From Mollicutes bacterium (GTDB lineage Bacteria; Bacillota_I; Bacilli_A; Izemoplasmatales; Izemoplasmataceae), in NCBI GenBank assembly GCA_003559235.1, contig PWME01000219.1:1-45070 (forward strand): DNA of 45,070 bases, written 5' to 3'. Below, in pieces: positions 1-45,070 of this stretch. The position numbers and the translations under genes were made by a program. The notes beneath the pieces were generated by a model. The model had not been told where the DNA came from and made no database searches. It was given only the letters and a program-made list of their open reading frames with translations. Within the stretch, counting starts at the first letter, position 1. Each line of letters begins with the position of its first letter.

Positions 1-121
1 CAAGTATTACAATGAAGATCGCATTTCGTGTAAACTAAAAGGAATGACTCCGGCTCAATACCATCATCATTCCTTAAGTATTATCTAGTTATTTCTTGTC
101 CAACTTTTGGGGTTCAGTACA
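1..121 (+). mobile_element. Right end of an IS3-family (IS150-like) insertion sequence: C-terminus of OrfB transposase plus terminal inverted repeat
   Basis: Frame from nt 2 reads KYYNEDRISCKLKGMTPAQYHHHSLSII* (stop 86-88), matching the typical IS3 OrfB C-terminus (YNxxRIxxKLKGxxPxQY). It is followed by tgtccaacttttggggttcagtaca (98-121), whose reverse complement TGTACTGAACCCCAAAAGTTGGACA resembles IS150-group terminal repeats. Confidence 0.85.
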
Positions 122-140
122 ATATGCTGAGCGGTTTTTT

Positions 141-566
141 TTAGTCAATTGCGAACGTAATTTCTGCACTAGCTGCAAGTTCACCATCAACGTGTGCTGT
201 CGCAATACCTTTGCCTATCGGACCACGCAAACGCGCAATTTCGAGTTCCATAACCAAGGTATCACCTGGAATAACTTTACGTTTAAAGCGACATTTGTCT
301 ATACCAGCAAAATATGCCAGTTTTCCTTTAAAGCGTTCATCGCTTAGCAAAGCAACGGCACCTACTTGTGCCATTGCTTCAACAATCAATACACCAGGCA
401 TAACATGCATTGAAGGAAAATGTCCCGCGAAAAAAGGCTCATTAGCGGTGACATTTTTTATGCCCTTAATCCGTTTTCCGACTTCCATCTCAACAATTTT
501 ATCCACCAACAAAAATGGATGTCGATGTGGGATGATTTTCTGAATATCATTACTGTTTAAAAGCAT
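141..566 (-). CDS. fabZ: 3-hydroxyacyl-[ACP] dehydratase FabZ
   Basis: Protein [24 protein letters not shown]...[22 protein letters not shown] is typical FabZ; start chosen at the ATG preceded by GGAGG. Confidence 0.95.
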
Positions 567-568
567 TA

Positions 569-1807
569 CTACGCCTCCCATTTCTTAAACGCGAGGGTTG
601 CATTGTGTCCACCAAACCCGAGCGAATTTGTCAACGCCACACGCATTGGTCTTGCTTTGCCTTCATTGACAGTATAATCAAGATCACACTCAGGGTCAAA
701 ATCTTTATAATTAATGGTTGGCGGTGCAAAATCATCTTTTAACGCAAGCACGCTAAAGATCGATTCAAGTGCACCACTTGCCCCAAGCAAATGCCCACTC
801 ATAGACTTGGTCGCGCTCACCGAAATAGAATCGGCGTGCGCACCAAACAGTTTACGAATTGCCAAAGTTTCAATTTTATCATTCAACGGAGTCGACGTTC
901 CATGTGCATTAATATGATCCACCATATCCAATGGTATATTGCCATCTTCACACGCCATCTTCATACACGTCATCGCACCTTCACCCTCAGGGTCTGGACT
1001 GGTGATATGATTTGCATCACACGTCGAACCAAACCCAACAATCTCACCGTAAATTTTTGCCCCGCGTGCTTTTGCGTGCTCATACGATTCAAGAATTAGT
1101 GTTCCCGCACCTTCACCCATCACAAAGCCTGAACGATTTTTATCAAACGGCATCGATGCCGAATTGGGGTCATTCGATGTATTCAATGCATGCATGACAC
1201 GAAAGCCGCCAATCCCAAGTGGGGTAATGCTCGCTTCACTTCCACCAGTGACACATACATCAAGATAGCCATCGCGTATATTGCGGAAGGCATCACCAAT
1301 AGAATTCGCTGCACTTGCGCAAGCAGTAACGCTTGCGGTTGCGGGGCCTTTGAAGCCATATTTAATGGCAATATTACCCGCCACAATATTTATGATAGCC
1401 ATCGGAATAAAGAATGGTGAAATTCGATTAAAGCCTTTGGTTAATCCAGTTTCAGTTTGATTCGCAATCGTTTCTATACCGCCAATCCCACTACCATAAA
1501 ACACGCCTACGCGCGTTTTATCTAGTGCATCTAAATCAAATTGTGCGTCATTTATCGCTTCATCGGTCGCAATGACACCAAGTTGGACAAATCGGTCCAT
1601 GCGTTTTAACTGCTTTTTACCAAAATATGCTTCCGTATCAAAATTCTTGATTTCTCCCGCAATCGTTACATCGACAGCCGATGTATCAAAACGGGTAATA
1701 AAGTCAATGCCATTATGTCCCGCTTTCGCGCGTTCCCACGTTGTCGCTACATCGTTGGCTAAAGGATTAATCGTTCCAAGTCCAGTAATAACAACACGTC
1801 GTTTCAT
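569..1807 (-). CDS. fabF: 3-oxoacyl-[ACP] synthase II FabF
   Basis: KAS II motifs: [39 protein letters not shown]. Confidence 0.96.
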
Positions 1808-2538
1808 CCTACCATCCCTCCATTAACATGAATAATTTGACCCGTAATATATGACGCTTGATCTGAGGCTAAAAAGCAAACAATATCACTCACATCATCA
1901 ACCGAACCAAAACGATTCAAAGGAATCGTTGCTAAGTACGTTTTTTTAATGTCATCTGGCAACGCGCTTGTCATTGCGGTTTCAATAAACCCTGGGGCGA
2001 CTGCATTTACAGTTATGTTGCGTTTACCAAATTCTTTTGCAAGAGATTTGGTCATCCCTTCAAGCCCAGCTTTCGCCGCAACATAATTGGCTTGACCTGC
2101 ATTGCCAATCGATGCCACAACACTTGATATATTTATAATCCGTCCGTAGCGTTGTTTAAAAAATGGTTGTGTCATGTGTCGTGTCATATTCCATGCACCT
2201 TTTAAGTTCGTCGCAATGACACGATCAAACGCTCCCTCATCCATACGCAGCATTAAATTATCTGCGGTTATACCAGCGTTGTTAATAAGAATATCCACAC
2301 GACCAAAGGCTTCAATTGCTTGATCAACGAGCTGTTTCGCTTCATCAAATTTTGCAATATCCGCTTGCACAGCTATCGCTTCACCACTGCCAGCACTTTT
2401 TAAGACTTCCATCGCACCAGCTTGGTTCTTTCGATAGTTCACCACCACATTTGCCCCTAAGTTTTTAAAACGTTTTGCAATGGCGGCACCGATACCGCTC
2501 GATGCCCCTGTAACAATAACTGTTTTATCGCTAAACAT
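1804..2538 (-). CDS. fabG: 3-oxoacyl-[ACP] reductase FabG
   Basis: SDR motifs TGASSGIG, NNAG, YxxxK; ATGA overlap with fabF. An upstream ATG at 2544 is also possible. Confidence 0.94.
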   Translation of the reverse strand: MFSDKTVIVTGASSGIGAAIAKRFKNLGANVVVNYRKNQAGAMEVLKSAGSGEAIAVQADIAKFDEAKQLVDQAIEAFGRVDILINNAGITADNLMLRMDEGAFDRVIATNLKGAWNMTRHMTQPFFKQRYGRIINISSVVASIGNAGQANYVAAKAGLEGMTKSLAKEFGKRNITVNAVAPGFIETAMTSALPDDIKKTYLATIPLNRFGSVDDVSDIVCFLASDQASYITGQIIHVNGGMVG

Positions 2539-3454
2539 TTTCATGCCTTCCTTTCAATGCACTAATGCACGTGTCTAATGATTCAATGTCTGTTACAGTA
2601 TATACGGTTAACGCCGGCGCTATTTTTTTAACAAGCGGTTTCAATGTTGCTTTCGGAGAAATTTCAATAAATGTATCAAATCCATCATCAACCATTGACT
2701 CAATCATAGTATGAAATTGAACGGGTGTCGTTATTTGCTTAATCATCGTCGTTTTCAAGTCCTCTTCAATTAATCGCCCAGTGGTATTGCCATACAGCGG
2801 TTTATTCGGGTCATTTACTTGAATGTATTGTAAGTATGTTTTAAATCCTTTTGCTGCTGGGTTCATGTAAGAAGTATGAAACGCTGCCGCTGTTTGAATC
2901 GGTTGTGCGCGTTTAATGCCATACGATGCAGCGTTTTGAATAACATCATCGACTTGATCTGCTTTACAACCAATAACGGTTTGATTAGGCCCATTAAAAT
3001 TGGCAACCTCACACCCTTCAATTGATTCAGCCAATTGTAAGGCTGCCGCTTTTTTTCCAAGCAATGCAACCATTTTTGTTTGTGATGTTTTTGCCGTTTC
3101 ATCCATATAAAATGCGCGATGAATAACGGTCTCTAATCCTTGAGAAAACGTGAAGCCGCCAGCATCGTAATAGGCAAGAAATTCACCCAATGATAACCCG
3201 GCAGAACCTTCCGATTCAATCCCAGCAGCCTTGAGTTTTTCAAGCATTGCAGCGCCAAATGTAAATAATGCTGGTTGCGCATAAAGCGTTTCATGAATAC
3301 GCTCAGAATGAAACATAATATCCCTTAACGATGTCCCCATAATATTATCTGCTTGTTCAAAGATGGCTTTAATCTCAGCATCGTGTTCAGCCATATCTTG
3401 TCCCATTCCAACAAATTGTGCGCCTTGTCCACCAAATAAAAATCCGATTTTCAC
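2531..3454 (-). CDS. fabD: Malonyl-CoA:ACP transacylase FabD
   Basis: FLFGGQGAQFVGMG and GLSLGEF motifs; probable GTG start at 3454 preceded by GAGGAGA (ORF track start 3481). Confidence 0.93.
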   Translation of the reverse strand: MKIGFLFGGQGAQFVGMGQDMAEHDAEIKAIFEQADNIMGTSLRDIMFHSERIHETLYAQPALFTFGAAMLEKLKAAGIESEGSAGLSLGEFLAYYDAGGFTFSQGLETVIHRAFYMDETAKTSQTKMVALLGKKAAALQLAESIEGCEVANFNGPNQTVIGCKADQVDDVIQNAASYGIKRAQPIQTAAAFHTSYMNPAAKGFKTYLQYIQVNDPNKPLYGNTTGRLIEEDLKTTMIKQITTPVQFHTMIESMVDDGFDTFIEISPKATLKPLVKKIAPALTVYTVTDIESLDTCISALKGRHENV

Positions 3455-3482
3455 GATATCTCTCCTCTTTGCCCAAAACAAA

Positions 3483-4451
3483 TCATAATCTTATCAAAGC
3501 CCCTCCCCATGTTAAGCCGGCCCCAAAGGCTACGGTTAAAAATAGGTCACCCTTTTTTAATCTGTTAGACCGAATCGCCTCATCAATCGCAAGCGGTACG
3601 CTTGCGGCTGAAGTATTGCCATAATGCTCAATATTCATAAACAATTTATCTTCAGGAATACGGAGTTTTTTACCCGAACTTTCAATGATGCGTCGGTTTG
3701 CTTGGTGTGCAACAACCAGTGCAATATCATCCATCGTGTAAGAAGATTGGGATAATAAATCGTTAATAATTTCAGGCATCGCACGCGTTGCAAACTTAAA
3801 AACTTCACTGCCTTGCATTTGTAAAAATGGCCATGGCTTTTGCGGTGTTTTAAACCCTTGTTTTAGCGGATAACCTTCAAGCGTTAACAGACCTTCATGA
3901 TCCCCTTTTGAGCGCGTTATGACGCGTTCAATACCCGGGGTATCGCTAGGTTCAATAACAACAGCCCCCGCAGCATCCCCAAACAATACACATGTATTGC
4001 GGTCGGTAAAATCCGTTATTTTTGTTAACGTCTCTGCACCGATGACCAAAGCCCTTCGATAAGACCCGCTACGAATCATAGCATCCGCAACGTTTATAGC
4101 ATAGATAAACCCGCTACATGCAGCATTCACATCAAACGCTGTAATGGGGTGCATATTTAGTTTGCGTTGCAATAACTGTGATACGCCCGGGAATGGCATA
4201 TCCGGGGTTACCGTTGCAACAATGAGTAAATCGATTGACTTAGCATCAACCGCTGCAGCTTCCATGGCGCGCTTCGCGGCTAAATAGGCTAAATCCGAGG
4301 TGTTTTGGTCAGTACTTATACGACGTTCAACAATCCCAGTTCTTGATTGAATCCATTCGTCAGACGTTTCAACGATCGCTTCCATCATCGCATTGGTAAC
4401 AACATTATCTGGAACCGCAGAACCGGATCCTATAATACGTGTATAACTCAT
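3483..4451 (-). CDS. fabH: 3-oxoacyl-[ACP] synthase III FabH
   Basis: DVNAACSGFIYA active-site Cys, HQANRRI, GNTSAAS motifs. Confidence 0.96.
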   Translation of the reverse strand: MSYTRIIGSGSAVPDNVVTNAMMEAIVETSDEWIQSRTGIVERRISTDQNTSDLAYLAAKRAMEAAAVDAKSIDLLIVATVTPDMPFPGVSQLLQRKLNMHPITAFDVNAACSGFIYAINVADAMIRSGSYRRALVIGAETLTKITDFTDRNTCVLFGDAAGAVVIEPSDTPGIERVITRSKGDHEGLLTLEGYPLKQGFKTPQKPWPFLQMQGSEVFKFATRAMPEIINDLLSQSSYTMDDIALVVAHQANRRIIESSGKKLRIPEDKLFMNIEHYGNTSAASVPLAIDEAIRSNRLKKGDLFLTVAFGAGLTWGGALIRL

Positions 4452-5404
4452 GATGACACCCCTTTAAGATTGTCGTAGTTGAAACGTTGAAAGAAGCCGA
4501 TGTTGCGGTACTTTGTGTAACGTGCTGTTCGTATTTCATAATGACTCATTGAAGCAAACTGATTGAGTGCATCACTCAACGTTTCTTTTACGTTACTGAA
4601 TACGACCTTAGGGTCACGATGTGCTCCTCCAAGCGGCTCTTTAATAATGCCATCAATAATCTCAAATTCTTTTAAATCATAACTTGTCAGCTTCATCGCT
4701 TCAGCGGCTTCTTTGGCTTTTGAAGCATCTTTCCAAAGAATGCTTGCGTACCCTTCGGGGGAAAGAATAGAATAGATACTATTTTCTAACATGTATACAG
4801 CATTGCCCATGCCAATCGCTAAAGCCCCACCACTACCGCCTTCGCCAATCACAAAGACAATAATAGGAACACCATAACGGCTCATTTCAAACAAGTTTTC
4901 AGCAATAGCGCGCCCTTGTCCTCGCGACTCTGCACCGATACCAGGAAAAGCGCCTGGTGTATCCACAAACGCAATAATCGGACGATTAAACTTATCGGCT
5001 TGTGCCATTAATCGCAATGCTTTACGATACCCTTCTGGGTGCGCCATCGCAAAGTTACAGGCAATGTTATCTTCTGTACAATCTCCTTTTTGTTGGCCAA
5101 TGATGGTGACTGGGGTTGATTCAAATAACCCTATCCCACCAATAATAGCGCGATCATCTTCATACGTACGATCACCATGCATTTCAATAAAATCATCAAA
5201 CAATGCATTGATATAATCTTGCGTATGGGGACGTTTAGCATGCCGTGCAAGCAATACACGATCCCACGCAGTTAAGGAAGCCATCGCTTTTGCTTTATAA
5301 TCTTCAATGGTTTTCTTTATATTTTTGATGGCTTGTTCATCATCTAGACGTTTTAATTCATCTTCAAGTTTTTTGAGTTTCTGTTCTTTTTGCAAGATAT
5401 CCAT
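4448..5404 (-). CDS. accA: Acetyl-CoA carboxylase carboxyltransferase subunit alpha
   Basis: AccA-like sequence, including DTPGAFPGIGAESRGQGRAIAENL and GEGGSGGALAIG. Confidence 0.95.
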   Translation of the reverse strand: MDILQKEQKLKKLEDELKRLDDEQAIKNIKKTIEDYKAKAMASLTAWDRVLLARHAKRPHTQDYINALFDDFIEMHGDRTYEDDRAIIGGIGLFESTPVTIIGQQKGDCTEDNIACNFAMAHPEGYRKALRLMAQADKFNRPIIAFVDTPGAFPGIGAESRGQGRAIAENLFEMSRYGVPIIVFVIGEGGSGGALAIGMGNAVYMLENSIYSILSPEGYASILWKDASKAKEAAEAMKLTSYDLKEFEIIDGIIKEPLGGAHRDPKVVFSNVKETLSDALNQFASMSHYEIRTARYTKYRNIGFFQRFNYDNLKGVSS

Positions 5405-6288
5405 TACACTTCACTCCTTGCATGAATTTTTAATATGGTGTGAAGCGTATCGCGTAATTTATGACGGTGTATTACTGCATCAACCATACCCTTTGCTTGC
5501 AAAAATTCGGCTTTTTGAAAGCCTTCTGGCAATGATTGTTTAATGGTTTGTTCGATAACACGTGGCCCTGCAAACCCAATCAACGCTTGGGGCTCCGCAA
5601 GAATAATATCGCCAAGCATGGCAAAGCTTGCGGTAACCCCACCTGTGGTTGGATGGGTTAAGACGCTAACATATAGTTGACCTTGATCATGAAGTTTGCG
5701 AATCGCACCACTCGTTTTGGCCATTTGCATTAAACTATAAATGCCTTCTTGCATGCGGGCACCACCTGAGGCCAAAAAAATGATGAGTGGTAGTTTTTTA
5801 TATAAAGCATATTCAACACTCTTTGTAACTTTTTCACCAACAACACTGCCCATCGACCCCATCATAAAATGGCTATCCATGACACCAATCACGAAAGGAT
5901 AGCCATGATTTTCTGCATATCCATAGACATAGGCCTCATCAAGTTTCGTCCGCTTTTTTGCGGTAAAGACTTTTTGTTCGTAGCCCTCTTGAAATAGTGG
6001 GTTAAGAGTTATATACCCATACCCTTTTTCAATAAAGCTGCCTTCATCACAAATCATCCGAATCCGGTCAACCGCACGCATCCGAAAGTGGTTATCGCAT
6101 TCAGGGCACACAAATGCATTTTCAACCGCGCGTTCTTGTAAAAAGGTTGCATTGCACTGCATGCACTTTTCATAAAGCCCTTCAGGCACATCAACTGGTT
6201 TTTGTGTCGATGGCATGGCCATGCGGTTTAAGGTTTGTAAAAGCCGACGCCTTTTTTGGAAAGCGGATTTTAAGACATCACGTTTCAT
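5404..6288 (-). CDS. accD: Acetyl-CoA carboxylase carboxyltransferase subunit beta
   Basis: Zn-ribbon CMQCNATFLQERAVENAFVCPEC plus GGARMQEG; start ATG 6288 preceded by GGAGG. Confidence 0.94.
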   Translation of the reverse strand: MKRDVLKSAFQKRRRLLQTLNRMAMPSTQKPVDVPEGLYEKCMQCNATFLQERAVENAFVCPECDNHFRMRAVDRIRMICDEGSFIEKGYGYITLNPLFQEGYEQKVFTAKKRTKLDEAYVYGYAENHGYPFVIGVMDSHFMMGSMGSVVGEKVTKSVEYALYKKLPLIIFLASGGARMQEGIYSLMQMAKTSGAIRKLHDQGQLYVSVLTHPTTGGVTASFAMLGDIILAEPQALIGFAGPRVIEQTIKQSLPEGFQKAEFLQAKGMVDAVIHRHKLRDTLHTILKIHARSEV

Positions 6289-7630
6289 ATTCAAGCAACC
6301 TCCGCATGTGACGTTCAATAAACCCTGTATCAATATTGCCGTCAACATAATCAGGGTGTTTCATAATCATCATCAAAAACGTTTGATTCAGTGATACCCC
6401 AGAAATGATGAGCTCTGACAATGCGGCTTGTAAGCGTAAAATTGCCTCTTCACGATCGCGTCCATGCACAATCAATTTCCCCACCATTGAATCGTAATAA
6501 GGTGGGATATCATAATCTGTATACAGTGCCGAATCAAATCGCACACTCATTCCACCAGGAACATGCAAAAAATCTACTGTCCCAGGGCTGGGACGAAAAC
6601 CATGTTTTGGATCTTCTGCATTAATGCGCACTTCAATGGCATGGCCATTGAATGTGACATCGGATTGTTCATCGGCAAGCGTAACGCCACCAGCGATTAA
6701 CAATTGTTCGCGAACAATATCAATGCCAGTGATCATTTCTGTGACAGGGTGTTCAACTTGTATCCGAGTATTCATTTCGATAAAGTAAAACCCCGCCTCA
6801 TCAACAATAAACTCTACCGTCCCAGCATTTTCGTAGTTGACGTGTTTCGCGGCTTTAACAGCCGCTTCGCACATGGCATTTCGCATTGACGCATCAAGCC
6901 TAGATGGGGCTTCTTCAATGACTTTTTGATTGCGACGTTGAATCGAACAATCTCTTTCACCAAGGTGAATGACATGGCCATACTTATCGGCCAAAATTTG
7001 TACTTCAACATGCTTAGGATTTTCAATAAGTTTTTCGATGTACACACCATCATGTCCAAAGGCACTTTTCGCTTCTTGCTTTGCGGCATGATAAGCACGG
7101 GTAAATTCCTCAGCTTCTTTCACAATGCGCATGCCACGACCGCCACCCCCTGCGGAAGCTTTGATAAGCACAGGAAGGCCAATCGATTTCAGCAGTTTTT
7201 TTCCTGCTTCTAAACTAACTTCTCCTTCACTGCCCGGAACCAGTGGCACCCCTGCATCTTGCATCAACTGTTTGGCTTTGGCTTTATCGCCCATCACTTC
7301 AATGGTTTTTGCGTTGGGACCAACAAAGACAATGCCGCAGGATTCGCACAGTTTCGCAAATGTAGCATTTTCGCTTAAAAAGCCGAAGCCTGGATGAATC
7401 GCTTCGGCACCGGTATTGACGGCTGCAGATATAATGTTTTCCATATTGAGGTATGATTTTTGCGCTGGTGCATCACCAATGCACACTGCGTTATCGGCGA
7501 GTTGTACATGCAAACTTTCCGCATCAGCTTTGCTGTAAACAGCGACAGTTTCTATGCCTAAAGAACGACACGCGCGGATAATTCGAACCGCAATTTCACC
7601 ACGGTTAGCAATAAGTACTTTTTGTAACAT
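6278..7630 (-). CDS. accC: Acetyl-CoA carboxylase biotin carboxylase subunit
   Basis: MLQKVLIANRGEIAVRIIRACR..., ATP-grasp motifs, EMNTRIQVEHPVTE. Confidence 0.97.
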   Translation of the reverse strand: MLQKVLIANRGEIAVRIIRACRSLGIETVAVYSKADAESLHVQLADNAVCIGDAPAQKSYLNMENIISAAVNTGAEAIHPGFGFLSENATFAKLCESCGIVFVGPNAKTIEVMGDKAKAKQLMQDAGVPLVPGSEGEVSLEAGKKLLKSIGLPVLIKASAGGGGRGMRIVKEAEEFTRAYHAAKQEAKSAFGHDGVYIEKLIENPKHVEVQILADKYGHVIHLGERDCSIQRRNQKVIEEAPSRLDASMRNAMCEAAVKAAKHVNYENAGTVEFIVDEAGFYFIEMNTRIQVEHPVTEMITGIDIVREQLLIAGGVTLADEQSDVTFNGHAIEVRINAEDPKHGFRPSPGTVDFLHVPGGMSVRFDSALYTDYDIPPYYDSMVGKLIVHGRDREEAILRLQAALSELIISGVSLNQTFLMMIMKHPDYVDGNIDTGFIERHMRRLLEYET

Positions 7631-8058
7631 TATGCCATCTCCATAACCACTTGGTCATACATAACCATATCACCATTTTGAACATGAACCGATTTAATAA
7701 TGCCATCCGCAGGTGCAGTAATCTCATTCATGACTTTCATGGCCTCAATAATAAATAACGTGTCACCACGTTTGACTTGTTGGCCAACACGCACAAAAGG
7801 CGGTTGGTCTGGGGCAGGTGCTTCATAAAATGTTCCCACTAAAACCGCTTTTATCGGTGTTAGTGATGGATCTTGTTTTGATACAGACGTTTTGGTTTCC
7901 TGTGGCAACGGCGCTTGTTGTTTTTCAACACTATGAACGGCATGCTGTTGTACAGGCTTTTCTAATTCTATAGTTGTATCCCCGTTGTTCAAACGGATTT
8001 TAGACAACGACGATGTTTCAAACATTTCAATGATTTTCTTCAATTCTTTTGTATCCAT
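7630..8058 (-). CDS. accB: Acetyl-CoA carboxylase biotin carboxyl carrier protein
   Basis: Biotinylation motif EAMKVMNEI; start ATG 8058 with GGAGGTGACT upstream. Confidence 0.95.
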   Translation of the reverse strand: MDTKELKKIIEMFETSSLSKIRLNNGDTTIELEKPVQQHAVHSVEKQQAPLPQETKTSVSKQDPSLTPIKAVLVGTFYEAPAPDQPPFVRVGQQVKRGDTLFIIEAMKVMNEITAPADGIIKSVHVQNGDMVMYDQVVMEMA

Positions 8059-8086
8059 AGTCACCTCCGGTATTATGAAGGGGTGG

Positions 8087-8311
8087 TCATTGTAATGATT
8101 CGATATAGTCGATTACATCTTGGACCGTTTTTAACGACTGCGCTTTATCGTCACTTACTTCCACATCAAAGGCATCTTCTAACGCCATGATGAGTTCTAC
8201 GACATCAAGCGAGTCTGCACCAAGGTCATCAACGATGCTTGATGATTCAGTTATGTTTTCTGGATTAATATCGAGCGCTTCTGCGATAAGGTTACGAACT
8301 TTTTCAAACAT
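8087..8311 (-). CDS. acpP: Acyl carrier protein
   Basis: Phosphopantetheine site [21 protein letters not shown]; start ATG 8311 (alternative 8320). Confidence 0.95.
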
Positions 8312-8335
8312 ATTTGTCACCTACCTTTCGAAGTC

Positions 8336-8364
8336 ATTATAAATAACCATCGTGAAGTTGTCAA
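8336..8364 (-). promoter_or_regulatory. Sigma-A-type promoter of the acpP-acc-fab operon
   Basis: Minus strand TTGACA (8364-8359), 17 nt, TATAAT (8341-8336). Confidence 0.85.
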
Positions 8365-8366
8365 TC

Positions 8367-8385
8367 TATTTTGATATTCAAAATA
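8367..8385. promoter_or_regulatory. FabT-like operator (perfect 8-bp inverted repeat)
   Basis: TATTTTGA-TAT-TCAAAATA, 2 bp upstream of the -35; resembles the FabT palindrome core TTTGA-N3-TCAAA. Confidence 0.6.
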
Positions 8386-8465
8386 TACGTAAACAAACTC
8401 ATATGAATGTAGGTCGGCACGTTTTATGGCCATTAAGATGAATGACTTTGCATATATCTACTAAT

Positions 8466-8507
8466 TAAAAACCCCTTGAATGTCTTGCATAAGGCATTTA
8501 AGGGGTG
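8466..8507 (-). terminator. Intrinsic terminator downstream of birA
   Basis: Minus strand ACCCCTTAAATGCCTTATGCAAGACATTCAAGGGGTTTTTAATT: about 16-bp stem with a G:U pair, then a U-run. Confidence 0.75.
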
Positions 8508-8591
8508 TTAAGTATTTTGTAATAATAACAACATCGTTATTTGTTCGTTTACTAACCTTTGACGGGGCCGCGGCGAAATAATTGTATTGGT

Positions 8592-9278
8592 TTATTGCGG
8601 TATTTCAAATGTTAAATGTGCACCATCAACACGCATAGATTTAGAAGAAACGATAATATCATACGTAAATTGTGTATCAAAATCAACAATCTTGACAGTT
8701 TTTCCTAAATAATTCGCGTAAACTGGCGTTGATAGTACCCACCGTTTAAAGCGTGGAAATGCGTCATCATTAATGTAGTCATTATATCGAGCTATAAATG
8801 CATTCAGTAGCGTGGGTAAATCACATCGCACACCGTTGAGCATTTGCATAGAAATTGCGCTTGGTAAAGATGCATCAAATTTTTCATGAACATTCAACCC
8901 AACTCCAATGACGGTTTGTTGGTTATTATGGGTTGTTTTCGTTTCAACCAATATGCCGGCAATTTTTTTATTTGATGCGTACACATCATTAGGAAGTTTA
9001 AACACAGATTCGATTCCATACGCTAATAAAAGGTCTCTTAACGCTAAAGCCGTTGCCGCTTGTAAGGTGGCTTGATATGAAACCTTATGGCGAATCAAAA
9101 AGCTAAATGTTAAATTTTCACCTGGGCTTGCAACCCATTTTTTACCATGAGTTCCGCGGCCTTTAGTTTGTGATTCAGCCCAGAGCAACGTACCACTGTC
9201 AACCTTGGTTGCATCACGCTTTAATGCTTCTGATGTTGAATCAATGCTCGCTTTTGCAATTACCTTATTAATGCGCAT
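8592..9278 (-). CDS. birA: Biotin-[acetyl-CoA-carboxylase] ligase, catalytic-only BirA
   Basis: ESQTKGRGTHGKKWVASPGENLTFS and KLPNDVYASNKKIAGILVE motifs; no N-terminal HTH domain. Confidence 0.9.
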   Translation of the reverse strand: MRINKVIAKASIDSTSEALKRDATKVDSGTLLWAESQTKGRGTHGKKWVASPGENLTFSFLIRHKVSYQATLQAATALALRDLLLAYGIESVFKLPNDVYASNKKIAGILVETKTTHNNQQTVIGVGLNVHEKFDASLPSAISMQMLNGVRCDLPTLLNAFIARYNDYINDDAFPRFKRWVLSTPVYANYLGKTVKIVDFDTQFTYDIIVSSKSMRVDGAHLTFEIPQ

Positions 9279-9298
9279 CCCAAACCACCTCTATCGTG

Positions 9299-9323
9299 AA
9301 AAAAAGGCGCCATTAGGCGCCTT
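9299..9323 (-). terminator. Intrinsic terminator between dps and birA
   Basis: AAGGCGCC-TAAT-GGCGCCTT followed by TTTTT on the minus strand. Confidence 0.85.
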
Positions 9324-9327
9324 AGTT

Positions 9328-9765
9328 TTACTTAAGTGCTGATTCCATGAACCAGAGTTCTTTGTCATATTCTGCAACATGATCTTCTAGCATAGCGACG
9401 GTAACAAAGTCTCCTGCATCGTCTGCAATATTGCGAATTTCAGTTGCCAATGCTTTTAAATGCTCAACTTCCGCTTTAAGAATTTTAAAAACTTCAGGGA
9501 TTTGATAATCACGGTTTTCAAGTTCTTCAACGTTGGTTGTTTCAAGGTATGATTTTACCGATGCGAGAGGATAAACCCCTTGCATTTTTAAACGTTCAGC
9601 AACATCATCGTATTTTTCAAACAAAGAATCATAAAGCTTTTCAACATACACATGAACAGGCTCGAAACGCTCTCCAACCACGTTCCAATGTAAGTTATGG
9701 AATTTGACATTTAACACTGCCAAGTCAGCAACATATTGGTTCATTAAATCGTTTTGTTTACTCAT
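9328..9765 (-). CDS. dps: Dps/ferritin-like DNA-protection protein
   Basis: LAVLNVKFHNLHWNVVGERFEPVHVYVEKLYDSLFEKYDDVAERL is typical of Dps. Confidence 0.92.
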   Translation of the reverse strand: MSKQNDLMNQYVADLAVLNVKFHNLHWNVVGERFEPVHVYVEKLYDSLFEKYDDVAERLKMQGVYPLASVKSYLETTNVEELENRDYQIPEVFKILKAEVEHLKALATEIRNIADDAGDFVTVAMLEDHVAEYDKELWFMESALK

Positions 9766-9803
9766 AATACCCTCCTATAATAAGTTAAATGAATACCATG
9801 TAT

Positions 9804-9831
9804 AGTATAACATATTGCCTATTTCTTTCAA
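9804..9831 (-). promoter_or_regulatory. Promoter of dps
   Basis: Minus strand TTGAAA, 16 nt, TATACT. Confidence 0.65.
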
Positions 9832-9844
9832 GCTAAACACACGC

Positions 9845-10237
9845 TTAACGCTTAGATGCTTTTGCATCTTTGATGCTCTTTTTCAGTTCCCGTTCAGCTT
9901 TTAAGAAATCCATGGTTCGGCGCCGATTTTCTTCAAGGCGTTCTTTGCGAACTTCGTTCAAATGTTCTAAGGCACTATCTTTGTTTAAGCCAACATGCGC
10001 TTCTTGCGCAATGACGTTTATGATGTTTTCGCGTTGTTCTAGCACAGCGTTAATAATCACCGTGAAAATGTGATTATTGTCTTTAACCATCTTTAAATAC
10101 CCAACATCAATCGTTGAGATGACAGGGGCGTGATCATGCATTATGGCAAAATCGCCATTGTTTTTTGAACTGATGGTTATATAGTCGACGTCTTCATCAT
10201 AAATGACGCCACCCGGTGCAATAACATTTAAGCGCAT
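9845..10237 (-). CDS. atpC: ATP synthase F1 subunit epsilon
   Basis: MRLNVIAPGGVIYDEDVDYITI... epsilon fold; last gene of the atp operon. Confidence 0.93.
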   Translation of the reverse strand: MRLNVIAPGGVIYDEDVDYITISSKNNGDFAIMHDHAPVISTIDVGYLKMVKDNNHIFTVIINAVLEQRENIINVIAQEAHVGLNKDSALEHLNEVRKERLEENRRRTMDFLKAERELKKSIKDAKASKR

Positions 10238-10249
10238 GGTATCACCTGC

Positions 10250-12561
<2,312 letters not shown>

Positions 12562-12574
12562 CGTGACACCTCCT

Positions 12575-14086
12575 TTAAGCGAACGTTTTCTTAAAGCCCT
12601 CAATCACATCATCAAGCATCGATTGATCGGGCAGTTGTTTTGTCTCACGAATCACTTTTAAGCATTCTTTGCCTTGGCTATCTTTATCGAAATGTTGGTG
12701 TAAACTTGCTTCAAAACGTTTAATGTCTTCAACGGCAACATCATCAATATACCCTTTGGTTAATGTGTAAATACTAATGACTTGTTTTGCAACATCAAGC
12801 GGTTTATGCAGGTCTTGTTTTAAGAGTTCGACCGTGCGTTTACCACGTTCAAGTTTTCGGCGTGTCGCCTCATCTAAATCAGAGCCAAATTGTGTGAACG
12901 CTTCAAGCTCGCGGTAACTGGCTAGGTCAAGTCTAAGTGTACCAGACACTTTTTTGATGGCTTTAATCTGTGCGGAACCACCAACCCGAGAAACACTTAA
13001 CCCTGCATTAATAGCAGGACGAACGCCAGTATAAAATAAATCACTTTGCAAAAAGATTTGTCCGTCGGTAATACTAATAACATTGGTAGGAATATATGCC
13101 GAAATATCACCAGCTTGTGTTTCGATAATAGGCAGCGCCGTAATCGAACCACCACCAAGGTCATCATTCAGTTTAGCGGCGCGCTCTAGCAATCTAGAAT
13201 GCAAGTAAAAAACATCACCGGGATACGCTTCACGCCCTGGTGGTCTTCTTAAGAGTAAGCTGAGTTCACGGTAAGCAGTGGCATGCTTGGTTAAATCGTC
13301 ATAAATGATTAACACACTTTTGCCTTGAAACATAAAATACTCACCAATAGATACACCTGCATACGGTGCTAAGTAAAGAAGCGGTGAAGGTTCACTCGCA
13401 CTCGCACTCACCACAATAGAATAGTCCATTGCGCCATGTTTTTTTAATGTGTTAATAACACCCGCTACTGTAGATTCCTTTTGACCGATGGCGACGTAAA
13501 TACAAATAACATCTTCCTCTTTTTGGTTAATGATGGTATCGAGTGCAATAGAGGTTTTTCCTGTTTGACGGTCGCCAATAATGAGCTCGCGTTGCCCACG
13601 TCCAATCGGCACGAGTGCATCGAGTACTTTTATACCCGTTTGCAGTGGTTCATCAACGGATTTTCGACTCATTACACCGGTAGCTTTTCTTTCTAAAGGA
13701 CGGGTTTGATCGGTTTCAATCGACCCTAATCCATCAATCGCTTGACCAAGCGGGTTAATCGCTCTTCCAAGCATCTTTTCTCCTACCGGCACTTCAAGAA
13801 TGCGTCCCGTTGTCTTAACGGTGTCGCCCTCCTTGATGGCCGTTGATTCATCAAGGATGATGACACCGACATTATCTTTTTCTAAATTGAGTGCCATGCC
13901 GTATACATTGTCTTTAAATGCAAGCAACTCTCCCGACATCGCTTCTTCAAGTCCGTGTACAAGCGCAATCCCATCACCAACACTAATGACAGTCCCAACG
14001 TTTTCCGTTTTGACTTCCTTGCTGTATTTTTTTATTTGCTCTTTAATGAGCGCGCTAATTTCCACGGGGTTTATTTTTGATTTCAT
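12575..14086 (-). CDS. atpA: ATP synthase F1 subunit alpha
   Basis: [44 protein letters not shown]. Confidence 0.98.
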
Positions 14087-14098
14087 CTAATCACCTGC

Positions 14099-14614
14099 CT
14101 ATTTCTTCAAAGCTGTTTTCAATCGATTTAGCGCGGCGTTTACGGTATCATCAAGCACAAGTCCATTGTACTCAACACGGATCCCACCTAAAACCGATGC
14201 ATCGATTTTGTTTTCGATAATAATCGTGCGGCGATATTTCTTTTCATACGATTGTTTTAGTTGCTCTATGCGTTCATCATTAAGCGCTTGACCGCTAAAG
14301 ACATGTAAACGCATGATTCCTTCGCGCTTTTCTGATATTTTTTGATAATCCGCAAAAATAGCATCAACCAAATTAAATCGGTTGTAATCAATTAAAACAC
14401 AAAGAAAATCGAAAAAAAGCGGTGGCAACTCTGAAGCCTTCAACACGGTCTTTTTTTCTTCTTTGCGAATGCGCGGATGATCGAAAAACGCTTTTACTTC
14501 ATCATCTAGTGCTTGCGATAACGTGTCAAACGCTTCGTCAATCTTTGATTCAAGATTGTTTTCTATGGCAAGTTCAAAAAGCGCGATTGCGTATTGTTCA
14601 CTCACAACACTCAT
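14099..14614 (-). CDS. atpH: ATP synthase F1 subunit delta
   Basis: OSCP/delta-like sequence ending GGIRVEYNGLVLDDTVNAALNRLKTALKK; operon position. Confidence 0.93.
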   Translation of the reverse strand: MSVVSEQYAIALFELAIENNLESKIDEAFDTLSQALDDEVKAFFDHPRIRKEEKKTVLKASELPPLFFDFLCVLIDYNRFNLVDAIFADYQKISEKREGIMRLHVFSGQALNDERIEQLKQSYEKKYRRTIIIENKIDASVLGGIRVEYNGLVLDDTVNAALNRLKTALKK

Positions 14615-15138
14615 CGACGCTCAACACTTTCGATTGCTTCATCGATTAATTTGTAATACGTTGCTTCATCGAGTTCTTTGGCAATCACTTTTTCTGATAA
14701 TTTCACCGCTACCGAAACGATTTCATCCCGCATCTTCGAACGCGCTACTTCGATTTCCTGTGCGAGATCTCTTTGTGCAGATTTCTTTATGTTTGCCGCT
14801 TCGTCTTTGGCTTCTTGCAATAGTTTCCGCTTTGTATCGTCGCTTTGACTCTTTGCCTCTTCAAGAATTTGTCTCGCTTCATCTTTAATGCGTTCATACG
14901 CTTTTTCAGCATCAGCGCGAAGTGCTTCTGCCGCTTCATTTTTAGAAACAGCATCCGTTAATGCTTGGTCCATAACGTCTTGACGTGCTTCAATAAACGC
15001 TGTCACTTTATCCCAAAACATGAACTTAACCACAATAATTAAAAGCACCGTGGCAACGATTTGAACGATCATTTCAAGTGGGTCGATGCCAAGTCCCATT
15101 TCTACGAGACGTTGAATGGCTTGTGCAACACGTTCCAT
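14611..15138 (-). CDS. atpF: ATP synthase F0 subunit b
   Basis: N-terminal TM helix followed by a long charged coiled coil; operon position. Confidence 0.93.
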   Translation of the reverse strand: MERVAQAIQRLVEMGLGIDPLEMIVQIVATVLLIIVVKFMFWDKVTAFIEARQDVMDQALTDAVSKNEAAEALRADAEKAYERIKDEARQILEEAKSQSDDTKRKLLQEAKDEAANIKKSAQRDLAQEIEVARSKMRDEIVSVAVKLSEKVIAKELDEATYYKLIDEAIESVERR

Positions 15139-15163
15139 TATGTTGCCTCCAATCCTAACTTAC

Positions 15164-15466
<303 letters not shown>

Positions 15467-15483
15467 TTAAAGTTTTTTATTAT

Positions 15484-16167
15484 TTATGATGACTTCTCAC
15501 TGTCGATATTGACGTCTTCAATAGCCATCGACACGAAGATTGTGAGCAACATGAAGTAAACCATTGCTTGAACAACCCCAAACCCTACATTAAATATAGG
15601 ATGAACAATCGTTGCGGTGAAAAATGTGGCTGCGAACGAAGGTAAAAGGTTATAGACAAACACAAAAATTACACTTCCAGTCAATAAGTTTCCAAATAGA
15701 CGGAGCCCCATGGCAACAGGGGTAGATATTTCACTAACAATATTTAATGGTAATAAAAGTGGTGTTGGCGAACTCAGATCTTTTAGTCGGTTTAATGGCC
15801 CACGGACTAATAACCCAGACCCTTGAATGGTTAAAAACGCAATCAAGCTCATCGATAACGCAACAGACATGTTTGCAAGCGGTGTCGCTAAACCGAACAA
15901 CCCTGCTGTATTCGCAAAAATAAGATACAAGAAAATGGCGGTTAACATGGGGGCGAACCGGCGCCACTCTTTCCCGTAAAATTGTTTAATAAAATCATTA
16001 ATGGTATCGACAAAAATAACCGCTATAAAAGCAACGCCACGCGGCTTATCGCGTGGTGATAAATTGCCGACTTTCTTGCCAACAATACTAAGAAGAATCA
16101 TCAACGCAATTATGACGATGACCGACGCTTTAATATTTTGTGATAATCCATCAAGCCATTCCATCAT
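15484..16167 (-). CDS. atpB: ATP synthase F0 subunit a
   Basis: PLNIVSEISTPVAMGLRLFGNLLTGSVI motif; start ATG 16167 after AAAAGGAGG. Confidence 0.95.
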   Translation of the reverse strand: MMEWLDGLSQNIKASVIVIIALMILLSIVGKKVGNLSPRDKPRGVAFIAVIFVDTINDFIKQFYGKEWRRFAPMLTAIFLYLIFANTAGLFGLATPLANMSVALSMSLIAFLTIQGSGLLVRGPLNRLKDLSSPTPLLLPLNIVSEISTPVAMGLRLFGNLLTGSVIFVFVYNLLPSFAATFFTATIVHPIFNVGFGVVQAMVYFMLLTIFVSMAIEDVNIDSEKSS

Positions 16168-16555
16168 GGTGCGGACCTCCTTTTCGTCCATCCTTCCGTG
16201 CGTGTACAAAGAAAACACCGATCATAACCATTTTAAAGGCCGTAAATCCAAAAAACACTGGCACTACCGCATAAGGTGAATCTGAACGCAAATACACTAT
16301 CAGTAATATGAGTGCATAAAACGCATAACGGAATGCGTAGTTTTGCATGGTTCTACGCCTTAAGGTTTGCGGATTTGTGTATGCGGTTTTCATGGTTGTG
16401 CGGTAGTTGTGGCTCATCAGCATAACACTCACCGCACCACCCAAAAAGTAATTAATGGCAATGGTTCTACCGAAAATAGTTCCTAATGTGATTGTCACAA
16501 CGAGTATAAACGGCCAAACATATACAAAGGTTTTTAACAACGATTTTTCAGTCAT
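16151..16555 (-). CDS. atpI: ATP synthase subunit I-like membrane protein
   Basis: Four predicted TM segments, immediately upstream of atpB. Confidence 0.7.
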   Translation of the reverse strand: MTEKSLLKTFVYVWPFILVVTITLGTIFGRTIAINYFLGGAVSVMLMSHNYRTTMKTAYTNPQTLRRRTMQNYAFRYAFYALILLIVYLRSDSPYAVVPVFFGFTAFKMVMIGVFFVHARKDGRKGGPHHDGMA

Positions 16556-16772
16556 CTTTGCGTGCTCCTAACCGATACACCCGTACCATTAAATTTCTAA
16601 TTGCCGCAAGCGCGCCAATAAACATAAAAATAATAATAAAAACATTCTCATAATCAAGCGCATTATCAAGCAATCGTCCGAGTAAAAACCCGATGCCAAT
16701 TGCCGCAACCGCTTCATAAATAAAGCTTGTCGCAATCGCAAACAACCGAAATAAAAATTTGCGATCTTCCAT
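16548..16772 (-). CDS. AtpZ/AtpI-family small membrane protein
   Basis: Two-TM protein IYEAVAAIGIGFLLGRLLDNALDYENVFIIIFMFIGALAAIRNL; start 16772 overlaps the upp stop (TAATG). Confidence 0.7.
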   Translation of the reverse strand: MEDRKFLFRLFAIATSFIYEAVAAIGIGFLLGRLLDNALDYENVFIIIFMFIGALAAIRNLMVRVYRLGARKDD

Positions 16773-17398
16773 TATTTCGTTCCAAACAACCGATCCCCGC
16801 AATCGCCAAGGCCGGGAACGATAAATCCTTGTGCATTGAGTTTTTCATCAAGCGCAGCCAAATAAATATCAACATCATCATGCGCTGCTTGTAAGGCGTT
16901 AACCCCTTCAGGGCACCCAACGATACCAACGAACCGAATATCCTTTGCGCCACGTTCTTTTAATGCATGAACCGCCGCAATCGTGCTTCCACCTGTTGCG
17001 AGCATGGGGTCAACCAACAATACCGCGGCTTCTTTAATTTCATCGGGGAACTTTACATAATAAGAATGCGGCTGCATCGTTATTTCATCGCGATACAAAC
17101 CAATATGACCTATTTTAGCCGTAGGAATCAAACTATGAATGCCTTCAACCATCCCTAATCCGGCACGCAAAATCGGAACAATGACAATTTTCTTGCTCAA
17201 CATTTTACATGTCGTTTTGGCAAGTGGGGTTTCGACATCACATGATTCTGTAGAAAAATCACGGGTGATTTCATACGCCATTAATCCGCTAATTTCACCG
17301 ACGGTTTCACGAAAAGTTTTGGTGTCGGTGTCTTTATCGCGGATTTTGTGCATTTTATGTTCAATAAGTGGGTGATTCAAAATAACAACTTTTCCCAT
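16772..17398 (-). CDS. upp: Uracil phosphoribosyltransferase
   Basis: [31 protein letters not shown]..., [35 protein letters not shown]. The ORF extends in frame to 17539, but the family start fits 17398. Confidence 0.95.
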
Positions 17399-17537
17399 TG
17401 TTAACACTTCCATTTCATTGCACGCTTTACTTACAGGAAAATCCCGCCGTTGGTTAACCCAACGTCGCAGGCGTCGGCGTGCAAAATAGCGTCTTGACGT
17501 TATTTTTAACGCTACGCTACTTCCGGCGCTTTTTTTC
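17399..17537 (-). ncRNA. Structured 5' leader of the upp-atp operon (candidate cis-regulatory RNA)
   Basis: About 139 nt between predicted TSS and upp ATG. Nested stems: CGTTGG-GTTAA-CCAACG, extended by CGCC/GGCG across a bulge, enclosed by GCACGC/GCGTGC just before the ribosome-binding region. Confidence 0.45.
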
Positions 17538-17543
17538 ATTACA

Positions 17544-17571
17544 ATTATATCAAAAGGCTATGATAATACAA
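17544..17571 (-). promoter_or_regulatory. Promoter of upp-atp operon
   Basis: Minus strand TTGTAT, 16 nt, TATAAT with extended TGA at -10 (TTTTGATATAAT). Confidence 0.65.
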
Positions 17572-17573
17572 CC

Positions 17574-17589
17574 AAAACCCATGGGTTTT
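17574..17589. promoter_or_regulatory. Perfect 16-bp palindrome upstream of the upp promoter
   Basis: AAAACCCATGGGTTTT, 2 bp upstream of the proposed -35. Confidence 0.5.
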
Positions 17590-17624
17590 TATAGGAAGTT
17601 TAGCATCGCAGCCAAAACGTTTTC

Positions 17625-17668
17625 ACAAAAACACAAGCACAGCCTCTTTTAATAGCCTTGAGGCTGTG
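17625..17668 (-). terminator. Probable terminator downstream of rnhB
   Basis: CACAGCCTC...GAGGCTGTG stem, followed on the minus strand by CTTGTGTTTTTG. Confidence 0.55.
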
Positions 17669-17682
17669 TAAATAACCCCGTT

Positions 17683-18306
17683 TCATAAGACCAGTCCATA
17701 AACCTGAATCATGGCATCTTTGACAGGTTTAAAAGACTTGCGGTGGACTGAACAGGGTCCAAACATTTTTAACGCGTCAAGATGGGCTTTTGTTGGATAC
17801 CCTTTATGGCGTTCAAATCCATACTTAGGATACGTTTTCGCCAAAAGGTGCATCCGTGCATCCCGTGTTACTTTTGCAAGAATACTCGCTGCCGCAATCG
17901 AAGCACTCAATTGATCCCCTTTTATAATCGATGTATAGGGCATCGTATCATTAAGCGGCATAGCATCTGTCAGGACGTGATCAACATGAATACCCAAATC
18001 TTTAATCGCTTGAATCATGCCTTGTCGGCTTGCTTGATACACATTAAGACGATCAACCGCTTCATGACTAAGTTCTACAATGGCATACGCTTTCGCTTTT
18101 TCAATAATTTCATCAAATAACGCTTCGCGCTTTAACGCTGTCAACTTTTTTGAGTCATCCAACCCTGAGATTGGATTTTCTGGGTCTAAAACAACCGCAG
18201 CGCAAACAAGTGGTCCTGCAAGCGGTCCTCTGCCTGCTTCATCACAGCCTGCGACGTGTTTTCCTTGCATAGCCCCTAGGGCTTTTTCATACGTGAACAG
18301 CTTCAT
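17683..18306 (-). CDS. rnhB: Ribonuclease HII
   Basis: GCDEAGRGPLAGPLVCAAVVL and ASILAKVTRDARM motifs. Confidence 0.96.
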   Translation of the reverse strand: MKLFTYEKALGAMQGKHVAGCDEAGRGPLAGPLVCAAVVLDPENPISGLDDSKKLTALKREALFDEIIEKAKAYAIVELSHEAVDRLNVYQASRQGMIQAIKDLGIHVDHVLTDAMPLNDTMPYTSIIKGDQLSASIAAASILAKVTRDARMHLLAKTYPKYGFERHKGYPTKAHLDALKMFGPCSVHRKSFKPVKDAMIQVYGLVL

Positions 18307-19154
18307 GGTATCACATCAAGCATAATCGGCCCAAATTTATGATGCCTAAAATCATGGATAAATCGCTCAATAACACGGTCATAATCAATTGCGCCACCGG
18401 CGACTAAAAAGCCACGACGCTTTCCAATCGCATCGAACACATCCATGATAGAAGCACTCGGTACAACACTGATATCATAATGCGCATTCAACGCGTCATG
18501 TTTATGTTCTAACAACCACGCAATGCCATACACTGCAATATCATCAAGCGCTAAGATTGGATCGCGAATTGCGCCTAGTAAGGCAAGCTTCTTTCCAACT
18601 TCGGGGTCTTCAAACTTTGGCCATAAAACACCCGGTGTATCAAGCAGTGAAAGTTCTTCATGAATGCGAACCGTTTGAAGATGCTTCGTAACCCCTGGCA
18701 CATCCCCTACTTTCGTCGCTTTTCGCTTCACAAGTCGGTTGATTAACGTGCTTTTACCAACATTAGGAATTCCAAGAATCATTGCGCGAATAGGACGATT
18801 TTTTAGTCCCCTAGCTTGGGCACGTTCACGTTTAGCGCGCATTAACTCAGTTGCTTTTTCAACGATGTTTTCAATGCCGCGCCCCCCTTTGGCATCAACC
18901 GTGATGGCACGCGTAAATTCATTATGAAAGTACGTAACCCATTGAGTAAGCACCTTATGCGGTGCAAGATCTGCTTTCATCAATATAATTAGTCTAGGTT
19001 TTCCTTTTGTAATCTCATGCATCATTGGGTTGCGTGAGGCTAGTGGCGCACGGGCATCTAATAATTCAAATACAACATCGACATTTTTTAAATGCGCCTT
19101 TATTTCACGGCTGGTCTTTGCCATATGGCCAGGGTACCATTGAATGGTTTTCAT
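18303..19154 (-). CDS. rbgA: Ribosome biogenesis GTPase RbgA/YlqF
   Basis: TIQWYPGHMAKTSREIKAHLKNVDVVFELLDARAPLASRNP; permuted GTPase GIPNVGKST. Confidence 0.95.
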   Translation of the reverse strand: MKTIQWYPGHMAKTSREIKAHLKNVDVVFELLDARAPLASRNPMMHEITKGKPRLIILMKADLAPHKVLTQWVTYFHNEFTRAITVDAKGGRGIENIVEKATELMRAKRERAQARGLKNRPIRAMILGIPNVGKSTLINRLVKRKATKVGDVPGVTKHLQTVRIHEELSLLDTPGVLWPKFEDPEVGKKLALLGAIRDPILALDDIAVYGIAWLLEHKHDALNAHYDISVVPSASIMDVFDAIGKRRGFLVAGGAIDYDRVIERFIHDFRHHKFGPIMLDVIP

Positions 19155-20008
19155 TCGTCATTCACACTCCCAAACGCATGCAAAGGCCAATAGCGCAGCA
19201 CAACCCTGCCATAAATAGCATCAGATTCAACCATGCCTACTGAAGGGGTTCTAGAGTCAGTAGAATTGTTCAAATTATCCCCAAGCACGAACACATGATC
19301 ATCGGGCACGGTATACTGACCGAGTCCTATCTTTAACGGCAAATCATTAATTAAGTAATAATTATCGAGTTTTTCACTATTTAAATAAACCCCATCTTCA
19401 GCAATCAACACTGTATCACCCGGTAACCCTATCACACGCTTTACCAAATAACCATACGACTGTGTATCTACAACCACAATATCAAAGTAATCATACGTTA
19501 ACCGGTAATGACGAATAATTACTGTTTCACCGTTAGACATGCTTGGTTCCATACTTTCACCGCGCACATCCGCAATGGAAAACATGAACGCATTCACAAA
19601 ACTTACACTTAAGAGCACAAGTGCAACAAAACGGGATAGTGCAGCGCGTTCTTGGTATTTTTTAAGCGTCTCCTGGACCGTAAAATATGTTAATGAATCA
19701 CGCAAGCGAACCAAGCGTGTATACAAAAACAATGTGTAAGTAACTAAGATCAATGAAAGCAACGGAAAGAAATAAATTTGAAAAGGCACACCATCAAATA
19801 TCAAAACAAGCGGATTAAAAAATAGTCCGAAATCACGCGCTTGCGGTGAAACCATGTTTAAAAAGACCGTGAGTGCAATCGCTATGATAACGAGTACAAT
19901 ATTTCTACGCGTAATCTTGTAGCGTTTTGTTGCACGGTCTTTTACTTCAATTTGCCTTTGAAGTGCGGCATCGAAATATGCCGATAATGGTTTCTCTTCT
20001 TGATGCAT
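19151..20008 (-). CDS. lepB: Signal peptidase I with multi-TM N-terminus
   Basis: RGESMEPSMSNGETVIIRHY, YLVKRVIGLPGDTV, VFVLGDNLNNSTDSR; several hydrophobic segments before the catalytic domain. Confidence 0.92.
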   Translation of the reverse strand: MHQEEKPLSAYFDAALQRQIEVKDRATKRYKITRRNIVLVIIAIALTVFLNMVSPQARDFGLFFNPLVLIFDGVPFQIYFFPLLSLILVTYTLFLYTRLVRLRDSLTYFTVQETLKKYQERAALSRFVALVLLSVSFVNAFMFSIADVRGESMEPSMSNGETVIIRHYRLTYDYFDIVVVDTQSYGYLVKRVIGLPGDTVLIAEDGVYLNSEKLDNYYLINDLPLKIGLGQYTVPDDHVFVLGDNLNNSTDSRTPSVGMVESDAIYGRVVLRYWPLHAFGSVNDE

Positions 20009-20012
20009 ATTA

Positions 20013-22010
20013 TCACCTGATTTTTTTGAGTAACGCGTCTAAATCTTCTTTTTCAATCAGTACATCACGTGGTTTTGACCCTAAGTTTTCAGACACAATA
20101 TTAGCATCTTCTAGCGATTGCACAATACTTTGCGCACGGTTAAAACCAATATTAAAGTTTTTACTAATTTTATTAATGCTTGCCTCTTGCGCTTCAACAA
20201 CAAAGCGCGCAACGGTTTCAAATAATTCATCACGCTCAAGCGTTTTGGCAATGCTTTTGACAAGCATATCTTGTGTAAAGCGGTATGTCGGTGGCATTTG
20301 GTCGCGAATGAATGCGGTAATCGTCTCGATGTCCTTATCAGGTACAAACGCCCCTTGCACACGGATTTTCCCTTGTCCATTGCTTGCATAAAGCATATCA
20401 CCACGACCAAGCAGTTTTTCTGCACCACTTGAATCGATAATCGTTTGACTGTCTACATAACTTGATACACTAAACGCAATCCGCGTTGGAATATTAGATT
20501 TAATGGTCCCTTTGACAACATCGGTTGAAGGGCGTTGCGTGGCAATAATCAAATGAATACCGCAAGCCCGTGCTTTTTGTGTAATCCGTTTAATCGCATC
20601 TTCAACGTGTTGCGATGACACCATAATCAAATCCGCTAACTCATCAACTACGATGACAATGTAGGGCATGTATACATTGTCTGATGCTTTTTTTTCATTA
20701 TACGAATCAATATCACGAACGTGTTCATCAGAAAAGATATTAAAACGCCGATCCATTTCATCCACAACCCAACGCAATGCGCCGGTCGCTGCTTTTGCGT
20801 CTGTGATGACAGGGGTTATAAGATGGGGTAAATCATTGTAATGAGACAACTCAACCATCTTTGGATCTATCAAAATCAACTTAAGTTCACTCGGTGTATA
20901 CTTAACGAGCAAACTCATTAAAATGGTATTGATACATACACTTTTTCCACTACCCGTTGCCCCAGCAACGAGTCCGTGGGGCATCGATTTTATTGAAGAA
21001 AATACGGCTTTACCATCAATGTCGAGTCCGAGTGCGACTGTGAGCGGCTGCGCAGCATTCACAAACTTTGAACTTTCAATAATATCGATAAAGTGTACCG
21101 TCTGCATGGTCGCGTTTGGCACTTCAATGCCAACCGTACTTTTTCCTGGAATGGGGGCTTCAATACGAATTTCACGGGCTTCAAGACTCATCTTTAAGTT
21201 ATCCGCAATACCGGTAATTTTTCTTACATTAACCCCGCTATCGAGGGCAATTTCATACCGCGTTACCGTGGGTCCTTGTGTGTGTTTATGTACCTTAGCA
21301 CCAATCGAAAATTCTTCAAACGTTTTATTGAGTGTGTTGATATTTTTTTCAATTGACTCCGTTAAATCAGGTTTCGCTTCTTGCGGTGTTGTGAAAAGGT
21401 CAAAGGGTGGCAACTGGTAATCTTTTGTCGCCTCTAAATCACTACGAACAAAGCCTTCATCAACTTCAATCGGTTCATCATTGAAGATTTCTTCTTGGGG
21501 TTCAACCGTTTCAGTAGGTTCTTGGTCAACTTTGGGGTCTTGAGGTTTGGTTACTTCCTCTTTAGGTTTATGATGAATTGTTTCCTCTAAAGGCTCATCA
21601 TGGGGCATTTTTTTATCAGTCTCGTCTTCATGAATGGTTTCATCGGGTGTGCGATGGATAATGCGTGCACTCCGTCGTTTTTCTTGTGAAGCCATCGCTT
21701 CATTTAAATTTTTACCGCGAATCAAATCGAACTCAGGATACGCAGTGCCATATTTCGCGATTAATTCTTCTTTTGTTAAACGTGGGGTTTTTCGAAAGGA
21801 ATCGAGTTTATCTAAATCACGCTTGTTTGTGCTCATAATTGGTATCACAACGTCATCTTTTACATGCTTGCCAAAAATCGGCGACACAAAACGGTCGCGT
21901 TCTAAAGGTTTCGCCTCAGTGCCATCCGCAATCTGATAAAGTCGAAACGGTGTTTCATCCTCACTACGGCGTCTTGGCGGTACAATGCGTTTAGGTTTTT
22001 TAAACAGCAT
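20013..22010 (-). CDS. FtsK/SpoIIIE-family DNA translocase lacking N-terminal TM helices (SftA-like)
   Basis: ATPase GLVAGATGSGKSVCINTILMSLL, IVVDELADLIM, GIHLIIATQRPSTDVVKG; C-terminal gamma winged helix; charged non-hydrophobic N-terminus. Confidence 0.92.
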   Translation of the reverse strand: MLFKKPKRIVPPRRRSEDETPFRLYQIADGTEAKPLERDRFVSPIFGKHVKDDVVIPIMSTNKRDLDKLDSFRKTPRLTKEELIAKYGTAYPEFDLIRGKNLNEAMASQEKRRSARIIHRTPDETIHEDETDKKMPHDEPLEETIHHKPKEEVTKPQDPKVDQEPTETVEPQEEIFNDEPIEVDEGFVRSDLEATKDYQLPPFDLFTTPQEAKPDLTESIEKNINTLNKTFEEFSIGAKVHKHTQGPTVTRYEIALDSGVNVRKITGIADNLKMSLEAREIRIEAPIPGKSTVGIEVPNATMQTVHFIDIIESSKFVNAAQPLTVALGLDIDGKAVFSSIKSMPHGLVAGATGSGKSVCINTILMSLLVKYTPSELKLILIDPKMVELSHYNDLPHLITPVITDAKAATGALRWVVDEMDRRFNIFSDEHVRDIDSYNEKKASDNVYMPYIVIVVDELADLIMVSSQHVEDAIKRITQKARACGIHLIIATQRPSTDVVKGTIKSNIPTRIAFSVSSYVDSQTIIDSSGAEKLLGRGDMLYASNGQGKIRVQGAFVPDKDIETITAFIRDQMPPTYRFTQDMLVKSIAKTLERDELFETVARFVVEAQEASINKISKNFNIGFNRAQSIVQSLEDANIVSENLGSKPRDVLIEKEDLDALLKKIR

Positions 22011-22024
22011 GGTGATCATCCTTA

Positions 22025-22358
22025 TCAATTATTCTTGTTTAACGTCTTATCAAAAAACGCCTTAACCTCAAGCACAGTTTTTCGGTAACGATTGGTGTAG
22101 AGTCCGTAACGCTTCCCATTTTTGTAGATCGCAAACGATGGCACACCATCAATCGGTTCTTCTTTAAACGCGACCAACAGATCGCCTCGCTTTACACGGT
22201 AAAAATGCACCGTTGGATAAAGCGCTTCAAGTGCAGGCATAAACCGCTCTGCATAAGCACAATCTAAACATGTATCGGTGGTGTACATGAATACTGAGTA
22301 AGCATCTTCATTGAGACATTGCCTGTATTCATCATAACTAGTAATCGTCTTCATCATC
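22025..22358 (-). CDS. Thioredoxin-like protein
   Basis: TTDTCLDCAYAERFMPAL (CxxC) and GVPSFAIYKNGKRY. Confidence 0.75.
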
Positions 22359-23087
22359 AATGTTTCCACTTTCGAGTGCGCGAATGGTCTCATCTACCAC
22401 ATCAAGGGATAAATCTTCATCAAACAGCTTCTTCGAATACACTTTTGAGGTTTCTTCACCGACAATCCCAATAATCGTTAAGCTAATCTTTTTCGTAATG
22501 AAATCTACCCCAGTGTTAATGACGAGCTTTCTAAACCAATATGCTGGATTAAACAAATTGATAGCGCCAATGGTTGTTTTAACAGCCCGTTTAACATTTT
22601 TCTTTTTGGCAAATTTAATCAGTTTCTTTTCATCCATATTACGCTTTAATTCATACGCGCGCACGATTTTTGTGACACGGACACCGCGGGTACTTTTTAA
22701 GACGGGTGTATTCAAAATGCCATCAAGTCGTTCAATGACATAACGATTAAGTTCTAGCATTTCATCAACACTTAACTCTAGCATCGGATACTTCGAGTTA
22801 GGAAAGTAATAACTAGAAATTGATTCAATTAATTCATAAGAGAGTTCATACGTTATTTTTGCGGTTGAACGATCCGATTTTTTATATAAACGCTTAAATT
22901 CATCTTGTTTATCGATAATTAGCGCTTTTAAGTCTTCTTCTTCAACGGCTTCGGCTGGTCTATGCAAAATATGTGACCCAATGTTTTTACCACGAATGGC
23001 AAAATAAACATAGATCATCGTAAATAAAACAAACCCGAAGGCGATTCCTAAAAAGAAGCTCAATACGTCGGTTATTGAAAAAGACAC
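22338..23087 (-). CDS. Conserved-type hypothetical protein with N-terminal TM helix
   Basis: 249-aa ORF, N-terminal hydrophobic segment SFFLGIAFGFVLFTMIYVYFAI, predicted promoter upstream; function not recognised. Confidence 0.75.
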   Translation of the reverse strand: MSFSITDVLSFFLGIAFGFVLFTMIYVYFAIRGKNIGSHILHRPAEAVEEEDLKALIIDKQDEFKRLYKKSDRSTAKITYELSYELIESISSYYFPNSKYPMLELSVDEMLELNRYVIERLDGILNTPVLKSTRGVRVTKIVRAYELKRNMDEKKLIKFAKKKNVKRAVKTTIGAINLFNPAYWFRKLVINTGVDFITKKISLTIIGIVGEETSKVYSKKLFDEDLSLDVVDETIRALESGNIDDEDDY

Positions 23088-23164
23088 AGCTTCTCACCAC
23101 CTTTACTCTCCCCATTATATCATAAGCACATGATTTCAACGACAAGCAAAAAATGTGAATTTCA

Positions 23165-23193
23165 TTGAATGCGACGCCATTGTATGCGATAAT
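23165..23193 (+). promoter_or_regulatory. Promoter of HAD hydrolase gene
   Basis: TTGAAT, 17 nt, GATAAT upstream of GAGGTGG and ATG. Confidence 0.65.
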
Positions 23194-23210
23194 CATACGA
23201 GGTGGTATGT

Positions 23211-24047
23211 ATGAAAGACTATTTAATTGCACTCGATTTGGATGGAACGTTACTTTATGACTGGAGCACAATTCATGAAAAGACGGTTGCTTACTTAAAA
23301 AGCCTTAAAGCAATGGGACACAAACTGGTCATTGCGACAGGGAGACCTTATCGCAGTAGCATCGGCTTTTATGATTCGCTTGGGCTCAACACGCCGTTGA
23401 TTAACTATAACGGTGCCTTAGTAACGTGGAAAAACAATCCCGCATTTACGCCAGTCAACATCACATTAAACAAAGATGATGTCATCGATATTTTCACAAA
23501 AAATGCGCCTTATATTTACAACGCATTTTGTGAGATTCGCGATGATATTTATTTGCTTGAAGACCGTGAAGATATTGCGCCATTACTGCATAATTTTAAT
23601 GGTGCTAAATTGCATGTAGGCCCTTTGCATGAAACATTACCCGCTGGAACAAATGGCTGCATTATCATTGCCCACAAATCTCAAGGGCAGCATATTGAAA
23701 ATTACATTAATACCCATTATAAAGATAAAATCGGCTGCCGTAACTGGGGCGATGATAACCGCTTTATTATCGAACTTTTTTCGCCAAAAACCAACAAAGG
23801 GGAAGCCTTGAAAAACGTCGCACGGTCACTAGGAATACCGCGCGAACGCATCATTGCTTTTGGGGATGGCATGAACGATGTTGAAATGCTTGCGTATGCA
23901 GCAACAGGGGTGGCTGTAAACAATGCGCATGAATCATTACGTGCCGTGGCTGATGTGATTAGCCCACACGATCATAAAGACCATCCCATTGAACGCTATT
24001 TGTCAAAGCATCTAGATGATGCACCAGACTTTGACCCTTCATTATAA
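23211..24047 (+). CDS. HAD-superfamily Cof-type phosphatase
   Basis: IALDLDGTLLYD, VIATGRPY, AFGDGMNDVEMLAYAATGVAVNNA. Confidence 0.92.
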   Translation: MKDYLIALDLDGTLLYDWSTIHEKTVAYLKSLKAMGHKLVIATGRPYRSSIGFYDSLGLNTPLINYNGALVTWKNNPAFTPVNITLNKDDVIDIFTKNAPYIYNAFCEIRDDIYLLEDREDIAPLLHNFNGAKLHVGPLHETLPAGTNGCIIIAHKSQGQHIENYINTHYKDKIGCRNWGDDNRFIIELFSPKTNKGEALKNVARSLGIPRERIIAFGDGMNDVEMLAYAATGVAVNNAHESLRAVADVISPHDHKDHPIERYLSKHLDDAPDFDPSL

Positions 24048-24081
24048 AACGCGCCGCCTTGATTAGACAGCGCGTTTTTTT
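24046..24081. terminator. Terminator between HAD gene and HTH gene
   Basis: AAAACGCGC-N15-GCGCGTTTTTTT; can serve both convergent genes. Confidence 0.8.
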
Positions 24082-24532
24082 ATGCGACAGCTTTCGCTGC
24101 ATCAAGCACTTTTTCAACATAATCAGCATCGCCTGTTAAGGTGATTCTGGTTATTTTTTTATCCGTATTAAACTTCATGGTAAATTTCGTAGGGTTTGCA
24201 TTGCTTATGTCAAGGACTTGTTGGCGTAAGGTTGATAATTTTGCTTGACTTAAATCATGCATATCAATGATTGTGCACACTTGCATCGTTTTCATAGAAT
24301 GCATCGCTCCTTTCAAAAACATTTTGACCTGTTCTGAGGCTTCTTGTGTAATCAATCCCATGGTAGTTTTTCTTTCCATATACGCTTTTATGTCCGCTTC
24401 ATTAAATTGCCACGTTCCACCAAGTTTTGACCCGCTGAGTAGCCCCTCTTTGAGATGCCGTCTCACGGTTCGTTCTGATAAACCACTCATCATGACAACG
24501 TCTTCAAGTCGATACATATTATTTGATTTCAT
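24080..24532 (-). CDS. Excisionase/MerR-type HTH DNA-binding protein
   Basis: MYRLEDVVMMSGLSERTVRRHLKEGLLSGSKLGGTWQFNEADIKAYMERK is an excisionase-like HTH; start 24532 preceded by AGGTGAT. Confidence 0.8.
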   Translation of the reverse strand: MKSNNMYRLEDVVMMSGLSERTVRRHLKEGLLSGSKLGGTWQFNEADIKAYMERKTTMGLITQEASEQVKMFLKGAMHSMKTMQVCTIIDMHDLSQAKLSTLRQQVLDISNANPTKFTMKFNTDKKITRITLTGDADYVEKVLDAAKAVA

Positions 24533-24549
24533 CTTTATCACCTAACCAA

Positions 24550-24578
24550 AGTATATACTACATGTCAAAACATGTCAA
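24550..24578 (-). promoter_or_regulatory. Promoter of HTH gene
   Basis: Minus strand TTGACA (24578-24573), 17 nt, TATACT (24555-24550). Confidence 0.8.
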
Positions 24579-24601
24579 CATTATTTTGACATGTTTTGTC
24601 A
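24560..24601. promoter_or_regulatory. Repeat-rich operator overlapping the HTH gene promoter
   Basis: TGTCAAAACATGTCAA-N7-TTGACATGTTTTGTCA: 16-bp arms with one mismatch, containing several TGACATG(T) copies in both orientations. Confidence 0.7.
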
Positions 24602-24611
24602 TTTTTGATTG

Positions 24612-24635
24612 AAAAAAAAGGAGTTTTTACTCCTT
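24612..24635 (-). terminator. Terminator of the ftsY-ylxM-ffh operon
   Basis: AAGGAG-TAAAAA-CTCCTTTTTTTT on the minus strand. Confidence 0.8.
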
Positions 24636-24637
24636 AA

Positions 24638-26041
24638 TCAAAAGCGGAATCCGCCTTTGCGCTTTCCTTTTCCCTTTTTTTGTTTCTTTGCAGGTTGAGA
24701 TGGGATGGATTTCATCGGATTGGATGGGTCGATTTTTGATGGGTCCATCGATGACATTTGTTTAAACGTTTCATGTTGTTGTTCTAAACTGCGAATCAGT
24801 TTATTCACTTCTGCAACGCTACGCCCTGACCCTTTTGCGATACGGCGTCTTCGGCTTGCGTTTTGTTTTAATAAAGCAGGGCGTTTACGTTCTTCTTTTG
24901 TCATTGAACCAATTAATGCTTCAATAAATACAAGTTGCCTATCATCGACATTTACATTTTTCATCATTTTTGAAACACCTGGAATAAGTTTCATAATTCC
25001 GCCAAGAGAACCCATGCGCTTTAACATTTTGAGTTGTTTTAAATAATCATTGTAGTTAAACTTGCCAGACATCATTTTTTCCATCATGTTCATCATGTCA
25101 TCTTCATCAACGTTTTCAGTAACTTTGTCGACGAGTGATAAGACATCGCCCATGCCGAGGATTCGACCCGCCATGCGTTCTGGATGAAAGACTTCAAAGG
25201 CGTCATATTTTTCCCCAACACCCATAAATTTAATCGGTACATCCGCAACTCTTCTTAATGACAAAGCCGCGCCACCACGCGTATCGCCATCAAGCTTGGT
25301 AATAATGGCACCAGTAATATCAAGCGATGTATTAAAGTGTTCGGCAACTTGTACAGCATCTTGACCGGTCATAGCATCTAATACTAACAACGTTTCATCC
25401 GGCTGAATGGCTGTTTTAACACGCTGTATTTCATCCATCATGGTGGCATCAATATGCAGTCTTCCCGCTGTGTCAAAAATGAGTAAGTCATACGCATTTG
25501 TTTCTGCGTGCGTTAAGGCTTTTTCAGCGATGGTTTCTGGTGCTTCCTTCGTTCCCATATCAAAAACATCGATGCTTAAATCACTACCGATTTTTTGAAG
25601 CTGATCAATGGCTGCAGGACGATGGACGTCGAGTGCAACAAGCAACGGGTTAACGCTGTGGTGTTTTCGCAAATAGTTTGCGAGCTTCCCTGCTGTTGTT
25701 GTTTTACCTGACCCTTGCAATCCCGCAAGCATAACTTTATTAAGTCCTTGTTTTAGGGCAAACGTGTGCGATTCGCCCCCAAGTAATTCTTTTAATTCAT
25801 CGCGAACGATTTTAACAACTTGTTGTGAAGGGTTTAGACCTTTAAGAATCTTTTCATCAAGCGCCTTTTCTTTTACTTCACGTGTAAAGGTTTTAACGAC
25901 TCTAAAATTGACGTCTGCTTCTAATAAACTAAGACGCACCTCACGCATCATTTCTTCAATATCTTTTTCACTGAGACGTGCTTTACCACTTAAACGTCTC
26001 AATGCCATTTGCATGCGATCAGACAATTGTTCAAATGCCAT
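24638..26041 (-). CDS. ffh: Signal recognition particle protein Ffh
   Basis: GLQGSGKTTTAGKLANYL, DTAGRLHID, TKLDGDTRGGAALS, Met-rich M domain. Confidence 0.97.
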   Translation of the reverse strand: MAFEQLSDRMQMALRRLSGKARLSEKDIEEMMREVRLSLLEADVNFRVVKTFTREVKEKALDEKILKGLNPSQQVVKIVRDELKELLGGESHTFALKQGLNKVMLAGLQGSGKTTTAGKLANYLRKHHSVNPLLVALDVHRPAAIDQLQKIGSDLSIDVFDMGTKEAPETIAEKALTHAETNAYDLLIFDTAGRLHIDATMMDEIQRVKTAIQPDETLLVLDAMTGQDAVQVAEHFNTSLDITGAIITKLDGDTRGGAALSLRRVADVPIKFMGVGEKYDAFEVFHPERMAGRILGMGDVLSLVDKVTENVDEDDMMNMMEKMMSGKFNYNDYLKQLKMLKRMGSLGGIMKLIPGVSKMMKNVNVDDRQLVFIEALIGSMTKEERKRPALLKQNASRRRRIAKGSGRSVAEVNKLIRSLEQQHETFKQMSSMDPSKIDPSNPMKSIPSQPAKKQKKGKGKRKGGFRF

Positions 26042-26042
26042 G

Positions 26043-26366
26043 TTATTCCACCTTTTCAAGCGCATCGATTAGCGCGATGATGGTTTCATCACGCGATGCA
26101 TTGCGCAGTTCATTCATAAGTTCTTGACGCGTTTTTGCTTTTGCGTGTAAAGCAAGTTTTTTTTCATAGTCATACAGTTTTTGCGTACCGCGTTGAATTT
26201 GGTCGTGCACGGCGGTACGACTCACTTGATACATTTGTGCAAGTTCTGATAATGTGTAGTTATCATAGTAATAATGACGCATTCTTTCAGCTTGCGATGG
26301 GGGGAGAAGTACACCATAAAAATCAAGCAGTTCAATAATTTTGACGTGATCGTTAATCGGTTTCAT
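26043..26366 (-). CDS. ylxM: YlxM/p13-family HTH protein
   Basis: YDNYTLSELAQMYQVSRTAVHDQIQRGTQKLYDYEKKL, located between ftsY and ffh. Confidence 0.9.
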   Translation of the reverse strand: MKPINDHVKIIELLDFYGVLLPPSQAERMRHYYYDNYTLSELAQMYQVSRTAVHDQIQRGTQKLYDYEKKLALHAKAKTRQELMNELRNASRDETIIALIDALEKVE

Positions 26367-27330
26367 CTAATAAGTCCGTAAAGAGACCGTATATGTATGC
26401 TTCAATATCAAAATATTCTAAATCATCGACGGTTTCCCCCAATCCGACGAGTTTAACAGGAATCCCAAGCGTTTCGCGAACCGCTAAAGCAATCCCACCT
26501 TTCGCCGAACCGTCAAGTTTGGTTAATACAACCCCGCTAAGGTTTGTAACTTCATTGAATATTTTTGCCTGATTCATACCATTTTGGCCTGTTGTTGCGT
26601 CCAAAACAAGCAATGATTCATGGGGTGCATCTGGCACAGCTCGCCCTAACACACGGGAAATTTTTTCAAGTTCACGCATTAAGTTGGCTTTGTTTTGTAA
26701 GCGACCAGCGGTATCACATAATAAGACATCAATGTCATTCGCCTTAGCATATTGAACGGCATCGTACATCACGCTTGAAGGGTCACTGCCTTCAGGCTTC
26801 TCAAAAAATGCACAGCCAACACGTTCACTCCAAATGCGTAATTGATTAATCGCACCCGCACGAAATGTATCACCCGCAACCATCATAACGCTTTTGCCTT
26901 TTTGCATTAATAAATGCGCCACTTTGGCAATGGTAGTAGTTTTACCAACCCCATTAACCCCAACAAAAAGCAAGACACTCAACGGTTGATCGATGACTAA
27001 GTTTGTATCAATGACTTCATCGCGAACATAGCGCTTAAACATCGCCTCAACAATCGCCTCACGTAGTGCTGCTGCATCTTTAATGCCTTCTGTGGCTACG
27101 GTTTCCCGCAAATGCGAAACGATGGATAAGACAGTGTCAACACCCATATCAGCCATGATAAACGCTTCTTCTAAATCATCGAATAAATCGTCATCAATTC
27201 TTCTACCACTAGCGAGTAAAGTATCTAAATCACCAAAAACGCTTTGACGCGTTTTTTCCATCCCAATTTTATATTTTTTTGCTTTTTCTTTTCGTGCTTT
27301 ACTTTGAAAAAGTTTACTAAACAATCCCAT
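26353..27330 (-). CDS. ftsY: Signal recognition particle receptor FtsY
   Basis: [54 protein letters not shown]. Confidence 0.96.
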
Positions 27331-27362
27331 ATTCATCACTTCTTTCCCGTCTTCACAACCGC

Positions 27363-27371
27363 ATTATATCA
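27363..27371 (-). promoter_or_regulatory. Extended -10 promoter element of ftsY
   Basis: Minus strand TTATGATATAATGCGG: TGATATAAT located between the upstream terminator and ftsY. Confidence 0.6.
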
Positions 27372-27393
27372 TAACACAAAACACTTAGGAATG

Positions 27394-27446
27394 AAAAAAC
27401 CCCTTTCCAAAGGGAAATCCGCCTCTCGGCGGATTAAGGAAGGGGA
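27394..27446 (-). terminator. Strong intrinsic terminator of the candidate small RNA
   Basis: Nested stem CCCCTTCC-TT-AATCCGCC-GAGA-GGCGGATT-TCCCTTT-GGAAAGGGG followed by TTTTTT on the minus strand. Confidence 0.85.
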
Positions 27447-27508
27447 TGTGTGAATATAAAATATTCACCATGCTATGTAAGGGATAAGTCGCGACCTCTC
27501 AGTCGCAA
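27394..27508 (-). ncRNA. Candidate small RNA (about 113 nt) between topA and ftsY
   Basis: Own promoter TTGACA-17-TATTAT (27541-27513). Predicted RNA begins near hairpin GCGAC-TGAGAG-GTCGC, then GTGAATAT-TTT-ATATTCAC, and ends in a nested terminator CCCCTTCC/AATCCGCC-GAGA-GGCGGATT/GGAAAGGGG-TTTTTT. Confidence 0.7.
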
Positions 27509-27512
27509 TTAA

Positions 27513-27541
27513 ATAATACCATAGGGTTTTCGTAGTGTCAA
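27513..27541 (-). promoter_or_regulatory. Promoter of candidate small RNA
   Basis: TTGACA (27541-27536), 17 nt, TATTAT (27518-27513). Confidence 0.8.
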
Positions 27542-27609
27542 CACTATTACCTATGTTTTTTACTAAGTTTCAAAATCTTAGTCCTACCCTTCATTTACCT
27601 GTTTTAAAC

Positions 27610-29670
27610 TTATGTTTTTATAAATCCGCACCCTTGTTGATCGTCACACATGATGGTTCCCTTTTCATCTTCAACAAGCGGTTTTTCACATTGTGGGCAC
27701 GGTTCACCAATTGGCCGACCATGCATGATGTGCCGACATTTCGGGAAATTATCGCACGCATAAAATACGTTGCCTTTATTTTTTCCTTTTTTTGCAACGC
27801 GCTCGACAATGGTTCCTTTATTACACTTAGGACAAGTAACGCCTGTCGATTTCGGCTTCGCTTTTGGTTTGTCATTGTTTTTAATATATTTACATTCAGG
27901 GTAGCCACTACACGCTTCAAACGTGCCATAACGCGATTCACGGTACACCATCGGCTTCCCACACTGTGGGCATGCTTCTCCCGTAAGCTTGGGTGGTGCT
28001 TTCTCCATTTCTTGATTGGCTTTTTCAACGAGTGGCATAAAATCATGATAAAACGATGCGATCACTTTCGATTGATTACGCTTTTGGTTCGCAATTTCAT
28101 CCAAAACATTTTCCATATGCGCGGTGTAATCAACATTAATAATACCCGAAAAATATGCATCGAGTTTCTCAATCGTCAGTTTCCCTTGTTCAGTAGGAAT
28201 GAACTTTTTCTCTTGCACATCAATGTATTTTCTTGCTTTTAGTGTCGTAACGGTTTGCGAATAAGTTGATGGTCTTCCAATCCCAAGTTCTTCCATCTCT
28301 TTGATGAGTTTCGCTTCAGTAAAGCGCGCAGGTGGTTGCGTAAAGTGTTGAGATGGATTAATAGATTTTGCGTCAAGTTGTTTCCCAACTTCAAGCGCTG
28401 GTAAGTCTTTGTTCTCAAACGACTCATAATCTTTATAGGCTTTTAAGTATCCATCAAATGTTAAGGTTTGGGCATGCGCTTTGAAAATGGTGTTGGCATT
28501 GGCAAGGTCGACTGTCACTGAGGTAAAGGCAGCGCTTTTCATTAAAGCCGCCATGGTGCGTGCATAAATCATTTTATACAATTTAAACTCTTCCCTGTTT
28601 AGAAACGGTTTTACTTGCTCTGGTGTGTATTTGGGATGTGTAGGACGTACCGCTTCATGCGCATCTTGCAACTTTTTCGATGATACCGCACGTTTCCCAC
28701 TGCCGACATACGCATCACCATAAAGGGCTTTTATGGCATCTTTTGCAGGCGCAATGAATGATTGGCTCATCCGTGTTGAATCGGTCCGCGTGTAAGTAAT
28801 TAATCCGACCGTTTCATCTTTTAGTTCAACACCTTCATACAACTTTTGGGCGATCAACATTGTTTTTTGACCACTAAAGTTGAGTTTATTTGAGGCTTCT
28901 TGTTGGAGTGAAGACGTCGTGAATGGCGGTTTAGGTTTACGCTTTCGATTCCGTGTGACAACATTGTCTACTGTAAAAGATTTTGTGAGTGTCTTCAGCA
29001 ATGCATCAGTGGTTTCTTGATCGGGCAACTTTGCTTTTTTCTTGTTAATGGTTGCCAACTCTGCTTCAAATGCATCAAAAATCGCTTTGACTTTCCAGTA
29101 TTCTTCTGGCTTAAATGCTTCAATGGCTTTTTCCCGTTCAACAAGAATCTTTAAAGCAGCGCTTTGCACGCGGCCAGCAGATTTTGATTTGATTTTATTT
29201 TGCAATAATTTACTAAGTTTAAACCCGATAATGCGGTCTAAAATACGACGCGTCTCTTGACTTGAAACGAGTCCATGGTCAATGCCTCTTGGTTCCTCAA
29301 ACGCTTTGACAACCGCATCTTTTGTGACCTCGTTAAAGATAACGCGATGCATCGGTTTATCGTCCGCATCAAGCACTTGTTCAAGGTGCCAACTGATGGC
29401 TTCCCCCTCGCGATCAGGGTCAGTTGCTAAATAAACCGCATCAGCTTTGTTGGCGGCTTTTTGTAATTCCTTAACAATCTTTTCTTTATCTTGAATAATA
29501 TCATAGCGGGGGGCGAAGTCGTTTTCTATATCGAGACCGAGCCCACCAGTCCCAGCGATGGCTAAATCACGAATGTGACCTTTAGAAGACAAGACATTAT
29601 AATCGTTCCCTAAATATTGCTTGATGGTTTTTGATTTACTCGGTGACTCAACAATAACAAGTTTTTTCAT
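27610..29670 (-). CDS. topA: DNA topoisomerase I
   Basis: MKKLVIVESPSKSKTIKQYLGNDY, TDPDREGEAISWHL, YTRTDSTRMS; three C-terminal Cys-rich zinc ribbons. Confidence 0.97.
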   Translation of the reverse strand: MKKLVIVESPSKSKTIKQYLGNDYNVLSSKGHIRDLAIAGTGGLGLDIENDFAPRYDIIQDKEKIVKELQKAANKADAVYLATDPDREGEAISWHLEQVLDADDKPMHRVIFNEVTKDAVVKAFEEPRGIDHGLVSSQETRRILDRIIGFKLSKLLQNKIKSKSAGRVQSAALKILVEREKAIEAFKPEEYWKVKAIFDAFEAELATINKKKAKLPDQETTDALLKTLTKSFTVDNVVTRNRKRKPKPPFTTSSLQQEASNKLNFSGQKTMLIAQKLYEGVELKDETVGLITYTRTDSTRMSQSFIAPAKDAIKALYGDAYVGSGKRAVSSKKLQDAHEAVRPTHPKYTPEQVKPFLNREEFKLYKMIYARTMAALMKSAAFTSVTVDLANANTIFKAHAQTLTFDGYLKAYKDYESFENKDLPALEVGKQLDAKSINPSQHFTQPPARFTEAKLIKEMEELGIGRPSTYSQTVTTLKARKYIDVQEKKFIPTEQGKLTIEKLDAYFSGIINVDYTAHMENVLDEIANQKRNQSKVIASFYHDFMPLVEKANQEMEKAPPKLTGEACPQCGKPMVYRESRYGTFEACSGYPECKYIKNNDKPKAKPKSTGVTCPKCNKGTIVERVAKKGKNKGNVFYACDNFPKCRHIMHGRPIGEPCPQCEKPLVEDEKGTIMCDDQQGCGFIKT

Positions 29671-29694
29671 AGGCAAACCTCCAATTTCGCCGTT

Positions 29695-29723
29695 ATTATG
29701 ACACGGTCCAAAAAGACTGTCAA
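29695..29723 (-). promoter_or_regulatory. Promoter of topA
   Basis: TTGACA (29723-29718), 17 nt, CATAAT (29700-29695). Confidence 0.7.
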
Positions 29724-29734
29724 GATGACAGTCT
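29710..29734 (-). terminator. Terminator hairpin overlapping the topA -35
   Basis: AGACTGTCA-TCT-TGACAGTCT then TTTT on the minus strand; 9-bp perfect stem. Confidence 0.75.
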
Positions 29735-29766
29735 CGTTATATATATATATCATATATATAAAAAAT

Positions 29767-30615
29767 TTATGGTCTTAATACGAAGGTCATTCGATCTTTC
29801 CCTTGCATATCCTTTTTTTGAATGATACGGGTGTTTTTCAAATATTTCTTACAAAGCTTTCGAATTTCTTTCGCTTTATCATATGCGTGTTCGAAGGCGA
29901 TAATGTAGCGACCATTCATAATGCTTTCGGCTTGGCGTAAAATGGCTCGGTAATAATCAAGCCCATCTTCGCCACCAAAAAGTGCAATATGCGGTTCATG
30001 ATTTTTTACTAAGGCTTCAACGTGTTCATGGTTCGGTATGTAAGGGGGATTAGACACTAAAATATCAAACGTGCCTTGGCCTTGGAGTGGTGCTAACATA
30101 TCGCCCGCATGAAATGTGACATTCGCACCAAGATTTTCGCTGTTTTGTCGCGCGACTTTTAATGCTGGTTCACTAATGTCGGTTGCATGGGCTTCAATGT
30201 TTTCATCTTCAAGTGCGAGGGTTATCGCCAAGCAACCAGACCCAGTGCCAATGTCGGCAACCCGAACGGGTGTATCGCCAAATAATTCTGCTTTGTAATC
30301 TAAAAGATATCCAATCAACTCTTCTGTTTCGAATCGTGGAATTAAGACATTTTCATTAACACCAAACCGGTATCCGTAAAAATGTTCACACTCAGTAATG
30401 TGCTGTGTTGGTTTATGCTCAATTACGTATGCATCAACGGCATTACGGAATCGTTGATACATATCTGCTTGCATCATATCCTGCATACGTGCTAAAAGTT
30501 CAGCTCCCGATAAACCACTAAAGTGCATGAGTAAAATGCGTACAGCGGTTGGTTCTTTATCGTTGTCAAGCGCATATTGTTCGTTGATGCTAAGCGCCTC
30601 TTGATAAGTTGGCAT
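29767..30615 (-). CDS. prmC: Release factor glutamine methyltransferase PrmC
   Basis: VADIGTGSGCLAITLALE and VSNPPYIP motifs; next to prfA. Confidence 0.94.
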   Translation of the reverse strand: MPTYQEALSINEQYALDNDKEPTAVRILLMHFSGLSGAELLARMQDMMQADMYQRFRNAVDAYVIEHKPTQHITECEHFYGYRFGVNENVLIPRFETEELIGYLLDYKAELFGDTPVRVADIGTGSGCLAITLALEDENIEAHATDISEPALKVARQNSENLGANVTFHAGDMLAPLQGQGTFDILVSNPPYIPNHEHVEALVKNHEPHIALFGGEDGLDYYRAILRQAESIMNGRYIIAFEHAYDKAKEIRKLCKKYLKNTRIIQKKDMQGKDRMTFVLRP

Positions 30616-30629
30616 ACAATAACTCCTTC

Positions 30630-31706
30630 TTACCCTAGTGATGTTTCCGCACCGGCCAATTTTCGTTTTTCTTCTTCGGCCAGTAACGCATCAATAATTG
30701 GGTCTAACTTGCCTTCCATCACACGATCAAGTTGTTGGATAGTAAAACCAATCCGATGATCGGTAATGCGGTTTTGCGGGTAATTGTACGTGCGAATCTT
30801 TTCACTGCGATCGCCCGTTCCAATTTTAGTGCGCCGTGCTTCGTCTTCCTGTGCGATTTGTTCTTGGCGAATTTTATCTTGAACACGAGCGCGTAATACG
30901 CGCATCGCTGTTGCTTTATTTTCGTGTTGACTACGTCCATCTTGCGAACTAGATACAATCCCCGTTGGAATATGCGTAATACGCACAGCTGAATCGGTCG
31001 TGTTAACACTTTGACCACCTTTGCCACTCGATCGATATGTATCAATACGAAGATCATTTTTATCAATGTCAACATCAATGTCTTCAGCCTCAGGCAATAC
31101 TAATACAGTGGCTGTAGATGTATGGATTCTACCTTGTGATTCTGTTTGGGGTACCCGTTGAACACGGTGCGCGCCAGACTCATATTTTAATAATGCATAA
31201 ACATGGTCTCCACTCACGGTAAACTCAACTTGACTAAACCCTCCCGATGCGCCTTCTTCTTCATTAAGTAAAGCAATTTTCCAGTTGTGTTGTTCAGCGT
31301 ATCGCATATACATGCGGTATAAATCCCCCGCAAAAATATTGGCTTCATCACCACCTGCTGCCCCACGAATTTCTACAATAACATCTTTATCGTCATTCGG
31401 GTCTTTAGGGACAAGCAATGTTTTTAAAGTATTTTCAAGTTCTGTGAGGGTGTGTTTCGCTTCTTGAAGCTCCGTTTCTGCCATATCGCGGATTTCCTCA
31501 TCGTCTTCTTGCATCAAATCCGTTAAATCTTTAATGGTTTGTTCTGTTTCGAGATAAGTTTCATAGACAGAAACGGTTTTTTCAAGCTCACTTTGTTCTT
31601 TGGATAAAGCCTTCAATTTTTCAAGATTTTGGGTAATCTCAGGATCACTCAATTGTTCGTTTATCGTCATGTATCGCGACCGCATCCGGTCAAGTCGTTC
31701 TTTCAT
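30630..31706 (-). CDS. prfA: Peptide chain release factor 1
   Basis: GAGGDEA-type motif RGAAGGDEANIFAGDLYRMY and the RF-1 GGQ motif RSSGKGGQSVNTTDSAVRITHIPTG. Confidence 0.97.
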   Translation of the reverse strand: MKERLDRMRSRYMTINEQLSDPEITQNLEKLKALSKEQSELEKTVSVYETYLETEQTIKDLTDLMQEDDEEIRDMAETELQEAKHTLTELENTLKTLLVPKDPNDDKDVIVEIRGAAGGDEANIFAGDLYRMYMRYAEQHNWKIALLNEEEGASGGFSQVEFTVSGDHVYALLKYESGAHRVQRVPQTESQGRIHTSTATVLVLPEAEDIDVDIDKNDLRIDTYRSSGKGGQSVNTTDSAVRITHIPTGIVSSSQDGRSQHENKATAMRVLRARVQDKIRQEQIAQEDEARRTKIGTGDRSEKIRTYNYPQNRITDHRIGFTIQQLDRVMEGKLDPIIDALLAEEEKRKLAGAETSLG

Positions 31707-31732
31707 ACACATCACTCCGAGACATCATTATA

Positions 31733-33145
31733 TTATACCGCTCCATATTTTTCAACTGAAGTATGATGAAGGCGTTTACCAACATAAACAAGCAAGCCGA
31801 TAAACAGCGCCACCAAGACAATTCCTTTGAAAATAGAACTAATCGTTAAGGCCCACCAAATGCCGTGTTTATCTGGTGTCAACGCATCCATCAACACAAT
31901 GGCAAGTGGAATACGCATGACATTGCCCACCACCTGTACAAGGGATGGAATACGGGTTTTACCGAGCCCATTAAAGGCACCTGCAGTCACCATTTCTAAA
32001 ATCATAAATAATTGTGAGATACTTAAAATACGTAAATAATCTATCCCTTGTGATAAGGTTGGTTCCGTATCAATAAAGATCGCAAACAAGCTTCGCGCGC
32101 CGAAAAATAACAAGGCATTTACGGCAAGACCATAGGGAATTAATAATGCCATGCTTTGTTTATAACCCGCTTTGACACGCCCAAATTGATTCGCCCCGAC
32201 ATTTTGCCCTACAAAACTTGCCAAAGCAACTTGGAAGCCTGATGCAACCATCCAACTAAGCGCTTCAATTTGACTCCCAATCCTTGAAACCGTCATGACA
32301 CTCTCGCCAAACCGCGCGACCATAACGCCAATCGCGATGGCAATACTTGTCATAATCATACTTTGAAATCCAACCGGTAATCCCAAACTAAATAGTCGCT
32401 TAATATGATGCATGGAAACGGCTTTTAACCGTAACGTTGCCGGCGGGTGTTTGCCCGTATATATAATCACATAGATGAGTAATACCGCAGTTTGTGAAAT
32501 CCCTGTCGCAATCGCGGCACCACTCACACCCCAACCAAACTGTAATATGAAGAGCGGATCTAAAATCATGTTTAAAACTAGTCCACTCCCTGTAACATAA
32601 AATGTCTTAATGGTCTTTCCTAATCCATCATAAACACCGTTAAAAGCATTAACCAAAAAGTATGCCGTTCCAAAAAATGCGATGATGCGCATATAGCGCA
32701 CCCCTTCTTCGACAACAACCGCATTCTCAATGTTAAAAATTCCAAAAAATTGGCCACCCAAGAAAATGCCATAAAAACTGTAGAGCAACGCCAAAAACAT
32801 CATGAGAATAACACCGTTACTCGCAATGACATCAACCGCGTGTTTATCGTTACGGCCCGCAGCTTGCGAAACCATAATGCTTGTTCCAATTTTCGCAATT
32901 GCAATCAAACCAAAGCCAAACCACGGGAAAAACCCTGCAGTCCCAATCGCCGCAACTGTTTCAGTAGGATCTTGTCCAATCATAGCCACACGCGATACCC
33001 AAAACATGTCCGTTAAATTGTATGCCATTTGAACGATACTTGTTAAAAGCATCGGCACTGCAACGATAAGCAATTTCTTTAATATATTGCCGCTTGTAAG
33101 GTCAATCTTAACCTTCATCGGCTTTCGATGTCGTCTACTACCCAC
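31733..33145 (-). CDS. MATE-family efflux transporter
   Basis: NILKKLLIVAVPMLLTSIVQMAYNLTDMFWVSR, multiple TM helices; start uncertain (33118 or 33145). Confidence 0.92.
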   Translation of the reverse strand: MGSRRHRKPMKVKIDLTSGNILKKLLIVAVPMLLTSIVQMAYNLTDMFWVSRVAMIGQDPTETVAAIGTAGFFPWFGFGLIAIAKIGTSIMVSQAAGRNDKHAVDVIASNGVILMMFLALLYSFYGIFLGGQFFGIFNIENAVVVEEGVRYMRIIAFFGTAYFLVNAFNGVYDGLGKTIKTFYVTGSGLVLNMILDPLFILQFGWGVSGAAIATGISQTAVLLIYVIIYTGKHPPATLRLKAVSMHHIKRLFSLGLPVGFQSMIMTSIAIAIGVMVARFGESVMTVSRIGSQIEALSWMVASGFQVALASFVGQNVGANQFGRVKAGYKQSMALLIPYGLAVNALLFFGARSLFAIFIDTEPTLSQGIDYLRILSISQLFMILEMVTAGAFNGLGKTRIPSLVQVVGNVMRIPLAIVLMDALTPDKHGIWWALTISSIFKGIVLVALFIGLLVYVGKRLHHTSVEKYGAV

Positions 33146-33215
33146 GCCTCATGCCTCGCTTCTCTCAGTTTCCCGCATTATTATACCACCGTTCTAAAGA
33201 AAACGCACGCAGCAA

Positions 33216-33247
33216 AGAAAAAACACGTACATGCTAACGTGTTTTTA
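33216..33247 (-). terminator. Terminator of the gdpP-rplI-dnaB unit
   Basis: AACACGT-TAGCATGT-ACGTGTTTTTTC, stem beginning at the dnaB stop codon. Confidence 0.8.
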
Positions 33248-34612
33248 CGTATCGGGAAGGTCACGGTCTTGTGATTCTGCGACCGCGCTCGGTGTTTTAT
33301 CTCTAAAACGACTGTATTGCTTTTTGAATATAAGTTTGAATCCTTTAGGGTTAATGGCCCCCGAGCGGTTTTTTGCGACCATAATATCGACTTCGTCTGT
33401 AAGGCTTTGATTTTCTTGTTTATAGTAATCTTCACGGAACAAAAACAAAATAACATCCGCATCTTGTTCAATCGATCCAGACTCTCTTAAGTCGGCTAAA
33501 ATAGGACGTTTATCATTACGATTTTCGACATTTCTAGAAAGCTGACTAAGCGCAATGACAGGCACTTTCAACTCGCGCGCCATCTCTTTCAATGTTCTTG
33601 AAATCTCTGAAACTTCTTGAACACGATTGTGTTGACGTTGTTCAGAACCAGACAACAGCTGCAAATAATCAATTACAACCAAATCTAAGTTCCCCTCTTG
33701 TGCAAGTTTACGGCATTTTTGCCTTAAGTCAGTCACTTTGACGGTACCCGAATCATCAAACAAAATATCGAGATGTCTTAACTGGTCGTTGGCCAATGAG
33801 ATTTGTTGCCATTCTGTCGGTTCTAAGTTCCCAGTTCTTAAATGTGAGCTTTTTACATTGGCTTCACTTGAAATCATTCTGCCAACCAGTTGATCTACCC
33901 CCATCTCAAGAGAGAAAAACGCAACAGTTGATTTATTGAGTCGTGCGACATTGGTCGCAATGTTCAACGCAAACGCACTTTTCCCCATCGATGGTCTCGC
34001 AGCGATGATATACAGCTCACTCGGTTGCAACCCGTAGGTATAAAAGTTTAACTCTTCAAACCCTGTGTCTAACCCAAGGAGTGTGCCTTGCGTATTTTTT
34101 GCTGTTTCAGTCTTTTCGATAACTTCTTTGGCAGCGTCTTTTAAGGTCACAAACTGCGATGTTCGACGGGCCGATGCAACGTTAAAAACTTTGCGTTCAG
34201 ACTCGTCAATATAGTCCGTCATATTCGCTGCTTGAAAACCTTGTTCCGCAATTTCTTTCGCCGCGTCAATCATTCTTCTTACGACCGCTTTATCCTTTAC
34301 GATATCAATGTAATGTTCGAGGTTAACCACTGATGGCGTCGTATCAGATAGTGCCAAAATATAATCTGTACCACCGACATCTGCCAATAGATTTTGCGTC
34401 TCTAAGCGGTTAATTAATGTCGTATAGTCGATGTCTACAGATTCTTTGTAAAGTTCTTGAATGGCTTTATAAATCGTTTTATGACTGCGCGTATAAAAAT
34501 CCTCGGTATCTAACCGGTCCAATATTGTTTTGATGGTATCTTGGTCAATAAACACAGACCCCAGTACATTTTGTTCGGCTTCATTGCTGTGAGGCGGCAC
34601 TCGTGTATCCAT
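33245..34612 (-). CDS. dnaB: Replicative DNA helicase
   Basis: MDTRVPPHSNEAEQNVLGSVFID, IIAARPSMGKSAFALNIATN, VVIDYLQLL; start 34612 after GGAGG. Confidence 0.97.
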   Translation of the reverse strand: MDTRVPPHSNEAEQNVLGSVFIDQDTIKTILDRLDTEDFYTRSHKTIYKAIQELYKESVDIDYTTLINRLETQNLLADVGGTDYILALSDTTPSVVNLEHYIDIVKDKAVVRRMIDAAKEIAEQGFQAANMTDYIDESERKVFNVASARRTSQFVTLKDAAKEVIEKTETAKNTQGTLLGLDTGFEELNFYTYGLQPSELYIIAARPSMGKSAFALNIATNVARLNKSTVAFFSLEMGVDQLVGRMISSEANVKSSHLRTGNLEPTEWQQISLANDQLRHLDILFDDSGTVKVTDLRQKCRKLAQEGNLDLVVIDYLQLLSGSEQRQHNRVQEVSEISRTLKEMARELKVPVIALSQLSRNVENRNDKRPILADLRESGSIEQDADVILFLFREDYYKQENQSLTDEVDIMVAKNRSGAINPKGFKLIFKKQYSRFRDKTPSAVAESQDRDLPDT

Positions 34613-34613
34613 A

Positions 34614-37016
34614 TTACGCCTCCAAAACAAGCAACTCAAACGTTGCTGTTACATCTTTATGAAGGCGGACGTCAATTGTGTGCGCACCAAGTTGTGCAAT
34701 CGGCTCTTCAAGTAGTATTTTCCGCTTATCTAAATCAATATCATGTTGTTCTTTCAACGCTTCCGCAATATGCTTAGCTGTAACCTTGCCATAAAATTTT
34801 CCGTTGTCACCAACTTTAACATATAGCTTTACCGCACGGTAATCAAGCCGCTCTTTAAGCTGTTTCATGTCTTCAAGGTGTTTTTGTTCAGCTTCAGCAG
34901 CTTTTTCTTTTTCTGCTTCAATCGCTTGTAAGTTTTCCGATGTCGCTTCAATGGCTTGTTGGCTCGTTAACAAATAATTGCCATAGCCTGGTGCGACGTC
35001 AATAACATCACCTTTTTTGCCTTTGTTTTTTAAATCCTTCTTCAAGATTACTTTCATCGGCTTTTCCTCCTTCACCTTTGTATCTAAAAAATCAATCAAT
35101 TGTTGTTTAACATCATCCAAAGCGTCGTTGTCAATTTGTGCTCCGGCATTGTTTAAATGGCCACCACCGCCAAAATGCTCCATAATAACTTGGACATTAA
35201 AGCCTTCTAAACTACGCGCGCTAATGCCCGTCTCATCACTTGAAATTTTTCCAAGGGCAAAGGCAGCAACCGTATTATCAATATCAAGTAAATCATCCGC
35301 TATCTGCGCAAGCATTGTACGATCGGGATTGTATTTATCAGGAACCACAATAATTGAAAACCGCTTATTATAAACTTCTGCCATACTCAATAACTCAGCT
35401 TGTATTTGAATATCTTTTAAACTTTTTCGCAATAGATTTTTAACTTTATAGGTGTCAGCACCATATTTTTTTAAGATTGCAGCCGCTTCAAGCGTACGGC
35501 TGCCCGTTCTTACCATAAAGTTGTTCGTATCAACCACAATCCCGCTATACATAATGGTCGCTTCAAATGGCGTAATCTCAACATCAACTTTAAACACATT
35601 AAGCATATCCACAATCAGTTCAGTGGTTGAAGAGGCATACGGTTCAATATAACGCATATCAGCGTCTTGCACTGCATCAGGTAACTGTCGATGGTGATCG
35701 ATAATCGCTTTAACTGGCGTTTTCTTCAATAATTTTTCACTGACAGCTTGTCCAACTGAGTGATGATCAACCATTATGAGCAACGTAGATGCATCGATGG
35801 TAGACAGTACCGTTTCTAAAGATACAAAATCTTCAAACAGTGACACATACTCATATTCCATCGATTTAAATATTTTCATCACAGACTTGGATAGTTCGTC
35901 TTCGTCAATAACAATAGCACCTTTTTTATCAAGCGCTTTAACCATCTTTAATACACCAATGGCCGCCCCAAGGGCATCAGGGTCAGGGTGCTTATGCGGC
36001 ATGATGATGACCGATTCAGCTGCAGAGATAAATCCTGCTAGTTTTTCTGCGTTAATGCGACTTGAAATACGTGTTCGTTTTTCACGGGCATTCACATTAG
36101 CACCAAAATATCGTGGTGTTTCACCTTGAATATTGACCACGATTTGATCGCCACCGCGTGATAATGCTAAGTTAAGCGCATCTTCTGCAGATTCACCAAG
36201 TTGCTTAAGTTGCATGTTCGCACATGCAAACCCACCAGACAACGTAATCGCAAGGTCTTCATCATTTGACACAGCTTTAATGTCATCACTAACCGAAAAC
36301 CCATTATCCATCGCTTTTTCTAAATCAACGCGATGCATAAATACGACAATCGATGATGCGCTAGCAGGTACGAAGTGATACCCACCGCGATCGGCCCATG
36401 CTTCAAGCGCCCCAAAAAGTTTTCCTTCCACAACGTTTTTTTCTTTCACATCAAGCACTTGAATGGCATCTTCAAAGTTATCTAGATGTAAAATTCCGAT
36501 ACAATCGGTTTTTGCATAATATTTATCTTTTAAGGTTTCGCGTTCTTCAACTGGGGTAATATACAGCATTTTTTGTAAAGCATCATAAATAATATCACAC
36601 CGGGTTTCAAGAATTTTAATCATAAAGCGCTCTTCACCAGCTTCAAGATAAGGTTTTAACTCTGGGTAAACCGTTGTGATACGACGCGATTCAAGCACAT
36701 TTTCAAACACATCTTTTGCTTGATCATTTGCGTAGATGACAACGTCTTTGTCATTGAGCATTACAACCCCAACAGGAAGATCTGCAAGCACTTTATCGCC
36801 CGCATCTGATTTTAATCGTAAATCCGTTCGCTTTTCTGAAATAAGTTGCTCAAGCCGATAAATCTTGCTTTTTTGTTTGCGCACGTGTCGCATGATAAAA
36901 AAGACACCCAGCCCTAATACGATGAGTGCAGACACACTAAAGACTGCCACAAACAAGAGATTATTGGCAACAGATAGCGGTAGTAAAAAGATTACGTCTA
37001 GTTTCAAAAGCGACAC
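34614..37016 (-). CDS. gdpP-rplI: Fusion of c-di-AMP phosphodiesterase GdpP (2 TM, PAS, degenerate GGDEF, DHH/DHHA1) with ribosomal protein L9
   Basis: Single 800-codon frame: TM helices, PAS-like VGVVMLNDKDVVIYAN, DHH motifs HKHPDPDALGAA/VDHHSVGQ/IIDHH/GGGGHLNNAGAQ, then a complete L9 (MKVILKKDLKNKGKKGDVIDVAPGYGNYLL...) from residue 654. The initiator may be a TTG near 37007. Confidence 0.93.
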   Translation of the reverse strand: MSLLKLDVIFLLPLSVANNLLFVAVFSVSALIVLGLGVFFIMRHVRKQKSKIYRLEQLISEKRTDLRLKSDAGDKVLADLPVGVVMLNDKDVVIYANDQAKDVFENVLESRRITTVYPELKPYLEAGEERFMIKILETRCDIIYDALQKMLYITPVEERETLKDKYYAKTDCIGILHLDNFEDAIQVLDVKEKNVVEGKLFGALEAWADRGGYHFVPASASSIVVFMHRVDLEKAMDNGFSVSDDIKAVSNDEDLAITLSGGFACANMQLKQLGESAEDALNLALSRGGDQIVVNIQGETPRYFGANVNAREKRTRISSRINAEKLAGFISAAESVIIMPHKHPDPDALGAAIGVLKMVKALDKKGAIVIDEDELSKSVMKIFKSMEYEYVSLFEDFVSLETVLSTIDASTLLIMVDHHSVGQAVSEKLLKKTPVKAIIDHHRQLPDAVQDADMRYIEPYASSTTELIVDMLNVFKVDVEITPFEATIMYSGIVVDTNNFMVRTGSRTLEAAAILKKYGADTYKVKNLLRKSLKDIQIQAELLSMAEVYNKRFSIIVVPDKYNPDRTMLAQIADDLLDIDNTVAAFALGKISSDETGISARSLEGFNVQVIMEHFGGGGHLNNAGAQIDNDALDDVKQQLIDFLDTKVKEEKPMKVILKKDLKNKGKKGDVIDVAPGYGNYLLTSQQAIEATSENLQAIEAEKEKAAEAEQKHLEDMKQLKERLDYRAVKLYVKVGDNGKFYGKVTAKHIAEALKEQHDIDLDKRKILLEEPIAQLGAHTIDVRLHKDVTATFELLVLEA
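35055..35072 (-). promoter_or_regulatory. rplI: Internal Shine-Dalgarno and ATG for free L9 inside the fusion
   Basis: Minus strand AAGGAGG-aaaagccg-ATG; 8-nt spacing, in frame at codon 654. Confidence 0.75.
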
Positions 37017-37041
37017 CTCATTATCGAATATTGCGTATCAT

Positions 37042-37050
37042 ATTATATCA
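37042..37050 (-). promoter_or_regulatory. Extended -10 promoter element of gdpP-rplI
   Basis: Minus strand CTATGATATAATATG, about 30 nt upstream of the ORF. Confidence 0.55.
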
Positions 37051-37105
37051 TAGCCGACACCGGATAAAAAGCTTAACCCGCATTGGTTGTTCTCTTTTTG
37101 ATATG

Positions 37106-37134
37106 TTGACAAACATTGATTGACACGCTACAAT
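37106..37134 (+). promoter_or_regulatory. Promoter of the riboswitch-yhhQ transcript
   Basis: TTGACA, 17 nt, TACAAT. Confidence 0.8.
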
Positions 37135-37144
37135 ACCTTGTATT

Positions 37145-37184
37145 GCGCAGTTCGAAACCATCCTGCGTTATCAAAACTAGGAGG
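37145..37184 (+). ncRNA. preQ1-I riboswitch
   Basis: CGCAG-TTCGAAACCATC-CTGCG-TTATCAAAACTAGGAGG: P1 hairpin, loop CC able to pair with GG of the SD, A-rich tail. Sits directly upstream of a queuosine-precursor transporter. Confidence 0.8.
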
Positions 37185-37191
37185 CTTTTTT

Positions 37192-37890
37192 ATGTCCAAT
37201 GAATTATTATGGTTTATATTTGCTTTGGTAAACTTTGCCGGTATCATGCTTTCTTACAAGTTCTTCGGCAAGTTTGGATTGCTTGCATGGGTGGCAATGG
37301 GCACCGTTGTCGCCAACATTCAAGTGATGAAATTTGTGGAGCTCTTTGGCTTCACCGCAACACTCGGTAACATCATGTTTGGAACGCTCTTTTTAGCCAC
37401 CGATACCTTAAACGAAAAATACGGTTTAAAAGAAGCAAAGCGTGCGGTTTTAATCGGATTCTTTACGCTGTTTGCCATGGTTATTATTATGCAAATGGCA
37501 CTGTGGTTTGAACCTGCTGGCGCAGATACAGCACACGGTGCTTTAGAAAGTTTGTTTGGAATTGGGTTTGGTGATGTCAACTTAATGCGTGTTGCAGCGG
37601 CGAGTCTGGTCGCCTATCTAATTAGTCAACTGCTCGATGTCCATTTATTTCAAAGAATTCGTAAACGGTTCTCAAGTGCAAAAACACTATACATCCGAAA
37701 TCTCGGTTCAACAATGATTAGCCAACTTATTGATTCACTTATCTTCGCACCGATTGCATTCATCGGTGTTGTAAGCGGTGGTGAACTGTTCGATATTATC
37801 TTCACAACCTACGTCATTAAACTCATGGTTGCAGCATTAGACACGCCATTCATTTATCTCATGAAGTGGGTCAAGCCCATCTACGATTAA
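37192..37890 (+). CDS. yhhQ: Queuosine precursor (preQ0/preQ1) transporter, YhhQ/DUF165 family
   Basis: Multi-TM protein with GTLFLATDTLNEKYGLKEAKRAV and IRNLGSTMISQLIDSLIF motifs. Confidence 0.9.
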   Translation: MSNELLWFIFALVNFAGIMLSYKFFGKFGLLAWVAMGTVVANIQVMKFVELFGFTATLGNIMFGTLFLATDTLNEKYGLKEAKRAVLIGFFTLFAMVIIMQMALWFEPAGADTAHGALESLFGIGFGDVNLMRVAAASLVAYLISQLLDVHLFQRIRKRFSSAKTLYIRNLGSTMISQLIDSLIFAPIAFIGVVSGGELFDIIFTTYVIKLMVAALDTPFIYLMKWVKPIYD

Positions 37891-37894
37891 TCAA

Positions 37895-37932
37895 AAGCCT
37901 TCACCACGAACGCGGTGAAGGCTTATTTTTTT
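37895..37932. terminator. Bidirectional terminator between yhhQ and rpsR
   Basis: AAGCCTTCACC-ACGAACGC-GGTGAAGGCTT-ATTTTTTT; an 11-bp stem between convergent genes. Confidence 0.88.
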
Positions 37933-38164
37933 ACTCTTTTACGTAAGGCAATAATGCCATGAAACGGGCGCGTTTAATCGCTACACTGAGTTGTTTTTGA
38001 TACCCAGCTTTCGTTCCTGTTACACGCTTTGGTAAAATCTTTCCACGGTCAGAAATAAACCGTTTCAACAATTCTGCATCTTTATAATCAATGGTTTTAA
38101 TTTTGTTTTCAGTAAAGTAGCATACTTTTTTACGACGTTTACGGAAATTACCTCTTCTAGCCAT
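37931..38164 (-). CDS. rpsR: Ribosomal protein S18
   Basis: [51 protein letters not shown]. Confidence 0.98.
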
Positions 38165-38179
38165 TGTGAGACCTCCTTT

Positions 38180-38707
38180 TTAAAATGGCAAGTCGTCTTC
38201 TGTGACGACATCTGGTATTGCATCTTTATCATTTGTCGCATCTTCTTCATCATGGTTTGATTCATGGCGATTGTTTGGTGTTTCTTCGTAACGATTCGAA
38301 CGACTTCTATCTTCGTAATTAGACGCTGAACGATCGTCATAACGACTCTCACGACGCGGTTCATCATTATAGCGCGATGTGTTTTGCGCCATATCTCGAC
38401 TTTCAAGGAATTGCACGGATTCGCATACAATTTCCACGATAGAACGTCGGTTCCCATCACGGTCTTCATAATTACGAGATTGAACGCGACCTTCAACCCC
38501 AACCAAACTTCCTTTGGAAAGGAAACGTTCAACGTTTTCGGCTTGTTTGCGCCACACCACACAGTTTAAAAAATCTGCATCACCATCTTGGCTTTTAAAC
38601 GGCCGATTGACCGCTAAGCGGAATGTAGCAACCGCAACGTTGTTCGTTGTATGTCTTAGTTCAGGGTCTTTTGTAAGACGCCCTACAAGCACAACGCGGT
38701 TAATCAC
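38180..38707 (-). CDS. ssb: Single-stranded DNA-binding protein
   Basis: [35 protein letters not shown]; acidic C-terminal tip DDLPF. Confidence 0.97.
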
Positions 38708-38719
38708 GATTATCCTCTC

Positions 38720-39007
38720 CTACTCGTCTTCTTTAACAATTAAATAACGTAACACATCTTCACGGAGTCCGATGACGCGATCAAATTCAGCACGTACTGC
38801 TTCAGTCGCAGCAACGTCCATTACGACATAGTATCCTTTAGATTCTTTGTCGATTTCATACGCCAAGTCACGAACGCCCCACTCATCTGTCTTTTTGATT
38901 TCTGATTCGTCAGCATCGAAAAGAGCATTCAGTGATTCAATAAGCGCTTTACGATCTTCTTCTGACAAACTCGGACGGATGATGTACATAATTTCGTAGT
39001 TTCGCAT
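38720..39007 (-). CDS. rpsF: Ribosomal protein S6
   Basis: MRNYEIMYIIRPSLSEEDRKALIESL...WGVRDLAYEIDKESKGYYV. Confidence 0.97.
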   Translation of the reverse strand: MRNYEIMYIIRPSLSEEDRKALIESLNALFDADESEIKKTDEWGVRDLAYEIDKESKGYYVVMDVAATEAVRAEFDRVIGLREDVLRYLIVKEDE

Positions 39008-39021
39008 GTTTTATTCCTCCT

Positions 39022-39080
39022 TTTGGTCTGATGGCTGCTTCAAAGCAGCAAGGAAATCCGTGAGCACAAAACTCACGGTA
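39022..39080 (-). ncRNA. Structured rpsF leader, possible S6:S18 autoregulatory element
   Basis: Hairpins CCGTGAG-TTTTGTG-CTCACGG and GCTGCTT-TG-AAGCAGC between the promoter and the AAAGGAGG of rpsF. Confidence 0.45.
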
Positions 39081-39084
39081 AAGT

Positions 39085-39113
39085 ATTATAGCATAACGAA
39101 GTGGCTTTGTAAA
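39085..39113 (-). promoter_or_regulatory. Promoter of rpsF-ssb-rpsR
   Basis: TTTACA (39113-39108), 17 nt, TATAAT (39090-39085). Confidence 0.8.
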
Positions 39114-39125
39114 TAACGAGACCAC

Positions 39126-39848
39126 CTAATCTTCAAGCAATGCTTCTAAATCCTTTTGCATTGCGGGTGTAATGGCGTGCTCGGTTTTATAGGTCCTAAA
39201 TATAATTGAGCGTTCTGGGTGTGCAAGCGCAAATGCTTCACTATGTTTATAGTTAATGAGTGGGTCTTCAGTCCCGTTCATCATAATCAATCTTTTAAAA
39301 TGCATACTCTCTGCATGCGTGGCTGGGTTCATTGTCTGAATACGTTTTTCAGCTTGCTCTGCAGCTGTTTCATACTGTTCTCTTTTGGCTTGGGGAAATA
39401 GTTCCATGGCTGTGCGGTAAAAATCTGGTGTGCTAATGAGGGCAATCACCGTATCAATCGATTTGCTTAAACGTGATAAGTAATGCGCAACCATGCCACC
39501 CATAGAAATGCCTATAATGCTAAAGGTTGGATACTGATGCTGAAATGCTTTTTCATAAAGCGCTTTTATATCATGCGCTGTTGTTTGGATAACCTCAGGA
39601 ACTTCTAACGCAGCTAAGTCTTCATCTTTGGGCTGAAAAGGAGACGCACCGCGACTCCCGTGTTTATATGCATCAATCGCAACCACACGATAGCCTAAAC
39701 GGGTCAACATAACCCCAAGCATATGCATTGGGTTTTCTTTGTTGGAATGGATGCCATGCTGCAAAAAGATAAGTTTCGTTGTGCCTTCACGATTATATTC
39801 AAGTGTTTCAAGTCCGGCACGTTTTTTAGTCTCAACAATCGTCTTCAT
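39126..39848 (-). CDS. Alpha/beta hydrolase
   Basis: LIFLQHGIHSNKEN, nucleophile elbow GISMGG, C-terminal His region TEHAI. Confidence 0.85.
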   Translation of the reverse strand: MKTIVETKKRAGLETLEYNREGTTKLIFLQHGIHSNKENPMHMLGVMLTRLGYRVVAIDAYKHGSRGASPFQPKDEDLAALEVPEVIQTTAHDIKALYEKAFQHQYPTFSIIGISMGGMVAHYLSRLSKSIDTVIALISTPDFYRTAMELFPQAKREQYETAAEQAEKRIQTMNPATHAESMHFKRLIMMNGTEDPLINYKHSEAFALAHPERSIIFRTYKTEHAITPAMQKDLEALLED

Positions 39849-41049
39849 GCATCAATGCCCTCAATATTAAGAATAAGCCATATGATGTAGCTTTTTGACG
39901 CACCGCGTTACGATCGCCAGAAAAGACTTTGTGGTACGTATGCGTTTTGCCTTCGTGATGCAAGCCAAAATACACCGTTCCAACTGGTTTATCAGGTGTT
40001 CCGCCTGTTGGACCGGCAATGCCTGAAACACTCATTGTAATCGATGCGCGTGTGCGCTGCGCAAGTTGATAAGCTAGTTCATAAACACATTGGTCACTTA
40101 CTGCGCCAAAGCGTTCCATAATAACTTGGTTAACGCCAAGCTGTTTTATTTTTGATGCATTGGAATATAAAACATGAGATTCAGAGAAAACGTGTGATGC
40201 ATCGGGAACATTGATTAAGCGTGATGTAAGCATGCCTCCTGTACACGATTCCACAAAACTGATGGTTTTCTCCTGATGTAACAATGTATTGACGACACGT
40301 GATTCAAGCGTTTGGTCGTGCGGTCCGACAATATACTCGCGATACCGTTTATTAAAGTCATCAAGCGCTTTTTCCATCAATGTTTGATTCTTTGAAACGA
40401 ATAAAACGCGGATTTCACCTATGTCCGCATACGGTGCAATATCAACACCAGGATGTTTGCGATACACATCACGCAAGGTCACCTCAAGGTCAGATTCACC
40501 AATACCAACCAATCGATACCCCGCTTCATAACGTTTTTCTCGGTGCAACGTTTTGAGGTGTTCTAAAGCCTCTTTAAACATCGGTTCAAGTTCCGCTGGG
40601 GGCCCTGGCAATAATAAAACATGTCGATTTTCTACAGTAAAAAGCGCACCTGGTGCTGTGCCAACTGGGTTGTCAATAATCGTTGCTCCTTGTGGAAAGT
40701 ATGCTTGTTTGAGATTTGTTTCACTCATTGTGCGCTTCGCACGCGCAAAATAATTTTGAATTCTGGTGAGCGATGCGTGGTCTTTTACCAACTCTAAACG
40801 AAAATGTTCAGCAACCGCCTCTTTTGTGACATCGTCTTCAGTTGGACCAAGCCCACCACTTAAGATAATTAATTCTGTATCCACCGTTTCTAACGCTTGT
40901 TTAATGTCTGGTTTATGATCGCCGACAATATGCGCTTTGTGGATGGTGATGTCTTTTGACATCAACCCTTCAGCGAGTGTTTCTAAATGCCGATTATGCG
41001 TTTGACCACTTAATAACTCAGCACCAACGTTAATGACTGTAGCACGCAT
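39832..41049 (-). CDS. cinA: Competence/damage-inducible protein CinA
   Basis: MRATVINVGAELLSGQTHNRHLETLAEGL, SGGLGPTEDDVTKEAVAEH, VESCTGGMLTSRL, SGIAGPTGGTPDKPVGTVY. Confidence 0.95.
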   Translation of the reverse strand: MRATVINVGAELLSGQTHNRHLETLAEGLMSKDITIHKAHIVGDHKPDIKQALETVDTELIILSGGLGPTEDDVTKEAVAEHFRLELVKDHASLTRIQNYFARAKRTMSETNLKQAYFPQGATIIDNPVGTAPGALFTVENRHVLLLPGPPAELEPMFKEALEHLKTLHREKRYEAGYRLVGIGESDLEVTLRDVYRKHPGVDIAPYADIGEIRVLFVSKNQTLMEKALDDFNKRYREYIVGPHDQTLESRVVNTLLHQEKTISFVESCTGGMLTSRLINVPDASHVFSESHVLYSNASKIKQLGVNQVIMERFGAVSDQCVYELAYQLAQRTRASITMSVSGIAGPTGGTPDKPVGTVYFGLHHEGKTHTYHKVFSGDRNAVRQKATSYGLFLILRALMHEDDC

Positions 41050-41067
41050 AGCAAATCCTCCTCATCG

Positions 41068-41556
41068 TTATGACCCAGTAATCAGTTCAACAAAAACCGG
41101 TATAAGCGTCACCAATACTATAATTAAGGCTAATACAAGCGCCGTTAGAACAAGTTTATAATTATGACGGGTGTAATACGCTTCACGGTCTTCAATCTTT
41201 GCAACTTTTGTATGTAAAAACGCAATGAAATAAAACAAAAACACAAAAATAAATACCAAAACAATATACAGTGCTGCGGCAATTAAAAACGCGCTAAACA
41301 ACGCCGCAAGAACATTATCGCCTGCATAAGGATTAAAACCAATGAGATGCATAATCACCAACAATGCAATGATTGCAGCAACAATCTTATAATGCTCAAA
41401 CAAACCACCCTTTTGTGCTGATAACATTTTCGCTGGAATAATGCGAGCGGTCTTTGCAAAACGGATAAAAATGCCGATAAAAAACGTGATAAAAAACAAC
41501 ACAAGTGTTGTTGAAACATACTCAATAATATACATCGTTAAATAGCCTCCAAGCAT
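41068..41556 (-). CDS. Small integral membrane protein of unknown function
   Basis: 162-aa ORF with about four hydrophobic segments, between cinA and ychF in the same orientation. Confidence 0.65.
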   Translation of the reverse strand: MLGGYLTMYIIEYVSTTLVLFFITFFIGIFIRFAKTARIIPAKMLSAQKGGLFEHYKIVAAIIALLVIMHLIGFNPYAGDNVLAALFSAFLIAAALYIVLVFIFVFLFYFIAFLHTKVAKIEDREAYYTRHNYKLVLTALVLALIIVLVTLIPVFVELITGS

Positions 41557-42660
41557 CTAAACATTAAAACGGAACAAGACAACGTCACCATCTTGCATGA
41601 CATACCCTTTGCCTTCAGAACGCATTTTGCCAAGTTCTTTAGCCTTGGCGAGTGAACCAATGGTTTTAAGGGTTTCAACATCAACCACTTCGGCGCGAAT
41701 AAACCCCCGCTCAAAATCCGTATGGATTTTCCCAGCACACTCGGGTGCCGTCATTCCTTCTATAAAGGTCCATGCTTTTAATTCATCCGATTCTGTAGTA
41801 AAAAAGGTCCTCAGTCCTAATAATGCATAGGTGGCTTGAATCAATCGTTCGCGACCTGTTTTTTCAATGTCGTACATGGCCAACGCTTCCGCTTGATCTT
41901 CATCGTCAAGTTCTATAAACTCCGCTTCAAGTTTTGCACTTAATGCAAGCACTTTTGCGCCTTGTCTTTTTGCGTACGTTTCAAGTTGCTTGCAGTGAAT
42001 ACAATCAGCGCCTTCTGGCAACATTGATTCATCAACATTGGCAATATACAATACCGGTTTATCCGTAATTAAGCCATAAGGTTTAAGCAACGCTTTTTCA
42101 AACGCTGTTAGTGAAATCGTCCGAACTGGTCTTCCTTCTTTCAATGCTTCTCTTACAGTGGTTAAAACATCATATTCTTTTGTCACGGTTTTATCAACTT
42201 TAAGCCGTGCCTTTTTCTCAATCTTTGGTAAACGATTTTCAATCACTTCAAGGTCAGCTAACATTAACTCGCTTTCGATAATCTCGACATCCCGAACAAC
42301 ATTAACATCGCCTTCAACATGACTCACATTGGAATCATTAAAACAACGCACAACATGAATAAGCGCATCAACATCACGAATCGCTGCTAAAAAGCGGTTG
42401 CCTAACCCTTCGCCTTTATGCGCATCTTTTACAAGACCCGCAATATCAGTGAACTCATACGTTGTTGGGACAGTCTTTTTAGGGTTCACAATGTTTTCTA
42501 ACGTGTGTAACCGTTCATCAGGTACAACAACTGTGCCAACGTTGGCTTCCACTGTGGTAAATGGGTAATTTGCCGCAAGGGCTTCTGTAGCACATAAAGC
42601 ATTAAAAAGTGTTGATTTGCCGACGTTTGGCAAACCGATAATTCCTGCAGTTAACGGCAT
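41557..42660 (-). CDS. ychF: Ribosome-binding ATPase YchF
   Basis: MPLTAGIIGLPNVGKSTLFNALCATEALAANYPFTT; C-terminal TGS-like FFTTESDELKAWTF. Confidence 0.97.
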   Translation of the reverse strand: MPLTAGIIGLPNVGKSTLFNALCATEALAANYPFTTVEANVGTVVVPDERLHTLENIVNPKKTVPTTYEFTDIAGLVKDAHKGEGLGNRFLAAIRDVDALIHVVRCFNDSNVSHVEGDVNVVRDVEIIESELMLADLEVIENRLPKIEKKARLKVDKTVTKEYDVLTTVREALKEGRPVRTISLTAFEKALLKPYGLITDKPVLYIANVDESMLPEGADCIHCKQLETYAKRQGAKVLALSAKLEAEFIELDDEDQAEALAMYDIEKTGRERLIQATYALLGLRTFFTTESDELKAWTFIEGMTAPECAGKIHTDFERGFIRAEVVDVETLKTIGSLAKAKELGKMRSEGKGYVMQDGDVVLFRFNV

Positions 42661-42687
42661 GCTTGCCTCCTTATCATAACACCAAGA

Positions 42688-43956
42688 TTAATCATCCGGA
42701 TGTCTATTTAACGTAGTTGGTTCAGACTCCATAGTCTCACCATCACGAACGTACTGTATGATAACAGAATCGCCAACACGAGAATTTAGGATGGCTTCGC
42801 GCAAATCATTGAAGTTAAATATATCAATGAAGTCATCGTCGCTCTCGTGCTTGTAGCCAATTATGGTATCGCCATCTTGTAAACCAGCTGCTTCAGCAGC
42901 CCCTCCTGGCAACACTTCAACACAAGCCCCAAATGGCTCACCACATAAATTTACAAAGACATTCGACGATACACCTAAAAATGGTCGAATAACTTCACCG
43001 AATGCTTCTAAATCATTGACAACACGTTGTACGGTATTTGAAGGAATGGCAAACCCAATGTTTGTGGCAACCGAATCGATAATTTTCATATGGTTGATCC
43101 CAATTAAGTTGCCATCAATATCAAAGAGTGCCCCACCACTATTACCAGGGCTTAAGGCAGCATCGTGCTGCAATACTGTCGCATTGAAACTCCCCGACTC
43201 TAAAAACCGCGCTGTGCCTGATAAAATACCTATCGTTGCGGTACCGTAATATTCAAACCCAAGTGGGTTTCCAACCGCAAAAACAAACTGACCAACCCTT
43301 AAATCATAACTATCCGCAAAATCAACAGTAGGAAAGTGTTGATTAGACGTGAATCTAAGCACCGCAAGATCAGTAACCGGGTCTGTCCCTAAAAAGGTAA
43401 TCGCACTATCTTCAATGGTATTCAAAATACCGTAGCGCTCATACACAATTTCTAACTCCGTAAAGTTTTCAATAACGTGATCGTTGGTGACCACATAATA
43501 CGTATTGCCTTCACTTTTATAAATGACACCCGAGCCTGTACCCATAGTAAAGGCTTGATAGTTACGAATACCAACCACACTGTGACCGCGAGCTTCTAAC
43601 ATGTGAGTTAAGGCTTCTTCGAAGCCGCCTAGATCAAACGTTGATTGGTAGCGGTCTTCAGGCATCATATCCACAATAAGATCTTTAATTTCATCGCGTG
43701 TTAAGTCCGTTGGAACATGATTCGCCACAATCGTAATAATTTCTTCTTCTGTTAAGGTCGTAGGAATAAGGGTTTCAATCATTTCCACAAGTGCTTCTTC
43801 ACTTAAATAATCTTCGCGTTCATCAAGAATTTCTTCAATCATTTCTCGCATCCGCTCTTCTTCAGTTGGTGCATTGTTTGTATATCGCAGTTCATCACAA
43901 CCACTGAGGATAAACATGGTAGCGATACTGAGTAATACCAACAAGGTCTTTTTCAT
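42688..43956 (-). CDS. HtrA/DegP-like serine protease, predicted lipoprotein with PDZ domain
   Basis: Lipobox FILSGC; catalytic H (TNDHVI), D (TDLAVL), S (LSPGNSGGALFD); PDZ region VEVLPGGAAEAAGLQDGDTIIGY. Confidence 0.9.
   Translation of the reverse strand: MKKTLLVLLSIATMFILSGCDELRYTNNAPTEEERMREMIEEILDEREDYLSEEALVEMIETLIPTTLTEEEIITIVANHVPTDLTRDEIKDLIVDMMPEDRYQSTFDLGGFEEALTHMLEARGHSVVGIRNYQAFTMGTGSGVIYKSEGNTYYVVTNDHVIENFTELEIVYERYGILNTIEDSAITFLGTDPVTDLAVLRFTSNQHFPTVDFADSYDLRVGQFVFAVGNPLGFEYYGTATIGILSGTARFLESGSFNATVLQHDAALSPGNSGGALFDIDGNLIGINHMKIIDSVATNIGFAIPSNTVQRVVNDLEAFGEVIRPFLGVSSNVFVNLCGEPFGACVEVLPGGAAEAAGLQDGDTIIGYKHESDDDFIDIFNFNDLREAILNSRVGDSVIIQYVRDGETMESEPTTLNRHPDD
43657..43809 (-). 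repeat. Three tandem 17-residue repeats in the HtrA-like lipoprotein
   Basis: YLSEEALVEMIETLIPT / TLTEEEIITIVANHVPT / DLTRDEIKDLIVDMMPE (residues 50-100). Confidence 0.75.
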
Positions 43957-43971
43957 GGGTGTGCCTCCTTG

Positions 43972-44730
43972 TTAAATTCTAAATAATTTTTCTGCATTAC
44001 GTTTGGATATATTCGCAATGGCATCTATGGTTTGGTCACGCAACGAAGCAATCGCTTCGGCAATAAGTGGTAAATATGACGGCTCATTTTGTTTGCCTCG
44101 ATAAGGATGCGGCGCTAAATAGGGTGCATCTGTCTCTATTAATAGTCGTGATTCAGGCACGACTTTAGCAACCTCTTTAGGCACTTTGGCATTCTTAAAC
44201 GTAACCGGTCCACCAAGGGAAATATGTAAGCCGAGGCCCACAAAATCCTTTACCATTTCTGCACTGCCGCTATAACAGTGCATTACCCCTTTTAATGGGG
44301 CATGTTTCTTTAATACATCATACGTTTTTTGTGCTGAATCACGCATGTGAACAATAATGGGAAGATCATAGGACTTAGCCAGTAAAATTTGTTGTTCAAA
44401 AACATGGATTTGTTCATTAATGTGATCTTTATCCCAGTAAAAATCAAGCCCGCATTCTCCAACTGCAACAACCTCTTTACGCGCCAAAAAGCGCTTCAAA
44501 ACGTCAAAATCATTGTCAGTAATCGCGGATGCTTCAGTTGGATGAAAGCCCGCAGATGCGTATAATCCTTCATGCTGCATCGCAATTTTTAAGGCGTTTT
44601 CATTCGTTTTATGATCAAAGCCAACCACTATCATTTTTTGCACGTTTTTTTTTCGTGCGTTCTCAATATAGCGTTCTAAATTTCGTTCAAACTTAGGGTT
44701 ATTCAAGTGGACGTGCGTGTCGATAAACAT
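43972..44730 (-). CDS. tatD: TatD-family metal-dependent hydrolase
   Basis: MFIDTHVHLNNPKF, AVGECGLDFYWD, IVHMRDSAQKTYDVL, LLIETDAPYLAPHPYRGKQNEPSY. Confidence 0.95.
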   Translation of the reverse strand: MFIDTHVHLNNPKFERNLERYIENARKKNVQKMIVVGFDHKTNENALKIAMQHEGLYASAGFHPTEASAITDNDFDVLKRFLARKEVVAVGECGLDFYWDKDHINEQIHVFEQQILLAKSYDLPIIVHMRDSAQKTYDVLKKHAPLKGVMHCYSGSAEMVKDFVGLGLHISLGGPVTFKNAKVPKEVAKVVPESRLLIETDAPYLAPHPYRGKQNEPSYLPLIAEAIASLRDQTIDAIANISKRNAEKLFRI

Positions 44731-45001
44731 GTGACCATCTCCTTACGCCCATTATACTTGTTTTACATTAAATTGCATAGGGTCATACAAGAAAACCCCA
44801 TAAAATACATAATTATTTATAGGCTTTTTTATAATATGTTCTAAATTTCCAAGAGAATTGTTGATTTTTTGTTCCCCATGTTATAATACAACATAATAGA
44901 AGTACATACAATAAATGGCACAATTTACGGTTTTTAGAATTTTTTAAGTAAAAATAATTTGCATCATATTAAAAAACTTATAGAGAAGGATGTGTGTATC
45001 T

Positions 45002-45070
45002 ATGGCACAGCAACCCCCTACACAAGAACAAGGAAATTTTGGTTTTGCAGTACTCGGATTTTGTATTCCG
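45002..45070 (+). CDS. Start of a CDS truncated by the window edge (probable small membrane protein)
   Basis: MAQQPPTQEQGNFGFAVLGFCIP, preceded by AGAAGGATGTG and by TATAAT at 44882-44887. Confidence 0.6.
   Translation, partial: MAQQPPTQEQGNFGFAVLGFCIP

Follow-up and report, generated by a model that had tools for sequence, protein, structure and literature searches.

The stretch of DNA analyzed here (hereafter the window; 45,070 nucleotides from a Mollicutes bacterium of the order Izemoplasmatales) carries on its minus strand, between positions 34614 and 37019, a gene in which gdpP and rplI share a single reading frame. No stop codon of any kind interrupts the frame 34614..37016 (-), and gdpP thus runs, as an earlier note on this DNA had claimed, into a complete L9 with both L9 Pfam domains. 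The fusion proposed in that note stands, with a small change at its 5' end: TTG 37007 is a better start candidate than GTG 37016, as it is preceded at 6 nt by the Shine-Dalgarno (SD) sequence GAGGTG (37014..37019, -; -9.4 kcal/mol). The resulting gdpP-rplI ORF (34614..37007, -) ends at a TAA stop and encodes 797 aa, an assignment based on the open frame, Pfam and a match to the family NF011110. Residues 1-650 (35058..37007, -) comprise transmembrane helices and the PAS_GdpP, GGDEF_GdpP, DHH and DHHA1 domains in the order typical of GdpP, all over Pfam cut-offs, and the DHH catalytic residues D342, D344, D437, H438 and H439 are invariant among 33 fused relatives. This portion is predicted to be a c-di-AMP phosphodiesterase. 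The rplI (L9) domain (34614..35057, -) contains Ribosomal_L9_N (residues 651-695) and Ribosomal_L9_C (713-794), scores 124 bits against TIGR00158 (cut-off 58.6) and carries the rRNA-binding signature APGYGNYL. It is the sole L9 found in this genome, as a search of the assembly for L9 matches returned no second copy. The next gene in the operon-like run is dnaB (33245..34612, -), identified by Pfam and sequence, whose own SD (GGAGG, within 34612-34625, -) sits in the final L9 codons, extending the compact arrangement downstream.

The junction reads GTG AAG GAG GAA AAG CCG ATG AAA GTA ATC, which confirms the AAGGAGG, 8-nt spacer and ATG reported earlier (35072-35057, -). The ATG (35055..35057, -) is the predicted start of a free L9 of 147 aa (about 16 kDa), and the internal SD AAGGAGG (35066..35072, -) also codes for part of the interdomain linker KEEKP. 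In an AlphaFold model, DHHA1 closes with a helix that runs to residue 645; after a disordered stretch (646-648), L9 opens with a strand starting at M651. Since helix and strand nearly abut, the SD-encoded KEEKP makes up practically the whole linker, in agreement with the near absence of a linker noted before. The domains of this model are good (pLDDT 84) and the L9 domains are intact, but their placement relative to the rest is not trusted because pTM is 0.46.

The fusion itself is already known. The curated NCBI family NF011110/PRK14538 ("putative bifunctional signaling protein/50S ribosomal protein L9") has the same full-length domain order as the window protein, which bears out the earlier note's mention of GdpP/L9 fusions in some Mollicutes. 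The alignment of the window protein to NF011110 spans positions 54-834 of 838 and scores 610 bits, below the curated cut-off of 707, and an Acholeplasmataceae member reaches 1368 bits. The family name implies one bifunctional protein and is silent on a separate L9 product. A search of the open-access literature turned up no paper describing the fusion in Mollicutes or initiation of L9 from an internal site, and a paper on GdpP of M. bovis gives L9 (Mbov_0277) as a separate gene. A conserved dual output therefore appears to be undescribed.

Comparison of the junction among relatives, as the earlier note had proposed, revealed no separating stop within the window's order wherever L9 was matched: in the 58 of 61 genomes with an L9 match, every match is part of a long frame that also encodes GdpP, and the remaining three gave no match. 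Within the class, the fusion is fixed in eight related families (f1, f2, f3, f7, f12, f16, f18, and f22), which include Izemoplasmatales, Acholeplasma, Anaeroplasmataceae, and phytoplasmas; none of the other families sampled shows it. Among the fused records that carry a name are Candidatus Izimaplasma, Acholeplasmataceae, Haploplasma modicum, Anaeroplasmataceae, and phytoplasmas. Six short-looking frames (G047, G052, G060, G369, G333, and G389) run off contig ends on inspection and are still fused. Long L9 frames in two other places were rejected as artefacts: in G187 and G240 (L169, L170) a GC-rich frame is merely open upstream, and in L284 masked runs of N bridge L9 and DnaB.

The standard gene order gdpP-rplI-dnaB invoked in the earlier note is indeed found in Bacilli and Clostridia, with the same genes in the same order and the rplI SD often within the 3' end of gdpP. 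Unlike in the fusion, a stop at or near the rplI start separates the two proteins there. Specifically, in Bacillus, Paenibacillus, and Halobacillus types gdpP ends with a stop that overlaps the ATG of rplI (offset -4), and in many other unfused relatives the stop lies in frame directly next to that ATG (offset 0 or +3). Because unfused relatives show such arrangements of stop and SD, the fusion most likely arose by loss of a gdpP stop that abutted or overlapped the rplI start, by which the rplI SD, previously inside the gdpP 3' end, would have become linker-coding.

The internal start is conserved throughout the fused genes. All 167 fused rows have a start codon as L9 codon 1 (ATG in 159, GTG in 7, TTG in 1), the sole TTG being at L017:1498-1500, and a non-start codon was never seen there. 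In 23 further rows, mostly phytoplasmas, a start codon lies at L9 residue 1 or at most one codon away. The internal site of the window binds the anti-SD with -12.4 kcal/mol versus -9.4 at GdpP's own start, belongs with the window's strongest gene starts, and is matched in energy by none of the 20 other in-frame ATGs of the ORF. Across 53 representatives (<65% identity), the mean junction energy was -9.9 kcal/mol versus -7.5 after synonymous recoding with codons drawn from the same ORF, and none of 1000 resamplings was as strong as observed. Among about 29 in-frame NTG codons, the junction start ranked first in 44 of the 53, second in 8, and third in 1. GGAG occurs in codon phase 0 in 73 genes, where it encodes Gly-Asp/Gly/Glu, and in phase 2 in 58 genes, where it mostly encodes Lys/Gln/Glu-Glu. 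The use of two phases with differing peptides indicates that the nucleotides, and not the peptide, are conserved. The SD is thus selected beyond coding need at a conserved start codon, as expected of a gene within a gene, with the caveat that in close relatives it could persist partly by ancestry. The standard 16S 3' end (GGATCACCTCCTTT) is present in 8 of 10 related genomes; a search of the window's own metagenome-assembled genome (MAG) did not find the 16S 3' end.

Phytoplasma internal SDs are weak (-2.7 to -10.0 kcal/mol) and the start codon is retained. In the phytoplasma-like loci L303-L319 and L322 (genus g143) the SD has decayed and the start is kept, or has moved one codon (L305, L317). 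Because of these weak SDs, internal initiation is less certain in phytoplasmas; phytoplasma-like genomes may use a different initiation signal.

Outside phytoplasmas, the internal SD is absent only in G134 and G292, two genomes of one genus in f22, the family holding Anaeroplasmataceae-like junctions. In both, a second, free L9 gene preceded by an SD of its own (AAAGGAG) stands between the fusion and dnaB; the tandem duplications lie at L133:2556-3511 and L201 (G134:C47 and G292:C147). The internal SD energies of their fused copies are -1.1 and -1.4, and those of the remaining non-phytoplasma fused genes measured are about -6 or stronger. The two genomes form a sister pair (support 100/100), and the relatives among which they branch have SDs of -10.9 to -12.6. 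The loss is hence derived and happened once, so the comparison of SD loss with L9 duplication counts as one evolutionary event. The fused L9 has also changed in this lineage: its GYGNYL signature is replaced by NLANKL and the L133 tail no longer matches the L9 equivalog (NCBIfam, 1e-20), whereas the free copy retains a GYANHL form. Between the two species the fused tail nevertheless has dN 0.086 and dS 0.747 (dN/dS about 0.12), close to the values of 0.080/0.580 for GdpP and 0.117/0.868 for the free L9. A tail that is under purifying selection without its rRNA signature is probably useful to GdpP beyond ribosomal duty, at least there. This lineage would show a gene within a gene resolving into two genes, and it makes a role of the L9 tail for a c-di-AMP phosphodiesterase directly testable.

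Taken together, these comparisons make it very probable that the locus is an in-frame gene within a gene whose two products, GdpP-L9 and free L9, are both functional. Initiation at TTG 37007 would yield a membrane-anchored GdpP with an L9 tail, and initiation at the internal SD and ATG 35057 would yield free ribosomal L9, which would probably supply most of the L9 in 50S subunits. The L9 tail may in turn serve GdpP in regulation, oligomerisation or localisation. The sequences themselves show the anatomy of the locus, the retention of the start codon, an SD above the synonymous null and in two codon phases, its loss where a free L9 exists, and the purifying selection on the tail; that both proteins are made, and in what ratio, is a matter of inference. 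The dual output suggested in the earlier note gains support from the same comparative evidence.

An error of sequencing or assembly that removed a stop might be suspected in a MAG of 261 contigs, but the same fusion occurs in some two hundred other assemblies, single-contig genomes included; with its relatives all fused, this explanation is refuted, and its probability is practically nil. Alternatively, the full-length fusion alone could be made, its tail acting as ribosomal L9 and docking ribosomes to the membrane enzyme, with the SD as a relic. Such a reading would agree with the lack of any stop splitting the fusion, with the rRNA-binding signature retained in single-copy fused L9s, and with the intact L9 domains of the AlphaFold model. 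However, a relic would decay, whereas the start codon is kept in 167 of 167 genes and the SD exceeds the synonymous null. Moreover, the SD was lost in precisely the lineage that has a free L9 gene, and on stoichiometric grounds a signalling enzyme would need to be produced at ribosome level. A relic SD is ruled out by the null, the start-codon retention, and the duplicated lineage, and we regard production of the fusion alone as very unlikely. Two products would likewise result if the fusion were a polyprotein from which a protease frees L9, but the linkers vary by lineage (KEEKP, EGGEK, GGDSEP, VEGGNG) with no common cleavage motif, and cleavage requires neither start codon nor SD and leaves the SD loss after duplication unexplained, which makes it highly improbable.

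The converse possibility is that free L9 alone matters and the full-length frame is harmless read-through, leaving GdpP with a tail that has no role. The internal start could by itself account for L9 supply. Yet the last 8 codons before L9 have accumulated 172 nucleotide differences among 44 sister pairs and not one stop, versus about 12.8 expected under a simple estimate that uses no rate model and presumes stops to be otherwise neutral. L9 can be expressed with a stop at this place, as the unfused relatives show. The gap between none seen (in about 44-45 pairs) and the 12.8 expected is large, and the tail stayed under purifying selection after free L9 took over. The fused L9 tail thus seems to be selected for its own sake. 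Because of this selection, and because no stop ever separates the parts, the fused product, too, is probably functional, and we consider it unlikely that free L9 alone matters. A further reading, which we hold to be doubtful, takes the fused product as a translation-linked c-di-AMP enzyme, with the ratio of the two starts coupling ribosome supply to osmotic signalling. The L9 tail would then compete with or replace free L9 on some ribosomes, and either the 50S subunit would be brought to the membrane enzyme or the state of the ribosome would set c-di-AMP levels.

With two functional products encoded in one frame, the locus would belong to a known kind, since internal in-frame starts that yield a C-terminal domain have been described. 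Like GdpP-L9, Cas11/Cas11b from cas8/cas10d (PMC11899642) and RpnS from rpn (PMC10327210) involve a large and a small product of one frame, and in both, internal initiation yields the C-terminal domain as the small product. On the other hand, the small product of GdpP-L9 would be a core ribosomal protein, the large one would carry an unrelated membrane enzyme in addition, and the evidence here is comparative. If true, the sole gene of a ribosomal protein would, in a broad set of wall-less bacteria and their relatives, be the 3' end of a signalling-enzyme gene, an arrangement that has persisted while Izemoplasmatales, acholeplasmas, anaeroplasmas, and phytoplasmas diversified. Their proteomes and ribosome models would then be misread, because annotation pipelines report a single "bifunctional" protein and overlook the start of L9.

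The phytoplasma-like genome G362 carries two fused GdpP-L9 genes (C1:328029 and C1:454421) with equal scores and 874 aa each, perhaps reflecting a recent duplication or an assembly duplication.
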